DNA of 64,000 bases, taken from positions 124,001 through 188,000 of the forward strand of contig NZ_BMHH01000002.1 of NCBI RefSeq assembly GCF_014640615.1, read 5' to 3'. Position 1 is the stretch's first letter. Each line of letters begins with the position of its first letter. The notes below the pieces were generated by a model that was given only the letters and a program-made list of their open reading frames with translations, did no database searches and was not told the DNA's origin. The translations under genes and the position numbers were made by a program. Source of the DNA: Paramesorhizobium endophyticum. GTDB taxonomy: Bacteria; Pseudomonadota; Alphaproteobacteria; Rhizobiales; Rhizobiaceae. This document shows, in pieces, positions 1 to 64,000 of this stretch.

Positions 1-1
1 G

Positions 2-457
2 TTCCTGTTCCGCAGCCGCGCTGGGCTGACGCTGCGCGCCATCGGCGACAATCACAAATCGGCCCATGCGCTCGGTGTCCATGTGGTGCGCACGCGCTAT
101 CTCGCCGTGCTCTTCGGCGGCGCCTGCGCCGGGCTCGCGGGCGCGCAGCTCTCGCTCGTCTATGTGCCGCAGTGGGTGGAGAACATGACCGCCGGTCGGG
201 GCTGGATCGCGCTGGCGCTCGTCGTCTTCGCCTCCTGGCGGCCATGGCGCGTGCTGGCGGGCGCCTATCTCTTCGGCGCGGTGACCATCGGGCAGTTGCA
301 CACGCAGGCGCTGGGCTTCGGCCTGCCGTCGCAGTTCCTGTCCGCCTTGCCCTATCTGGCGACGATCCTCGTTCTCGTCCTCATCTCGCGGAACCGTCGT
401 GCGACCATGATCAATACCCCGGCTTCGCTTGGGAAACCCTTCGTGCCGGACCGGTAA
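2..457 (+). CDS. ABC transporter permease, nucleoside/BMP-type (3' part)
   Basis: This is the C-terminal about 151 residues of an inner-membrane permease of the branched-chain amino acid/nucleoside class; the 5' part lies outside the window. The opening residues FLFRSRAGLTLRAIGDN match the cytoplasmic loop that contacts the ATPase in LivH/LivM-type permeases (R-A-x-G-D-N). Several hydrophobic segments follow, for example around YLAVLFGGACAGLAGAQLSL and FLSALPYLATILVLVLI. The gene sits 33 bp upstream of a BMP-family binding protein on the same strand, so the two probably serve one importer. Substrate is not visible from sequence; nucleosides or related bases are the usual ligands of this class. 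Confidence 0.85.
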   Translation, partial: FLFRSRAGLTLRAIGDNHKSAHALGVHVVRTRYLAVLFGGACAGLAGAQLSLVYVPQWVENMTAGRGWIALALVVFASWRPWRVLAGAYLFGAVTIGQLHTQALGFGLPSQFLSALPYLATILVLVLISRNRRATMINTPASLGKPFVPDR

Positions 458-490
458 CAAGACACACTAAAAAACAGGAGAGCAGTCAAC

Positions 491-1558
491 ATGAGGAAAA
501 TGCTTCTGGCGCTTGCCGCTGCGGCGAGTGTCGCATTTGTGGGCGCAGCGAATGCGCAGGACAAGCTGAAGGTCGGCTTTATCTATATCGGACCGCCCGG
601 CGATTTCGGCTGGACCTATCAGCACGATCAGGGCCGCAAGGCGCTGGAAGCCGCGCTGGGCGACAAGATCGAGACCACCTATTTGGAAAACGTACCCGAG
701 GGTTCGGATGCCGAACGCTCCATCGAGCGTCTGGCGCGCTCGGGCGCGAAGCTGATCTTTACGACCTCCTTCGGCTATATGGACGCCACGATCAAGGTCG
801 CCAAGAAATTCCCGGACGTGAAGTTCGAGCACGCGACCGGCTACAAGACCGCCGATAATGTCGCTGTCTACAATTCGCGCTTCTATGAAGGCCGCTATGT
901 GCAGGGCCAGATCGCCGCGAAAATGTCGAAGGCGGGCGTCGCCGGCTACATCGCCTCGGTTCCGGTGCCCGAAGTGGTGCAGGGCATCAATTCCTTCATG
1001 CTGGGCGCGCAGTCGGTTAACCCGAACTTCAAGGTCAAGGTCATCTGGGTCAATTCCTGGTTCGATCCGGGCAAGGAAGCCGACGCCGCAAAGGCGCTGA
1101 TCGACCAGGGCGTCGACATCATCACCCAGCACACCGATTCCACCGCAGCCATGCAGGTGGCGGCGGAGCGCGGCATCAAGGCCTTCGGCCAGGCATCCGA
1201 CATGATCAAATTCGGGCCGCAGACGCAGCTGACCTCCATCGTCGACAATTGGGCGCCCTACTATATCGAGCGCACTAAGGCGGTGCTCGACGGCACGTGG
1301 AAATCCCAGAACATCTTCCACGGCATGCATGACGGCTTCGTCGTGATGGCGCCCTACACCAACATGCCCGACGACGTGAAGAAGATGGCCGAGGAAACGC
1401 AAGCCAAGATCACCTCCGGCGAGCTGAAACCCTTCACCGGCCCGATCAAAAAGCAGGACGGCTCGGTCTGGCTGAAAGAAGGCGAAACCGCTGACGACGC
1501 CACCATCCTCGGCATGAACTTCTACGTCGCCGGCATCGACGACAAACTGCCGCAGTAA
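491..1558 (+). CDS. BMP-family ABC transporter substrate-binding protein
   Basis: A 355-residue periplasmic binding protein of the basic membrane protein (BMP/PnrA-like) family that delivers a ligand to the permease encoded just upstream. An N-terminal signal peptide (MRKMLLALAAAASVAFVGA, cleavage likely after ANA) is followed by the family start KVGFIYIGPPGDFGWTYQHD. The mid region has the typical EGSDAERSIERLARSGAKLI and the C-terminal lobe the AFGQASDM segment. Start ATG 491 has an AGGAG about 10 bases upstream. A strong terminator follows the stop, so this is the last gene of its transport operon. Ligand unknown; a purine nucleoside or similar compound would fit the family. Confidence 0.88.
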   Translation: MRKMLLALAAAASVAFVGAANAQDKLKVGFIYIGPPGDFGWTYQHDQGRKALEAALGDKIETTYLENVPEGSDAERSIERLARSGAKLIFTTSFGYMDATIKVAKKFPDVKFEHATGYKTADNVAVYNSRFYEGRYVQGQIAAKMSKAGVAGYIASVPVPEVVQGINSFMLGAQSVNPNFKVKVIWVNSWFDPGKEADAAKALIDQGVDIITQHTDSTAAMQVAAERGIKAFGQASDMIKFGPQTQLTSIVDNWAPYYIERTKAVLDGTWKSQNIFHGMHDGFVVMAPYTNMPDDVKKMAEETQAKITSGELKPFTGPIKKQDGSVWLKEGETADDATILGMNFYVAGIDDKLPQ

Positions 1559-1582
1559 GACGATTTGAGACGCAGGATTCAG

Positions 1583-1610
1583 GAGCGCCGGGAAACCGGC
1601 GCTCTTTTTT
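1583..1610 (+). terminator. Rho-independent terminator of the BMP transporter operon
   Basis: A perfect 9-bp stem GAGCGCCGG / CCGGCGCTC with a GAAA tetraloop is followed directly by six T residues, 25 bp after the binding-protein stop codon. Confidence 0.9.
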
Positions 1611-1641
1611 ATGGCGGAAGGGAGCAAGGTTTGATCGTCTC

Positions 1642-2136
1642 TCAGGTTTCGCCAGCGCGCTCAAGAACGGCGTGGGCGATATTGTTCGCAAGGAAATAGC
1701 CCGCCTCGCGCCACTGATCGAGTATTGGTGCGATGGCTGGAATGAGGCCTCGCTGTTTGGCCGCGAGCAGCAGTCCGGCGCTGCCAATGACCGTCAGCCC
1801 CTGACGCCGTGCCGTCTGCCGGCCGAGGCGTTCATCCATAAGGACTGGGCATTGCAGTGCGACCGCCATATGAATTGCCGCGATTTCACCCGCGTCGAGA
1901 ACAGCCAGATTAACACCAGGGATGCCTGGCACGACGATGTCGGCTCGCACATGAATTTGCCCGGTTTCGGCAGCTATGCGAATGACACGCGCTCCAGGCA
2001 TGGCGACGTCGGCAACACACTCTGCATATACAGTCTCCGGCACAATGACTTCGTCGATCATGCCGGTCAGCAATGGGATAAGATTGCTCTTTGCGAATAT
2101 GATGAGCGGCGAAGCGTCGGAGGCGACCAGCTTCAC
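1642..2136 (-). CDS. DUF3368/PIN-like toxin of a type II TA pair
   Basis: A 164-residue protein of the DUF3368 family, PIN-like nucleases found as toxin partners. The N-terminal acidic motif SDASPLIIFAK carries the first metal-binding Asp. Later acidic residues lie in LDAGEIAAIHMA and in VLMDERLGRQTA, the latter characteristic of DUF3368, then GLLLAAKQRGLI. Its start overlaps the stop of the upstream antitoxin gene (ATGA), so translation is coupled. The pair sits alone between a transporter operon and aat. RNase activity is inferred from the family, not shown. Confidence 0.8.
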   Translation of the reverse strand: MKLVASDASPLIIFAKSNLIPLLTGMIDEVIVPETVYAECVADVAMPGARVIRIAAETGQIHVRADIVVPGIPGVNLAVLDAGEIAAIHMAVALQCPVLMDERLGRQTARRQGLTVIGSAGLLLAAKQRGLIPAIAPILDQWREAGYFLANNIAHAVLERAGET

Positions 2137-2465
2137 GAATGTGTTCCGAGCGCGGCCAGTTCCTCCTCGAGTTCCTCCGCCGGATAATCGATTGCAGGGA
2201 CGCCCATCGCGCCGAGTTGCGCTATAAATGCTTCGACGGACAGATCCGCAAGCTTTGCGGCCTTGCCAAGGCCGATGGCTTTGTCCGCGAAGAGCCGCAC
2301 GGCCATCGCAACTGCCACCCCTTCTTTCAAAAGATGCTCATCCAGGGGCACCGCGACGAAAAGCGGGCGACCGTGCTTGGCGATGAGAGATAAATGACCG
2401 GCCTCCGCCTGCCGTACCAGATCGCCTGTCCTTTCGCGAAGGTCACGAACTGAAAATGTCTCCAT
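2133..2465 (-). CDS. Antitoxin: Phd-like N-terminus fused to UPF0175
   Basis: About 110 residues. Residues 1-45 (METFSVRDLRERTGDLVRQA, then KHGRPLFVAVPLDEHL) look like a Phd/YefM prevent-host-death DNA-binding domain. Residues about 60-105 (AAKLADLSVEAFIAQLGAMG, then IDYPAEELEEEL) match UPF0175, a family usually found alone beside DUF3368 toxins. ATG 2465 was chosen over an ATG-less upstream extension because GGAG lies 7 bases before it. The toxin gene starts inside the stop codon. An inverted repeat lies immediately upstream and probably is the autoregulatory operator. Confidence 0.75.
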   Translation of the reverse strand: METFSVRDLRERTGDLVRQAEAGHLSLIAKHGRPLFVAVPLDEHLLKEGVAVAMAVRLFADKAIGLGKAAKLADLSVEAFIAQLGAMGVPAIDYPAEELEEELAALGTHS

Positions 2466-2476
2466 GGCAGGTCTCC

Positions 2477-2504
2477 AATTGTGCCGCAATTTGATAGCAC
2501 AATT
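2477..2504 (-). promoter_or_regulatory. Candidate TA operator, inverted repeat
   Basis: Perfect 8-bp inverted repeat AATTGTGC-N12-GCACAATT, 12 bases upstream of the antitoxin start. Its position overlaps where the promoter or leader of the pair must be, fitting self-repression by the Phd-like domain. Confidence 0.6.
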
Positions 2505-2521
2505 TTGCCAAGCAAGCCATA

Positions 2522-3136
2522 TTAAAACTCCACCACCCCCGACAGCGCCTCCTCCAGCATCCGCTCATAGCGTTTGCGCGGCACTTCGATCGCGCCGAAG
2601 CGTTCCAGGTGCTGGGTGGTGAATTGGGTGTCGAGCAGGGTGAAGCCTCGGGCGTTGAGGTGCTCGATGAGATGGACGAGGCAGACCTTGGAGGCGTCGG
2701 TTTCGCGCGAGAACATGCTTTCGCCGAAGAAGGCCTTGCCCAGCGTCACGCCATAGAGCCCGCCGACGAGCTGCCCCTCGCGCCAGGCCTCGACGGTGTG
2801 GCAATGGCCGCGCTTGAAGAGGGCGGTATAGACCTCGCGGATCGGCTGGTTGATCCAGGTGCGGGCGCGCTTGCCCGTGCCGGAGGCGCAGCCGTCGATA
2901 ACGCCTTCGAAATCCGTGTCAAGCCGGATCTCGAAGCGCCCTTGACGGATAACCTTCTGCAGGCTCTTCGGAACGTGGAAATTGTCGAGGGGAATGATGC
3001 CGCGCTTTTGCGGCCGGACCCAGAACACCTCCGGGTCGTCGGCGTCCTCCGCCATGGGGAAGACGCCCGAGGCATAGGCGCGCAGAAGGAGGTCAGGCGA
3101 AATACGATGATCGTTCGCCTGCCTCCCCACTGCCAT
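2522..3136 (-). CDS. aat: Leucyl/phenylalanyl-tRNA-protein transferase
   Basis: Cytosolic enzyme that adds Leu or Phe from aminoacyl-tRNA to N-terminal Arg/Lys of proteins, marking them for the ClpS/ClpAP N-degron pathway. The 204 residues show the family series [97 protein letters not shown] and [16 protein letters not shown]. Length is normal for the short alphaproteobacterial form. It follows accC by 5 bp and is the last gene of the aroQ-accB-accC-aat group, a layout common in Rhizobiales. Confidence 0.96.
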
Positions 3137-3141
3137 GCCGG

Positions 3142-4503
3142 TTACTCGCCCTTGGGCTCAGTGGACTGGCGGGCGAGATACTTCTCCAGCCAGTGGATGT
3201 CGTAATCGCCATTGGCGATGTCAGGATTGCTGATCAGATCCTGGAATAGCGGCAACGTCGTCTTGATGCCGTCAACCACGAACTCGTCGAGCGCCCGGCG
3301 CAGCCGCATCATGCATTCCACGCGATTGCGCCCATGCACGATCAGCTTGCCGATCAGGCTGTCGTAATAGGGCGGGATCTTGTAGCCGCTATAGACGCCC
3401 GAATCCACGCGAATGCCAAGACCACCGGGCGTATGGAAATGGGTGATGATGCCGGGCGAGGGGGTGAAGGTGCGCGGGTCCTCGGCATTGATGCGGCACT
3501 CGATGGCGTGGCCCTGGAAGCGGATATCTTCCTGGTGGACCGACAAGCCGCCGCCGGAGGCGACGCGGATCTGCTCATGCACCAGGTCGATGCCGGTGAT
3601 CGCCTCGGTGACGGGATGCTCCACCTGCAGCCGGGTGTTCATTTCGATGAAATAGAACTCGCCATTTTCGTAGAGAAACTCGATCGTGCCCGCGCCGCGA
3701 TATCTAAGCTTCTTCATCGCGTCGGCGCAGATCTCGCCGATCTTCATGCGCTGCTCGGCATTGAGGGCAGGGGAGTTCGCCTCTTCCCAGACCTTCTGAT
3801 GGCGGCGCTGCAGCGAGCAATCACGCTCGCCCAGATGCACCGCATTGCCTTCGCCATCACCGAACACCTGGATTTCGATGTGGCGCGGCTTTTCCAGATA
3901 TTTTTCCATATAGACGGCATCATTGCCGAAAGCCGCCGCCGCTTCGGTGCGGGCCGTGGTCCAGGCTTCGATGAGGTCCGCCTCGGTCTTGGCGACCTTC
4001 ATGCCGCGTCCGCCACCGCCGGCCGTCGCCTTGATCAGCACCGGATATCCAATGGCCGCCGCGGTCTTCAGCGCGTCCGCCTCGGTCTTGATCTCGCCAT
4101 CCGAGCCCGGAACGACGGGAATGCCGAGTTCCTGCGCGGTGGTCTTGGCGGTGATCTTGTCGCCCATCAGGCGGATGTGCTCCGCCGTCGGGCCGATGAA
4201 GGTGATGCCGTGCGCCTCAAGGATCTCGGCGAACTTGGCGTTCTCCGACAGGAAGCCGTAGCCCGGATGGACGGCATCCGCGCCTGTTATTTCGCAGGCG
4301 GCAACGATCTGGTGGATGTTCAGATAGCTTTCGCGCGAGGGCGGGGGGCCAATGCATACGCTTTCGTCGGCAAGGCGGACATGCATGGCGTCGGCGTCGG
4401 CGGTGGAGTGCACAGCCACCGTGCTGATGCCGAGCTCCTTGCACGCCCTGAGCACCCGAAGTGCGATTTCGCCGCGATTGGCGATGAGGATTTTCTGAAA
4501 CAT
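3142..4503 (-). CDS. accC: Acetyl-CoA carboxylase, biotin carboxylase subunit
   Basis: Carboxylates biotin on AccB using ATP and bicarbonate, the first half-reaction of malonyl-CoA synthesis. It begins [20 protein letters not shown] (biotin-carboxylase N domain); the ATP-grasp domain shows the Gly-rich loop [13 protein letters not shown], the [13 protein letters not shown] segment, [16 protein letters not shown], and the catalytic [18 protein letters not shown]-terminal domain ends near residue 450. ATG 4503 fits the family N-terminus; an in-frame TTG further up would overlap the accB stop and add residues without family support. It lies 16 bp after accB. Confidence 0.97.
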
Positions 4504-4519
4504 CGTGTCTCGCCCGTCC

Positions 4520-4984
4520 TTATTCGACAACGATCAGCGGCTCGCCATATTCGACGGGCTGGGCATCATCGACAAGGATGGCCGTCACGGTTCCCGCGCG
4601 GGGCGAAGGGATCTGGTTCATCGTCTTCATCGCCTCGATGATCATCAGGGTCTGGCCTTCCTTGACCTTCTGGCCAACCTCGATGAAGGGCTTCGCGCCG
4701 GGGGCCGGGGCGAGATAGACCGTGCCGACCATGGGCGAGGGAACGGCGTTCTTCGATACGTCGGCGGGCTTCGGCGCTTCCACGGTGGCGACCGGCGCGG
4801 CAGCGGGGGCCGGCGCATAGACTGGCGCTTGCTGCGGCACGGTCGCATTGATCGTCACCTGCCGCGAAACGCGGATGCGCAGGTCGCCTTGCTCGATTTC
4901 GATGTCGGTCAGGTCCGTCTGGTTCAGGATCTCCGCGAGATCGCGGATGATCTCCTTGTCGATGCCTGCGCTTCTGTTTGCCAT
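4520..4984 (-). CDS. accB: Acetyl-CoA carboxylase, biotin carboxyl carrier protein
   Basis: 154-residue carrier whose biotin shuttles between AccC and the carboxyltransferase. The N-terminal part ([20 protein letters not shown]) and a Pro/Ala-rich linker ([14 protein letters not shown]) precede the biotinyl domain: [20 protein letters not shown] and the lysine site [13 protein letters not shown], with Lys as biotin acceptor (AMKT rather than the common AMKM). ATG 4984 ([12 protein letters not shown]) was chosen because it matches family starts; the longer frame above it has no family-like sequence. It is followed closely by accC. Confidence 0.96.
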
Positions 4985-5079
4985 TGCCTGGCCCTTTCCC
5001 ACTATTCCCGTTCTTCTTTTACCGCGTGATCTTACCCGAAAGGCCTGCAACTTTTGCTACGCTGACCGTCGGTTCGGGA

Positions 5080-5529
5080 TCATGCTTTGTTTTCGGCAGC
5101 GAATGCCGCCAGCGCGCGCAAGCCCATCACATAGCCATCCGCGCCGAAGCCGCAAAGGACGCCTTTTGCGACCGGCGAGACGAATGAATGGTGCCGGAAG
5201 GCTTCCCGCGCATGGATGTTTGATAGATGCACCTCGACGACCGTAACCTTCGCCGCGCGGATCGCATCCTGCAGCGCAATCGATGTGTGCGTATAGGCAG
5301 CCGGATTGATTAGCACCGACGCGCCTTTTTCCCCGGCTTCCTGGATCCAGTCGACGAGGTCGCCCTCATGGTTCGACTGGCGGAACTCGATCTCGACGCC
5401 AAGGGCCTTCGCCTCGCGCCTGCAGGCAGCCTCAATGTCGGCGAGCGTCGCGGCGCCATAGATTCCCGGCTCACGCTTTCCCAGCATGTTGAGATTGGGA
5501 CCGTTGAGAACAAGAATTGTCTGGGCCAT
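5080..5529 (-). CDS. aroQ: 3-dehydroquinate dehydratase, type II
   Basis: Cytosolic shikimate-pathway enzyme converting 3-dehydroquinate to 3-dehydroshikimate. The 149 residues have the type II signature [18 protein letters not shown] (catalytic Arg and Tyr), the [17 protein letters not shown] segment, [16 protein letters not shown], and the substrate-binding [17 protein letters not shown] with the catalytic His. First gene of the aroQ-accB-accC-aat run; the 95-bp gap to accB could hold a second promoter. Confidence 0.97.
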
Positions 5530-5710
5530 ATCCGGTTACTGCTACTGACCTTTGGAACTGCCGGTACTTCAAGACATCGGTATTTCAAGACGACAACGCG
5601 GATGCGCATCCCATATAGAAGGGATGCGCGCAAGGTAAAAGCCTGAAAATGGCGGAAAACGATAGGTTCCTCGTGTTTTCTCCACCAATTTTTCAGCTTG
5701 CAGGGCTGTC

Positions 5711-6505
5711 CTAGCCATTGCCCTTGCGTTCTTCCGCGATCTTCTGGGCAAGGCCTTCAAGGCCGATGGCGCCCGGAACGACTTCATTGCCGATGATATA
5801 GGACGGCGTACCGGTGATGTTGAGCGCATTGGCGAGCTGGTAATTGGTCTGGAAGACTTCCGTGATCTCGGGCGACTTCATCTTCTCGCGCAGCTTTGCT
5901 TCATCCGCGCCCAGCTTCACCGCCAGGGCGATCGTGGAATCCTCCGTGGCGCGGCCCTGGTTGCCCAGAAGCGCGCGGTGGAACTCCAGATATTTCTCCG
6001 GCATCAGCGCCTTGAACGCCTGCGCCACGATATGCGCCTTCACCGAATCCGGCCCGAGGATCGGAAATTCCTTCATCACGAAGCGTATGTTCGGGTCGCT
6101 CTTGATCAGCGCGTCCATGTCGGGAAGGGCGTGCTTGCAATAGCCGCAATTGTAATCGAAGAACTCGACCACCGTGATGTCGCCCTTGGGATTACCGAAT
6201 ACCGCGTCGCCGGAAGCTTTGAACAGCTTGTCCGCATTGGCGGCGATCACCTCGCGCTGGCCGTCGCGCGCCGCAGCCGCCTGCTTGGCCTCGAGCGCGC
6301 TCTGTACTTCGAGCATCACTTCCGGGTTCTTGATGAGATATTCCCGCACGATCTGCTCCACTGCCGCGCGATCAAGCGGAGCAGCTTCCGTCGAAGCGGC
6401 GACAGCCTCCGGCGCGAGGCGCACATGCCCCGCCTGCACGGCCACGAACAGGGCGGCGAGCCCGGCAAGGCCGCTGGCGAGAGTGATGGTGATTGCTTTT
6501 TTCAT
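5711..6505 (-). CDS. DsbA-family periplasmic thiol oxidoreductase
   Basis: 264 residues. An N-terminal signal or anchor (MKKAITITLASGLAGLAALF) precedes a helical segment (VEQIVREYLIKNPEVMLEVQ) that resembles the N-terminal stalk of Com1/ScsC-type proteins. The thioredoxin fold starts near ITVVEFFDYNCGYCKHALPD, with CGYC as the redox pair, and the cis-Pro loop is near ITGTPSYIIGNEVVPG. Likely role is disulfide formation or isomerisation of exported proteins. It lies 181 bp upstream of aroQ on the same strand and 78 bp downstream of the M48 peptidase gene. Which partner reoxidises or reduces it cannot be told from this window. Confidence 0.88.
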   Translation of the reverse strand: MKKAITITLASGLAGLAALFVAVQAGHVRLAPEAVAASTEAAPLDRAAVEQIVREYLIKNPEVMLEVQSALEAKQAAAARDGQREVIAANADKLFKASGDAVFGNPKGDITVVEFFDYNCGYCKHALPDMDALIKSDPNIRFVMKEFPILGPDSVKAHIVAQAFKALMPEKYLEFHRALLGNQGRATEDSTIALAVKLGADEAKLREKMKSPEITEVFQTNYQLANALNITGTPSYIIGNEVVPGAIGLEGLAQKIAEERKGNG

Positions 6506-6583
6506 GCGCTTCGTCCCGATTCCCGGATTTGAATTCTGACACTATCTGTATTGAGCAAAGAAATGCCGCGCCAGTCCCGCTGG

Positions 6584-8002
6584 TTACGAGCGTTTCTTTT
6601 TGCTGCTTTTGCTGTTGATGATATCCTGCGCCCGCACCCAGTCCGGCGAACCGCGCTTCAGCTTCTGTTGCGCCCGTAGCGCAAAGATTTTCGCTTCCTG
6701 GATGTTGCCGGAATAATAGTGCATGTCGGCGGTGGCGAGTTCCGCCTGGCCGATATCACCCATCTGCCCATAGGCCTGCGCAAGATATTGATAGCCCTGC
6801 GCGAATTCCGGATCGCGCGCAATCCCGGCCTTGAGCTCACGCACTGCCGTGGGCATTTCGCTCTTCGATCCCGTGAGCATGAGAGCGCGGCCGTGATTCA
6901 TGCGGATCAGGCTTGATTTGCGCGGATCGAGCGCGGCGGCGCGCTGGAAAGCCTTGGCCGCGCCCGCGGCATCGTTGGCTTTCAGCAGGATTTCGCCGCG
7001 TATCTCGTGGAAATAGGGGTTCTTCGGCTGCTCCTTGATGAGCGCGTCGATCTTGGGCAACGCGCCCCTGGGGGAACTGTTCAGATAGGTGGAGATGGCA
7101 TCGGCATAGCGCACGGCGAGGCCGCGCGGGTCCTTGCGCGACAGGCCCGAAATGGCTCGTGGGTTGGAGGTGTAGGCCGCGATTTTCGCCCGCATCATAT
7201 CGTGCCGCTGCTGCAGTGATTCCGGGTCTTTTTTGTCGAAGTTGGGGCTTGCGCGGGCGAGCGTCTCCAGATTGGCGATGCGCTCGCGCGGCAATGGATG
7301 GCTGATGCGGTAGGGATCGACCCGCGCGCCGGTCAGCGCCAGCGCATTGGCGAAGCGCTCGAATGTGGTGAGCATCCCCTTTGCGGACTGGCCGGTCTTG
7401 TCGAGATAGGTGATGGCGGAGCGGTCGGCGGTCATCTCCTCCGTGCGCTGGTAGCTGAGCAGATTGCGCATCGCCATCTCCGTGCCGCCCAGCGCAAGCC
7501 CGCCGCCGGCCCCGGCGACCGAACTGTTGCCCGCCGCAGCGCCTGCCGCCGTCGCGCCCATGCCGAGCAGCATGCCGATGACGGCCATGGTTTGCGCCCG
7601 CTCCAACTGCTCGCGCAGGCGCTGCTGGTGCGCGCCCGCGAGGTGGCCGGATTCATGGGCGATGACGCCAATCACCTCATTGGGCGTTTCGGCTTGCAGC
7701 AATGTGCCGGTGTTGATGAAGATGCGCCGCCCATCGACAAAGGCGTTGAAGCTGTTGTTGTTGACGAGGATGATGCGAATGCCGCGGCTGTTGAGCCCTG
7801 CTGCCTTGAGGATCGGCGCCGCATAATCGGAAACCAGCGCCTCGATCTCCGCGTCGCGCACGATAGGCACCGGGCGGGATTGCGCAAATGCCTCGCCCAG
7901 CGGCAGAAAGCCGACCGCCGCGCCGGTCAGGGCGGCAGCGACTTTTCGCGGCAACGTCACGATCGGGGAAAAGGGGCGGGGAAGAAATGCGGCAAGGCCC
8001 AT
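6584..8002 (-). CDS. M48-family metalloprotease with TPR tail, BepA-like
   Basis: About 472 residues. The start MGLAAFLPRPFSPIVTLPRK leads into an export signal (AAALTGAAVGFLPLGEAFAQ). The zinc site HESGH lies in VIGVIAHESGHLAGAHQQRL near residue 118, and the third ligand is expected in the YQRTEEMTADRSAITYL segment. The second half contains TPR-like helices (HEIRGEILLKANDAAGAAKA; FAQGYQYLAQAYGQMGDIGQ). This architecture is that of BepA/YfgC, a periplasmic protease and chaperone for outer-membrane assembly. ATG 8002 was preferred over an upstream in-frame start because the signal peptide then begins at the N-terminus and GGAAA precedes it. Confidence 0.88.
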   Translation of the reverse strand: MGLAAFLPRPFSPIVTLPRKVAAALTGAAVGFLPLGEAFAQSRPVPIVRDAEIEALVSDYAAPILKAAGLNSRGIRIILVNNNSFNAFVDGRRIFINTGTLLQAETPNEVIGVIAHESGHLAGAHQQRLREQLERAQTMAVIGMLLGMGATAAGAAAGNSSVAGAGGGLALGGTEMAMRNLLSYQRTEEMTADRSAITYLDKTGQSAKGMLTTFERFANALALTGARVDPYRISHPLPRERIANLETLARASPNFDKKDPESLQQRHDMMRAKIAAYTSNPRAISGLSRKDPRGLAVRYADAISTYLNSSPRGALPKIDALIKEQPKNPYFHEIRGEILLKANDAAGAAKAFQRAAALDPRKSSLIRMNHGRALMLTGSKSEMPTAVRELKAGIARDPEFAQGYQYLAQAYGQMGDIGQAELATADMHYYSGNIQEAKIFALRAQQKLKRGSPDWVRAQDIINSKSSKKKRS

Positions 8003-8129
8003 GGGATTTCCGGTCACTGGAGCTTTCGTGATCAGCCATCTTATAACGCGAATGTTGTGTAGCCTATAGCAATCAGGCAATTGTGCGGCAGGGATTCCCC
8101 AGGCCAAAAAGTGTAATCAGGAGGATGAG

Positions 8130-9262
8130 TTGACCGTTTTCTCGCGCCGTGGCGATGTGGAGCCGTTTCATGCGATGGATGTGCTGGCGGAGGCGAATCG
8201 CCGGCGCGCGGCGGGGCATCCGGTCATCTCCATGGCGGTGGGGCAGCCCGCCGATCGGCGCCCCGAGCCGTCCGAGCGGCTGCCGAGCGCGCCCTGCGGG
8301 ATGGCCGCATCGGGTATACGGACGCGCTGGGGCTCATTGCCTTGCGCGAGGCCATCGCCGCCCACTACCGCGACCATTACGGGGTCAATGTCGAGCCGGA
8401 GCGCATCGCCGTCACGACAGGCTCGTCGGCGGCATTCAACCTGGCTTTCCTGAGCTTCTTCGATGCCGGCGACCGTGTGGCGATCACTCGTCCGGGCTAT
8501 CCGGCCTATCGTAATATCCTGCGCGCGCTTGGGCTGGAAGTCGTGGAGATCCCCGGTGATCTGACGGGCGAGGCCTTGCGTGCGGCGCATGCGGAAAAGC
8601 CGCTGAACGGCGTGCTCTTCGCCAGCCCTGCCAATCCCACGGGCGCGATCATCGCCGCCAATGATCTGCGTGATATCATCGAGACGGCGAGGGAGCTTGG
8701 GATCCGGGTCATCTCGGACGAGATTTACCATCGTCTTTCCTATGAAGGGGGGGATGTAACCGCGCTCTCGCTTGGCGATGACGTCACGGTCATCAATTCC
8801 TTCTCCAAATATTATTGTATGACTGGATGGCGCATCGGCTGGATGGTTTTGCCCCGGGATGCGGTGCGTCCTGTCGAAAGGCTGGCGCAGAGCCTTTATA
8901 TCTCGGCCCCAGAACTGTCCCAGATTGCGGCGATCGAGGCCTTCGGTGCGACTGAGGAGCTGGAGGCGGTCAAATCCCGCTACCGGCTCAATCGGGAAAT
9001 ATTGCTGCGCGGCCTGCCTGAGATCGGCTTTCACCTTGCCGCCCCCATGGACGGCGCGTTTTACGCCTATTGCGATGTCTCGCGCTTCACCAATGACAGC
9101 ATGGACTTCGCCCGCCGCATGATTGCGGAAGCCAATGTTGCGGCAACGCCCGGCCATGATTTCGACCCTGTCGAGGGCCACCGCACCATGCGATTCTCCT
9201 ATGCCGGCGCGCGGGAGGATATGGAAGAGGCGGTCAAAAGGCTGGCGAACTGGCTGGCATAA
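8130..9262 (+). pseudogene. PLP-dependent aminotransferase, 1-bp frameshift
   Basis: Fold-type I aminotransferase of the aspartate/alanine class, split between two frames. The first part starts at TTG 8130 behind AGGAGG and reads MTVFSRRGDVEPFHAMDVLA to ISMAVGQPAD. The family sequence then continues one base out of frame as PRAVRAAERALRDGRIGYTD ALGLIALREA, through the PLP-lysine site SFSKYYCMTGWRIGW, to the stop at 9262. Between the QPAD codon and PRAV there are 5 bases where 6 would keep the frame, so a base is missing near 8255-8264 in a GC run. All later motifs (ASPANPTGAI, DEIYHRL) are intact, so the mutation is recent or is a sequencing error. Confidence 0.8.
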
Positions 9263-9357
9263 GGCAATGCGGGACAGCGGAGGGAACGATTTGGGCGGAT
9301 GGCCGTTGTTGGGGTTCAAATCCGTGAGGGCGTTTCTATCCCGGAAGGAGAATTCCC

Positions 9358-9594
9358 ATGGCCCGGTGCGATCAATGCGGCAATGATTACGACAAGCCCT
9401 TTCAGGTCAATATGGGTGAGACGACCTACACATTCGACAGTTTCGAATGCGCGATCCAGAAACTCGCGCCTGTTTGCCTCAATTGCCATGTCCGCATCGT
9501 CGGACATGGCGTGGAACAGGACGACGTCATTTACTGCTGCGTCCATTGCGCAGAAAAGAAAGGCGCGGATGCGCTTGTCGATCGCGCATCCTGA
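9358..9594 (+). CDS. Small Cys-rich, probably zinc-binding protein
   Basis: 78 residues with a GGAAGGAG ribosome binding site. Cysteines occur as CDQC near the N-terminus, a single Cys in FDSFECAIQ, then CLNC, and finally YCCVHCAEK; His residues lie between them (CHVRIVGHGVE). This pattern indicates one or two bound zinc or iron ions. Short proteins of this type are widespread and sometimes labelled metallothionein-like, but I know no assigned function. It is convergent with, and only 5 bp from, the DUF3175 gene. Confidence 0.7.
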   Translation: MARCDQCGNDYDKPFQVNMGETTYTFDSFECAIQKLAPVCLNCHVRIVGHGVEQDDVIYCCVHCAEKKGADALVDRAS

Positions 9595-9599
9595 GCCAT

Positions 9600-9878
9600 T
9601 CAGGCTGTTCGGTCGTACAACCGGCGAAGCTCGCTCTTTGCTTCCTCAAGCACCGTTTCACGCTCCGCCGGCAGATTCCTGCCGGCGCGGTTAATGTAGA
9701 AGTCCAGCATCGACATGGCAGAGCGGTAGGGATCGGCGTCGCCCTTTTCCTCCGCCGAGCGCTGAAGCATGGCCGCGATTTCCTGGGCATCGCCCCGCGC
9801 AAAAACGCCCGTTTTCAAATCGAGGGGATTGTCATGCTCGGTCACGTCTTTCGACCATTTGTTCATATTCTGGACCAT
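9600..9878 (-). CDS. DUF3175-family protein
   Basis: About 92 residues starting MVQNMNKWSKDVTEHDNPLD. The conserved core KWSKDVTE, LDLKTGVFARGDAQEIAAML, KGDADPYRSAMSMLDFYINR and AGRNLPAERE matches DUF3175, a family of unknown function often near stress or DNA-repair genes. ATG 9878 was chosen because AGGACAAGG precedes it; the longer frame adds residues unlike the family. Soluble, helical, with no export signal. Confidence 0.8.
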   Translation of the reverse strand: MVQNMNKWSKDVTEHDNPLDLKTGVFARGDAQEIAAMLQRSAEEKGDADPYRSAMSMLDFYINRAGRNLPAERETVLEEAKSELRRLYDRTA

Positions 9879-10008
9879 TGCCTTGTCCTTTCGTCGGAAT
9901 GGCCAACCGCGATGACACGGCTGCGTCATACCTAACGCGCAATAAAGGCGTTTCGATCCAATGCTCCCGATTATGTGTTCCGGCGCGGAGCCGGCCTTCG
10001 CGCGGCCA

Positions 10009-10449
10009 TCAATGAAGGGTTTGCGAATGCTGCCCGCCGCGTTGGGAAATGCCCTTCAACGCTTCGCCCGTCTCCTTCGGCTCACCCTTCTCCTTGGCCA
10101 GGTCGCCAAGGGAAACAATGCCGACGAGGCGTTTTTCCCGATTTAGAACTGGCAATCGGCGGACCTGCAAATGGCTCATATTCTCGAGAACATGGCCGAC
10201 ATCTTCATCTTCGAAGCAATATTTGACGTCCGCGCTCATGACGTCACGGACCTTGGTGTCCGGGCCTTTGCCCGCCGCCACGCCCCTGATCGCGATATCG
10301 CGGTCGGTAATCATCCCGACCAACCGGTCGTTTTCACCCACGGGCATCGCTCCGGCATCGAGCTTTTCCATTATCTGCGCGACTTCGCGGATCGGCTGGT
10401 CCGGACTTACGATCCTGACCTCTTTTGTCATGCAGTTTCCGACTTTCAT
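10009..10449 (-). CDS. Tandem CBS-domain protein
   Basis: 146 residues made almost wholly of two CBS motifs: residues about 1-60 (VGNCMTKEVRIVSPDQPIRE; MPVGENDRLVGMITDRDIAI) and 70-130 (KVRDVMSADVKYCFEDEDVG; RRLPVLNREKRLVGIVSLGD). Such free-standing CBS pairs bind adenosine nucleotides and are often stress-induced; the partner enzyme is unknown. It is transcribed alone, between DUF3175 and rne. Confidence 0.9.
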   Translation of the reverse strand: MKVGNCMTKEVRIVSPDQPIREVAQIMEKLDAGAMPVGENDRLVGMITDRDIAIRGVAAGKGPDTKVRDVMSADVKYCFEDEDVGHVLENMSHLQVRRLPVLNREKRLVGIVSLGDLAKEKGEPKETGEALKGISQRGGQHSQTLH

Positions 10450-10557
10450 GGCAATCTCTCCTTAAGCTGTGGATACCCCGCCGCCGGATCGATATTGGTC
10501 GGGAACGAGTAGCTGCCGGTGATGTTCCCCCCGCATGGGAATTGTGAACCGCCAAAG

Positions 10558-10586
10558 AAAAAACCGGCGTTTCCGCCGGTTTTTTT
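10558..10586 (-). terminator. Terminator of rne (bidirectional)
   Basis: Stem CCGGCG / CGCCGG around a four-base loop, flanked by six A residues on one side and seven T residues on the other, 18 bp beyond the rne stop. It can stop transcription from either side. Confidence 0.85.
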
Positions 10587-10604
10587 GAAGTTTCTGAAGC
10601 TCTC

Positions 10605-13502
10605 TCAGAAGAACCCCTTCTTCTGCCACCAACCGGCGCGTTTCGGCTTCGAATCCTCATCGGAAGCGCTGGATGTCACGACCGGCTCGCTTGCCGGAGG
10701 CGGGGCGATCGGCGGAACCACCGGGGCAGGGGCCTCCTGCGGCGCAGACTCGCTCTTTTCTTCGACGGCAGGTGTCTCCGCCGCAGGTTCGCTCTGCGCG
10801 CCTCCATCGGCGGCCTCGGCAGCTTCCGTCACGGGTGCGGCCTTCTTCCGGCTTTTGCGGGCAGGCTTGGCAGGCTTCTCCTCCACCGGTGCGGCATCGA
10901 GATCCTGGGCAGCCGTCACCACTGCTTCCTCAACCGGCTTCGCCTTGGCCGAACGGCGGCGTGCAGGCTTCTTGGGCTGCTCGGTGCCCTCGACGCTGGC
11001 TGCGGCCTCGGCATCTTCCACGGGAACCGATACGGTTTCGGCCTCGACCGGCGCGACAACGACCGGCGCTTCCTCCACGGGAGCCTCGACCTTCGCTGCT
11101 TCCACGGCGGCGGCGATGGACGCGGCGCGCGCCGCTTCCAGTGCGGCGACGTCTCCCACCGGTTCGGCGGGCGATACCGGCGCCGATTTCACGCTGCCAA
11201 TCGCCTCTTCGCCTTCGCGACGGTTCCGGCGTCCGCCACGGCGTCCACGGCGGCGCTTCTTGCCGCGCGCGTCGTCCGAGGCGTCGGCGGAAGCCGGAGC
11301 GTCCTCGCCATCCTCATCTTCGTCCTCATCACCCGGCTCGCCCGCGCCGGACTGGGCGTCGGCGGCGCCATTCTCCTGGCCGTCGCGGTCCCGTCCGCCA
11401 CGGCGGCGGCGACGGCGGCGGCGCTTGCGGCCGTTTTCATCGGCGCGATCATCCCGGGCGGCTACAGACTCGCCAGCCTCTTCTTCTTCCTCCTCCTCGA
11501 CAAGGATTTCCGGCTCATCGACCTCATCCTCGACAGGCTCGGGATAGGAAGCAGCCATCGGCGCCGGAGAAACGGGGCCAAGCGCCGGGGTGCCCCGGTC
11601 GATGACGAGATGCTGCTGCGAGCCGAGGCTGTCATCCGCCTCGATATCGATGGTCAGGCCGAAGCGGGCTTCGAGATCGGCCAGGTTCCTGCGCTTGTGG
11701 TTGAGCACATAAAGCGCGGTAGAAACCGGCGTGCGCACGATGATGTTGTGCGTCGAGTGACGCAGCAGATATTCCTCGATCGAGCGCATCACATGCAGCC
11801 CCACCGAAGAGGCGGAACGGATGAAGCCCGTTCCCGCGCAGTGAGCGCAGACCTGCATGGTACTTTCCAGCACGGAGGCGCGGATACGCTGGCGCGACAT
11901 TTCCAGAAGGCCGAAATGCGAGATGCGGCCGACCTGGATGCGCGCGCGGTCATCCTTGAGGCAATCCTTCAGCCGCTTTTCCACGGCCCGGTTGTTGCGC
12001 TTCTCTTCCATGTCGATGAAATCGATGACGACGAGGCCCGCAAGGTCGCGTAGGCGCAATTGCCGCGCCACTTCCTCCGCCGCTTCCAGATTGGTCTGGA
12101 GCGCGGTGTCCTCGATGGAATGCTCGCGCGTGGAGCGCCCGGAATTGACGTCGATGGAGACGAGCGCTTCCGTCTGGTTGATGATGAGATAGCCGCCGGA
12201 TTTCAGCGTCACCTGCGGCTGCAGCATCCGGTCGAGTTGCGCCTCGATGCCGTTGCGGGCGAAGATCGGCACCGGATCGCGATAGGGCTGCACCACCTTG
12301 GCGTGGCTCGGCATCAGCATCCGCATGAAATCCTTGGCCTCGCGATAGCCTTCTTCGCCGGCCACGAGGATTTCGCTGATATCCTTGTTGTAGAGATCGC
12401 GGATCGAGCGCTTGATCAGGCTGCCTTCCTCATAGACGAGGCTAGGGGCCGTCGATTGCAGCGTCAGGGCGCGGACATTTTCCCACAGCCGCATCAGATA
12501 TTCATAGTCGCGCTTGACCTCCGCCTTGGTGCGGTTTGCCCCGGCGGTACGCAGGATCACGCCCATGCCTTTCGGGACTTCCAGCTCGGTGACGATTTCC
12601 TTCAGCCGCTTGCGGTCCGGCAGGCTGGTGATCTTGCGCGAAATGCCGCCGCCGCGTGCCGTGTTCGGCATCAGCACAGAGTAGCGCCCGGCGAGCGACA
12701 GATAGGTCGTCAGCGCCGCGCCCTTGTTGCCGCGCTCTTCCTTGACCACCTGCACCAGCAGGATCTGGCGGCGCTTGATCACTTCCTGGATTTTGTACTG
12801 GCGGCGCTGGAAGCGCTGGTGCGTCGGCACTTCCTCCATCGCATCCTCTGCGCCGACCGACTCCACCACGTCGTTCTCGTCGTGGTCTTCGTCGGAGGCT
12901 TCCTTGCGGCGACGCCTGGACGAGGGGCGCTTTTCGTCCTCACCCGACGAACCGAAGGCGTCGGCTTCGTCCTCGTCGCCGTCCTGCGAAAGCGCCTCGG
13001 AAATCACGTCGCCTTCGACTGCGGCGGCGATGGTGGTGTTGCCCGCTTCGTCGCTCCCGTCATCCGTCGACGTCTCGCTCTCAGCCGCTTCGTCCTCGTC
13101 AGCTTCGGCCTTTACGGCTGCATCTTCGGGGCGGCGGCGCTTGTCCCTGCGCTTGCGGCGGGACTTGTCCTCGCGCCCGCCATTGCCTTCGTCATCCTCA
13201 TCTTCCTCGCTGGCGGCTTTTGCCTCCGCTTCGAGAAGGGCCTGACGGTCGGCGACGGGGATCTGGTAATAATCCGGATGGATTTCGCTGAAGGCGAGGA
13301 AGCCGTGGCGGTTGCCGCCATATTCGACGAAAGCGGCCTGGAGCGAGGGCTCCACGCGTGTCACCCGCGCCAGGTAGATATTACCCTTGAGCTGCTTCTT
13401 GTGCTCGGATTCGAAGTCGAATTCTTCAATCCGGTTGCCGCGAACCACGACAACGCGGGTCTCCTCCTGGTGGGAGGCGTCTATTAGCATCTTGTTCGAC
13501 AT
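10605..13502 (-). CDS. rne: Ribonuclease E
   Basis: Core endoribonuclease of mRNA decay and rRNA processing. The 965 residues start MSNKMLIDASHQEETRVVVV. The S1 domain is split by a long acidic/basic insert (about residues 90-215, with KSRRKRRDKRRRPEDAA), as in other alphaproteobacterial RNase E. The catalytic DNase I-like domain has VSIDVNSGRST and LVVIDFIDMEE, and the zinc-link is CAHCAGTGF. The C-terminal third is low-complexity: Arg-rich (RKRRRRRRRRGG), acidic and Ala/Val/Glu/Pro-rich, ending PKRAGWWQKKGFF; this is the unstructured degradosome scaffold. AGGA lies upstream of ATG 13502. Confidence 0.95.
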   Translation of the reverse strand: MSNKMLIDASHQEETRVVVVRGNRIEEFDFESEHKKQLKGNIYLARVTRVEPSLQAAFVEYGGNRHGFLAFSEIHPDYYQIPVADRQALLEAEAKAASEEDEDDEGNGGREDKSRRKRRDKRRRPEDAAVKAEADEDEAAESETSTDDGSDEAGNTTIAAAVEGDVISEALSQDGDEDEADAFGSSGEDEKRPSSRRRRKEASDEDHDENDVVESVGAEDAMEEVPTHQRFQRRQYKIQEVIKRRQILLVQVVKEERGNKGAALTTYLSLAGRYSVLMPNTARGGGISRKITSLPDRKRLKEIVTELEVPKGMGVILRTAGANRTKAEVKRDYEYLMRLWENVRALTLQSTAPSLVYEEGSLIKRSIRDLYNKDISEILVAGEEGYREAKDFMRMLMPSHAKVVQPYRDPVPIFARNGIEAQLDRMLQPQVTLKSGGYLIINQTEALVSIDVNSGRSTREHSIEDTALQTNLEAAEEVARQLRLRDLAGLVVIDFIDMEEKRNNRAVEKRLKDCLKDDRARIQVGRISHFGLLEMSRQRIRASVLESTMQVCAHCAGTGFIRSASSVGLHVMRSIEEYLLRHSTHNIIVRTPVSTALYVLNHKRRNLADLEARFGLTIDIEADDSLGSQQHLVIDRGTPALGPVSPAPMAASYPEPVEDEVDEPEILVEEEEEEEAGESVAARDDRADENGRKRRRRRRRRGGRDRDGQENGAADAQSGAGEPGDEDEDEDGEDAPASADASDDARGKKRRRGRRGGRRNRREGEEAIGSVKSAPVSPAEPVGDVAALEAARAASIAAAVEAAKVEAPVEEAPVVVAPVEAETVSVPVEDAEAAASVEGTEQPKKPARRRSAKAKPVEEAVVTAAQDLDAAPVEEKPAKPARKSRKKAAPVTEAAEAADGGAQSEPAAETPAVEEKSESAPQEAPAPVVPPIAPPPASEPVVTSSASDEDSKPKRAGWWQKKGFF

Positions 13503-13991
13503 TATTGTTTTTCCTACCGGCGCGCATGCGCGGAACGAGCGAGACGAGCAACGCCTGGTAGGCGTTCGTCCTCCTGTTCACGCGCGTGCCGGATAATCTT
13601 GGGTTCGCTGGGGCAGATTGAGCGGCCCGCACACGCAACTGCCTTGCGGCGATCACGGTATTCAGGCTGGCACTGGTCAATTCCATATGACCCATTATCT
13701 GTTCCGAACGAAACGACCTCATACATGGCCCGGAATGCCGGACCGACCTTTTATGCTCGCTTGGAGCCGGTAAAGCCGCCGGGAGACGCGCTTCACCTCT
13801 TTGTTTAAGCGGAAAGGACACACTCCCGTCGCTTCCCGCAAATTCCGTGCCGGTTACCCAGCGTTTGCCCCGCCTTTGCCGTTCCCCGCAATCCCGCCAC
13901 AACCTGGCGCTATCGCAACATTGCCGGAATTGATTCCGACGGCAAATTTGTAACCCGACTTGCTTTTATGACCTCATATGGTCGATGACAA
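13503..13991 (-). promoter_or_regulatory. Long rne leader with hairpins and candidate promoter
   Basis: The 552-bp gap between rne and the divergent amidase has no convincing gene. On the rne strand there is a possible sigma-70 promoter TTGTCA-N17-TAAAAG (13963-13991), which would give a leader of roughly 450 nt. Close to rne the leader can fold: a perfect AACGCC/GGCGTT hairpin (13550-13566) lies inside an outer pairing of GC-rich arms near 13517-13525 and 13582-13592. RNase E in enterobacteria autoregulates through a long leader; equivalence here is inference. Confidence 0.4.
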
Positions 13992-14013
13992 GACCGAATG
14001 TCAGGGGCAAGGC

Positions 14014-14031
14014 TTCGTTAACCATAACGAA
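14014..14031 (+). promoter_or_regulatory. 18-bp inverted-repeat site upstream of the amidase
   Basis: TTCGTTA-ACCA-TAACGAA, a perfect 7-bp inverted repeat with a 4-base spacer, 23 bases before the amidase ATG. It contains TTAACCAT, the core of alphaproteobacterial CtrA sites. A near-identical site lies upstream of the M23 gene (21279-21296). Confidence 0.5.
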
Positions 14032-14054
14032 TTACTCCTCGTTTACGAATAGAC

Positions 14055-15332
14055 ATGATGACGAAGGGGCCCATGCCGCCATTGTTCTTGAAATGGGAGA
14101 AGAGCGATATTTTCCGTCACTTCGCGAAAGTGCCCGGAACCGTCCTCCTGTTTCTTCTCGCCCTGATGGGTGCGGCCAAGGCCGATGGCGCGCTCGCCGC
14201 GCTCACATTCCGGGCCGCCGGCGACGAACTGCGCACCCGCGTCGTGGTGATGTTCGACCGCGAGCCGGCGGTGTCCACGCTTCTTCTCGCGCATCCGCAC
14301 CGGCTGGTGATCGACCTGCCCAAGGCGAATTTCGGCTTCGACCAGAAATCGCTGGAACCGCGCGGCCTCATCACCCATGTGCGCTACGGTCTGGTCGGCA
14401 CTGACCGTTCGCGGATGATTCTCACCCTCAAGGGCCCTTTCAAGGTGGAGGGCGTGCGCGTCGTGAAAAACGAGAACGCACCGGGCTACCGCCTGATGGC
14501 CGATATCGTGGCTACGTCTGACCGCGAATTCGCGCAGGCGCTCGAAACGCAGAATGCGAGCACCGGCGCGATGCGCGCGGCCCGCAAGGGCGACCGCATC
14601 GGCACGACTCCCGACCCCGTGCCGCCGCATGTCTTCACCGTCATGATCGATCCCGGCCATGGCGGTATCGACGCGGGCGCGGAAAGCCTGCACGGCGTGA
14701 AGGAAAAGGACGTGACGCTCGCATTCGCGCGGGAGTTCCGCGATCTTCTCGCAAAGAGTGGCGATATGCGAGTGCTGATGACGCGCGAAGACGACACATT
14801 CCTGCGCCTTTCCGAGCGGGTGCGCATCGCCCGCCAGCATGAGGCCGATCTCTTCATTTCCATCCATGCCGATACGATCAACCAGCACGATATAAGGGGC
14901 GCGACGGTCTACACCCTCTCGGACAAGGCGTCCGACGCCATGGCGCGCGCCATGGCGGAACGCGAAAACAAATCGGACGCCGCCGCCGGCGTGACCCATG
15001 AGGAGCCGCCCGAAGTCTCCGATATTCTGGCGGATCTTATGCGCCGGGAAACCCATGCCTTTTCATGGAGTTTCGCGGGCAAGGTGGTCAATGCTCTCCA
15101 GAACCAGACCCATCTCATCAATAATCCGCACCGTGCCGCCGGTTTCCAGGTGCTGCGCGCGCCTGACGTGCCGTCCGTGCTGGTGGAAATCGGCTATCTC
15201 TCAAATGCCGAGGATGAAAAGCTGATGACCGACCCGGCCTGGCGCACCCGTGTGGCGACCGGGCTGGCGGAAGCGGTCAAGGCATTTGCCGCATTGAAGA
15301 ACGGTCAGGCGGTCACCAGGAGTGGGGAGTGA
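14055..15332 (+). CDS. N-acetylmuramoyl-L-alanine amidase, AmiC-type
   Basis: 425-residue periplasmic amidase that cuts stem peptides from glycan strands during cell separation. An N-terminal hydrophobic export segment (VPGTVLLFLLALMGAAKADG) is followed by an AMIN domain (about 45-150: LTFRAAGDELRTRVVVMFDR, HPHRLVIDLPKANFGF), which targets septal wall or Tol/LytM partners. The Amidase_3 domain begins FTVMIDPGHGGIDAGAES (zinc His and following Glu-type ligand region), then LFISIHADTI and the catalytic VLVEIGYLSNAEDE. Divergent from rne. It sits 201 bp upstream of the PBP1A gene on the same strand, and this amidase-PBP order is typical of Rhizobiales. Confidence 0.93.
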   Translation: MMTKGPMPPLFLKWEKSDIFRHFAKVPGTVLLFLLALMGAAKADGALAALTFRAAGDELRTRVVVMFDREPAVSTLLLAHPHRLVIDLPKANFGFDQKSLEPRGLITHVRYGLVGTDRSRMILTLKGPFKVEGVRVVKNENAPGYRLMADIVATSDREFAQALETQNASTGAMRAARKGDRIGTTPDPVPPHVFTVMIDPGHGGIDAGAESLHGVKEKDVTLAFAREFRDLLAKSGDMRVLMTREDDTFLRLSERVRIARQHEADLFISIHADTINQHDIRGATVYTLSDKASDAMARAMAERENKSDAAAGVTHEEPPEVSDILADLMRRETHAFSWSFAGKVVNALQNQTHLINNPHRAAGFQVLRAPDVPSVLVEIGYLSNAEDEKLMTDPAWRTRVATGLAEAVKAFAALKNGQAVTRSGE

Positions 15333-15533
15333 GGTTCCCTTGCAACAGGTTTCCAGCATTTCGCATGGCGAATCTAAAGCGCGCGTGGTTAAGTTCTGAA
15401 TTACGGCAACGCGTCCTTGTCTTTGTCGCATTTGACGGCCAGTACCCTTGAGCTTGCGTATGAGGCGTTTTCGTGAGGTGGCCTGCGCCCCTGGCGGTCA
15501 CAGGTAATTCTGAGGGCAGGAATCCGGATACAT

Positions 15534-18002
15534 ATGGTAAGACTCATCGGATATTTCTTCGGGATAGGCGCGGTGGCCTTCCTGCTGGTGGCAGGCGGCG
15601 TCGCCCTCTATGTCGGCAATGTGAGCAAGGACCTGCCGAACTATGAGGTGCTCGCGCAGTATGAGCCCCCGGTGACGACCCGAATCCACGCCGTCGACGG
15701 CAGCCTGATGGCCGAGTTTGCCCGCGAACGGCGTCTCTATTTGCCGATTCAGGTCATCCCCGACCGCGTCAAGGCGGCGTTCATTTCTGCCGAGGACAAG
15801 AATTTCTACCAGCATCCGGGTGTCGATGTCAGCGGCATCGCCCGCGCGGTGGTGGCCAATATCAAGAATGTCGGCTCCGGCCGCCGTCCGGTCGGCGCAT
15901 CCACCATCACGCAACAGGTGGCGAAGAACTTCCTGCTCACCTCCAAGCAGACCTATGACCGCAAGATCAAGGAAGCGATCCTGGCGCTGCGCATCGAGCA
16001 GGCCTATTCGAAGGACCGCATTCTCGAACTTTACCTCAACGAGATTTTCTTCGGCCTCGGCTCCTATGGCGTCGCCGGCGCGGCGCTCACCTATTTCGAC
16101 AAGTCGGTCAACGACCTCTCCATCGCCGAGGCGGCCTATCTCGCCGCTCTGCCCAAGGGGCCGGCGAACTATCATCCCTTTCGCCAGGCCGAGCGCGCCA
16201 TCGAACGCCGCAACTGGGTCATCGACCGCATGGTGGAGAACGGCTATGTGACGCCGGAGGAAGGCACCGCGGCCAAGGCGGAACCTCTGGGCGTCAAGCC
16301 GCGCACCAATGGCGCCAATCTCTTCGCGTCCGAATATTTCACCGAGGAAGTGCGCCGTCAGATCATCAACAAATATGGCGTGAACGCGCTCTATGAGGGT
16401 GGCCTGTCGGTACGTACCACGCTCGATCCGAAAACGCAGGTGATGGCGCGCGCCGCGCTCCATCGGGCGCTCATCAAATATGACGAGGGCAGGGGCTATC
16501 GCGGCCCGTTCAAGCACATCGACCTCGGGTCCGACTGGGGCGTTCCGCTGGGCGAGATCGAGGCGTTCGCCGACGTTCCCGAATGGCAGCTCGCCGTCGT
16601 TCTCGACGTGAGCAAGGAAGGCGCGGAAATCGGCATCCAGCCGCCGCGCGACATTTCCGGCGCCCGCACCAAGGACCGCAAGACCGGCTTCATCGCCGCC
16701 GCCGACATGAAATGGGCCTATCGCCGTATCGTCAATGGCGAGCGCACCTCGGTGAAGTCGCCCGAGGGCGTGCTGAAGCCGGGCGATGTCGTGTTCGTCG
16801 AGAAGAAGGCCGGCAGCGAGAACGATTACATGCTGCGCCAGCCGCCGAAGATACAGGGCGCGATGGTGGCGATGGACCCGCATACGGGCCGTGTGCTGGC
16901 GCTGATCGGCGGCTTCTCCTATTCCGAATCCGAGTTCAACCGCGCCACGCAGGCGATGCGCCAGCCCGGCTCGTCCTTCAAGCCCTTCGTCTATGCCGCC
17001 GCGCTGGACAATGGCTACACCCCTGCCTCCGTGGTGCTTGACGCGCCGATCGAGGTGGATCAGGGCGGCGAGCTCGGCATCTGGGCGCCCAAGAACTATT
17101 CGGGCAAGTTCGCCGGCCCCTCGACGCTGCGCTACGGCATCGAGCAGTCGCGTAACCTGATGACCGTGCGCCTTGCCAAGGACATGGGCATGAATCTCGT
17201 CGCCGAATATGCCGAACGCTTCGGCATCTACGACAAGATGCTGCCTGTGCTCGCCATGTCGCTGGGCGCGGGTGAGACGACAGTGCTGCGCATGGTCACC
17301 GCCTATTCGATCATCGCCAATGGCGGGCGCAGCATCGTGCCTTCCATGATCGACCGCATCCAGGACCGCTACGGCAAGACGATCTTCAAGCACGACCAGC
17401 GCAAATGCGACGGCTGCACCGCTACCGCTTGGGTCAACCAACCGGAGCCTGAACTGATCGATGAGCGCGACCAGGTGCTCGATCCGATGACCGCCTACCA
17501 GATCACCTCCATGATGGAGGGCGTGGTTCAGCGCGGCACGGCGACGATTCTCGCCAGCCTCGACCGTCCGCTCGCCGGCAAGACCGGCACCACCAATGAC
17601 GAAAAAGATGCATGGTTCGTCGGTTACACCCCCGATCTCGTCGTCGGCGTTTATCTGGGCTACGACACGCCGACGCCGCTCGGCCATGGCGCGACCGGCA
17701 GCGGCCTTGCCGCGCCCGTCTTCAAGGATTTCATGGAGCAGGCGCTCGCCGGCAAGCCGAAGGTGGATTTCCGCGTCCCCGAGGGCATGAAGCTGATCGC
17801 CATCAACCGCCGCAGCGGCATGGAAGCCGCCCCCGGCGCAACCGGTCCTGATATCATCATGGAGGCTTTCAAGCCGGGAACCGGTCCCGCCAATGTCTAC
17901 TCGGTCATCGGCATGGATAGTTTCCAGGAGGGCACACCGGTCGTGCCGCAATCGCCGCAGGCCAACCGCGCGATTACTTCCGGCTCGGGCGGTCTCTACT
18001 GA
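15534..18002 (+). CDS. mrcA: Penicillin-binding protein 1A
   Basis: Bifunctional class A PBP (822 residues) that polymerises and crosslinks peptidoglycan. After one TM segment (GYFFGIGAVAFLLVAGGVAL) the GT51 glycosyltransferase domain shows AFISAEDKNFYQHPGVD (catalytic Glu), GASTITQQVAKNFLL and RKIKEAILALRIEQ. An OB-like insert follows (about 300-440). The transpeptidase domain has SSFK in QPGSSFKPFVYAAAL, SRN in GIEQSRNLMTVRL, and KTGT in LAGKTGTTNDEKDAW. The C-terminal tail is short and Pro/Gly-rich. The following gene, prfB, starts about 95 bp downstream. Confidence 0.95.
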   Translation: MVRLIGYFFGIGAVAFLLVAGGVALYVGNVSKDLPNYEVLAQYEPPVTTRIHAVDGSLMAEFARERRLYLPIQVIPDRVKAAFISAEDKNFYQHPGVDVSGIARAVVANIKNVGSGRRPVGASTITQQVAKNFLLTSKQTYDRKIKEAILALRIEQAYSKDRILELYLNEIFFGLGSYGVAGAALTYFDKSVNDLSIAEAAYLAALPKGPANYHPFRQAERAIERRNWVIDRMVENGYVTPEEGTAAKAEPLGVKPRTNGANLFASEYFTEEVRRQIINKYGVNALYEGGLSVRTTLDPKTQVMARAALHRALIKYDEGRGYRGPFKHIDLGSDWGVPLGEIEAFADVPEWQLAVVLDVSKEGAEIGIQPPRDISGARTKDRKTGFIAAADMKWAYRRIVNGERTSVKSPEGVLKPGDVVFVEKKAGSENDYMLRQPPKIQGAMVAMDPHTGRVLALIGGFSYSESEFNRATQAMRQPGSSFKPFVYAAALDNGYTPASVVLDAPIEVDQGGELGIWAPKNYSGKFAGPSTLRYGIEQSRNLMTVRLAKDMGMNLVAEYAERFGIYDKMLPVLAMSLGAGETTVLRMVTAYSIIANGGRSIVPSMIDRIQDRYGKTIFKHDQRKCDGCTATAWVNQPEPELIDERDQVLDPMTAYQITSMMEGVVQRGTATILASLDRPLAGKTGTTNDEKDAWFVGYTPDLVVGVYLGYDTPTPLGHGATGSGLAAPVFKDFMEQALAGKPKVDFRVPEGMKLIAINRRSGMEAAPGATGPDIIMEAFKPGTGPANVYSVIGMDSFQEGTPVVPQSPQANRAITSGSGGLY

Positions 18003-18096
18003 CAAGGCAGGCAGAAGCCTTTACACGCGGCGGAGCTATCACTATGTTCCGCCGCGATTTCAATCTGCTAATAAACAACAAGGAACTGATACGCGA

Positions 18097-19228
18097 ATGC
18101 GAGCCGAAATCGAGTCGTTGGTCGACGAAATCCAGCAGGGCGTAGGCCTGCTGAGGAGGCATCTTTGACTGGGATCAGTCACTGAAAAGGCTGGAATATC
18201 TCAATCACAAGGCCGAGGATCCGACGCTTTGGAACGATGCGCAGGAAGCCCAGAAGCTGATGCGCGAGCGCCAGCAGCTTGAGGATGCCATAGCCGAAAT
18301 CCGCCGCCTCAATCAATCATTGCAGGACAGCATCGAACTCATCGCCATGGGCGAGGAGGAGGGCGACAAGTCGATCGTCGCGGAGGCGGAAGAAATCATC
18401 CGCCAGTTGAAGCGCGACATTGACAAGCGCCAGATCGAGACGCTGCTCTCGGGCGAGGCCGACGGCAACGACACCTATCTTGAAGTGCACGCCGGGGCCG
18501 GCGGCACGGAGAGCCAGGACTGGGCCTCGATGCTCCTGCGCATGTATACGCGCTGGGCCGAGCGCAGCGGCAACAAAGTTGAAGTGCTGGAAGTGCATGA
18601 CGGGGAAGAGGCGGGCATCAAGTCCGCCACCATCCTCGTCAAGGGGCACAATGGCTATGGCATGCTCAAGACCGAATCGGGCGTCCACCGGCTGGTGCGC
18701 ATCTCGCCCTATGATTCGAACGCGCGGCGACATACCTCCTTTGCCAGCGTCTGGGTCTATCCTGTGGTCGATGACTCGATCAATATCGAAGTCAATGAAA
18801 GCGACTGCCGCATCGATACCTATCGCTCGTCGGGCGCGGGCGGCCAGCACGTCAACACGACCGACTCGGCCGTGCGCATCACGCACTTGCCCACCGGCAT
18901 CGCGGTTGCCTGCCAGCAGGAGCGCTCCCAGCACAAGAACCGCGCCAAGGCGTGGGAAATGCTGCGCGCGCGCCTCTATGAGCTGGAATTGAAGAAGCGC
19001 GAAGAGGCGGCGAATGCCGAAGCGGCCTCGAAGACCGATATCGGCTGGGGCCATCAGATCCGCTCCTATGTGCTTCAGCCCTATCAGTTGGTGAAGGACC
19101 TGCGCACAGGCGTTGAAAGCACCAGCCCGCAGGACGTGCTCGACGGCGCGCTCGACCCCTTCATGGAAGCCGCGCTTGCCCACCGCATAAAGGGCGGCAC
19201 CAGCGAACCGGTCGAGGATATTGCGTGA
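18097..19228 (+). CDS. prfB: Peptide chain release factor 2, with programmed +1 frameshift
   Basis: RF2 reads UGA and UAA and releases the peptide. Codons 1-23 ([23 protein letters not shown]) end at an in-frame UGA (18166-18168); the rest continues in the +1 frame from GAC (18167) to the stop at 19228, giving about 376 residues. The second frame carries the GGQ loop [17 protein letters not shown] and the codon-reading loop, here SPY ([16 protein letters not shown]) where E. coli has SPF. The in-frame UGA lets RF2 set its own level. This is a normal gene, not a pseudogene, although simple gene callers see only the second part. Confidence 0.95.
18154..18169 (+). other. prfB programmed frameshift signal
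   Basis: AGGAGG-CAT-CTT-TGA-C: an internal Shine-Dalgarno three bases before the slippery CUU, followed by UGA and C. Spacing is the same as in the E. coli signal AGGGGG-UAU-CUU-UGA-C. Slippage of CUU to UUU shifts the ribosome by +1. Confidence 0.95.
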
Positions 19229-19234
19229 TTATAG

Positions 19235-19265
19235 GAGAGCCCGGCGATTTGTTTGCCGGGCTCTC
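19235..19265 (+). terminator. Terminator-like hairpin after prfB
   Basis: Perfect 11-bp stem GAGAGCCCGGC / GCCGGGCTCTC with a 9-base loop, right after the prfB stop. No T-run follows, so it may be a weak terminator or a 3' stabiliser. It overlaps the last bases of the convergent vapC. Confidence 0.6.
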
Positions 19266-19650
19266 AATTCAGGGATTTGATCTTTTCGATCAGTCGCACG
19301 CCCGGCAATCCTTTGAAGTGGGCATCGCAGGTGATGAGATCGGCACCGTAGACGCGGGCCGTAGCAAATATAATGGCATCAGCCGTTGCCAACCCATGTG
19401 TTCTGCAAGCTTCGGCTGCTGCTAACGCAATTTCAGTGTCGAGTGGCGCTATAAGGCGCACTTGGGTGGAAGCGATGATAGCGTCCGCCTTATCTTCGCC
19501 GAGTGCTCGTGCGGCCCATTTTGCTAGTTCCAATTGCACGATCGTCGGAACGAGCCATTCGATTCGTTCCGGAAGCTGCTGCGCGATTAACTTTCCCGTA
19601 GGAGAGTCTATTAGCCACTCGATCCATGCCGACGTGTCGACAAGCCGCAT
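19264..19650 (-). CDS. PIN-domain toxin, VapC-type
   Basis: 128 residues of the PIN RNase fold. The metal-binding acids are visible in MRLVDTSAWIEWL (first Asp), the conserved Glu of PTIVQLELAKW, the Asp of LATADAIIFATARVYG, and the Asp of ADLITCDAHFKGLP. Start ATG 19650 shares its A with the stop of the antitoxin gene (TAATG), so the two are coupled. Target RNA unknown. The pair lies between prfB and the M23 gene. Confidence 0.88.
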   Translation of the reverse strand: MRLVDTSAWIEWLIDSPTGKLIAQQLPERIEWLVPTIVQLELAKWAARALGEDKADAIIASTQVRLIAPLDTEIALAAAEACRTHGLATADAIIFATARVYGADLITCDAHFKGLPGVRLIEKIKSLN

Positions 19651-19862
19651 TAGTAGCGATCCGACCGGTCGCGATATTCAGTTGGCGAAGCGCCTTTCGC
19701 AATACCGGCAAGCTCCTCGTCCGTAGGGACCGGCATTAGAAGGACCCCCGCTCCCTTGGGAATAAACGCAAAGATCTGACCTGCCTCCCAATGCTGGGCG
19801 TCACGGATCGCCTTGGGAATGGATATCTGAAATTTTGAAGAAAGGGTCGCCGTCTTGCTCAT
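19650..19862 (-). CDS. AbrB/SpoVT-type antitoxin (VapB-like)
   Basis: 70 residues. The N-terminal swapped-hairpin DNA-binding motif is clear: TATLSSKFQISIPKAIRDAQ (KxQIxIPKxIR), followed by GQIFAFIPKGAGVLLMPVP. The C-terminal 20 residues (EELAGIAKGASPTEYRDRSD) would wrap the toxin. First gene of the pair; expected to repress its own promoter with the toxin as co-repressor. Confidence 0.85.
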   Translation of the reverse strand: MSKTATLSSKFQISIPKAIRDAQHWEAGQIFAFIPKGAGVLLMPVPTDEELAGIAKGASPTEYRDRSDRY

Positions 19863-19930
19863 GATCGTACTCTATCCCCATCGATAAGCGTAACGTAAGA
19901 CAATATTTTGGTTGGTTCAAGCATCAGGCG

Positions 19931-21253
19931 TTATAATAACTGCTCGATCTGCCGTCCTGTCTTCAGAAAATTCGCCGGGTTGATCGCCGTGCCGTTGCGG
20001 CGGATTTCATAGTGCAGATGGGTGCCGGTCGAGCGTCCGGTATTGCCGGCTTCGCCGATCAAGGCACCGAAGGGTACCCGCTGGTTCTCTTGCACCAGCA
20101 CGCGGCTCAAATGCGCATAGCGGCTGGAAAAGCCGTTGCCATGGTCGATCTCCACCATATTGCCGTAACCGCCGTTACGCCCGGCCTTGGTGACGATGCC
20201 GGCGGCTGTCGCCTTCACCTGCTGTCCGCTTTGCGCGCGAAAATCGATGCCGGCGTGGAAGGCGGGTGTTCCGATGAGAGGATCGCGCCGGACGCCGAAG
20301 AGGCTCGTCACCGGCATGCCGGGCGCGGGATTGGCGAGAGGCAGGGTGCGGACAGTCTTCTTCAGCCGGTCGAGCCGGTCGAGCGCGGTATCGAGGTCTT
20401 GTAGCTGAAGGTCGAAATTCGCGACGCTTTCCGCCGGGGATTCGAGTGCGATGAGCGGGCCGCCCATGCCGTTCTTCTCATCCTGGCCTTCGATCTTCAG
20501 TCCGGCGGCGTTGAGGGTCTCGGCGATATTATCGGCGGTCTCGAAGGCGCTCTCGGTCAGGTTGCGCACCTTGTAAATCTGTTCCGTTTCGATCTGCCGG
20601 AGCGAGCGGTTGACGGTCCGCAGGATTTCCTCGGCCTTCTCGGCCGTCGACTCCCCCGCGAGGCCCTCCGAAGGGCGCAGCATGTCGCTCTTTTGGGGTC
20701 CTCCTTCCTTGGGAACCGGGCCGGTGATGATGGGGTCGATGCCCAGGAACACCGCATCGGCGGGATCATTATTCTCCGGCAGAAGCTGCGTGTGCTGTTC
20801 CGGCGCCGTCTCGGGCTTTTCCGGCAGGGCGACATCGCTTGCGCGCTTCAGTAGCGGAGCGAGCCTTCCATCGCGGAGGCTCAAGGTCTTCTGCCGCTCG
20901 ATCAACTCGGCGACCTTTTCCTCCATCATCCTCTGGTCGAGCAATTGCCGGCTGGTGACCCGGTCCACCTGCACGCGCAGTGCAGATATCCGGTCCTCAT
21001 AAAGTTGCTGCATGCGTGCGTGGCGGGCGATGTTCGCGCCGATGAGATCGTCCCGCATGACCAAGTAGAAGGTCGCCAGCAGATAACCGATCGCGACGAG
21101 CGCGCACACAGAGCCGCCCGCAAGCAGCATCCAAGGGCGGATGGAGAAATGGCTGATGCTCTGCCCACGCGCTATGATGATCGTGTGCGGCTCTTTTCGC
21201 TTTCCGAAAATGGGGAGGCGCTGATCGGTCACGGGCTCGGCCCTGCTTTTCAT
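19931..21253 (-). CDS. M23-family (LytM) peptidoglycan factor with coiled coil
   Basis: 440-residue inner-membrane-anchored envelope protein. One TM helix lies near residues 40-65 (MLLAGGSVCALVAIGYLLAT). A coiled coil follows (about 80-135), then a linker and more helices. The C-terminal M23 domain (about 310-430) has HAGIDFRAQSGQQVKATAAG, GYGNMVEIDHGNGFSSRYAH and STGTHLHYEIRRNG, so the zinc ligands His, Asp and HxH are present and the enzyme may be active. This architecture recalls RgsM of Sinorhizobium, a periplasmic M23 protein needed for polar growth; orthology is inferred from layout only. A shared inverted-repeat site lies 26 bp upstream. Confidence 0.85.
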   Translation of the reverse strand: MKSRAEPVTDQRLPIFGKRKEPHTIIIARGQSISHFSIRPWMLLAGGSVCALVAIGYLLATFYLVMRDDLIGANIARHARMQQLYEDRISALRVQVDRVTSRQLLDQRMMEEKVAELIERQKTLSLRDGRLAPLLKRASDVALPEKPETAPEQHTQLLPENNDPADAVFLGIDPIITGPVPKEGGPQKSDMLRPSEGLAGESTAEKAEEILRTVNRSLRQIETEQIYKVRNLTESAFETADNIAETLNAAGLKIEGQDEKNGMGGPLIALESPAESVANFDLQLQDLDTALDRLDRLKKTVRTLPLANPAPGMPVTSLFGVRRDPLIGTPAFHAGIDFRAQSGQQVKATAAGIVTKAGRNGGYGNMVEIDHGNGFSSRYAHLSRVLVQENQRVPFGALIGEAGNTGRSTGTHLHYEIRRNGTAINPANFLKTGRQIEQLL

Positions 21254-21278
21254 TGAGAAGGAACGAGCCCATTACACT

Positions 21279-21296
21279 TCATTATGGTTAATGAAG
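21279..21296 (-). promoter_or_regulatory. 18-bp inverted-repeat site upstream of the M23 gene
   Basis: On the minus strand TTCATTA-ACCA-TAATGAA, a perfect 7-bp inverted repeat with the same ACCA spacer, orientation and near-start position as the site before the amidase gene (14014-14031). The only differences are a compensated pair (G/C to A/T) in the arms. Confidence 0.5.
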
Positions 21297-21298
21297 GC

Positions 21299-21781
21299 TT
21301 AGCCAACATTCGATGCGAGGGCTTCCGCCGCTTTCAGCACTTCGGCCGCATGGCCGGGCACCTTCACCTTGCGCCACACCTTCCTGATCTTGCCATCGGG
21401 CCCGATCAGGAAGGTGGTGCGCTCGACGCCCATATATTTGCGTCCATACATGCTCTTTTCCACCCACACCCCGTAGGTTTCGAGGACATTCTTGTCCTCG
21501 TCGGAAACGAGCTCGACATCAAGCTCGTGCTTCGTCTTGAATTTGTCGTGCTTCTTCACGCTATCCGGCGACATGCCGATGACGCGCACGCCGATCTTGT
21601 CGAAATCGCCTTTTAGGCGGGAGAATTCTATGGCTTCCTGCGTGCAGCCGCTGGTATCGTCCTTGGGATAAAAATAAAGGACGACCGGCTTGCCCCGCAG
21701 CGTGGAGAGCGTGATGGATTCGCCGCCATCGCGAGGGAGGGAAAAATCGGGCGCGATGTCGCCAATGTCGGGGGCAGCCAT
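21299..21781 (-). CDS. bcp: Thioredoxin-dependent peroxiredoxin, Bcp/PrxQ type
   Basis: 160-residue cytosolic peroxidase that reduces H2O2 and organic peroxides with thioredoxin. The peroxidatic Cys is in YFYPKDDTSGCTQEAIEFSR, preceded by the family start IGDIAPDFSLPRDGG. No second Cys is seen five residues later, so it is not the classic CxxxxC intramolecular form. Later segments are VIGMSPDSVKKHDKFK and RTTFLIGPDGKIRKVWRKVK. Start ATG 21781 has AAAGG upstream. Its stop is 45 bp from the M23 start, so the M23 gene may be co-transcribed or have its own promoter in the gap. Confidence 0.93.
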   Translation of the reverse strand: MAAPDIGDIAPDFSLPRDGGESITLSTLRGKPVVLYFYPKDDTSGCTQEAIEFSRLKGDFDKIGVRVIGMSPDSVKKHDKFKTKHELDVELVSDEDKNVLETYGVWVEKSMYGRKYMGVERTTFLIGPDGKIRKVWRKVKVPGHAAEVLKAAEALASNVG

Positions 21782-21937
21782 ATCAATGCCTTTCTTTGTG
21801 TGGATGTGCTGAGCCAGATGGATTCGGCGTTGCGGCGCCGGTGGCCTATCTTCCAGAGAAGAGCAATATAAGATCCTTGCGGGAATCGTCTATGGGCATT
21901 CCAGGGCGAAGGTGACTCTAACCATCAGCGTGGGAAC

Positions 21938-24900
21938 TTGACTGCGAAGCCCGAAAAAATCCGCTTTCGAAAGCGCGAGATAAAGGACCTGCATCTTTAT
22001 CCTTCGGCCTGCGAGCAGGGGGCGCCACCAGTGCCCGGGGCTCGCAAGCGGCGCTCGCTCGTCTGGCTCGCCTGCCGCGCTGTGCTTTCGGTGCTGTTTC
22101 TTTTCTGTGTCGTCGCGGTGGCGGGCTTCTTCCTGCTGCGATCAGGGGTGAGCAACGACACGCTGACGCGCGAAGCCCGTGCGGCGCTCCAGTCGGTGGC
22201 GGGCAGCGAGGCGGCCACGTCGCTCGCCAGCGCCAGCATCTCGATCGACCGGAAATACCATCTCGCGCTGGAAGCCAATGACGTCGCCGTCTCGAACCCC
22301 GCAGACGGCGTTTCCGTGGAGGGCATCCGCTCGGTGCGGCTGGGGCTCGCGCCGCTTGCGCTTTTGGCGGGAAAGCTGCGTATCGCCCAGGTCGAGGTGG
22401 AAGGTGCCGATATAAGGGTGCCGGATAGCGGGCAGGGGGGAGGCATTCTCGCCGCACTGCCGCGCGATTCCCATGGGCTCATCGATTTCGACGCGGTTTC
22501 GCGTGCGCTGTTCGAGGAAATCGCGCTGCGCGTGAAATTGCTGGACCAGCGCTCGACGCGGTCGATCCTCATTCTCAATACAGCCGTCCATTTCCGCCTG
22601 CTTGGCGAGGAAAAGACGCTGCAGATCGAAAAAGCCAGCCTCACGGAAAAGAACGGTGTGGTTGCGCTGGACGGCACCTTCATCTGGGATGGCAAGACGA
22701 TCACGTTGGCGGGCGGCGTCGGGCATGACGGGCAGGGCGCCATCACCGCTTTCCATATGAATATCAATGATATAGCGGTAAATCTGGATTCTCCTCCAGA
22801 AGTTGCGGAAGCGGTTGCCGGCGGTGCGCCAAACCCGGCGCATTTCCGCTTTCAGGGTGAGGCGGACCTGGAGTTGCGCGGCAATGCCGCTGCCGGCGGC
22901 AAGCCCATGGAACTCGACGGACAGTTGAAGATCACCGGCGGCAGCATGGATCTGGGCCGCGAGAGCGGCATTCCCGTCGCCGCCGCCTTGAATTTCCGGC
23001 AGATGGGCGGCAGCGGAACGGTCGAACTGACGCCCTCAAGTCTGGCGCTGGGTGGGCTGGACATGCAGTTCAGCGGCATTGTCGGTCCCGAGCAGGCGGG
23101 TGAGGCTGGCGCACCGCAAGAGTCTGCCTATCGCTTCAAGATCGCCACCAGTTCCGCGGTTTCCGCACCTCGCGATTCGTCCGAGCAACCGCTGCCCTTC
23201 ACCCTGCGCATTGCAGGCCGTTATCTCAATGACCGCAGCCAGCTCGATTTCGATCAATTGAGCATCAAGCCTGCGACTGGCGGCGAACTCTACGGCCAGG
23301 GCCGCATGACCTTCGGCAAAGGGACGCCGGAGATGATTTTCCTGCTGCGCATTCCGGAAATGCCTGTCGCGGCGGCCAAGCAACTCTGGCCCATCGATGT
23401 GGCGGATGGCGCGCGCCGCTGGGTGCTCGATAATCTCTATGGCGGCAAGCTGGCGAACAGCCAGATCGATATTGCCTTCCCCGCCGGACGCTTCAACGGT
23501 CCGGGCAAGCCCGCGCCTTTGACCAAGGACGAGATAAAGGCCGATTTCTTCGTTTCCGACACGCGGTTCGACGTGGTGGGCGACCTGCCGCCGGTACGCG
23601 ACGCCACCGGCGCGGTCACGATTCGCGGGTCGCACACCACCATCAGTCTGGAGAAGGGCACCGCCTATACGCCCAGCAACCGCCAGGTGGACGTTTCCAA
23701 GGGGACGCTGGTGATTCCCTGGGGTCCGCAGCGGCCCGTTCTGGCCGATCTCGACCTCACGGTAAGCGGCAGTGCCGCGGCGGTCGCCGAAATCACCGGC
23801 TACAAGCCCATCGACGCGCTGAAACATGCGCCTTTCAAACCGGAGGACGTGTCCGGCGATGTCTCGTCGCGCATTTTCGTGACCTTTCCGGTAACGCGGG
23901 ATGCGCCCGAGGGCAGCCTCAAATGGAATGCCGATATCGATTTCTCGAATCTGGATATTCTGAAGCCGGTCGGCGGCCAGCATGTGACGGATGCGAAAGG
24001 CACGCTCAAGATCACGCAGGCCGCCGCACAGATCGAGGCAAACGCGAAGCTCAACGGCATCCCAGCGACCGTAGACATGGTCGAGCCCATCGAGGATTCG
24101 ACCGTCAAGCGCCAGCAGACGGTCAAGCTCGTGATGGATGACAAGGTGCGGGCTAAGGAGCTGCCGGGTCTCGGAGGTATCCTGAAAGGCCCGATGGAAG
24201 TCGACCTGTCGGCGGCGACAGGCAATGAACGCCCTGTCAGCATCGACCTGACGAAGACGGAAATCAACATCCCCTGGATTGGCTGGAAGAAGGGCGCAGG
24301 CGTGCCCGCCAAGGCGACGATGACGCTCGTCGGCAACGGGCTCGATGACAAGGATGTGCAGATCAAGAACCTCGTGCTTTCGGGCGATGCATTCCGCCTC
24401 GAAGGCGATCTCTCGCTCGCCAATGGCGCCCTGCGCGCCGCGAACTTCAAGCAGATCCGCTTAAACCGCACCGACGACATGGCGGTGAGGATCAGCCGGA
24501 TCGATGGCGGCTACCGCGCCGATGTCACGGGACAATCCTTCGATGCGCGGGCACTGCTGAAGCAAATTACGTCGGGCGGAAGCGACGGAGAGCAGGAGGT
24601 CGGCGGAAGCAGCAGCAAGACGCGCCTTGTCGTGAATGCGCAGCTGGATCAGGTCACCGGCTTCAATTCCGAGTCGCTGCACAATGTGGCAGTGTCCTAT
24701 GAAGGCGTCGGCCCGGCGGTATCCGGCCTGTCGATCAACGCGAAGACCGCCTCGGGCAAGGCCTTTACTGCCACCAACAATGTGCAGAACGGCGCAAAAT
24801 CCGTCTCGCTGCAATCATCGGATGCGGGCGCGGTGCTGCGCTTCTTCGATTATTACGACAAGATGCAGGGCGGCACGATCAATATCAACCTGACGGCCCA

Positions 24901-25393
24901 GGGGGGCGGTCCGTTGAAGGGGCAGGTAGACGCCAGGAATTTCACCATTGTCGACGAGCCGCGTCTTTCAAAGATCGTCTCCACCCCGCCGCAGAGTGGA
25001 GGCGCCAGCCTAAGCGAGGCGGTGAAGCGGGATATTGATGTCAGCCGGGTTTATTTCGACCGTGGATATTCGCAGATAGAGAAGGGAGCGGGCTATGTCA
25101 CGCTGCAGCGCGGTATTGTGCGCGGGCCGCTGATCGGGACAACGTTTCAGGGGATTCTCTACGATCGCAAGGGCAATATGTCGATAACCGGCACCTTCAT
25201 GCCCGCCTATGGGCTGAACCGCCTTTTCGGCGAACTGCCGATTTTAGGCGCTCTTTTGGGCAATGGCCGCGACCGGGGCCTCATCGGCATCACCTACAAG
25301 CTCTCCGGCAACGCCAAGCAGCCTCAGATTATCGTCAATCCGATTTCAGTGATGGCGCCGGGGATATTCCGGTCGATATTTGAGTTTCAGTGA
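21938..25393 (+). CDS. Giant AsmA-like/DUF3971 envelope protein (YhdP-type)
   Basis: 1151 residues. An N-terminal cytoplasmic tail is followed by one TM helix (AVLSVLFLFCVVAVAGFFLL, about residues 48-70), then a very long periplasmic beta-rich region of repeated beta strands. The C-terminal AsmA-like part includes GTFMPAYGLNRLFGELPILG and GLIGITYKLSGNAKQPQIIV. Related proteins (YhdP, TamB, AsmA) form bridges that carry phospholipids to the outer membrane; this role is inferred. The start is TTG at 21938 with a weak ribosome site; no better in-frame start precedes it. Divergent from bcp. Confidence 0.85.
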   Translation: MTAKPEKIRFRKREIKDLHLYPSACEQGAPPVPGARKRRSLVWLACRAVLSVLFLFCVVAVAGFFLLRSGVSNDTLTREARAALQSVAGSEAATSLASASISIDRKYHLALEANDVAVSNPADGVSVEGIRSVRLGLAPLALLAGKLRIAQVEVEGADIRVPDSGQGGGILAALPRDSHGLIDFDAVSRALFEEIALRVKLLDQRSTRSILILNTAVHFRLLGEEKTLQIEKASLTEKNGVVALDGTFIWDGKTITLAGGVGHDGQGAITAFHMNINDIAVNLDSPPEVAEAVAGGAPNPAHFRFQGEADLELRGNAAAGGKPMELDGQLKITGGSMDLGRESGIPVAAALNFRQMGGSGTVELTPSSLALGGLDMQFSGIVGPEQAGEAGAPQESAYRFKIATSSAVSAPRDSSEQPLPFTLRIAGRYLNDRSQLDFDQLSIKPATGGELYGQGRMTFGKGTPEMIFLLRIPEMPVAAAKQLWPIDVADGARRWVLDNLYGGKLANSQIDIAFPAGRFNGPGKPAPLTKDEIKADFFVSDTRFDVVGDLPPVRDATGAVTIRGSHTTISLEKGTAYTPSNRQVDVSKGTLVIPWGPQRPVLADLDLTVSGSAAAVAEITGYKPIDALKHAPFKPEDVSGDVSSRIFVTFPVTRDAPEGSLKWNADIDFSNLDILKPVGGQHVTDAKGTLKITQAAAQIEANAKLNGIPATVDMVEPIEDSTVKRQQTVKLVMDDKVRAKELPGLGGILKGPMEVDLSAATGNERPVSIDLTKTEINIPWIGWKKGAGVPAKATMTLVGNGLDDKDVQIKNLVLSGDAFRLEGDLSLANGALRAANFKQIRLNRTDDMAVRISRIDGGYRADVTGQSFDARALLKQITSGGSDGEQEVGGSSSKTRLVVNAQLDQVTGFNSESLHNVAVSYEGVGPAVSGLSINAKTASGKAFTATNNVQNGAKSVSLQSSDAGAVLRFFDYYDKMQGGTININLTAQGGGPLKGQVDARNFTIVDEPRLSKIVSTPPQSGGASLSEAVKRDIDVSRVYFDRGYSQIEKGAGYVTLQRGIVRGPLIGTTFQGILYDRKGNMSITGTFMPAYGLNRLFGELPILGALLGNGRDRGLIGITYKLSGNAKQPQIIVNPISVMAPGIFRSIFEFQ

Positions 25394-25418
25394 TTGGTTG
25401 GCTGAACGGAGAGGTTTG

Positions 25419-25593
25419 CGGGACAGCGCCCCCCTCTGCCCTGCCGGGCATCTCCCCCGCAAGGGGGGAGATTATGCCTTCATCGGCGCTGGTATCAATG
25501 CATACGTGGAAAGTGCGCGGCATTACGCCGTATCAGCCATTCTCCCCCCTTGCGGGGGAGATGTCCGGCAGGACAGAGGGGGGCGCTGTCCCG
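25419..25593. repeat. Large intergenic palindrome, GC-rich
   Basis: Two about 53-bp arms in inverted orientation (25419-25471 and 25540-25593), beginning with GGGACAGCGCCCCCCTCTG and reading back as CAGAGGGGGGCGCTGTCCC, with small inner palindromes (CTCCCCCGCAAGGGGGGAG). Sits between the convergent AsmA-like gene and tyrS. Such elements are typical of Rhizobiales genomes and may act as transcription stops. Confidence 0.85.
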
Positions 25594-25615
25594 CCAGCGG
25601 CGCTTGTAAGGGTGC

Positions 25616-26869
25616 TTAAACCGCCCGCACCAGAATATGCTTCTTGCGCCCCAGCGACAGCTTGATCACGCCATCGGCGGTGAGCTGATCGCTTCCCACC
25701 GTCGCGCGTTCGTCCTTCACTGGCTCGTCATTGACGCGCACCGCGCCGCCCTGGATGTAGCGGCGGGCTTCGCCGTTGGAGCCGGCAAGACCGGCGGTGA
25801 CCAGCAGCGCCTGCACGCCGATGCCGGCGTGGAGCGTGTCGCGCGCGATTTCCACGGACGGGAGATTTTCTGCAAGCGCGCCTTCCTCGAAGGTCTTGCG
25901 CGCCGTCTCTGCCGCTTCCTCCGCCGCCTGGCGTCCGTGGAGCATCGCGGTCACTTCCGTGGCGAGGATCTTCTTCGTCTCGTTGATCTCCGAGCCGCCA
26001 AGGCTTGCCAGCCGCGCGATCTCGTCGAGGGGCACGGTGGTGTAAAGCTTCAGGAAGCGCTCGACATCCGCATCCTCGGTGTTGCGCCAGTACTGCCAGA
26101 AATCATAGGGGCTGAGCAGATCGGCATTGAGCCACACCGCGCCTGACAGCGACTTGCCCATCTTGGCGCCTGAGGCCGTGGTCAGCAGCGGCGAGGTCAG
26201 CGCATAGAATTGGGTGTCCAGCATGCGATGACCAAGATCGACGCCGTTGATGATATTGCCCCACTGGTCCGAGCCGCCCATCTGCAATTTCGCGCCATGG
26301 CGCTTGTTGAGCTCCACGAAATCATAGGCTTGCAGGATCATGTAGTTGAATTCGAGGAAAGACAGCGACTGCTCGCGATCGAGCCGGAGCTTGACCGAAT
26401 CGAAGGACAGCATCCGGTTGACCGAGAAATGCCGGCCGACATCGCGCAGGAATTCCAGGTAGTTGAGGTCGCGCAGCCAGTCGGCGTTGTCGACCATGAC
26501 CGCATCGGTCTTGCCTTCGCCGAAGGTCAGGTAATTGCTGAAGACCTTTTTGATGCCCTGGATGTTGGCGGCGATGGTGTCCACCGTCATCAGCTTGCGG
26601 GCCTCGTCCTTGAAGGAGGGATCGCCGACCATGCCGGTGCCGCCGCCCATCAGCGCGATGGGCTTGTGGCCGGTCTGCTGCATCCAGTGCAGCATCATGA
26701 TCTGGATGAGACCGCCCGCATGCAGGCTCGGCGCTGTGGGATCGAAGCCGATATACCCCGCCACGATCTCCTTCTGGAACAGCGTGTCGAGCCCGGTTTC
26801 ATCGGATATCTGATGGATGAAACCGCGCTCGGAAAGCGTGCGAAGAAAATCGGATTTGAAGCCGGACAT
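25616..26869 (-). CDS. tyrS: Tyrosyl-tRNA synthetase
   Basis: Charges tRNA-Tyr. 417 residues of the bacterial class Ic form: the HIGH-like motif is in [20 protein letters not shown], the tyrosine site in [20 protein letters not shown] and [18 protein letters not shown], and the KMSKS loop is KMGKS ([18 protein letters not shown]). The C-terminal S4 domain (about 350-417: [20 protein letters not shown]) binds tRNA. Isolated gene between two palindromic repeats. Confidence 0.97.
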
Positions 26870-26908
26870 CGTCCCTTTTCCTGTTGTTTAGAGTACTGGC
26901 AATTCCCG

Positions 26909-27018
26909 CCGTCATCCTCGGGCTAGTCCCGAGGATCTACAGCGTATAATCTGTCAGTACGGTAACCGCTATTCTTTTTCTCGTCGCAGATCCTCGGGAC
27001 AAGCCCGAGGATGACGAC
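26909..27018. repeat. Intergenic palindrome GTCATCCTCGGG family
   Basis: Inverted arms GTCATCCTCGGGCTAGTCCC (26910-26929) and GGGACAAGCCCGAGGATGAC (26996-27015), each itself nearly palindromic, separated by about 65 bp. Lies upstream of tyrS and downstream of the hydrolase gene. Confidence 0.8.
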
Positions 27019-27025
27019 TGAGAGC

Positions 27026-27700
27026 TTACCTCAGCCGCTTCTGCTTCGATTCCACCAGCTCGCCGTTGAGGCGCCGGTCGAGATAGTCGGCGCATTCGCC
27101 GATCAGCTCTTCCACCTTGCCGGAGAAGAAGTGGTTTGCGCCGGAAAGGGTCTTCTGCGTGATGGTGATGCCTTTCTGGGTCTTGAGCTTGTCCACCAGC
27201 CCTTGCACATCTTTCGGGGGCGCCACCTTGTCCTGGTCGCCATGAATGATGAGTCCGGAGGAAGGGCAGGGCGCGAGGAAGGAGAAATCATAGGTATTGG
27301 GCTGCGGCGCGACCGAAATGAAGCCCTCGATCTCCGGACGGCGCATCAAGAGCTGCATGCCGATCCACGAGCCGAAGGAATAGCCGGCGACCCAGCAGGT
27401 CTTGGAATCGGGGTGAAGCGACTGCACCCAGTCGAGCGCGCCCGCAGCATCCGACAATTCGCCCGAGCCATGGTCGAATTCGCCCTGGCTGCGGCCGATG
27501 CCGCGGAAATTGAAGCGCAGGGTGGTGAAGCCGCGCTGCTGGAACATGTAGAACAGGTCGTACACGATCTTGTTGTTCATCGTGCCGCCGAACTGCGGAT
27601 GTGGGTGGAGGATCATCGCGATCGGCGCGTTCTTTTCCTTCGACGGCTGATAGCGGCCCTCGAGGCGTCCGGCTGGTCCATTGAAAATGACTTCAGGCAT
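27026..27700 (-). CDS. Alpha/beta-hydrolase (dienelactone-hydrolase-like)
   Basis: 224 residues. Strand and loop features of the fold are visible: IAMILHPHPQFGGTMNNKIV (HPHPxxGG), LRFNFRGIGRSQGEFDHGSG, and the nucleophile elbow WVAGYSFGSWIGMQL (GYSFG, Ser). The acid is probably in LIIHGDQDKVAPPKDVQGL, and the catalytic His in LSGANHFFSGKVEELI. Cytosolic, substrate unknown. ATG 27700 has GGAG upstream; an in-frame extension to 27808 lacks family-like sequence and would overlap the Irr-type site. Divergent from the SUF operon. Confidence 0.82.
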   Translation of the reverse strand: MPEVIFNGPAGRLEGRYQPSKEKNAPIAMILHPHPQFGGTMNNKIVYDLFYMFQQRGFTTLRFNFRGIGRSQGEFDHGSGELSDAAGALDWVQSLHPDSKTCWVAGYSFGSWIGMQLLMRRPEIEGFISVAPQPNTYDFSFLAPCPSSGLIIHGDQDKVAPPKDVQGLVDKLKTQKGITITQKTLSGANHFFSGKVEELIGECADYLDRRLNGELVESKQKRLR

Positions 27701-27793
27701 GTGTACTCCACTCGTTGCCGGGGCTGGCTGAACAAGTCTGCCATTTCGGCGATGCTGCCTTGACGGACCGGCGCATCGCTCATAAAAGTAGAC

Positions 27794-27810
27794 TTTAGAA
27801 CTCTTCAAAA
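27794..27810. promoter_or_regulatory. Iron-control element (Irr box) upstream of SUF
   Basis: TTTAGAA-CTC-TTCAAAA fits the Rhizobiales ICE/Irr consensus TTTAGAANNNTTCTAAA with one mismatch. It lies 111 bp before the first SUF-operon start and 93 bp before the divergent hydrolase start. Irr control of suf operons is established in this order, so Irr regulation is likely here. Confidence 0.7.
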
Positions 27811-27921
27811 CTGGACATCATCCAGCAGGAGCGGTTTAATAGGCTGTTCCGGGGCCAAATTTCAAGAAAATTGCGCTATTACCAGCGTATAGACGGAAAC
27901 AAGGAAGAAAGAGCGCGGGAT

Positions 27922-29082
27922 ATGAGCGCCAGCCGCATCTATCTTGACTACAACGCCAGCGCGCCGCTTATGGCGGAAGCGCGGGAGGCGGTTGTGGCTG
28001 CGCTCGATTTCCCGGGCAATCCGTCCTCCGTTCACCGGGAGGGCAGGGCCGCCCGGGCGCTGGTGGAAGCCGCCCGCCGCGATGTCGCCGCGCTCGTCAA
28101 CGCCAGGTCCGACCATGTGGTCTTCACTTCAGGCGCGACCGAGGCCGCATCGACGCTACTCACCCCGCATTATATGATGGGCCGTGCCGCCTTACGCCTT
28201 TCGCGCCTTTATGTCGGCGCGACGGAACACCCTTGCGTGCTCGCGGGCGGGCAGTTTGCGCCGGAGCAGGTCGAGATTGTTCCTGTCCACGCCGATGGGC
28301 TTATCGACGTGGCCTCGCTCAAGGCGCTGCTGGCCGCGCACGACAAGTCAGAAGGCCTGCCGCTTGTCGCCGTGCAGGCGGCGAACAACGAGACGGGCGT
28401 GATCCAGCCGACCGCCGAGATTGCTGATATCGTCAAGGAAGCGGGCGGCCTTTTAGTGGTGGACGCCGTACAGGTGGCCGGGCGAATTCCGCTCGATATA
28501 ACAAATGCTTGCGGCGATTATCTGATTCTATCTTCGCACAAGATCGGCGGCCCGAAGGGCGTCGGCGCCATCGTCGCGCTTTCCGATTTGATCATGCCGC
28601 GCGCGCTCGTCCGGGGCGGCGGGCAGGAGAAGGGGCATCGCGCTGGCACCGAATCGCTCCCCCTCATCGCCGGTTTCGGCGTGGCGGCGAAAGTTGCGCG
28701 TATGCGCCTCGATAGTACTGGCTGGTCCACCGATATAAGGGATATGATCGAGGCGGGCATTCGCCGCATCGCCCCTGATGCGATCATCCATGGTGCGGAT
28801 GTGGCGCGACTGCCCAACACCACCTTCTTCTCGCTTCCGGGCATGAAGGCGGAAACGGCGCAGATCGCCTTCGACTTGGCTGGTGTCGCTCTTTCCGCCG
28901 GTTCCGCCTGCTCGTCGGGCAAGGTGGGGCCAAGCCATGTGCTGACCGCCATGGGATATGATGAAAACATTGGCGCGCTCAGGATTTCCACCTCCCCGGA
29001 CACGGATGCGAGCGTGGCCGATCACTTCCGCGACCTCCTTGCGGCTATCGTGGAGCGGAAAAAGCAGCGGGAGGTTGCTTGA
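27922..29082 (+). CDS. Cysteine desulfurase, IscS/NifS-like (first gene of SUF operon)
   Basis: PLP enzyme that takes sulfur from cysteine for Fe-S clusters. 387 residues starting MSASRIYLDYNASAPLMAEA. Motifs: VFTSGATEAASTLL, GATEHPC, VQAANNETGVIQPTAEIADI, the PLP-lysine site LSSHKIGGPKGVGAI, and the persulfide Cys loop LSAGSACSSGKVGPSHVLTA. It is a group I enzyme, distinct from the group II SufS encoded later in the same cluster. ATG 27922 preferred over upstream starts because the family begins here and AAGGAAG precedes it. sufB follows after 115 bp. Confidence 0.92.
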   Translation: MSASRIYLDYNASAPLMAEAREAVVAALDFPGNPSSVHREGRAARALVEAARRDVAALVNARSDHVVFTSGATEAASTLLTPHYMMGRAALRLSRLYVGATEHPCVLAGGQFAPEQVEIVPVHADGLIDVASLKALLAAHDKSEGLPLVAVQAANNETGVIQPTAEIADIVKEAGGLLVVDAVQVAGRIPLDITNACGDYLILSSHKIGGPKGVGAIVALSDLIMPRALVRGGGQEKGHRAGTESLPLIAGFGVAAKVARMRLDSTGWSTDIRDMIEAGIRRIAPDAIIHGADVARLPNTTFFSLPGMKAETAQIAFDLAGVALSAGSACSSGKVGPSHVLTAMGYDENIGALRISTSPDTDASVADHFRDLLAAIVERKKQREVA

Positions 29083-29197
29083 ATTTCCGGCATCGCCGGT
29101 TTTAAACGCGCGCAAGCGCTATTACATAGAGGCAGTAACAACTGCCTTGACGTTTTGAACTGTCGGGCCTTGACCCCGACCTGGATGGAGAACGCCA

Positions 29198-30720
<1,523 letters not shown>

Positions 30721-30724
<4 letters not shown>

Positions 30725-30957
30725 CGGACTATTGGTTCAGACCCAAGCGCTTCGGCTACGGCGCTACCCCGACCAACTGGAAAGGCTGGGCTTTCATCGG
30801 CGCTTTCGTGGCGGTGAATGTGCTCGCAATCGCGGCGCTGATCGCCTTGGAAGGACCAGTATGGCTTGTGGTGCCCATTACGTTGGCACTCACCGCGGCA
30901 ATTATCCCGTTCACCAAGGCCAAGACGGACGGCGAATGGCGCTGGCGCTGGAACTGA
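30721..30957 (+). CDS. Small two-TM protein encoded within the SUF operon
   Basis: 78 residues, start overlapping the sufB stop by 4 bp, so translation is coupled. A short N-terminal Trp/Arg/Lys segment ([20 protein letters not shown]) is followed by two hydrophobic helices ([40 protein letters not shown]) and a charged end (DGEWRWRWN). Similar small proteins occur between sufB and sufC in other Rhizobiales, but no function is known to me. Possibly a membrane tether or a regulator of the complex; this is speculation. Confidence 0.8.
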
Positions 30958-30991
30958 GTTGAACGAACCCTTTTAGATCGGATTTTAAAAA

Positions 30992-31747
30992 ATGCTTGAA
31001 ATCAAGAACCTGCACGCCCGTATCGCCGAAGACGGCACCGAGATCATCCGTGGATTGAACCTCACCGTGAAGGATGGCGAGGTCGCCGCTATCATGGGGC
31101 CGAACGGCTCGGGCAAGTCCACGCTCTCCTACATCCTCGCCGGGCGCGAGGACTACGAAGTGACCGAAGGCGATATTCTCTATAATGGCGAGTCGATCCT
31201 CGACCTCGATCCGGCGGAGCGCGCGGCGAAGGGTATTTTCCTCGCCTTCCAGTATCCGATGGAGATACCGGGCGTCGCCACGATGGAATTCCTGAAAGTC
31301 GCCATGAACTCGCAGCGCAAGGCGCGCGGCGAGGAAGAGCTGAAAATCCCGGAATTCATGAAGCGCGTGAAGGAAGCAGCCAACCTGCTGTCGATGGACC
31401 CGGCGATGCTGAAGCGCCCGCTCAATGTCGGCTTTTCAGGCGGCGAGAAGAAGCGCGCCGAAATCCTGCAGATGAAGCTGCTGGAGCCGAGCCTCTGCGT
31501 GCTGGATGAGACCGATTCCGGCCTCGATATCGATGCGCTGAAGATCGTCTCGGAAGGTGTCAACGCGCTGCGCTCTCCCGACCGCTCAATCATCGTCATC
31601 ACCCACTATCAGCGCCTGCTCGACTATATCGTGCCCGATAGCGTGCACGTGCTCTACAAGGGCCGGGTGATCAAGTCGGGCGACAAGATGCTGGCGCGGC
31701 AGCTTGAAGAAAACGGTTATGCCGACGTTATCGGCGAAGCGGCTTGA
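30992..31747 (+). CDS. sufC: SUF ATPase SufC
   Basis: Cytosolic ABC-type ATPase that drives shape change of SufBCD. 251 residues: Walker A IMGPNGSGKSTLSYILAG, signature NVGFSGGEKKRAEILQM, Walker B SLCVLDETDSGLDIDAL, and switch His in IIVITHYQRLLDYI. There is no membrane domain, as expected for SufC. Follows the small membrane protein by 34 bp and precedes sufD by 9 bp. Confidence 0.97.
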   Translation: MLEIKNLHARIAEDGTEIIRGLNLTVKDGEVAAIMGPNGSGKSTLSYILAGREDYEVTEGDILYNGESILDLDPAERAAKGIFLAFQYPMEIPGVATMEFLKVAMNSQRKARGEEELKIPEFMKRVKEAANLLSMDPAMLKRPLNVGFSGGEKKRAEILQMKLLEPSLCVLDETDSGLDIDALKIVSEGVNALRSPDRSIIVITHYQRLLDYIVPDSVHVLYKGRVIKSGDKMLARQLEENGYADVIGEAA

Positions 31748-31756
31748 GGTGGAGGC

Positions 31757-33028
31757 ATGACCATTCATACTCCACAGACAAGGACTCCGGCGGAGACGGC
31801 ATTGATCGATGCGTTCAGCGAGCGCGTCGGGGAACTGCCCGGCAATGCAGATGTAGCCGTCGCCCGCGACACGGCGCTCGAAGCCCTGAAGATCAAGGGC
31901 CTGCCGTCGCGCCGCGTCGAAAGCTGGCACTATACCGACCTGCGCACGCTTCTGCGCTCCGTCGCGCCCTTCGATCCTGCCGCAGGCTCGCAAGCCATCG
32001 CGCCGCTGATCGCGCGCTCGACGGTCGCCGCCGTCTCCAATGGCGTGGCGCTGACGGCGGGCGAGGCTGAAGGCGTCACTTTCGAGCGCTTGAGCGAGAA
32101 GCTGGCGGACGGCACCTTCGCTCCCGCCCTCGATACACGCGGGCCGGATGACGCGATCGGCGAGATCAATGCCGCCTATGTCACCGATGGCTGGCATGTC
32201 GAGATTGCCGAGGGCGCGGAGATCGAAGCACCGATCGAATTGCAGAACGTCCAGAAGTCGGGGCAGGGCCATGTGCGCTTCCCCGTCCGCGTCGGCAGAC
32301 AGGCCAAGGCAACCATCATCGAGCGTCAGTTCGGCGGCGATGGCGAGTCTTTCTCCTCCTCCATCAGCAATCTGACGGTTGGCGACGGCGCTGAGGTGAC
32401 GTGGGTTCTCCTGCGCCAGCGTGGCGACAAATCCACCGATTTCGGGCAGTTCAACGCCTGGCTCGGCAAGGACGCCAAGCTGACCCTCTATATCGTCAAT
32501 GCCGGCGGCAAGCTGGTGCGGCAGGAGGTGCATCTGCTCGTCAAGGGCGAAGGCTCGGATTTCCAGCTGCGCGGCATCAATCTGCTGGGCGGCGAGAGCC
32601 ATACCGATGTCACCATGACGGTCGGCCATCTGGTGGAAAACACCACTTCCACCGAGATCGTGCGCAATGTCGTCACCGGCCGCGCGCGCGGTGTCTTCCA
32701 GGGCATGATCCGCGTTGCCAGGATCGCGCAGAAGACCGACGCGCGCATGGCCTGCAACTCGCTGCTGCTTTCCGACGACGCCGAGTTCGACGCCAAGCCG
32801 GAACTCGAAATCTTCGCCGACGACGTCGCCTGCGGCCATGGCGCGACGGTGGCGCAGATCGACCCGGCCCATCTCTTCTACTTGATGGCGCGCGGCATCC
32901 CCGAAAAGACGGCGCGCGGGCTTCTGGTGAAGGCGTTCGTCGCCGAGATCATCGAGGAACTCGACGACGAGCCGCTGGTCGAGGCGCTGGAGAACATACT
33001 GGAAGAGTGGCTCGCCGCGCACGGGTGA
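31757..33028 (+). CDS. sufD: Fe-S assembly protein SufD
   Basis: Partner of SufB in the scaffold; helps iron entry. 423 residues starting MTIHTPQTRTPAETALIDAF. Core: RRVESWHYTDLRTLLRSVAP near the N-terminus, the beta-helix, and the C-terminal ARMACNSLLLSDDAEFDAKP with ADDVACGHGATVAQIDPAHL, which holds the conserved His region facing SufB. A 150-bp palindromic repeat follows, before sufS. Confidence 0.95.
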   Translation: MTIHTPQTRTPAETALIDAFSERVGELPGNADVAVARDTALEALKIKGLPSRRVESWHYTDLRTLLRSVAPFDPAAGSQAIAPLIARSTVAAVSNGVALTAGEAEGVTFERLSEKLADGTFAPALDTRGPDDAIGEINAAYVTDGWHVEIAEGAEIEAPIELQNVQKSGQGHVRFPVRVGRQAKATIIERQFGGDGESFSSSISNLTVGDGAEVTWVLLRQRGDKSTDFGQFNAWLGKDAKLTLYIVNAGGKLVRQEVHLLVKGEGSDFQLRGINLLGGESHTDVTMTVGHLVENTTSTEIVRNVVTGRARGVFQGMIRVARIAQKTDARMACNSLLLSDDAEFDAKPELEIFADDVACGHGATVAQIDPAHLFYLMARGIPEKTARGLLVKAFVAEIIEELDDEPLVEALENILEEWLAAHG

Positions 33029-33035
33029 TTGCACG

Positions 33036-33186
33036 GCCCCTTACCCTCCCCCTTGCGGGGAGGGTGGCCCGAAGGGCCGGGTGGGGGTGGTGACGTTTGC
33101 GTCTTTGCAGAAGAACGTGGCGCAAACGTCACCACCCCCATCCGCCCGCTAACGCGGGCACCTTCCCCGCAAGGGGGAAGGAGGGC
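33036..33186. repeat. Palindromic repeat inside the SUF operon (sufD-sufS gap)
   Basis: Arms 33081-33101 (GTGGGGGTGGTGACGTTTGCG) and 33121-33141 are a 20-bp perfect inverted repeat; outer parts (CTCCCCCTTGCGGGGAGGG and CTTCCCCGCAAGGGGGAAGG) are self-complementary hairpins. It separates two genes of one operon, so it may lower sufS transcript level or act as a processing site. Confidence 0.8.
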
Positions 33187-33212
33187 GGCAGTGCTGGCAT
33201 TGGTTGGGAAAC

Positions 33213-34457
33213 ATGGACCAGAAAACACATACGGCTCCGGCCTTCGACGTCGAAGCGATCCGCCGCGACTTCCCGATTCTGTCGCGGGAAGTGCATGGCA
33301 AGCCGCTCGTCTATCTCGACAATGGCGCGTCGGCGCAGAAGCCGCAGGCGGTCATCGACACCATCACGCATGCCTATCTGAACGAATACGCCAACGTCCA
33401 TCGCGGCCTGCATTTCCTTTCGAATGCCGCAACCGACGCCTACGAAAAGGCCCGCGAGACCGTCCGCCGCTTCATCAACGCTGGTTCCGTGGACGAAATC
33501 GTCTTCACCAAATCTGCGACGGAGGCCATCAACACGGTCGCCTATGGCTATGGCATGCCCAATATCGGCGAGGGCGACGAGATCGTGCTCTCCGTCATGG
33601 AGCACCATTCCAACATCGTGCCCTGGCATTTCATCCGCGAGCGGCAGGGGGCGAAGCTCGTCTTCGTGCCTGTTGACGATGAAGGCGTGTTCCACATCGA
33701 GGAATTCGAGAAGCGGCTGACCGAGCGCACCAAGCTCGTCGCCATCACCCATATGTCGAATGTGCTGGGCACGGTGGCGCCTATCAAGCGAATCGTCGAG
33801 ATCGCCCATGCGCGCGGCATTCCGGTGATGGTCGATGGCAGCCAGGGCGCGGTGCATCTGCCGGTGGATGTCCAGGAACTGGGCTGCGACTGGTATGTCT
33901 TCACCGGCCACAAGGTCTATGGTCCCTCGGGCATTGGCGTTCTCTATGGCCGGGCCGAGATGCTGGAGAAGATGCGCCCGTTCCAGGGCGGCGGCGAGAT
34001 GATCGAGGAGGTGACGGAGGAAAACGTCACCTACAATCACCCGCCGCACCGCTTCGAGGCGGGCACGCCGCCCATCGTGCAGGCCATCGGCCTCGGCGCG
34101 GCGCTGGAATATATGGAACGGGTCGGGCGGCAGGCGATGTTCGCCCATGAAGAGGCCTTGCGCGATTACGCCCATGAACAGCTCGGCCAGATCAACTCGC
34201 TACGCATCTTCGGCAACGCGCCGGACAAGGGCGCCATCGTCTCCTTCACGCTCGAAGGCATCCATGCCCATGACGTGTCGATGGTGATCGACCGGGCAGG
34301 GGTCGCCGTACGCGCCGGTACGCATTGCGCCCAGCCGCTGCTAAAACGGTTCGGCGTCACCTCGACATGCCGCGCCTCCTTCGCCATGTATAATACCAGG
34401 GCCGAGATCGACGTGCTGGCGGAAGCGCTGGAAAAGGCCAGGAAATTTTTCGGATGA
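33213..34457 (+). CDS. sufS: Cysteine desulfurase SufS
   Basis: Group II desulfurase of the SUF pathway. 414 residues starting MDQKTHTAPAFDVEAIRRDF. Motifs: LVYLDNGASAQKPQAVIDTI, FTKSATEAINTVAYGYG, SVMEHHSNIVPWHFI, the PLP-lysine site WYVFTGHKVYGPSGIGVLYG, and the active Cys loop VAVRAGTHCAQPLLKRFG. ATG 33213 chosen over an in-frame TTG nine bases earlier. sufT overlaps the stop by 4 bp. No SufE gene is seen in the window. Confidence 0.95.
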   Translation: MDQKTHTAPAFDVEAIRRDFPILSREVHGKPLVYLDNGASAQKPQAVIDTITHAYLNEYANVHRGLHFLSNAATDAYEKARETVRRFINAGSVDEIVFTKSATEAINTVAYGYGMPNIGEGDEIVLSVMEHHSNIVPWHFIRERQGAKLVFVPVDDEGVFHIEEFEKRLTERTKLVAITHMSNVLGTVAPIKRIVEIAHARGIPVMVDGSQGAVHLPVDVQELGCDWYVFTGHKVYGPSGIGVLYGRAEMLEKMRPFQGGGEMIEEVTEENVTYNHPPHRFEAGTPPIVQAIGLGAALEYMERVGRQAMFAHEEALRDYAHEQLGQINSLRIFGNAPDKGAIVSFTLEGIHAHDVSMVIDRAGVAVRAGTHCAQPLLKRFGVTSTCRASFAMYNTRAEIDVLAEALEKARKFFG

Positions 34458-34867
34458 CCATGATGGACAACAAGCCTGAGACGACAGAGCCTGAAACCCT
34501 CCCGGATGCGGCAGGCGCCGCGGACACGGTTTTCTCCGCCTCCGCGATCCCGCAAGACGAGTTGGCGCGGATGACCGACGACATCATCGCCGCACTGAAG
34601 ACAGTCTACGATCCGGAAATCCCCGCCGACATCTATGAACTCGGCCTCATCTACAAAATCGACATCGAGGACGACCGCACGGTCAAGATCGACATGACCC
34701 TGACCGCCCCCGGCTGTCCCGTCGCCGGCGAGATGCCTGGCTGGGTGCAGAATGCGGTCGGCACCGTTGAGGGCGTGTCGCATGTGGAGGTCAACATGAC
34801 CTTCGACCCGCCCTGGACCCCGGACCGCATGTCCGAAGAGGCGCAGGTCGCGGTGGGGTGGTATTGA
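34454..34867 (+). CDS. sufT: SUF-associated DUF59/MIP18-like protein (SufT)
   Basis: 137 residues. After a variable N-terminus (about 1-35) the DUF59 domain reads DDIIAALKTVYDPEIPADIY, ELGLIYKIDIEDDRTVKIDM, and TAPGCPVAGEMPGWVQNAV, with the conserved Cys in APGCP. SufT proteins assist maturation of particular Fe-S proteins. Overlaps sufS by 4 bp; it is the last gene of the cluster, because the A-type carrier gene (sufA) that commonly follows is not present here. Confidence 0.9.
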   Translation: MTMMDNKPETTEPETLPDAAGAADTVFSASAIPQDELARMTDDIIAALKTVYDPEIPADIYELGLIYKIDIEDDRTVKIDMTLTAPGCPVAGEMPGWVQNAVGTVEGVSHVEVNMTFDPPWTPDRMSEEAQVAVGWY

Positions 34868-34870
34868 GAG

Positions 34871-34951
34871 TAGTGAGTAGGGAATAGTGAGGTAGTGAGA
34901 TAGAAAGGGTTCTCCTCACTATCTCACTGTTCACTATCTCACTACTCACTA
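34871..34951. repeat. AGTGAG-rich imperfect inverted repeat after the SUF operon
   Basis: TAGTGAGTAGGGAATAGTGA and following repeats on the left (34871-34902) are mirrored by TATCTCACTGTTCACTATCT on the right (34919 on), with short direct repeats of AGTGAG. It could fold into one long hairpin and end the SUF transcript. Confidence 0.7.
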
Positions 34952-35023
34952 ACATGGTGAACCGTCCGTAAACTTTTTCCCGCTACACCTGTTCGCGGGG
35001 TAGTTGGGTTGCGGGCGGGTGTA

Positions 35024-36163
35024 ATGATTATCCGGCATTTTCTGAAGTGGATGGGCGAGGCGTCCGTGGCGCAGCGCCGCGCGGCGGCAAGCGCATTGGC
35101 GCGGGCCTATCTCCAGTCCACCCTTCCATCCGGTGAGAGGCAGGCGGCGGAAGCAGCATTGACGTTGCTCCTCGACGACCCCTCGCCAAAGGTGCGCGCC
35201 GCGCTGGCCGAAGCACTTTCCCTGAGCCGTGACGCGCCATTGCCAATCGTGTTGGCGCTCGCGAATGAGCAGGTGGAAATCTCCGGTTTTATCCTCGCGC
35301 GCTCGCCGCTTCTGCGCGACATCGACCTCATCGACCGCGTAGCGATGGGAGACGAACCGGCGCAGCGCCTCATCGCCATGCGTCCTGAAGTGTCCTTCGC
35401 TCTGTCAGCAGCGATAGCCGAAGTCGCAGCGCCCGCAGCCTGCGTCGATCTCCTGCGCAACAGCACCGCCCAGATTGCGCCTTCGACCTTCCGCCGCATG
35501 GCGGCGCGGCTGGGAAGCCACGCCGATGTCCGCGAAGCCCTGCGGGAGCGCGCGGAACTGCCCGCCGATTCCCGCCATCTGCTGGCGGTGCGCATCGGCG
35601 AGGCGTTGGCGGACATGCCTCTGGTCACCGCGACGATGGGCAAGGGCAGGGCGGAGCGGGTCGCGCGTGAAGCCTGCGCAAAAGTCTCGCTGGATATTGC
35701 CGGCCAATGTCCCCATGCGGACCATGCAGAATTAGTCGAGCATCTGCAGGCGAGGGGCATTCTCACCACTGCCTTCATCGTCCGCACCGTCGCTCATGGC
35801 AAAATCGATTTCTTCGGTGCGGTCCTCGTCTCCCTGTCCGGCCAGCCGGGCCACCGCGTCGGCGCGATCCTGGGCCAAGGCCGCGATGCCGCGCTTGCTG
35901 CGCTGTTCCGCAGCGCGGGCCTGGCGGAAGGAACCCACCGCCCGCTCATCTCCGCTCTTCATGCGTGGCGAAAAGTGGCGGACGGAAAGCTCATCGCCGG
36001 CCCGCGGGAAATCTCACAGATCATGCTCTCCGCCGCTCACAAGGACGACGAGCCCCGCTTCAGCGCCGCAAACAGCGATCTGGAAGCCCTGCTGCGCAGC
36101 ATCCATCTCGACGCCATCAGAGAAACCGCCCGCAATCAGGCCCTGGCGCTGGCGGCGGCTTAA
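35024..36163 (+). CDS. DUF2336-family protein, HEAT-like helical repeats
   Basis: 379 residues, almost all alpha-helical and Ala/Leu/Arg-rich. Its N-terminal part reads MIIRHFLKWMGEASVAQRRA, then DPSPKVRAALAEALSLSRDA, a pattern of HEAT-like repeats seen in DUF2336. Function of this family is unknown; members are common in Rhizobiales. ATG 35024 was preferred to an upstream in-frame TTG. Its last bases overlap the end of the convergent deacetylase gene. Confidence 0.75.
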   Translation: MIIRHFLKWMGEASVAQRRAAASALARAYLQSTLPSGERQAAEAALTLLLDDPSPKVRAALAEALSLSRDAPLPIVLALANEQVEISGFILARSPLLRDIDLIDRVAMGDEPAQRLIAMRPEVSFALSAAIAEVAAPAACVDLLRNSTAQIAPSTFRRMAARLGSHADVREALRERAELPADSRHLLAVRIGEALADMPLVTATMGKGRAERVAREACAKVSLDIAGQCPHADHAELVEHLQARGILTTAFIVRTVAHGKIDFFGAVLVSLSGQPGHRVGAILGQGRDAALAALFRSAGLAEGTHRPLISALHAWRKVADGKLIAGPREISQIMLSAAHKDDEPRFSAANSDLEALLRSIHLDAIRETARNQALALAAA

Positions 36164-36858
36164 AACAGGCACTTCTTCAGAAAATGAACCACCGTGTCGT
36201 TGCGGCGAATAGTGAGGCGCGGGAGGCCGAAGGGATCATCATCCGGCTTCGCCTTGCGCCTTTCCGTTGTCAGCGCGTGGGTAAACCCGGCTTCCCGCAC
36301 CGCCTCGCGCAATTGCGCATTCTCGTCGCCATAAGGGTAGGCGAAAGAGGTGATGGGCTCCCCCAGAATATCCTGCAATGCCTCGCGCGAGCCTGATATC
36401 TGCCGCTTCGCTTCGTCAAACGGAACGTCCCGGAGATGCACATGGTCGAGCGTATGCGCGCCGACCTCATGCCCGAGCGCCGCCCATTCGCGCAATTGCG
36501 CCGCCGACATGCAAGGGGCCGGTGCGACGCCTATGGGGATGTCCCATTCGTTGCGCCCGCCGATCTGGTTCGAAACGAAGAAATTCGTGGCGGTGAAGCC
36601 CAGTTCCTGCAGTACCGGCAGGGCGTTCTCATAGACATTGCGGAAGCCGTCGTCGAAAGTGATGACCGCGACCTTGCCGCGCTCGTGTCCCTCGATATAG
36701 GGCAGGGCATCGCGCAGCGACAGACCCTTGTAGCCCAGCCGCTTCAGCCATCGCATCTGGCGGCGGAAGCGGTCGGGATGCACGGTCATGCTGCGAAAGG
36801 GCGCCTTCCGCTTAAGGGGAATGTCGATCTGGTGATAGAGCAGGATGGGGACGCTCAT
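36160..36858 (-). CDS. Polysaccharide deacetylase family protein
   Basis: 232 residues of the NodB homology (CE4) fold. Catalytic motif 1 is KVAVITFDDGFRNVYENALP (Asp-Asp), and motif 2 AALGHEVGAHTLDHVHLRDV (H-x3-H). The N-terminus VPILLYHQIDIPLKRKAPFR and the later SFAYPYGDENAQLREA complete the barrel. It has no signal peptide, so it probably works in the cytosol or on lipid-linked sugars. Last gene of a four-gene minus-strand operon; ATG overlaps the stop of the GT25 gene. Confidence 0.9.
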   Translation of the reverse strand: MSVPILLYHQIDIPLKRKAPFRSMTVHPDRFRRQMRWLKRLGYKGLSLRDALPYIEGHERGKVAVITFDDGFRNVYENALPVLQELGFTATNFFVSNQIGGRNEWDIPIGVAPAPCMSAAQLREWAALGHEVGAHTLDHVHLRDVPFDEAKRQISGSREALQDILGEPITSFAYPYGDENAQLREAVREAGFTHALTTERRKAKPDDDPFGLPRLTIRRNDTVVHFLKKCLF

Positions 36859-37595
36859 GACCGCTCCTGCCTATGGGAGAGCGATTTTATACGCATTCGG
36901 TAGATGGGACGAAAAATCTCGCGCGAGAGCCGGTGCGTGAGGGAGCGCTTCTGCTTGATCGTACTGCCGCCGATATGGGCCGAAACCTCTTCCACGCCGC
37001 CGGGATGGACCGAGAGCGGCTTTATCCCCGTTGCCCATGTCATCTGCATCATTGTATCCACCGGGCGATCGAACTGCTCGGTAAAGGCCAGCAATCGACT
37101 TGCGGCATCGCGGCCGATCAATTGCGCTACCATGCCAAGGCCCACCGGCACCGGCTGGATGATGCGCGCATTTTCCGTGCGAAAAAGCTCTGCGCCGCTT
37201 TCCTTGCCGGGGCGGAAGGGGAGGCGGATGAAGCGGTCGGGTGCAAGAAAGTCGCGCGCGGCGGCGAAGGCGGCGGGGAAATCTCCGTTCAGCGCCACAT
37301 CGTCCTCCAGCACCAAGCCCCCGGCGAGCCCCTGATCGACAATCGCCTGCCATGCCTTGCGATGCGACAGGAAACAGGCGATCTCGTTGACGCTGAGTCG
37401 GAAGGGATAATGCGGCTTGTGCATATGGCGGCGATAGAAGCGGTCGATCTGCGTTTGTGGCAGCGCGCGCCCATCCACCGCATCGATAATCTCAGCAGGC
37501 ACGGGCAGTTCGCGAACGAGCGTTTCCACCTGCGCGCGGCGGTCCGTGGCGCGGGGGAGGTGGATAATGAAGGCTTTGATGGCGTTCGTCTGCAT
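36855..37595 (-). CDS. Glycosyltransferase family 25 (LPS-type)
   Basis: 246 residues. It starts AIKAFIIHLPRATDRRAQVE, then LPVPAEIIDAVDGRAL, IACFLSHRKAWQAIVDQGLA and GGLVLEDDVALNGDFPAAF (the EDD metal/nucleotide motif), all typical of GT25 enzymes that decorate lipooligosaccharide or glycans. Donor and acceptor are unknown. ATG 37595; overlaps the deacetylase gene start. Context: VanZ-like protein and deacetylase, so a small envelope-sugar locus. Confidence 0.88.
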   Translation of the reverse strand: MQTNAIKAFIIHLPRATDRRAQVETLVRELPVPAEIIDAVDGRALPQTQIDRFYRRHMHKPHYPFRLSVNEIACFLSHRKAWQAIVDQGLAGGLVLEDDVALNGDFPAAFAAARDFLAPDRFIRLPFRPGKESGAELFRTENARIIQPVPVGLGMVAQLIGRDAASRLLAFTEQFDRPVDTMMQMTWATGIKPLSVHPGGVEEVSAHIGGSTIKQKRSLTHRLSREIFRPIYRMRIKSLSHRQERS

Positions 37596-37613
37596 ATTTG
37601 CGCCGTATAGCTG

Positions 37614-37952
37614 TCAGGGCGCACGGATAAGGCGCCGGGCAAGCGAGCCAAGGCTGACGCCGATAAACCCGCCCGCCGCCTTGACGACGAAATCGGTAGC
37701 CTCGCCATGCCGGCCCGGCGCAATGCGTTGCAGAATTTCGAACAGCGCCGCCGATCCCACAACTAGAACTAGGACCGAAAGCCAATGCTTCGGATAGGCG
37801 AGGGCAAAGAGCGCGCCGACGATGAAGAAAGCGAAGAAACGTTCCAGATCGACCGGCTCACCGGTCACGGGGCGCAAGCGGATCGGCCCCACCGTCACGA
37901 CCAGTATGGCAATCAGCACAAGCCAGGCGAGGCAGCGCAAATAGAAGTTCAT
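37614..37952 (-). CDS. VanZ-like membrane protein
   Basis: 112 residues with about three or four TM segments (LAWLVLIAILVVTVGPIRL; FFAFFIVGALFALAY; LSVLVLVVGSAALFEILQ) and the conserved end GRHGEATDFVVKAAGGFIG of VanZ-type proteins. VanZ-like proteins affect envelope properties in Gram-positives; the role here is unknown. It is 18 bp from the GT25 gene. Confidence 0.75.
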   Translation of the reverse strand: MNFYLRCLAWLVLIAILVVTVGPIRLRPVTGEPVDLERFFAFFIVGALFALAYPKHWLSVLVLVVGSAALFEILQRIAPGRHGEATDFVVKAAGGFIGVSLGSLARRLIRAP

Positions 37953-37958
37953 GCCGTT

Positions 37959-38312
37959 TCACTCTTCGGTCGCGTCGACATTGGGATCGCCGCAAGGAAC
38001 ATACAGTATATAGGTCAAAGCGCCCTTCAGCGAATTGCCGAACGCGAGCTTCTCCTCGGCGATCGCATCGACTCCCATGCACCAGCGGACCATGCGCGGC
38101 GAATGCCCGAACTCGGTGCCCAGATAATCGGAAGCATAGGCCATTCCTTCCTCGCAGGTCTCTGTCTTGCAGAACCCGCCTTCCTTGGCAAGCGCATGCA
38201 ACGCCTTTTGCCCCTTCGCCATCGTCCACTGGCCGAGGGCAAGGAAGAAGGCGAGGACGGCAAATGCTGCGGCAAGGGCGATTTTCTTCTGGCGGCTCAT
38301 GGCCGGGATCAT
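37959..38312 (-). CDS. Hypothetical exported or anchored protein
   Basis: 117 residues (start MIPAMSRQKKIALAAAFAVL; a second ATG lies at 38300). One hydrophobic N-terminal segment (KKIALAAAFAVLAFFLALGQ) would anchor or export it. The remainder contains Cys at CKTETCEEGM, RWCMGVDAI and PCGDP, so two disulfides are possible in the periplasm. Not recognised. First gene of the envelope operon, 6 bp before the VanZ-like gene. Confidence 0.6.
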   Translation of the reverse strand: MIPAMSRQKKIALAAAFAVLAFFLALGQWTMAKGQKALHALAKEGGFCKTETCEEGMAYASDYLGTEFGHSPRMVRWCMGVDAIAEEKLAFGNSLKGALTYILYVPCGDPNVDATEE

Positions 38313-38441
38313 TGCGTTTGCGCTCCCTATAACGCAAGCTATCCAGCAAAAATTATCGTGAAAGCGTTTTCAATTTCGGGAGCATGCAAATGAGGCCTTG
38401 CCTTGAAGTGTAGCGCTTGGTGTTATATATGAGGCTAGGCA

Positions 38442-38825
38442 GTGATAAGAATTTTCAAGAACGCCTGGTTTGAGCGCTTCGCGCGAAAGCAGCGCATCGC
38501 GGACACTGCCTTGAGGGACGCGGTGCGGCGCGCCGAACGCGGCCTGATCGACGCCGATCTTGGCGGTGGTGTTATCAAGCAGCGGGTTGCGCGGGACGGG
38601 CAGGGGAAATCGGGCGGATACCGCACGATCATTCTCTACAGGCAGGCACACCGGGCATTTTTCGTATTCGGCTTCGCAAAGAGCGGTCAGGATAATATTA
38701 TCAGGGAAGAGGAAGTCTTGTTCAAGAAGATGGCAAAGGAGGTCCTCGCCTTATCCGATGAACAGATAGCGACATTGATCGAGAAGGAACGTTTCTCGGA
38801 GGTTTCAGATGGCGAAGAATTATAA
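38442..38825 (+). CDS. RelE-superfamily toxin, HigB/COG4737-like
   Basis: 127 residues, GTG start at 38442 with GAGG 7 bases upstream. The sequence MIRIFKNAWFERFARKQRIA followed by GYRTIILYRQAHRAFFVFGF AKSGQDNI resembles RelE-like toxins (often annotated HigB-type), which cut mRNA at the ribosome; the C-terminal helix FSEVSDGEEL is an extension. The antitoxin gene starts 17 bp before this gene ends. As in HigBA, toxin comes first. Confidence 0.8.
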   Translation: MIRIFKNAWFERFARKQRIADTALRDAVRRAERGLIDADLGGGVIKQRVARDGQGKSGGYRTIILYRQAHRAFFVFGFAKSGQDNIIREEEVLFKKMAKEVLALSDEQIATLIEKERFSEVSDGEEL

Positions 38826-39126
38826 AAGCGAGGCGATGGCGGCGATCCATGAAACCATGGAGGGGCTGTACGAGAGCGGCGCGATCGACAAGCAGACGAT
38901 GCGTGATTTCGACGAAGCCTGCCTTACCACGTTGCAGCCTCTCGCACCGGAAGAAATCCGCGCGATTCGTGAACGCGAGCATCTCTCGCAGCCCGTATTT
39001 GCCCGCTATCTGAACGTTAGCAAGGGCCTCGTATCGGATTGGGAGCGCGGCGTAAAAAAGCCGGGCGGCCCCGCATTGAAGCTTTTGACAGTCATTCAGA
39101 AAAAAGGCGTCCGTGCTATTGCCTAA
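38809..39126 (+). CDS. HTH antitoxin of HigA/NadS type
   Basis: 105 residues. An N-terminal helical region precedes an HTH domain (about 55-100): EEIRAIREREHLSQPVFARYLNVSKGLV SDWERGVKKPGGPALKLL, the Xre-like fold of COG2944. GGAGG sits 6 bases before ATG 38809, inside the toxin gene. Expected to bind the toxin and repress the common promoter. Confidence 0.85.
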   Translation: MAKNYKSEAMAAIHETMEGLYESGAIDKQTMRDFDEACLTTLQPLAPEEIRAIREREHLSQPVFARYLNVSKGLVSDWERGVKKPGGPALKLLTVIQKKGVRAIA

Positions 39127-39242
39127 TTTCCGGCGATAAAGCAGGTGGTGCGTTGCGCCGCGCACCATAGAGGTCGGTTCGGTAAGGGTGCCAATTGCCT
39201 TGTACCCGGTCGACGCGGCTGCCCATTCTGAACGGAAATCCG

Positions 39243-40661
39243 ATGGTCGATATCGAGACAAAAGACAGGCATGAGGCGGCGCAGAGCCATGAGACCGACA
39301 TCTATGGCGATGATGGCGCGGTGCGCTCTTCCTTTCTCGCCCGTGTCGGCGCGGCCATTGCCGACCGGGACGTGCTGTTCCTGCGTTCGGATGTCGGCAC
39401 GCTTCACGCCTCCGAGCTCGGCCATGTGCTGCAGGCCTTGCAGCCGGAGCAGCGTCAGGCGCTGGTCCAGCTTCTGGGCGACGAATTCAATTTCGAGGCG
39501 CTCACCGAAGTGGACGAGGCGGTTCGTCTCGAAATCGTCGATGCGCTGCCCAATGAGCAAATCGCCGAGGGCGTGCAGGAACTCGATTCCGACGACGCGG
39601 TCTATATTCTCGAAGACCTCGACGCGGAAGACCAGGAAGACATCCTCGCCAAGCTGCCTTTCATCGAGCGCGTAAAACTCCGCCGCTCGCTCGAATATCC
39701 CGAGGAAAGCGCCGGCCGGCGCATGCAGACGGAATTCGTCGCCGTGCCGCCCTTCTGGACCATCGGTCAGACCATCGACTACATGCGCGAGGACAACGAC
39801 CTGCCGGACCGTTTCTCGCAGGTCTTCGTCATCGACCCGACCTTCCGCCTGCTGGGCGCTATCGATCTCGACCGCATCCTGCGCTCAGGCCGCGCCACCA
39901 AGGTCGAGGACGTCATGCAGGAGACGCGCCACGCCATTCCGGCGACGATGGACCAGGAAGAGGCCGCGCAGATATTCGAGCAGTACGACCTTCTCTCCGC
40001 CGCCGTGGTGGACGAGAACGAGCGTCTGGTCGGCGTCCTCACCATCGACGACGTGGTCGATGTCATCAAGGCCGAGGCGGAAGAGGACATTCTGCGCCTT
40101 GGCGGCGTCGGCGATGAAGAGTTGTCGGACAAGGTGTTCCACATTTCCCGCTCGCGCGTGCCCTGGCTGCTCGTCAATCTCCTGACCGCCTTCCTTTCCG
40201 CCTCCGTCATCGGCCTGTTCGAGGCGACCATTCAGGAAATGGTGGCGCTCGCCGTCCTGATGCCCATCGTCGCGTCGATGGGCGGCAACGCGGCGACGCA
40301 GACCATGACGGTGACCGTGCGCGCCATCGCGACGCGCGACATCGACATCTACAATGCCAGTCGCATCATCCGTCGCGAGGCGGTCATAGGCATTCTGAAC
40401 GGCGTCATCTTCGCGGTTCTGATCGGCCTCGTCGCGGGTGGATGGTTCCACAGCCTGCAATTAGGCGGGATCATCGCGGCCGCCATGGTCATCAACATGC
40501 TAGCCGCGGCCCTCGGCGGCATCCTTATCCCGCTGCTCCTTCACCGAGTGGGCGCGGACCCGGCCATCGCCTCCTCGGTTTTCGTGACGATGGTGACCGA
40601 CGTGACCGGATTCTTCGCCTTTCTCGGTCTCGCCAGCTGGTGGTTCGGTCTGTATCCCTAG
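39243..40661 (+). CDS. mgtE: Magnesium transporter MgtE
   Basis: 472-residue Mg2+ channel. The cytosolic N domain (about 30-135: VLQALQPEQRQALVQLLGDE; LDSDDAVYILEDLDAEDQED) and two CBS domains (about 145-265) are Mg sensors; the C-terminal membrane part has five helices, with the signature VALAVLMPIVASMGGNAATQ and TGFFAFLGLASWWFGLYP. ATG 39243 (MVDIETKDRHEAAQSHE) was preferred to an upstream start because the family begins here. No M-box type leader is apparent in the 116 bp upstream. Confidence 0.94.
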   Translation: MVDIETKDRHEAAQSHETDIYGDDGAVRSSFLARVGAAIADRDVLFLRSDVGTLHASELGHVLQALQPEQRQALVQLLGDEFNFEALTEVDEAVRLEIVDALPNEQIAEGVQELDSDDAVYILEDLDAEDQEDILAKLPFIERVKLRRSLEYPEESAGRRMQTEFVAVPPFWTIGQTIDYMREDNDLPDRFSQVFVIDPTFRLLGAIDLDRILRSGRATKVEDVMQETRHAIPATMDQEEAAQIFEQYDLLSAAVVDENERLVGVLTIDDVVDVIKAEAEEDILRLGGVGDEELSDKVFHISRSRVPWLLVNLLTAFLSASVIGLFEATIQEMVALAVLMPIVASMGGNAATQTMTVTVRAIATRDIDIYNASRIIRREAVIGILNGVIFAVLIGLVAGGWFHSLQLGGIIAAAMVINMLAAALGGILIPLLLHRVGADPAIASSVFVTMVTDVTGFFAFLGLASWWFGLYP

Positions 40662-40735
40662 AGAACGCCTCCGTGAAATGAGGGCTTTCGATAAGATTTA
40701 CAGCTTGCCGCAACGATAAAGATGTTCTTGGCCCT

Positions 40736-42142
40736 TTACCGCCCCCGCTGGAACAGAGCCCCATAAATATGTGTAATCCTCGACCGGAAGAGCCATATGG
40801 CGACGATGGCGAGGGCGGAGACGAGGCTGAGTGTAACCTGGGAGCGGGTGCTTGGCTCCCACAGCATCATCACGATCACCGATACCATTCCGGCTATGGT
40901 GGCGAGCGTCAGCCAGGGGTAGAGCCACATTTTCACCCGCAGCCGTTTCGGCGGCGTGCGCCGGCGCAGCACCAGTTGCGAGACGGCGATGAACAGGTAG
41001 ACGAAGAGAATGATCGCGCCGGATGAATTGAGCAGGAACAGGAATACCCTCTCGGGCGAAAGCCATGCGGCTATGACGCAGAGATAGCCGACCCCGGTCG
41101 AGGCGAGGATCGCGCCCATCGGGACGCCGTTGGCCGTGGTTTTGGCGAGCCCGGCGGGCGCTTCGCCGCGCCTGGCAAGCACGAACAGCATGCGCGAGGC
41201 GGTGTAGAGGCCGGAATTGAGGCAGGAGAGGACGGCGGTCAGCACCACCACATTCATCACATCTCCGGCGCCGGGAATGCCCATCTTGTCGAGTGCGTCG
41301 ACGAAGGGGGACGTGTTGGGCGGGAGGCTGTTCCAGGGCAGGATCGTCGTGAGCAGCAATATGCAGCCCACATAGAAGACGAGGATGCGAAGGATCACGG
41401 AGCGGGTGGCCTTGAGCACCGCCTGCTCGGGGTCCTTGGCTTCCGCCGCGGCGACCGTGGCGATCTCCGCTCCCACCATCGAAAACACGACCACCGCGAT
41501 GCCGGTAAAGACCGCGCTCACCCCATGCGGCAGGAAGCCCTCGGCGGGGTGAAGGTTCGAGAAGTCCGCGGATTTTCCGGGCCAGAGCCCGGACACATAG
41601 GCCGTGCCCAGCGCGAGGAACGCGATGATGGCCGCGACCTTGATGCTGGCGAACCAATATTCGAACTCGCCATAGGAGCGGACCGAATAAAGGTTGGTGG
41701 CGGTCATCAGCACGATGAGGCCGAGCGAGGCCGCCCAGAGCGGCAGGTCGGGCAGCCATTTCTGCAGGATGCCGGCACCCGCCACAGCCTCAGCGCCGAC
41801 GACGATCACCCAGAAATACCAGTAGAGCCATGCGACGGTGAAGCCCGCCCAGTCGCCCAGCGCCAGCCGGGCATACTGGGAAAAGGAGCCTTGCACGGAA
41901 TTGGCGATCGCCATCTCCCCCAGCATTCGCATGACCATGATGATCATGAGCCCTGTGAGCGCATAGGAGAGGAAGGCGGCGGGGCCGACGCTTCCGATGA
42001 CCGCGCCGGAGCCGACGAAGAGGCCGGCGCCGATCACGCCTCCCATGGCGATCATCGTGATATGCCGCGGTTTTAACCCCCGCTGGAGCCCTTTTTGTTG
42101 CTCGGTGCGTTCGTTTTTCGGCTCTGATGATGTCTTCTTCAT
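40736..42142 (-). CDS. Amino acid permease, APC family (GABA/proline-type)
   Basis: 468 residues, about 12 TM helices. Signature GLKPRHITMIAMGGVIGAGLFVGSGAVI is the first helix of the AAT (AroP/GabP/ProY) branch, with GxGxGLF-type loop; EMAIANSVQGSFSQYARLAL and SMVGAEIATVAAAEAKDPEQ are family features. The N-terminal tail is hydrophilic (KKTSSEPKNERTEQQ). Substrate likely a neutral amino acid or GABA; not fixed by sequence. ATG 42142 preferred over an upstream in-frame start because of GGAAAA and the charged tail. Convergent with mgtE. Confidence 0.85.
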   Translation of the reverse strand: MKKTSSEPKNERTEQQKGLQRGLKPRHITMIAMGGVIGAGLFVGSGAVIGSVGPAAFLSYALTGLMIIMVMRMLGEMAIANSVQGSFSQYARLALGDWAGFTVAWLYWYFWVIVVGAEAVAGAGILQKWLPDLPLWAASLGLIVLMTATNLYSVRSYGEFEYWFASIKVAAIIAFLALGTAYVSGLWPGKSADFSNLHPAEGFLPHGVSAVFTGIAVVVFSMVGAEIATVAAAEAKDPEQAVLKATRSVILRILVFYVGCILLLTTILPWNSLPPNTSPFVDALDKMGIPGAGDVMNVVVLTAVLSCLNSGLYTASRMLFVLARRGEAPAGLAKTTANGVPMGAILASTGVGYLCVIAAWLSPERVFLFLLNSSGAIILFVYLFIAVSQLVLRRRTPPKRLRVKMWLYPWLTLATIAGMVSVIVMMLWEPSTRSQVTLSLVSALAIVAIWLFRSRITHIYGALFQRGR

Positions 42143-42410
42143 GGCTTTTCCGGAGTGCTCCGTGACGCAAGCATGGCAGTTTGCGACCGGAAATATGTCC
42201 AAGCATTAAATGCGGATGCGTTTCTTTGGTTGCAGGCTTCGTTTCGGGGTGATTAGATCCGCTGCATCGTCTTATGGTTTACGATTTGATAATTCTGTGA
42301 GTTGGCTTCCCCGGATGTCTCTCGGGGATTCTCAAACCCGGTTTCGTCCGGTACCTTAAGTCCATGGATTCGCCTGCAGGCGGCAGGACCAAATCAGCAC
42401 AAGGCGGAAT

Positions 42411-43262
42411 ATGGCACAGACATCGAGCGCGGCGCGTGAGCCCTCCATGGAAGAGATTCTGGCTTCCATTCGTCGGATCATTGAGGACAGTGATGTGGTG
42501 CGGCAGAGCGTGCCGCCCAAGCCGGAGCGTCCCACTGTGGCGCCCGTGCGCGGTGAGATCGCCGAATTCCGCCGTGACCCCGAACCGGTGCTGCGGCCCG
42601 TCCAGGCCGCGCCGCGTCCTGTAGAGGCGGAGGAGAAGCGCGAGGACCGGCGCACGCAGGAGACGGATGAAGCGATGAACGCCCTTGCCGCCCGCATCGG
42701 CCTGCGCGGCACGCTGGACGCGCGCGGCGCCTCCATAGCGCCAGCGCCGGTGCAGCCATCTTACCCGATGGTGGACGAGGAGGAGGAACCCGTTCTCGAC
42801 CCCGTCAATGACGACCGCCCCGTAAAAGCGGCGATACCTGAAGCGCCGATGGCCTTGAAGCCCGCGCCCGCCGTCGCGCCGCCAAAGCGTGTGGAGCCGG
42901 TGGAGCAGAAGCGCGTGGAGCCGATGGAGCCCCGCCCCACGATCACGAAAGCGCCTGAACCTGTCCAGCTGGCGCAGCCCGCGCCGGAACCTGCCGAGCC
43001 CGCTTTCGAGGAAGCGCCTGCACCCTATGTCGCAAGCGAGGCGTCTTCGATCATCTCGCCGACAACGGGACGGCAGGTAGCCGCCGCCTTCGAGGATCTC
43101 ACCACTGCAATGCGCGTCGAGCAGCGCCGCTCCTTCGACGAGATGGCGGAGAAGATGCTGCGCCCCATGCTGCAGGAATGGCTCGACAACAACCTGCCTT
43201 CACTGGTCGAGCGCCTGGTGCGCGAGGAGATCGAGCGGGTGGTCCGCGGCATGCGGGGGTAA
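42411..43262 (+). CDS. popZ: Pole-organizing protein PopZ (DUF2497)
   Basis: 283 residues. The N-terminal interaction helix REPSMEEILASIRRIIEDSD and the C-terminal oligomerisation part AAFEDLTTAMRVEQRRSFDE to EIERVVRGMRG match alphaproteobacterial PopZ; between them is a long Pro/Glu/Ala-rich disordered linker. PopZ forms a polar matrix that holds the chromosome origin and cell-cycle proteins. It is followed by valS, the order usual in Rhizobiales. Confidence 0.88.
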   Translation: MAQTSSAAREPSMEEILASIRRIIEDSDVVRQSVPPKPERPTVAPVRGEIAEFRRDPEPVLRPVQAAPRPVEAEEKREDRRTQETDEAMNALAARIGLRGTLDARGASIAPAPVQPSYPMVDEEEEPVLDPVNDDRPVKAAIPEAPMALKPAPAVAPPKRVEPVEQKRVEPMEPRPTITKAPEPVQLAQPAPEPAEPAFEEAPAPYVASEASSIISPTTGRQVAAAFEDLTTAMRVEQRRSFDEMAEKMLRPMLQEWLDNNLPSLVERLVREEIERVVRGMRG

Positions 43263-43270
43263 CTATTTCT

Positions 43271-43495
43271 GGACCCCTTCACCCTCGTGGTTCGAGGCTC
43301 CGGTCACCCTTCCACTTTTCAACCGTTCGCCAAGCTTACACTTCCCGAGCCGTGGAAGGGTGACCTCGCACCTCACCATGAGGGTGAAGGGGCGTCGGCG
43401 CTTCAGTAGCCCTCACCCTGAGGTGCGAGCCTGACCTTACCGTGAGCTTGTCGAACGGTTGGTCAGGGGAGCCTCGAAGGACGAGGGCGCTTGGC
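43271..43495. repeat. Intergenic repeat region between popZ and valS
   Basis: The 347-bp gap contains inverted arms such as CCCTTCACCCTCGTGGTTCG (43274 on) and its remnant GCCTCGAAGGACGAGGGCGC (43471 on), with inner palindromes TGGAAGGGTGACCTCGCACC and its counterpart CCTGAGGTGCGAGC. Text is closely like the repeat downstream of valS. No gene was seen in the gap. Confidence 0.75.
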
Positions 43496-43609
43496 ACGAC
43501 GGATTTATCTTTCTGATGTCTTTCCCCTTTCATAATCCCTCCAAAAGTGATTTTAGAACCTACACGTGAACCCCATTCCCGCTTGAATTAGCCCCGACGG
43601 ACATTTTCC

Positions 43610-46336
<2,727 letters not shown>

Positions 46337-46364
46337 CGCATTTCACATCTAGACGGAAAGAACT

Positions 46365-46520
46365 TTGCGCCCTTCACCTCGTGGTTCGAGGCTCATTCTG
46401 CTGCGCTCCATTTACACCTCACCATGAGGTGAAGGGTTGCAACGCCGTAGTAGCCCTCATCCTGAGGTGCGTAGTGAAGCGCAGCGGAACGAAGCCTCGA
46501 AGGGCGAGGGCGCTTGGCGT
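46365..46520. repeat. Intergenic repeat downstream of valS
   Basis: Arms GCGCCCTTCACCTCGTGGTTCG... at 46368 on and GCCTCGAAGGGCGAGGGCGC at 46493-46512 are inverted, with an inner palindrome (CACCTCACCATGAGGTG, 46414-46430). Same class as the popZ-valS gap repeat. Confidence 0.75.
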
Positions 46521-46905
46521 TTCCATCAAACAAGACTCGTTCACCCCGCAAGAAGGGGATGAATAGAACGCTTTGATTCGACCCCATCATCGCGGCTCGG
46601 CACCTCCGGAAATCGGGTGTCGGGCCGCCGCTTTTTGCCATGATTTGAACAATATGCGGTCATTGTTGCTGCTTGGCAACAGAGGTGCTGGATCAGCCAA
46701 AAATCCCTAAAAACCGGTTATTTATCGCGTATTTAAACGCAGAATCTCTTTATTAGCGGCACGTCGAAGCGGAAAATGCAGGCTTTTTACGAAGGTGCAT
46801 TGTTCGCGGGAAGACAGGGTGTTTCGCGGCCTCTTGCCGGGCATCACTTTCATGTTACGTTTTCGTCAAAATTGATTGCGGTCAATGATCCGGGGAGGGA
46901 CATTC
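46521..46905 (+). promoter_or_regulatory. AT-richer promoter region of the FadL-like gene
   Basis: About 385 bp with no supported gene. AT-rich stretches lie at 46690-46760 (GTTATTTATCGCGTATTTAA) and 46855-46880, unlike the GC-rich neighbours. A candidate FNR box is near the start of the next gene. No clear -10/-35 pair could be fixed. Confidence 0.4.
46872..46885. promoter_or_regulatory. Candidate FNR/FixK box
   Basis: TTGATTGCGGTCAA fits TTGAT-N4-RTCAA, the FNR/FixK consensus. It is only 20 bp upstream of ATG 46906, so if used it would more likely repress than activate. Confidence 0.35.
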
Positions 46906-48162
46906 ATGAGCAGGGGTAGCACAAAGATCATCAGCGCGGTGCTGATCGCGGCAGGCACGGCCGCCACGGCGCATGCGGGCGGCATGGAACGCAGCTCACA
47001 GGATTTCGACATCCTGTTCGAGCCGGGTACGCGCATCGAGTCCGGCGTGACTTATGTGAAGCCGGAGCGGAAGCTGAAGAATATTCGTGGTTCGGCAGTA
47101 GGCGCGGCGACCCGCGGCATCAATCCGACGACTGGCCGACCTTATGAGACAAGCACCGGCGAATCCCGGGGCTATGCGGTGCCGAAATTCTCAGCCAAGG
47201 TCGATCTGACGGATGATCTCGCCTGCGCCGCGCAATATCGTGAGCCGATCGGCATCCACTCCGATGTCGGCACGGACACGGTGGAGATGTACACGGCCAT
47301 CGAGCAGGAAATCACCTCGCGCGATTACGGCCTCAACTGCTCCTACCGCTTCGCTGCGGGCGAGAAGGGTTTTATCCGTATCCTCGGCGGCGTTTCCTAT
47401 CAGGAAATCGAGGGCTACCAGTCTCGCTATCTGCCGGCCGGTTTCCCAACGCCCTTCGGTGCGTCGCTGCCGTTCCGTACCGGCTATCTCAATGTTGAAG
47501 ACAAGAGCTGGGGCTGGCGTCTCGGCGCGGCCTACGAGATCCCGGAATATGCGCTTCGCGCTTCGCTGGTCTACCAGTCGAAGGTGAAATACGATATGGA
47601 AGGCACGGTCACCGGCCTGTTCCCCATCACGATCCCTGTCGTGGGCGAGGCGGAAGTGCCTGATTCAGTCGAGTTCAAGTTCCAGACTGGCATCGCGCCG
47701 AACTGGCTGGCGTTTGGCTCGGTCAAGTGGACCCACTGGTCGAATCAGGATGTCATCAATTTCGTGAACACGAGCGGAAGCCTTCCGGGTCCCTTCGCTG
47801 CAATCCCCGCAGGCGCGCGGATCACCGGCCTGGACCTTTACTACCGCGATGGCTGGACTGTTACCGGCGGTGTCGGGCACAAGCTCAACGACCAATGGTC
47901 AGTGGCGTCGAGCCTCACTTGGGATCGCGGCACGTCAACGGGCCTGCAATCGCAGACGGATACTTGGACCCTCGGCCTCGGCACGACCTATTCGCCGAAC
48001 GAGCGGTTCGAGGTTCGCCTCGCTGGTGCTGTCGGCTTGCTCACATCCGGCACCAAGGACAACACCTACATCGATGGTGTACGCAACCTCACGGGTTCCA
48101 TCGCCGATTTCGACGATGATTTCGTCGGCGCGCTTTCGGTTTCAGCGAAGCTGAAGTTCTGA
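46906..48162 (+). CDS. Outer-membrane porin-like transporter, FadL/OMPP1 family
   Basis: 418 residues. A signal peptide (MSRGSTKIISAVLIAAGTAA, cleavage after AHA) is followed by GGMERSSQDFDILFEPGTRI, and the remainder is a beta-barrel of alternating strands ending LSVSAKLKF with a terminal Phe, as in outer-membrane proteins. The family imports long-chain fatty acids or aromatic hydrocarbons. ATG 46906 has GGGGAGGGA upstream; a longer reading from 46876 would add residues before the signal peptide. Followed by a terminator, so monocistronic. Confidence 0.85.
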   Translation: MSRGSTKIISAVLIAAGTAATAHAGGMERSSQDFDILFEPGTRIESGVTYVKPERKLKNIRGSAVGAATRGINPTTGRPYETSTGESRGYAVPKFSAKVDLTDDLACAAQYREPIGIHSDVGTDTVEMYTAIEQEITSRDYGLNCSYRFAAGEKGFIRILGGVSYQEIEGYQSRYLPAGFPTPFGASLPFRTGYLNVEDKSWGWRLGAAYEIPEYALRASLVYQSKVKYDMEGTVTGLFPITIPVVGEAEVPDSVEFKFQTGIAPNWLAFGSVKWTHWSNQDVINFVNTSGSLPGPFAAIPAGARITGLDLYYRDGWTVTGGVGHKLNDQWSVASSLTWDRGTSTGLQSQTDTWTLGLGTTYSPNERFEVRLAGAVGLLTSGTKDNTYIDGVRNLTGSIADFDDDFVGALSVSAKLKF

Positions 48163-48187
48163 GCCGATGTTTTAGCGTAAACTATTG

Positions 48188-48219
48188 AGAAAGCCCGGTT
48201 TTCGCCGGGCTTTCTTTTA
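48188..48219 (+). terminator. Terminator of the FadL-like gene
   Basis: 11-bp stem AGAAAGCCCGG / CCGGGCTTTCT with a TTTTCG loop, followed by TTTT, 25 bp after the stop codon. Confidence 0.88.
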
Positions 48220-48434
48220 ATGAAAGTCAAGGAAAAATGGTGTCCGAGGGGCTAAACGACATGTTCTTCCAGTTCATCGCGCGTAGTGGCCACGCCGGCC
48301 TCTCTCCCAATTTCGTGTCGATTCAGCAACAGTCGCTTCACCATGAAAGTGCATGACCCGGGCGGCTTGGCCCTTCGCCAATTTCCCGCCACAAACCCGG
48401 AGCACCCGGAAAGGGCGAGACATGTTGTCCGCTT

Positions 48435-49253
48435 ATGTTCAAGAGAAATGCATTGATGCGCGCCGTTAAGCACTTCACATATCCGGTGTTCGGAATTGCA
48501 CTGACACTCGCCGTCTCCTGCGGATATGCTCGCGCTTTCGATGTCACCGATAGCCAGCCGGAAAAGAGCAGCAATCCCTTCGAATTGTTCAAGTTCGGCT
48601 TCTCGGCCTACAAGAGCGGCCATAAGGACGAGGCGCTGAAGGCGCTGCGCTATGCCGCCGATATGGGTCACCAGGGTGCCAAATGGAAGCTCGCCCGCAT
48701 GTATGCCGAAGGCGACGGCGTCAAGGAAAACGATTACGAGGCCTACCAGATCTTCGAAAAGATCGTGCGCGACGGGGCCGAGCCCGGCTCGCAGAATGAG
48801 CCTTACGTCGCCGACGCGCTGGTCGCTCTGGCCGGTTATGTGCGGCGCGGCATCCCGGATTCGCCCGTGGAGGCCAATCCGAGCATTGCCCGCGAGCTCT
48901 ACATCCAGGCTGCTTCCAATTTCGGCGACCCGGCTGCGCAGTACGAACTGGGCCGGATGCTGCTGAAGGGCGAGGGCGGCGCGCGCAATCCCGTGCAGGC
49001 CGCCCGCTGGTTCCGCCTCGCAGCGCAGAAGGGCAATGTGAAAGCCCAGGCCATGCTCGGCAACATGCTGTTCCAGGCAGGCAAGACCGTGCGCGGCCTC
49101 GCCATGCTCACCGCCGCCTTCGAGCGTTGCAAGTCCAAGGATTGCGACTGGATCCGCAACATGCAGGAGCAGGCCTTCTCCGTCGCCGGCGAGGCCGACC
49201 GCCGCACCGCGATTTCGCTCGCGGGGGATATTGTGAAGACTGGAGACTTTTGA
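48435..49253 (+). CDS. exoR: Periplasmic regulator ExoR (Sel1 repeats)
   Basis: 272 residues. A signal peptide (KHFTYPVFGIALTLAVSCGY, end near ARA) precedes Sel1-like repeats: GHKDEALKALRYAADMGHQG AKWKLARMYAEGDGVKENDY, then FGDPAAQYELGRMLLKGEGG and GNVKAQAMLGNMLFQAGKTV. This is the layout of ExoR of Sinorhizobium, which binds and holds off the ExoS/ChvG sensor kinase and so controls exopolysaccharide, motility and host or acid response through ChvI. The kinase genes are not in the window. First ATG at 48435 used; an in-frame ATG follows at 48456. Confidence 0.88.
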   Translation: MFKRNALMRAVKHFTYPVFGIALTLAVSCGYARAFDVTDSQPEKSSNPFELFKFGFSAYKSGHKDEALKALRYAADMGHQGAKWKLARMYAEGDGVKENDYEAYQIFEKIVRDGAEPGSQNEPYVADALVALAGYVRRGIPDSPVEANPSIARELYIQAASNFGDPAAQYELGRMLLKGEGGARNPVQAARWFRLAAQKGNVKAQAMLGNMLFQAGKTVRGLAMLTAAFERCKSKDCDWIRNMQEQAFSVAGEADRRTAISLAGDIVKTGDF

Positions 49254-49329
49254 GGGAGGGGAGTGAATTTGGGAGTATGGCCGATAACCTACTCGCCCCA
49301 CCCCTTATTCCTTTTCTGGCGCGATGCTT

Positions 49330-49357
49330 CAAAGTCCACTATATTGAGGGGACTTTG
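49330..49357 (+). promoter_or_regulatory. Candidate vapBC operator
   Basis: Perfect 8-bp inverted repeat CAAAGTCC-N12-GGACTTTG, 13 bp upstream of the antitoxin start, enclosing TATATT (49340-49345), a possible -10. A repressor here would block the promoter directly. Confidence 0.6.
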
Positions 49358-49370
49358 AGAGAGGTTCGCC

Positions 49371-49628
49371 ATGTTGCACTTATCCGAAGAAACAGAACGC
49401 CTTGCCCGTCTTGTCTCCGTCCTTAGTGGGCGCGAGCCGGAGGATTTGATCCGCTCTGCGTTGGAACGGGAGGCGGAAGCGTTGGGAATTTCTGAAGAGG
49501 CCACGCTCCAACGCCGTCGCCCGACGGTGGCAGCAGAGATTCTCGAATTCGGTAAGAGGGCCGCTAAACGGCCAATTCTTGATCCCCGTAGCCCCAAGGA
49601 AATCTCCGACGATCTGAACGAGCTATAA
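49371..49628 (+). CDS. VapB-type antitoxin
   Basis: 85 residues. The N-terminal part MLHLSEETERLARLVSVLSG REPEDLIRSALEREAEALG looks like a ribbon-helix-helix DNA-binding domain of the Rv0623-like VapB family; the C-terminal RSPKEISDDLNEL would bind the toxin. Behind it lies the toxin reading frame, which begins within the antitoxin stop. Confidence 0.8.
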   Translation: MLHLSEETERLARLVSVLSGREPEDLIRSALEREAEALGISEEATLQRRRPTVAAEILEFGKRAAKRPILDPRSPKEISDDLNEL

Positions 49629-50020
49629 TCGTCATCGATTCATCGGCTGTCGTAGCAATTTTCGAGAACGAACCCGAAGAGGTGGTCTTCTCGGAGGTAA
49701 TTGCCTCCACGAGTGGATTGGTCATGTCGGCTGTCAATGTTCATGAGACTGCAACGGTTCTGCGTGCCCGGCGTGGCCGGGAACATGAAGAGGATTTCTG
49801 GCGGTTCCTTAAGGTGAGCACTATCAAGGTTGCCGCGTTTAAGGAGAAACAGGCGCGCCTGGCGGGAGAAGCCTTCAACCGCTACGGCAAGGGTATCCAT
49901 TCGAAAGCCCGGCTCAATCTTTGTGACTGCGCGGCCTATGCGCTCGCCAAGAGCCTGTCGGTCCCGCTTCTATTCAACGGCGACGATTTCATCCACGCGG
50001 ATGTAGAACGCTGGCGCTGA
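49625..50020 (+). pseudogene. VapC-type PIN toxin with no canonical start codon
   Basis: The full PIN domain is intact: IVIDSSAVVAIFENEPEEV (first Asp), SAVNVHETATVLRARRG (Glu), LNLCDCAAYALAKSLSVPLL (Asp), FNGDDFIHADVERW. The only codon before the first Asp that could begin it is ATA at 49625-49627 (ATA ATC GTC ATC GAT), where ATG is expected; upstream in this frame there is no ATG, GTG, TTG or CTG before the TAG at 49589. The next GTG (49682) lies past the catalytic Asp. It may be a start-codon mutant, or may use AUA or AUC weakly through coupling with the overlapping antitoxin stop. Confidence 0.7.
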
Positions 50021-50030
50021 TCTACCCGAA

Positions 50031-50816
50031 TTACACTTTCAGTTTCACCACGACCGGCACATGGTCGGAAGGCTTGTCCCAGGCGCGGACGTGCTTTTCG
50101 ATATCGGCGTAGACGAGGCGGTCGGCGGCTTCCGGCGAGAGCAGGAGGTGGTCGATGCGGATGCCATTGTCCCTGCGCCACGCACCCGCCTGATAATCCC
50201 AGAACGTATAGAGGTCTGCCGCGTCGCTGGTAAGCCGTACCGCATCGGCGAGGCCGAGATTTTCCAGCCTCCGAAAGGCCTTCCGCGTCTCAGGCAGGAA
50301 CAGAGCATCGTTCAACCATTGTTCGGGATGCTTCGCGTCCTCCGCCTGCGGGATCACATTGTAATCGCCCGCCAGCACCAGCGGCTCCGCAAGCTTGAGA
50401 CGGCTTTCCGCCCAGCGCTCGAGCCTCTTCATCCAGCCAAGCTTGTAGGTGTATTTTTCCGTATGCGCAGGATTGCCATTGGGCAAATAAAGCGAGGCAA
50501 CGCGGAGGACGCCGCCGCCCTCGCGCGAGAACACCGCCTCGATAAAGCGCGCCTGCTCGTCGGTGTCATCGCCCGGAAGGCCGCGCACTACCTCATCCGG
50601 CGATTTCTTCGAGAGAATGGCAACGCCGTTGAAACCCTTTTGGCCGTGGGTCTCGACATGGTAGCCAAGCGCCTCGATCTCCAGCCGCGGAAATTGCTCG
50701 TCGACGGATTTGATTTCCTGCAGGCAGGCAATGTCCGGCGCCGACTCCTTCAGCCAGCGCAGGAGGTTGTCGATGCGCGCCTTGACGCCGTTGATGTTCC
50801 AGGTGGCTATCTTCAT
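50031..50816 (-). CDS. xth: Exodeoxyribonuclease III (AP endonuclease)
   Basis: 261-residue DNA repair enzyme: AP endonuclease, 3'-phosphatase and 3'-5' exonuclease. Motifs: MKIATWNINGVKARIDNLLR (Asn), DIACLQEIKSVDEQFPRLEI (Glu), LVLAGDYNVIPQAEDAKHPE (Asp-Asn), IRIDHLLLSPEAADRLVYAD and KPSDHVPVVVKLKV (Asp-His). ATG 50816 chosen because the family starts here; a longer frame above has no match. Convergent with the vapC frame, 10 bp apart. Confidence 0.94.
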   Translation of the reverse strand: MKIATWNINGVKARIDNLLRWLKESAPDIACLQEIKSVDEQFPRLEIEALGYHVETHGQKGFNGVAILSKKSPDEVVRGLPGDDTDEQARFIEAVFSREGGGVLRVASLYLPNGNPAHTEKYTYKLGWMKRLERWAESRLKLAEPLVLAGDYNVIPQAEDAKHPEQWLNDALFLPETRKAFRRLENLGLADAVRLTSDAADLYTFWDYQAGAWRRDNGIRIDHLLLSPEAADRLVYADIEKHVRAWDKPSDHVPVVVKLKV

Positions 50817-50906
50817 GGTTTCAGGCTTAAGCCGCCAGGCGATTCCGGACAAGAGCTCCTCGACGTTTTCCCGGCCTCTGTGAGCCGGGAAAACCATGAG
50901 CGGCAT

Positions 50907-51788
50907 TCAAAACATAAGCGAGCGGTGGGCAGCGGTTCCGGCCATCGCGCCGTCACCGACGGCGAGGGAGACATTGCCCGCGCCGCGCGCGGCGTCGCCG
51001 CAGGCAAAGACGCCAGGAACGGAGGTTTCCTTCATGCCGTCAGTGTGGATGAAGGGGCCGAGCGGGCCTTCCTCCATCGCGCAGCCCAGCTGTTCGGCCA
51101 GCGGGCTCGAGGGCCGGGTAGCGGGGGCGGTGAAGACACCGGCGAGGGGGATGATACGGCCATCGGCGAGGTTGAGGTCCGCATGCCCGGTGATTTCGGT
51201 GACGGGTGTCGGCTCGACACTTGCGCCGCGGCTTGCCATTTGCGCCAGCTGTTCGGCGTCGGGCGAGAAGACATTGTTGGTGAAGAAGGTCGTCTTGCCC
51301 CAGTCCGGCAGCATCAGCGCCTGATGGATCGACGCCGGCCCCACGGCGAGCACGCCGATATCTCCCTCATTCAACTCATAGCCGTGGCAATAGGGGCAGT
51401 GGAAGACACTCTTTCCCCAGCGCTCCCGAAGGCCGGGGAGGGCGGGCAGTACATCTTCGACGCCGACCGCGAGGACCAGCTTTTTCGTGTCATAGGCCTG
51501 CCCGGCCTCGGTCGTTACGCGAAAACCCACTTTGGCGCGGTCGGCGCTCGAAACCTTGCCCTCTACCCATTCGAGGGTGCGATAAGCGAGGAGCTGCTGT
51601 TTTGCCTCTTCCGCGATGGCGCCCGGTGCGTGGCCGTCGCGGCCAAGGAAGCCGTGCGAACTTGAAGCGAAGCGGTTGCGGCGCACGCCTGCGTCGATCA
51701 CCATGATCCGTCGCCGCGCCCGCGCCAATTGCAGCGCTGCCGCCATGCCGGCATAGCTGCCGCCGATAATGATCACGTCATACTGCAT
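50907..51788 (-). CDS. NAD(P)/FAD oxidoreductase, thioredoxin-reductase-like
   Basis: 293 residues. FAD motif VIIIGGSYAGMAAALQLARA; NADPH-type second Rossmann motif near EGDIGVLAVGPASIHQALML; C-terminal FAD motif GVFACGDAARGAGNVSLAVG; redox-active CPYC in VFHCPYCHGYELNEG. It is shorter than true TrxB and belongs to the group usually paired with an Rrf2 regulator, as here (gene 57 bp upstream). Partner protein unknown. Start ATG 51788 (MQYDVIIIGGSY). A palindromic repeat fills most of the gap to the regulator. Confidence 0.86.
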   Translation of the reverse strand: MQYDVIIIGGSYAGMAAALQLARARRRIMVIDAGVRRNRFASSSHGFLGRDGHAPGAIAEEAKQQLLAYRTLEWVEGKVSSADRAKVGFRVTTEAGQAYDTKKLVLAVGVEDVLPALPGLRERWGKSVFHCPYCHGYELNEGDIGVLAVGPASIHQALMLPDWGKTTFFTNNVFSPDAEQLAQMASRGASVEPTPVTEITGHADLNLADGRIIPLAGVFTAPATRPSSPLAEQLGCAMEEGPLGPFIHTDGMKETSVPGVFACGDAARGAGNVSLAVGDGAMAGTAAHRSLMF

Positions 51789-51807
51789 TCCGGTTTCCTT
51801 TTTTGGC

Positions 51808-51852
51808 AGCATGATCTCATCCAAAAAGTCTGCAACTTTTTGGGATCATGCT
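51808..51852. repeat. AGCATGATCC palindromic element, copy 1
   Basis: AGCATGATC...GATCATGCT arms with an inner AAAAAGT/ACTTTTT stem. It overlaps the last codon and supplies the stop (TGA) of the Rrf2 gene. Confidence 0.85.
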
Positions 51853-52289
51853 CTGTTCTGTTTGTGTGCGGCGAGGCGCTTGGTGAAGTCCTCGGCCAGT
51901 TCCGCCAGCGTGAGGCGGCTGAACCGCTCCATCAGCAAGGCTTCGATATGGTTGAATGTGTCGTCCAGCGCGGCATTCACCGCCTGTTCGACGAGGCATT
52001 GCGGGTTTTCATGGCGGTTGCCGATGGCGAAGACCGCCGGTTCCCCCAGCGCCAGGTGAATATCGCGCAGCGTCACGCTTTCGAGGTCTCGTGCGAGCGT
52101 CCAGCCGCCATTGTGCCCCTTTTCGGAGCGCACCAGCCCCGCCTCGCGCAGGCCCGCCATGGTGCGGCGGACGACCACGGGATTGGTGCGCATGCATTGC
52201 GCCAGCACCTCCGACGTCATGGGGCCATCATGGGCGGCCATGTGGAGGAGGGCGTGGAGGACGGAGGAAAGGCGGCTGTCGTGTTTCAT
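51846..52289 (-). CDS. Rrf2-family transcriptional regulator
   Basis: 147 residues. The winged-helix reads MTSEVLAQCMRTNPVVVRRT MAGLREAGLVRSEKGHNGGW; then LARDLESVTLRDIHLALGEP. Only one Cys (PQCLVE) is in the usual sensor region, so it does not look like an Fe-S IscR-type with three Cys; a redox or ligand sensor role is possible. The gene's own start lies in a perfect inverted-repeat operator. It should control the adjacent oxidoreductase. Confidence 0.88.
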   Translation of the reverse strand: MKHDSRLSSVLHALLHMAAHDGPMTSEVLAQCMRTNPVVVRRTMAGLREAGLVRSEKGHNGGWTLARDLESVTLRDIHLALGEPAVFAIGNRHENPQCLVEQAVNAALDDTFNHIEALLMERFSRLTLAELAEDFTKRLAAHKQNRA

Positions 52290-52311
52290 GTAACTTTATA
52301 TATTACATGAA
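52285..52311 (-). promoter_or_regulatory. Rrf2 operator, perfect inverted repeat
   Basis: TTCATGTAA-N9-TTACATGAA, a perfect 9-bp inverted repeat spanning the Rrf2 start codon. It is probably the autoregulatory operator of the Rrf2 gene and flavoprotein pair. Confidence 0.7.
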
Positions 52312-52417
52312 ATTGGATCACGCAAGCCGCCCGATAAGAAGTTGCAAACCTATTTCAGGGATGCTTGAATCCTCGCTGGGTGAAGACGGCCACGCCGTGC
52401 TATAGTCTTCGCCCCAG

Positions 52418-52462
52418 AGCATGATCCCGAAAAGTTGCAGACTTTTCGGATAAGATTATGCG
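52418..52462. repeat. AGCATGATCC palindromic element, copy 2
   Basis: AGCATGATCCCGAAAAGT-TGC-AGACTTTTCGGATAAGATT, with the right arm degraded at its end. Lies upstream of pqqA. Confidence 0.8.
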
Positions 52463-52545
52463 GTAAAAACAGATGAATCGTGCGCAGCGGGCGTATGATG
52501 ACCCGAAGATCAAACGGATGATCTTCAAGCAAAGGAGAGACATTC

Positions 52546-52641
52546 ATGAAGAAGACATGGACAAAGCCGACCATGTGCCAGGTCGCCGCCGGAATGGAAA
52601 TGTCCCGTTATCTTTCCGCCGAACTGAAGGCAAAGAAGTAA
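52546..52641 (+). CDS. pqqA: PQQ precursor peptide PqqA
   Basis: 31 residues: MKKTWTKPTMCQVAAGMEMS RYLSAELKAKK. The Glu and Tyr that are fused to make PQQ are in MEMSRYL (E-x3-Y). AAGGAGAGA precedes ATG 52546. Too short for ordinary gene finding, but its place at the head of pqqBCDE and the exact E-M-S-R-Y motif leave little doubt. The hairpin after its stop may keep its mRNA more abundant than the rest. Confidence 0.95.
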   Translation: MKKTWTKPTMCQVAAGMEMSRYLSAELKAKK

Positions 52642-52649
52642 TCCTTTTT

Positions 52650-52679
52650 CCGCCCCGCGTGGAATCCCGCGCGGGGCGG
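52650..52679 (+). promoter_or_regulatory. Hairpin between pqqA and pqqB
   Basis: 10-bp perfect stem CCGCCCCGCG / CGCGGGGCGG with a 10-base loop, 8 bp after pqqA. No T-run follows, so it is likely an attenuating or 3'-protective structure rather than a full stop. Confidence 0.65.
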
Positions 52680-52721
52680 TCGTTTATCTGGAATATGCCC
52701 CAGAGGCGGTAAGGGCGCGGA

Positions 52722-53762
52722 ATGCTTTTGAAGATCATCGGTTCCGCGGCGGGCGGCGGTTTCCCTCAATGGAACTGCAATTACGCCCTGAGCCGCGCGG
52801 CGCGAGCAGGGGAGCCGGGCTTCCAGCCGCGCACGCAGTCGAGCCTTGCCGTCAGCGCCGACGGAACGGACTGGGTGCTGTTCAACGCCTCCCCCGATAT
52901 CCGCCAGCAGATCGCCGCGACGCCGCAATTGCAGCCGCCAGCCGATGGTCCGCTGCGGGCGACGCCGATCCGCGCGGTGGTGCTGACCAATGCCGATGTC
53001 GACCACATCGCCGGGCTGTTGAGCCTGCGCGAGCGCCAGCCCTTCGCCATTTACGCGACCGACCGGGTGCTGCAGGTGCTCGAAACCAATTCGATCTTCA
53101 ACGTGCTCGACCGGGCGATTGTCCCGCGGCGCAGGCTCGTCCTGAATGAGCGCACGGAGATACTGGGCGCCGAGGAAAAGCCGACTGGCATTACCGTGGA
53201 AGCCTTCGCCGTGCCGGGGAAGGTGGCGCTGTTTCTGGAGGATGAGGCGCAAGAGGGATTTGGGACGGAGGAAGGCGATACGGTTGGCGTGCAGATTGAG
53301 GCGGTGGCGGAATGCCCCTCATCCCCCTGCCGGGACCTTCTCCCCGTGAAGAACGGGGAGAAGGAGGAGGCGGCAACGTCTGCGCCCCCCTCGCCCCGCT
53401 TGCGGGGAGAGGGTAAGGGCGAGGGGCAAATTCTCTACATCCCCGGCTGCGCGCGTATCGACGAACCCTTGAAAACCCGTATTGCAGAGGCCTCATGCCT
53501 TCTTTTCGACGGCACCGTCTATCATGATGACGAGATGATCCGCGCCGGCGTCGGCTCCAAGACCGGGGCGCGCATGGGGCATTTGCACATTGCGGGCGAG
53601 GTGGGATCGATGAGCCAGCTTGCGGATGTGCCTGCAGCGCGGCGCATCTATGTGCATATCAACAACAGCAATCCCATTCTCGACGAGAACTCTGCCGAAC
53701 ATGCGGCAGTGCGTGCGGCAGGATGGGAAGTGGCCTATGACGGAATGGAGATCGCGCTTTGA
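52722..53762 (+). CDS. pqqB: PQQ biosynthesis protein PqqB, with in-frame repeat insertion
   Basis: Metallo-beta-lactamase-fold enzyme of PQQ synthesis, proposed to hydroxylate a tyrosine-derived intermediate. It reads GSAAGGGFPQWNCNYALSRA, VVLTNADVDHIAGLLSLRER, NSIFNVLDRAIVPRRRLVLN and HLHIAGEVGSMSQLADVPAA, as in PqqB. The 346 residues exceed the usual about 305-310 because residues about 198-235 (CPSSPCRDLLPVKNGEKEEA then ATSAPPSPRLRGEGKGEG) come from a repeat (53314-53427), after which YIPGCARIDEPLKTRI resumes the family sequence. Whether the protein still works is unknown. Confidence 0.93.
   Translation: MLLKIIGSAAGGGFPQWNCNYALSRAARAGEPGFQPRTQSSLAVSADGTDWVLFNASPDIRQQIAATPQLQPPADGPLRATPIRAVVLTNADVDHIAGLLSLRERQPFAIYATDRVLQVLETNSIFNVLDRAIVPRRRLVLNERTEILGAEEKPTGITVEAFAVPGKVALFLEDEAQEGFGTEEGDTVGVQIEAVAECPSSPCRDLLPVKNGEKEEAATSAPPSPRLRGEGKGEGQILYIPGCARIDEPLKTRIAEASCLLFDGTVYHDDEMIRAGVGSKTGARMGHLHIAGEVGSMSQLADVPAARRIYVHINNSNPILDENSAEHAAVRAAGWEVAYDGMEIAL
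53314..53427. repeat. Palindromic element inserted within pqqB
   Basis: 114 bp bounded by GCCCCTC (53314-53320) and its complement GAGGGGC (53421-53427), with inner hairpin CTTCTCCCCGTGAAGAACGGGGAGAAG at about 53338-53362. Length is divisible by three, and it reads through without a stop in frame. The same element type lies between pqqC and pqqD. Confidence 0.85.
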
Positions 53763-54511
53763 CGGATTTTGCCAATGCCGCGAAGGACGGCCTGACACCC
53801 TCCCAGCTTGAAGAAATGCTGCGGGCGGTGGGCGCGGCGCGCTATCACAATCTGCACCCCTTCCACCATCAGATGGTGAGCGGCGCGCTGACCAAGGGGC
53901 AAATGCAGGCCTGGGCGCTTAACCGCTATTGCTACCAGGCCGTCATTCCTCGCAAGGATGCGGCGATCCTGACGAAGGCGGAGGACCCCGCCTTCCGCGC
54001 CGAATGGCGCAAGCGCATCGAGGATCACGATGGTAACGACGGCTGGAGCGGCGGCATCGCCCGCTGGCTGAAGCTTGCGACGGGCTTGGGGCTCGACGCG
54101 GATATGGTCAAGAGCGAAAGGCTGGCCCTGCCCGCGACGCGCTTCGCGGTCGGGGCCTATTTGAATTTTTGCAGGGAGCGCAGCCTGCTGGAAGCGGTAG
54201 CATCCTCGCTCACGGAACTGTTCTCACCGGTCATCATCAGCGAGCGGGTTCCGGCGATGCTGGCGAAATATGATTATGTCACCGAGGATATCATGGCTTA
54301 CTTCAAGCCGCGACCGGTCCAGGCTTCGCGCGACGCGGATTTCGCGCTCGCCTATGTCATGCAGCACGCCACCACGCCGGAAAAGCAGCAGGCGGTCATC
54401 GACGCGCTCGTCTTCAAATGCGATATTCTCTGGGCGATGCTCGACGCGCTCGATTATGCCTTTGGCAAAGGCCATGTGCCGCCCGGTGCGTTCAGGCCAG
54501 AGGAGATCTAG
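53759..54511 (+). CDS. pqqC: PQQ synthase PqqC
   Basis: Cofactor-less oxidase that does the final ring closure and oxidation to PQQ. 250 residues starting at TTG 53759, which overlaps the pqqB stop; GGAG is 8 bases upstream. Motifs: YHNLHPFHHQMVSGALTKGQ, QAWALNRYCYQAVIPRKDAA, KRIEDHDGNDGWSGG, and LAYVMQHATTPEKQQAVIDA. Length and motifs are normal for the family. Confidence 0.96.
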   Translation: MTDFANAAKDGLTPSQLEEMLRAVGAARYHNLHPFHHQMVSGALTKGQMQAWALNRYCYQAVIPRKDAAILTKAEDPAFRAEWRKRIEDHDGNDGWSGGIARWLKLATGLGLDADMVKSERLALPATRFAVGAYLNFCRERSLLEAVASSLTELFSPVIISERVPAMLAKYDYVTEDIMAYFKPRPVQASRDADFALAYVMQHATTPEKQQAVIDALVFKCDILWAMLDALDYAFGKGHVPPGAFRPEEI

Positions 54512-54534
54512 CGCTTATGTCTATGGTAGAATGT

Positions 54535-54651
54535 GCCCCTCACCCTAACCCTCTCCCCGTGAAGAACGGGGAGAGGGGGGCATCGACGTTGCCGCCTTTT
54601 CCTTCTCCCCGTCCTTCACGGGGAGAAGGTGCCGGCAGGCGGATGAGGGGC
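54535..54651. repeat. Palindromic element between pqqC and pqqD
   Basis: 117 bp, bounded by GCCCCTC (54535-54541) and GAGGGGC (54645-54651), with inner hairpins (CTCTCCCCGTGAAGAACGGGGAGAG; CTTCTCCCCGTCC... GGGGAGAAG). Sister of the copy inside pqqB. Its end GAGGGG lies 3 bases before the pqqD ATG. Confidence 0.88.
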
Positions 54652-54653
54652 AG

Positions 54654-54947
54654 ATGACGCAAACCGCCCGCGCCATCGTCTCGATGCAATCGCGCCCGAA
54701 ACTGAAGCGCCATGCGCGGCTGCAATATGATCCGGTGCGCGGGGCCTGGGCGCTGCTCTCGCCCGAGCGCATCTTCTGGCCGAACGAGGTGAGCCTCGAT
54801 ATTCTGCGGCTGTGCGATGGCTCGCGCGATGTGAGCGGGATGATCGCGGTTCTTGCCGAACAGTATGGCGCGGACGAAGCTGACATCGCTGATGACGTCA
54901 CGGCCTTCCTGCAGGAATGGTCGGACAAGCTTTTGGTGACATTATGA
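54654..54947 (+). CDS. pqqD: PQQ peptide chaperone PqqD
   Basis: 97 residues. PqqD binds PqqA and presents it to PqqE. Sequence RPKLKRHARLQYDPVRGAWA, LLSPERIFWPNEVSLDILRL CDG and AVLAEQYGADEADIADDVTA match the family; the first 10 residues are variable. Only GAGGGG from the repeat, three bases before ATG 54654, could serve as ribosome site. pqqE overlaps the stop (ATGA). Confidence 0.93.
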   Translation: MTQTARAIVSMQSRPKLKRHARLQYDPVRGAWALLSPERIFWPNEVSLDILRLCDGSRDVSGMIAVLAEQYGADEADIADDVTAFLQEWSDKLLVTL

Positions 54948-56047
54948 GCGATGCCATCCTGCCCCCCATTGCCATGCTGGCGGAGTTGACGCATCGCTGC
55001 CCGCTGCAATGCGCCTATTGCTCCAATCCGGTGGCGCTTCTGAAGGCCAACCGGGAAATGCCTCGAGAGCAATGGCTGGCGCTGTTCGAGGAGGCGGCGG
55101 ATCTGGGCGTGCTGCAGGTGCATCTCTCGGGCGGCGAGCCGACATTGCGTAGCGACCTCCCCGAACTCATCGCCTGCCTGGCGCGGCGCGGGGTCTATAC
55201 GAATCTCATCACCGCGGGGGTCGGCATTGCGGAAGGGCGGATCGAGGCTTTTGCGGAAGCGGGGCTCGACCATGTGCAATTGAGCTTCCAGGGCGCGCAT
55301 CCGGAGACCACCGCGAAGATCGGCAACCACGCGGACGCGCATCGGAAAAAGATCGAGACGGCGCGGCGGGTGCGGCAAGCAGCCCTGCCGCTGACGATCA
55401 ACGCGCCGATCCATCGCCACAACATCCACGAGGTGCCCGATTTCATCGAGATGGCGCTTGAACTGGGCGCGGAGAGGCTGGAAATCGCCAATGTGCAATA
55501 TGCGGGCTGGGCGCTGCTCAACCGCGACCAGCTGATGCCCGACCGGGAAGCTGTGGAGCGTGAGGTGCGGATTGTCGAGGAGGCGCAGGCGCGACTCACC
55601 GGCATCATGACCATCGATTTCGTCGCGCCGGATTATTTCGCGCTGTATCCCAAGCCCTGCATGGGCGGCTGGGCGCGGGATGCCTTCGTGGTGACGCCCG
55701 ATGGCACCGTGCTGCCCTGCCACGCGGCGCAGACCATCAAGACGCTGTCCTTCGAGCGGTTCGGCGAGCGCAGCCTGACCGAGATCTGGCTCGATTCCCC
55801 TGCCTTCAACACCTTCCGCGGCACGGGCTGGATGGCCGAGCCATGCCGCACCTGCGACCGGCGCGAACTCGACTGGGGCGGCTGCCGCTGCCAGGCAATG
55901 GCGATTGCCGGGGACGCCGCCGCCACCGACCCCGCCTGTATCCGCTCGCCCCTGCATGAGCGAATGGGGGCGCTGATCGCCGAAGCGGCGCGGGCGGACG
56001 GTGGGTTCCAGTATCGGCGGATCGGCAAGGTCGCTGAGCCCACCTGA
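54944..56047 (+). CDS. pqqE: Radical SAM PQQ enzyme PqqE
   Basis: 367 residues. Radical SAM enzyme that links the Glu and Tyr side chains of PqqA. The 4Fe-4S site is CxxxCxxC in ELTHRCPLQCAYCSNPVALL; SAM-binding glycines lie in LHLSGGEPTLRSDLPELIA. The C-terminal SPASM domain has Cys in TVLPCHAAQTI and in WMAEPCRTCDRREL and GGCRCQAMA for auxiliary clusters. ATG 54944 sits in the pqqD stop. Last gene of the operon; no pqqF is seen. Confidence 0.97.
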   Translation: MSDAILPPIAMLAELTHRCPLQCAYCSNPVALLKANREMPREQWLALFEEAADLGVLQVHLSGGEPTLRSDLPELIACLARRGVYTNLITAGVGIAEGRIEAFAEAGLDHVQLSFQGAHPETTAKIGNHADAHRKKIETARRVRQAALPLTINAPIHRHNIHEVPDFIEMALELGAERLEIANVQYAGWALLNRDQLMPDREAVEREVRIVEEAQARLTGIMTIDFVAPDYFALYPKPCMGGWARDAFVVTPDGTVLPCHAAQTIKTLSFERFGERSLTEIWLDSPAFNTFRGTGWMAEPCRTCDRRELDWGGCRCQAMAIAGDAAATDPACIRSPLHERMGALIAEAARADGGFQYRRIGKVAEPT

Positions 56048-56052
56048 ACGCC

Positions 56053-56832
56053 TCACCCGAACCATTTGTCGTAAACCGCCTTGTAGGCGCCGCTTCCCTT
56101 CGATTGATGCAGCCATTGATCGACGAAGGCTTTCAGATAGGGATCGCGCTGCATCCAATAGGCTTTTTCGGCGAAATTGAACGGCTTGTCGGGATGCACC
56201 GCGCATAGCACCCCCGGGTGCAGCTTCTGCTGATAGACCGTTTCCGGCGCGTCGGTAATCATCACATCCGCCTTGCCGGCCGCGATCTCATCGAAAATTC
56301 GGGTGTTGTCGTCAAAGACGGTTATCTTCGCTCGTTTCAGGTGGGTTCGTGCAAATTTTTCATTGGTGCCACCAGGATTTACGATCACGGTCACATCCGG
56401 CTTATCGATTTCGGCCACTGTCTGGAACTTGTCCTTGTCCGCGCAACGCGCGATCGGCGTCTTGCCCGCCTCCATATAGGGCGTCGAGAATAGGCCCATC
56501 TTCTGCCGGTCGAGCGTGATGGCGACGCCGCCCATTGCGATATCGAATTTATGCGCCTCGAAATCACGCGTGAGCTTCGGCCATGACGTCGGCACGATCT
56601 CAAGCTTCACCCCCAACGCATCCGCAAGGCGCTTGGCCTGATCGATGTCGAAGCCGGAGAACTTGCCCGATTCCGGATCCCGGTAGGTGAACGGCTTGTA
56701 ATCACCGGTCGAGCCGACCCTCAAAACACCAGCCTTGATGATTGCGTCAAGTCCAGTCGCGGGCTGTGTATCGCGGGCGAAGGAGGGGAGGGTGCTAAAG
56801 AGCAGGAATAGGAAAACAACGAGGGTGCGCAA
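56053..56832 (-). CDS. Periplasmic cyclohexadienyl dehydratase, PheC-like
   Basis: 259 residues. Signal peptide (LVVFLFLLFSTLPSFA) then a periplasmic-binding-protein fold. The segments VLRVGSTGDYKPFTYRDPES, KLEIVPTSWPKLTRDF, VIVNPGGTNEKFARTHLKRA, CAVHPDKPFNFAEKAYWMQR and VDQWLHQSKGSGAY closely follow PheC of Pseudomonas, which turns prephenate or arogenate into phenylpyruvate or phenylalanine outside the cytosol. An amino-acid-binding transport role remains possible. TTG start 56832, with GAGGA 8 bases upstream. Convergent with pqqE, 5 bp apart; upstream DNA is AT-rich. Confidence 0.78.
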   Translation of the reverse strand: MRTLVVFLFLLFSTLPSFARDTQPATGLDAIIKAGVLRVGSTGDYKPFTYRDPESGKFSGFDIDQAKRLADALGVKLEIVPTSWPKLTRDFEAHKFDIAMGGVAITLDRQKMGLFSTPYMEAGKTPIARCADKDKFQTVAEIDKPDVTVIVNPGGTNEKFARTHLKRAKITVFDDNTRIFDEIAAGKADVMITDAPETVYQQKLHPGVLCAVHPDKPFNFAEKAYWMQRDPYLKAFVDQWLHQSKGSGAYKAVYDKWFG

Positions 56833-56860
56833 GGGTTAAATCCTCTTGTTTCAACATTAT

Positions 56861-56890
56861 TATATATTTCCATTGCGCGGTTGACTTCAA
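56861..56890 (-). promoter_or_regulatory. Candidate promoter of the PheC-like gene
   Basis: On the minus strand TTGAAG (56885-56890), an 18-bp spacer and TATATA (56861-56866) give a fair sigma-70 match, about 30 bp upstream of the TTG start. Confidence 0.55.
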
Positions 56891-57056
56891 TAAATTCACG
56901 AACAAGTTATTCTTGGTTTTAAATATATTACTATTTACTCCATGTGGTGCATGCCATCGCGCCGGACGCGGCACCACTCCGACGGTAGCGATCTATCTGG
57001 CTTCTTGATTATCATTCGCCGTCATGCTCTTGCGTGGTTCACAAATTTCCATTTAG

Positions 57057-57103
57057 CCGCATGATCCCGTTCGAAAGCCTGCAATTTTCGGAATCGTGCT
57101 GCC
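57057..57103. repeat. AGCATGATCC palindromic element, copy 3 (degraded)
   Basis: GCATGATCCCGTTCGAAAGC...GCAATTTTCGGAATCGTGCT, arms still recognisable with mismatches. Lies upstream of the MfnB-FolB gene. Confidence 0.65.
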
Positions 57104-57116
57104 AGAGGGCTGCTTT

Positions 57117-58148
57117 ATGACGAAGATGCTGGTGAGCGTGCGGAACCGCGAAGAAGCCCAAACCGCGTTGAAGAGCGGGGCGGACATCGTTGACCTCGCG
57201 AGCGGCAAGGCGGGAGGCCTTCCCGTTGATACAGTCACGGAAGTGGCCAAACTCGCTGCGGACGGCGGTGGGGTGAGCGCGGCCTGTTACGATCCCGACA
57301 TGGAGCCGCACACAATCCTGCACGAGGCGGAGAAAATAGCGGCGGCAGGGGCGGATTATATCAGGATCGGACTGTTCCCATCCGAGCGGCTTCCCGGCTG
57401 CGTCACTGCGCTGAGCAAGCTTGCCGGAACTGCGAAGCTGATCGGCGTGCTCTATGCCGGGCAGGACTATCCCGACGAACTGCCGGCATCCCTCGCCAGA
57501 GCCGGCTTCCACGGCATCATGCTGGACACGGCAGAAACCGGCGAGCGGCTGCTCGACCGGTCAAGCCTTGACCTGATCGGCGCTATCATCGCCACTGCCC
57601 ATGAGCACTCGCTTATTGCCGGAGTTGCGGGGGGACTGGAAGCACCTGATATCCCGCGGCTTCTCGTCCATCGCCCGGATTTCCTGGGGTTCCACGGTCT
57701 TGATGCGGACGAATTGACGACCATCCGGGCGCTTATCCCGGAGATGGAGATACGCGCTATGGAACCTCATTTCTCCAAGCCGGAACAGGGAGATCTCGGG
57801 ACCTATAAGATTTTTGTCCGCGATTTCGCGCTGCCGGTCCATATCGGCGCTTACAGCTTCGAGCATGGAAAGCCTCAGCAAGTACGCTTCGACGTGACGG
57901 CTGAAGTGCGCCGCGTGGTGCGCATACCGGTTGAAATGCGCCACGTCGTCTCCTACGATCTAATAATGGACGGCATCAGGAGCATCGTCGCGCGCGGGCA
58001 CGTTGAGCTTTCCGAAACGCTGGCCGAGGAAATCGCGAGCCTCGTCCTGGCTCACCCCCGCGTCATCCATGTGGTGGTCAGGGTCGAGAAGCTCGAACTC
58101 GGGCCGGGCGGCGTCGGTGTCGAGATCGAGCGTTCGCGGCGGGTCTAG
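57117..58148 (+). CDS. Fusion: MfnB-like domain + dihydroneopterin aldolase (FolB)
   Basis: 343 residues in two parts. Residues 1 to about 225 match the (5-formylfuran-3-yl)methyl phosphate synthase (MfnB/DUF556) barrel: KMLVSVRNREEAQTALKSGA DIVDLASG, CYDPDM, GADYIRIGLFP, KLIGVLYAGQ, GFHGIMLDTAETGERLL, IAGVAGGLEAPDIPRLLVHR. The remainder is FolB-like: YKIFVRDFALPVHIGAYSFE, HVVSYDLIMDGIRSI, VRVEKLELGPGGVGVEIER. Canonical MfnB lysines (in DVKxP, KxGL and TAxKD) appear as Ala, Arg and Thr/Gly here, so that half may be altered. Usual setting is methanofuran/tetrahydromethanopterin biosynthesis. ATG 57117, with GAGGG 7 bases upstream. Confidence 0.72.
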   Translation: MTKMLVSVRNREEAQTALKSGADIVDLASGKAGGLPVDTVTEVAKLAADGGGVSAACYDPDMEPHTILHEAEKIAAAGADYIRIGLFPSERLPGCVTALSKLAGTAKLIGVLYAGQDYPDELPASLARAGFHGIMLDTAETGERLLDRSSLDLIGAIIATAHEHSLIAGVAGGLEAPDIPRLLVHRPDFLGFHGLDADELTTIRALIPEMEIRAMEPHFSKPEQGDLGTYKIFVRDFALPVHIGAYSFEHGKPQQVRFDVTAEVRRVVRIPVEMRHVVSYDLIMDGIRSIVARGHVELSETLAEEIASLVLAHPRVIHVVVRVEKLELGPGGVGVEIERSRRV

Positions 58149-58189
58149 AGCATGATCCCAAAAAGTTGCAGACTTTTTGGGATCATGCT
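58149..58189. repeat. AGCATGATCC palindromic element, copy 4
   Basis: 41-bp perfect palindrome with arms AGCATGATCCCAAAAAGT and ACTTTTTGGGATCATGCT around TGCAG, directly after the stop of the fusion gene. Probably acts as its terminator. Confidence 0.9.
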
Positions 58190-58202
58190 GAAAAAACAAA
58201 TG

Positions 58203-58248
58203 GTTAGAGCGCGATGTCCGATTCCACTTAATTTCATCTCGCTCTAAC
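58203..58248. repeat. GTTAGAGCG inverted repeat
   Basis: GTTAGAGCGCGATG (58203-58216) and CATCTCGCTCTAAC (58235-58248) are inverted with one mismatch. It adjoins the previous palindrome and forms a composite intergenic element. Confidence 0.7.
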
Positions 58249-58271
58249 GCAAGCAGCGGCTATGCGCGGCT

Positions 58272-58982
58272 TTATACGTGCCGCGTAATCCCCCCATCCA
58301 CGCGGATGTTCTGCCCCGTGATATAGCTCGCGTCGTCCGACAGCAGGAACGCCGCCGTCGCTGCGATTTCCTCCACGGTGCCGATGCGCTTCATCGGCAC
58401 GGCGGCCAATGTTTCCGGCGTCTGGTCATAGCTGTCGATATAGCCGGGCAGGAGGGCGTTCATGCGGATATTGTCGGCGGCGTAGCGGTCGGCATAGAGC
58501 TTGGTGTATGCCCCGACTGCGGCGCGATAGGCGCAGGAGACCGGGAATTTCAGCGTCGGCTCGAAGGCGGCGAAGGTGGTGATGTTCACCCATGCGCCCT
58601 TGCCCTGCTGGAGCATGAAGGGCGTCACCAGCCGCGCCATGCGCACCACATTCAGCACCATCATCTCATTGCCGAGCGCCCAGCCATCGTCGGTGATATC
58701 GAGAAGGTCGCCCTTCGGCGGATGGCCGGTATGGTTGACCACGGCATCGATGCGGCCATAGCGGCTTGCTGCTGCGTCGACCAGCGCTTCGAGATCGGCA
58801 AGCTTTTCGGCCACACCCTTGATGCCCACGCCGCCCAGTTCTTCCGCCAGCTCGACGGCGCTGCCCGAGGGCGACATGAGAGCCAGCCTGTAACCGCGTT
58901 CGTGGAGTTTCCGCGCAATCGCCGCGCCCATGCCGCGACCGCCGCCCGTTATCACCGCCACTGGCTTTTCATTCGTTGCCAT
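58272..58982 (-). CDS. SDR-family protein lacking the catalytic Lys
   Basis: 236 residues of the short-chain dehydrogenase fold: cofactor loop VITGGGRGMGAAIARKLHER, NHTG (usual NNAG) in VNHTGHPPKGDLL, and C-terminal LLSDDASYITGQNIRVDGGI. The active Tyr is in VSCAYRAAVGAY, but the fourth residue after it is Val where YxxxK has Lys, and the usual Ser is Thr (NITTF). It may be a non-canonical enzyme or a binding protein. Substrate unknown. ATG 58982; divergent from the OmpA-type gene. Confidence 0.8.
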   Translation of the reverse strand: MATNEKPVAVITGGGRGMGAAIARKLHERGYRLALMSPSGSAVELAEELGGVGIKGVAEKLADLEALVDAAASRYGRIDAVVNHTGHPPKGDLLDITDDGWALGNEMMVLNVVRMARLVTPFMLQQGKGAWVNITTFAAFEPTLKFPVSCAYRAAVGAYTKLYADRYAADNIRMNALLPGYIDSYDQTPETLAAVPMKRIGTVEEIAATAAFLLSDDASYITGQNIRVDGGITRHV

Positions 58983-59115
58983 TCGCTTTCTCCTCGATTT
59001 GACCTTGCCGCCGCAACTTGACTATGAAGGCAATATCGTTAACCAAGTTCCACCTTCTCGCCGCAATCGCCTCTATGATCGCGGCACCGCATACAAATCC
59101 GGGGACGATTCTGTC

Positions 59116-59853
59116 ATGATCAAGAAGCTTACCATTACCGCCGTCGCGGTGACGACCTTACTCGCCGGCTGCACGACCGATCCCTATACGGGCGAGCAGA
59201 AGATGTCGAAGACAGCGGGCGGCGCGGCGCTGGGCGCGGCTGTTGGCGCGCTGGGCGGCCTCGCGGTCGGCGGATCGAGCCGCGCGCAGCGCAATGCCGT
59301 GCTGATCGGCGCGGGCATCGGTGCGCTGACCGGCGGCGCCATCGGCAATTACATGGACCGGCAGGAAGCCGAACTCAGGGCCCAGCTTCAGGGCACGGGC
59401 GTTTCGGTCACCCGCAATGGCGACAGCATCATCCTCAACATGCCGTCGAACATAACCTTTGACACGGACCGGGACCAGGTGAAGAGCCAGTTCTACCCGA
59501 CGCTCAATTCCGTCGCCATCGTGCTGCGCAAGTTCAATCAGTCGCTGGTCGATATCTACGGCCATACCGATTCGACCGGCAGCCCGTCCTACAATCAGCA
59601 GCTCTCGCAGCGCCGCGCACAATCCGTGGCAAGCTATCTGGGCGCGCAAGGCATTGACCAGCGCCGCTTCGCCGTTACCGGCTTCGGCGATACGCGTCCC
59701 ATCGCCTCCAACGCCTCGGAATCGGGTCGCGCGCAGAACCGCCGCGTCGAAATCCAGATATCACCGCTTGCCGAAGGCGGGCAGGGCGGCGGCGGTGGCT
59801 ACGGCCAGGGTGGCGGCTACGGCGCGCCGGGCGGTGGCTACGGCGGGTATTGA
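59116..59853 (+). CDS. OmpA-family outer-membrane lipoprotein
   Basis: 245 residues. Lipobox LLAGC (VAVTTLLAGCTTDPYTG), then a Gly/Ala-rich glycine-zipper segment (GGAALGAAVGALGGLAVGGS), and the OmpA C-terminal peptidoglycan-binding domain (about 115-225): FDTDRDQVKSQFYPTLNS, DIYGHTDSTGSPSYNQQLSQ RRAQSVASYL, and FGDTRPIASNASESGRAQNR RVEIQI. The end is a Gly/Tyr-rich tail (GGGGGYGQGGGYGAPGGGYG). Anchors outer membrane to the wall. ATG 59116 is chosen because the signal peptide starts there. TTAACCA lies 75 bp upstream. Confidence 0.92.
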   Translation: MIKKLTITAVAVTTLLAGCTTDPYTGEQKMSKTAGGAALGAAVGALGGLAVGGSSRAQRNAVLIGAGIGALTGGAIGNYMDRQEAELRAQLQGTGVSVTRNGDSIILNMPSNITFDTDRDQVKSQFYPTLNSVAIVLRKFNQSLVDIYGHTDSTGSPSYNQQLSQRRAQSVASYLGAQGIDQRRFAVTGFGDTRPIASNASESGRAQNRRVEIQISPLAEGGQGGGGGYGQGGGYGAPGGGYGGY

Positions 59854-59880
59854 TCCGTACCGCTTGCATCAACTTCATCA

Positions 59881-59909
59881 AAGCGCGGTCCTTCGGGGCC
59901 GCGTTTTTG
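59881..59909 (+). terminator. Terminator of the OmpA-type gene
   Basis: AAGCGCGGTCC-TTCG-GGGCCGCG with one G-U pair, then TTTTT; UUCG tetraloop stem 28 bp after the stop. Confidence 0.8.
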
Positions 59910-59998
59910 TTTGCGACGAATCGTCAAATCGGAGCGGAGCGGATCAAAATCGTTCCGGGTCCAAATTTTTATTAACAGGGCCGGCTACATATAAGAAA

Positions 59999-60013
59999 GA
60001 ACGTATATGGAAC
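59999..60013. promoter_or_regulatory. LexA (SOS) box of recA
   Basis: GAAC-GTATATG-GAAC, an exact alphaproteobacterial GAAC-N7-GAAC LexA site, 125 bp upstream of the recA ATG. Indicates SOS induction of recA. Confidence 0.85.
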
Positions 60014-60137
60014 ATTTTTATAATAAATTGAATTCTCAATGGCTTGCCCTGCTTGCCAAGCGGGAACAAAACGAATACAAATAGTTTACCAAGAACGGGC
60101 TGTCCGGGCTTCATCCACCACAGGGGGCTAGTGTAAC

Positions 60138-61226
60138 ATGTCTCAGAATTCATTGCGGCTTGTTGAGGAAAAATCAGTGGACAAGACTAAAGCTCTGGAC
60201 GCGGCGCTGTCTCAGATCGAGCGGGCGTTCGGCAAGGGATCGATCATGCGGCTCGGCAGCAACGAGCAGGCGGTCGAGATCGAGACGATATCGACCGGAT
60301 CGCTTTCTCTGGATATCGCGCTCGGCGTCGGCGGACTGCCCAAGGGACGTATCGTCGAAATCTATGGTCCGGAAAGCTCGGGCAAGACGACGCTGGCGCT
60401 GCACACCATCGCCGAAGCCCAGAAGAAGGGCGGCATCTGCGCCTTCGTCGACGCGGAGCACGCGCTCGATCCCGTCTATGCCCGCAAGCTCGGCGTCGAT
60501 CTGGAAAATCTGCTGATTTCGCAGCCCGACACGGGCGAGCAGGCGCTGGAGATCACCGATACGCTGGTGCGTTCGGGCGCCATCGACGTGCTGGTGGTCG
60601 ACTCCGTCGCTGCCTTGACGCCGCGCGCGGAAATCGAGGGCGAAATGGGCGATTCCCTGCCGGGCATGCAGGCTCGCCTGATGAGCCAGGCGCTGCGCAA
60701 GCTTACCGCCTCCATTTCCCGCTCCAAATGCATGGTCATCTTCATCAACCAGATCCGCATGAAGATCGGTGTCATGTTCGGCTCGCCCGAGACGACGACG
60801 GGCGGCAACGCCTTGAAATTCTATGCGTCGGTTCGTCTCGATATCCGCCGCATCGGCGCTCTCAAGGAGCGGGATGAGGTGGTCGGCAACCAGACCCGCG
60901 TGAAAGTGGTGAAAAACAAGCTGGCGCCTCCCTTCAAGCAGGTGGAATTCGATATTCTCTACGGCGCGGGCGTTTCCAAGGTGGGCGAACTGGTCGATCT
61001 GGGCGTCAAGGCCGGTGTGGTCGAGAAATCCGGCGCGTGGTTCTCCTATAATTCGCAGCGCCTGGGGCAGGGGCGTGAGAACGCCAAGGTGTTCCTCAGG
61101 GACAATCCCGAAGTGGCGCGCGAGATCGAACTGACCCTCCGCCAGAATGCCGGTCTCATCGCCGAGCAGCTTCTCGAAAACGGCCCCGGCGACGGGGATG
61201 GTGACGCCGACGCCGGGGATATGTGA
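60138..61226 (+). CDS. recA: Recombinase A
   Basis: 362 residues. DNA recombinase and LexA co-protease. Walker [14 protein letters not shown], Walker [21 protein letters not shown], the DNA-binding loops [16 protein letters not shown] and [17 protein letters not shown], and an acidic C-terminus ([13 protein letters not shown]). Start [26 protein letters not shown] lies 10 bases upstream. Single gene with a LexA box. Confidence 0.98.
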
Positions 61227-61254
61227 GCCCTCTAATAGGCTTTGTTTCTCTGAC

Positions 61255-61295
61255 AGCCCGCCTCTCTCATGAATGAGGGGGGCGGGCTTCTGTTT
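61255..61295 (+). terminator. Terminator of recA
   Basis: AGCCCGCC(TCTCTCAT) pairs with ATGAGGGG GGCGGGCT in a long GC-rich stem with a short loop, followed by TCTGTTT, 28 bp after recA. Confidence 0.75.
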
Positions 61296-61453
61296 ATCGT
61301 GGGGTATTCCGGGCGCATTTACCTCGCTGTCTTTCCCTTTTCGGATTGTCTGGACACGATCCGGCAGCATCGCTAAAAGCGCCGGAAGGAGCATTTCAAG
61401 AAGGCGAAGCCTGTCGTGCAAGAGCACAGGTCAAAGCCCCCAAAGGTTGGAAC

Positions 61454-64000
<2,547 letters not shown>

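Follow-up and report, generated by a model that had tools for sequence, protein, structure and literature searches.

The window, the whole stretch of 64,000 nucleotides that was analysed, contains a pqq operon on the forward strand. By inspection of the sequence we read a short frame of 31 amino acids (...GMEMSRYLSAELKAKK) at 52546..52641 (+), which we take to be pqqA from its motif. pqqB follows at 52722..53762 (+) and encodes 346 amino acids that match TIGR02108 (PqqB) in the NCBIfam library with 394.8 bits (cut-off 245), the match being split in two stretches. Downstream are pqqC (TIGR02111; 53759..54511, +), with an apparent TTG start at 53759 that overlaps the pqqB stop codon, pqqD (TIGR03859; 54654..54947, +) and pqqE (TIGR02109; 54944..56047, +). 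The start of pqqE is our choice, the open reading frame itself running from 54917. Upstream of pqqB in loci L061-L064 there is also a reading frame matching pqqA.

Between the two PqqB stretches lies a RIME-type palindromic element (TGCCCCTC...GAGGGGCA) at 53313..53428. It is bounded by terminal inverted repeats at 53313..53320 (TGCCCCTC) and 53421..53428 (GAGGGGCA) and contains two inner hairpins, one at 53336..53364 with a perfect 12 bp stem and a 5 nt loop and one at 53390..53411 (CTCGCCCCGCTTGCGGGGAGAG) taken from the RNA fold. The element spans 114-116 bp, and its precise boundaries could shift by a few bases since the terminal inverted repeat of other copies runs further out (CGGAAT before GCCCC). 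The core from GCCCCTC at 53314 to GAGGGGC at 53427 is 114 nt, is divisible by three and is free of stops in the pqqB frame, where it is translated as CPSSPCRDLLPVKNGEKEEAATSAPPSPRLRGEGKGEG. This bears out the preliminary description, which had reported a palindromic repeat with these ends inserted in frame within pqqB. The sister element that it had placed between pqqC and pqqD is likewise present, at 54535..54651 and in the opposite orientation; this sister is absent from the pqqC-pqqD gap of L061-L064. A scan of 52500-56500 against Rfam gave no match at its family's gathering score; weak microRNA and RAGATH-31 matches below that score look like chance hairpin matches and were set aside.

The insert is absent from all 80 of the named PqqB relatives compared (the best 80 of 302), of which 70 are 312 amino acids long and the other ten fall within 310-320. 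It is likewise missing from pqqB in the five congeneric genomes that were searched (the 80 relatives include four of them). We looked for the same segment in unrelated species and did not find it among the PqqB relatives examined. These data support the earlier proposal that a repeat insertion built new protein sequence in PqqB, for which an alignment of orthologues had been suggested as a check. The length of 346 amino acids given for this PqqB was correct, while the usual length of 305-310 was a slight underestimate. All 92 columns that are invariant across the 80 relatives are kept in the 346-residue protein, and none lies within the insert. The insert is flanked by the conserved GDTVGVQI and LYIPGC, and in relatives the same site is a variable turn in which GDTIGVRI and FYIPGC are separated by about nine unconserved residues. 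On our reading of the alignment the loop ahead of the insert is about two codons longer in relatives. In PqqB 4z7r, whose structure is solved, the aligned position of the insert is between chain residues 185 and 188. Since the site is unconserved in relatives, the insert probably forms a surface loop of PqqB.

We found at least 36 copies of the element in the genome, merged from 80 BLAST pieces, a count that is a lower bound from a genome search in which 40 of 55 first-look candidates were scored. The ends of the element read CGGAATGCCCCTC. In 27 of the 36 copies a core of the form GCCCC...GGGGC spans 149-161 bp and ends in (CGGAAT)GCCCCTCACCCTTACCCTCTCCCCG and its mirror. A short form with a single CATCC..CTGCCGG..ACCTTCTCCCCG arm is represented by the copies in pqqB (114), between pqqC and pqqD (117) and at C5:61558 (112), and six copies are below 100 bp. 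The copy closest to the pqqB element is its pqqC-pqqD sister, with 87% identity over query bases 14-135 of 141. It is the closest copy yet only 87% alike, which neither confirms nor excludes that the pqqB copy was derived from this neighbour.

The RNA strand of the pqqB element has a predicted fold of -83.2 kcal/mol (z = -5.7), and none of 200 shuffles was equally stable. Two hairpins inside inverted-repeat ends, as seen in the pqqB element, are expected of the RIME type. MITEs are short, have terminal inverted repeats and carry no transposase gene, and the pqqB element shares all three traits. We saw no clean target-site duplication at the pqqB insert, where the loop seems about two codons short. 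The element probably moved as a MITE.

Plasmid matches together with the copies in the genome indicate that the pqqB element is a multi-copy palindromic repeat common to Rhizobiales. It matches 200 plasmid records, among them 83 from Sinorhizobium, 80 from Rhizobium and 18 from Shinella; S. meliloti plasmids cover 90% of the query at 77-78% identity, and repeats of S. meliloti 1021 pSymB and of Nitratireductor align with the short form from end to end. We call the element RIME-type, a provisional name whose support comes from papers that mention RIMEs as annotated intergenic repeats of S. meliloti (PMC2245857, PMC2573895). A search of 297 genomes of the family for the long-form peptide, under a strict cut-off (E ≤ 1e-12) with at most 22 candidates scored per genome, gave matches in 3, all of this genus. 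At E ≤ 0.001 the peptide was found in 5 of the 6 genomes of the genus. Peptide-only matches at this level also came from other genera (four genomes: G020, G034, G035 and G036), so the element is not strictly confined to the genus. In G035, which belongs to another genus of the family, the element peptide stands in open frames of 410 and 791 amino acids (G035:C62:54339-54464, L049, and G035:C65:149937-150086), and in-frame reading of the element may thus not be limited to this genus.

RIMEs are described as intergenic, whereas 8 of the 36 copies in this genome lie inside conserved genes, as judged by a six-frame reading of all copies with NCBIfam and Pfam scans. The eight genes encode PqqB, CydD (TIGR02857), CydC (TIGR02868), YgfZ (CAF17-like), a class II aldolase (PF00596), CobN (TIGR02257), a PxpB-PxpC fusion and IolC-DUF2090 (NF047869). 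All eight copies are open and are read in one common frame, which gives C/SPSPLPSPR...RGEGKGEG or a divergent variant; at a chance of one third each, eight of eight in frame is expected at about 1.5e-4 (calculated by hand). We then counted open frames on both strands of the 30 copies of at least 100 bp. The PSPLPSPR frame is open in 35 of 60 cases, the APHPYP...VRVRG frame in 28 and the third in 10. Since the APHPYP...VRVRG frame is open this often, stops alone fail to explain its absence from the eight genes. Length is also distributed unevenly, being divisible by three in 7 of 8 gene-internal copies versus 8 of 22 other copies of at least 100 bp (hypergeometric tail 0.018, by hand). The exception is the CydC copy of 152 nt, through which the frame is still open.

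No frame-breaking copy in a gene was seen among the 36, although the reading could have overlooked such a copy where the host gene is badly decayed. A scan of the flanks by codon usage gave one further copy with same-strand coding sequence on both sides. This copy, at C1:121501, was considered as a frame-breaking gene insertion and rejected, as it is intergenic when inspected by eye, with an RsmB-like gene on one side and a nucleosidase-like gene on the other. PxpB-PxpC is a single open frame also in the insert-free congener G005, where it is 668 amino acids long with nine bases between the two matches and one TGA reported within the N-terminal match. Because this fusion exists without the insert, the element appears to sit in a pre-existing linker. 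A second IolC-DUF2090 gene, 74-76% identical and without the element, is present at G000:C32:6923-8884 (L294) (G000 being the genome studied here).

For comparison, 12 plasmid copies from other genera were assessed by codon usage and none was inside a gene, a sample too small to differ convincingly from 8 of 36. Three plasmid records have real gene tables, with 285, 726 and 476 features, and in each of them the element is intergenic. Plasmid annotation was otherwise dropped as an intergenic control, 9 of the 12 opened records carrying only 1-6 features; the record of S. meliloti 1021 pSymB has 1 annotated feature in all. None of 60 plasmid matches spread over the set had a feature under its best place, 7 of them being marked as without annotation.

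One explanation for these data is that the insertion inactivated PqqB or marks the start of its decay, and that the frame has so far survived by chance, the event being a recent one. The presence of the pqqB insert in one genome only would fit such a history. However, pqqB has no frameshift or stop and keeps every invariant column, pqqC, pqqD and pqqE (by family matches) and pqqA (by inspection) look intact, and the eight gene-internal copies of the genome all keep frame. Outside the insert, pqqB has a dN/dS of 0.10-0.14 against the five congeners, which among themselves give 0.08-0.15. Since the insert is present in one genome only, its age may be too low for dN/dS to show whether the gene is still functional. 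Taken together, we regard decay of PqqB as unlikely, and the enlarged protein probably still works.

We examined the congeners at 35 loci of G001-G004 chosen for long open frames, and 30 of the 45 open reading frames there were scanned with Pfam; the resulting counts are lower bounds from selected loci, not rates. The element was inside a recognised gene in 13 of the 30, near the end only in 5 and in a frame with no family in 12. The internal cases are PxpB-PxpC, a NasA-like molybdopterin oxidoreductase (two species), TilS, Dus, an aminotransferase (two species), CydC, CydD, CobN, YgfZ, the class II aldolase and UvrD. For Dus the Pfam match covers only the part ahead of the element, ending there at profile position 228 of 311. 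Elements near the end only belong to CoaBC (twice), DXS and two transport proteins. In L207 and L223 (CoaBC) and L217 (DXS) the element is in frame just upstream of the gene, and the CoaBC element joins an antitoxin-like ribbon-helix-helix frame to the flavoprotein in two species.

NasA, TilS, Dus, UvrD and the aminotransferase are thereby added to the eight genes of the genome studied here. The congener set together with PqqB and IolC, whose element is common to this genome and G001, gives at least 13 different genes with an in-frame insert in the genus. The data thus add two things to the earlier account of pqqB, namely that the repeat is a RIME-type element found across Rhizobiales plasmids and that PqqB belongs to a set of at least 13 genes in the genus with such an in-frame insert.

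In all nine pairs that were aligned (CobN, CydD, CydC, YgfZ, aldolase, PxpBC, aminotransferase, NasA and the upstream extension of CoaBC) the element is at the same site in two species. With IolC counted and CoaBC left out, 9 of the 13 genes share their site across two species. Across six genomes the YgfZ element is in G000 and G001 and absent from the other four, and the TilS element is in G001 only. Stops were reported within the G001 matches to IolC (two), YgfZ (two) and CobN (one). In G001 the frames across the element are open over 723 amino acids for IolC and 352 for YgfZ, so the stops of these two lie outside, probably upstream of the gene start.

Nine genes with shared inserts were compared over stop-to-stop frames with 32-54 element codons each, and their dN/dS was 0.13-0.29 outside versus 0.36-1.48 inside the element. 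This suggests that the peptide is under little amino-acid constraint. In CobN, CydD, IolC (0.05 versus 0.65 in the host gene), the aminotransferase and NasA, synonymous divergence is lower in the element than in its host gene by a factor of about three to fourteen. It is about two-fold below in PxpBC, slightly below in CydC, slightly above in YgfZ and above in the aldolase. The low values count against simple neutral drift since a common ancestor. They could stem from gene conversion, from a recent exchange of DNA between the species or from constraint that acts on the hairpins. Exchange between species has some support, because between G000 and G002 the dS of cobN is 0.33 and that of pqqB 0.93, and because the pattern of sharing is unlike one simple tree, five genes being shared by G000 with G001 but CobN and CydD with G002.

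The CobN site, a loop after SLQRAIA (L239-L245), was read in six genomes of the genus. We found the RIME-type element there in G000 and G002 and a different repeat at the same site in G001 and G004 (GISPSRGEIGLH...SPLEGEMAGKPEGG in G001). In G003 and G005 the site has short stretches that resemble remnants of this second repeat. The second palindromic family is the more abundant one, has the peptide ISPTRGEI...SPLVGEMPGRAEGG and is also in frame in conserved genes. Among the candidates scored (at most 150 per genome) it gave 56-150 peptide matches per genome in six genomes. It also occurs further upstream in CobN of the genome studied here (L156:543-4211, +, residues about 224-270) and in frame in a PbpC-like open frame, identified by eye, in G000 and G001 (L323:930-3314, +). 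Ten second-family open frames were looked at, most of them ahead of any check against a family library.

A role for the element in pqq mRNA was also considered. The element could be kept for the effects of its hairpins, such as pausing, processing or a shift in the ratio of PqqB to PqqC or PqqD, with the peptide as the price. The very stable fold agrees with this proposal, as do the second copy in the same operon and the finding that, for several host genes, nearby synonymous sites change more than the DNA of the element. However, the same element is found in unrelated genes, and the use of the same CobN loop by another repeat family suggests that what matters is the tolerance of the loop and not one specific hairpin. 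We therefore find an mRNA role for the pqqB element rather improbable. It is highly improbable that the assembly misplaced into pqqB a repeat copy that belongs elsewhere. The element is high-copy and the genome is in 83 contigs, but no other copy has the sequence of the one in pqqB (next best 87%), the contig around it is 394 kb long, and inserts of the same kind are found at shared sites in separately assembled congeners. Removal of the peptide after translation, or skipping of the element so that mature PqqB is of normal size, can hardly be expected, no such feature having been noticed and Rfam giving no match at gathering score in 52500-56500.

Thus the in-frame segment of pqqB is very probably a MITE-like, RIME-type repeat that is tolerated in a flexible loop, acting in the manner of the RPE but belonging to another family. 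We propose that a non-autonomous repeat of the RIME type landed in the variable turn of PqqB between GDTVGVQI and LYIPGC. As its length is divisible by three and one frame lacks stops, translation would run through the element, and PqqB would gain about 38 hydrophilic residues rich in Pro, Ser, Gly, Glu and Lys, most likely as a disordered surface loop. Selection would act as a sieve. Copies that are in tolerant loops and in the frame PSPLPSPR...PPSPRxRGEGKGEG would survive within genes, and copies outside such loops or out of this frame would be lost or remain between genes.

Rickettsia palindromic elements (RPE) were reportedly described by Ogata et al. in 2000 and 2002, and Wolbachia palindromic repeats by Ogata et al. 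in 2005. The class to which we assign the pqqB element is said to go back to Osteras et al. (1995), who named it the Rhizobium-specific intergenic mosaic element. Our element resembles RIMEs in that it matches repeats on plasmids of S. meliloti and other Rhizobiales. According to the accessible parts of two sources, RPEs are palindromic repeats of about 105-150 bp that are found between genes and in frame in many unrelated conserved genes, and an RPE-bearing gmk is translated and active (PMC2229807, PMC10969869). The present system resembles the RPEs and the Wolbachia repeats in that a palindromic repeat is in frame in many conserved genes, here 13 in the genus. It probably differs in its sequence family, which is of the Rhizobiales RIME type. 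It differs also in the host, on account of which we do not class it as an RPE and which groups with Phyllobacterium and Paramesorhizobium and not with Rickettsia (the congeners are Mesorhizobium sp. RMAD-H1, Paramesorhizobium deserti, Phyllobacterium phragmitis and P. salinisoli), and in the second repeat family that alternates with the element in the same CobN loop. ERIC, YPAL/RU-2 and Correia/NEMIS belong to other bacteria and other sequence families, and in the accessible part of the review that covers them several fusions make new membrane or exported open frames, unlike the inserts in the middle of core enzymes seen here (Delihas 2007). Among titles and the beginnings of abstracts, with subscription journals mostly outside the search, we found no in-frame repeat insertions in Rhizobiales, which is not proof of novelty.

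Rickettsia is the best-known case of in-frame palindromic repeats in many core genes. A 2024 review states, in its accessible part, that Rickettsia took in-frame palindromic repeats to unusually high frequency and that a similar route of protein evolution is conceivable in other prokaryotes (PMC10969869). Our data suggest, with more confidence than doubt, that two unrelated palindromic families are a general source of new protein segments in this rhizobial genus, entering flexible loops of core enzymes, favouring one frame, being kept across species and replacing one another in the CobN loop. Mobile DNA thus appears to add new protein loops in relatives of soil and plant bacteria. Relatives of Phyllobacterium should be easier to grow and modify than obligate intracellular bacteria, and the genus offers natural pairs of enzymes with and without an insert, even within one genome in the case of IolC, which has a paralogue that lacks the insert. 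The old question of whether inserts of this kind do good, do harm or make no difference thereby becomes directly testable. If the reading is true, the proteome of bacteria outside the Rickettsiales is being reshaped again and again by selfish DNA.
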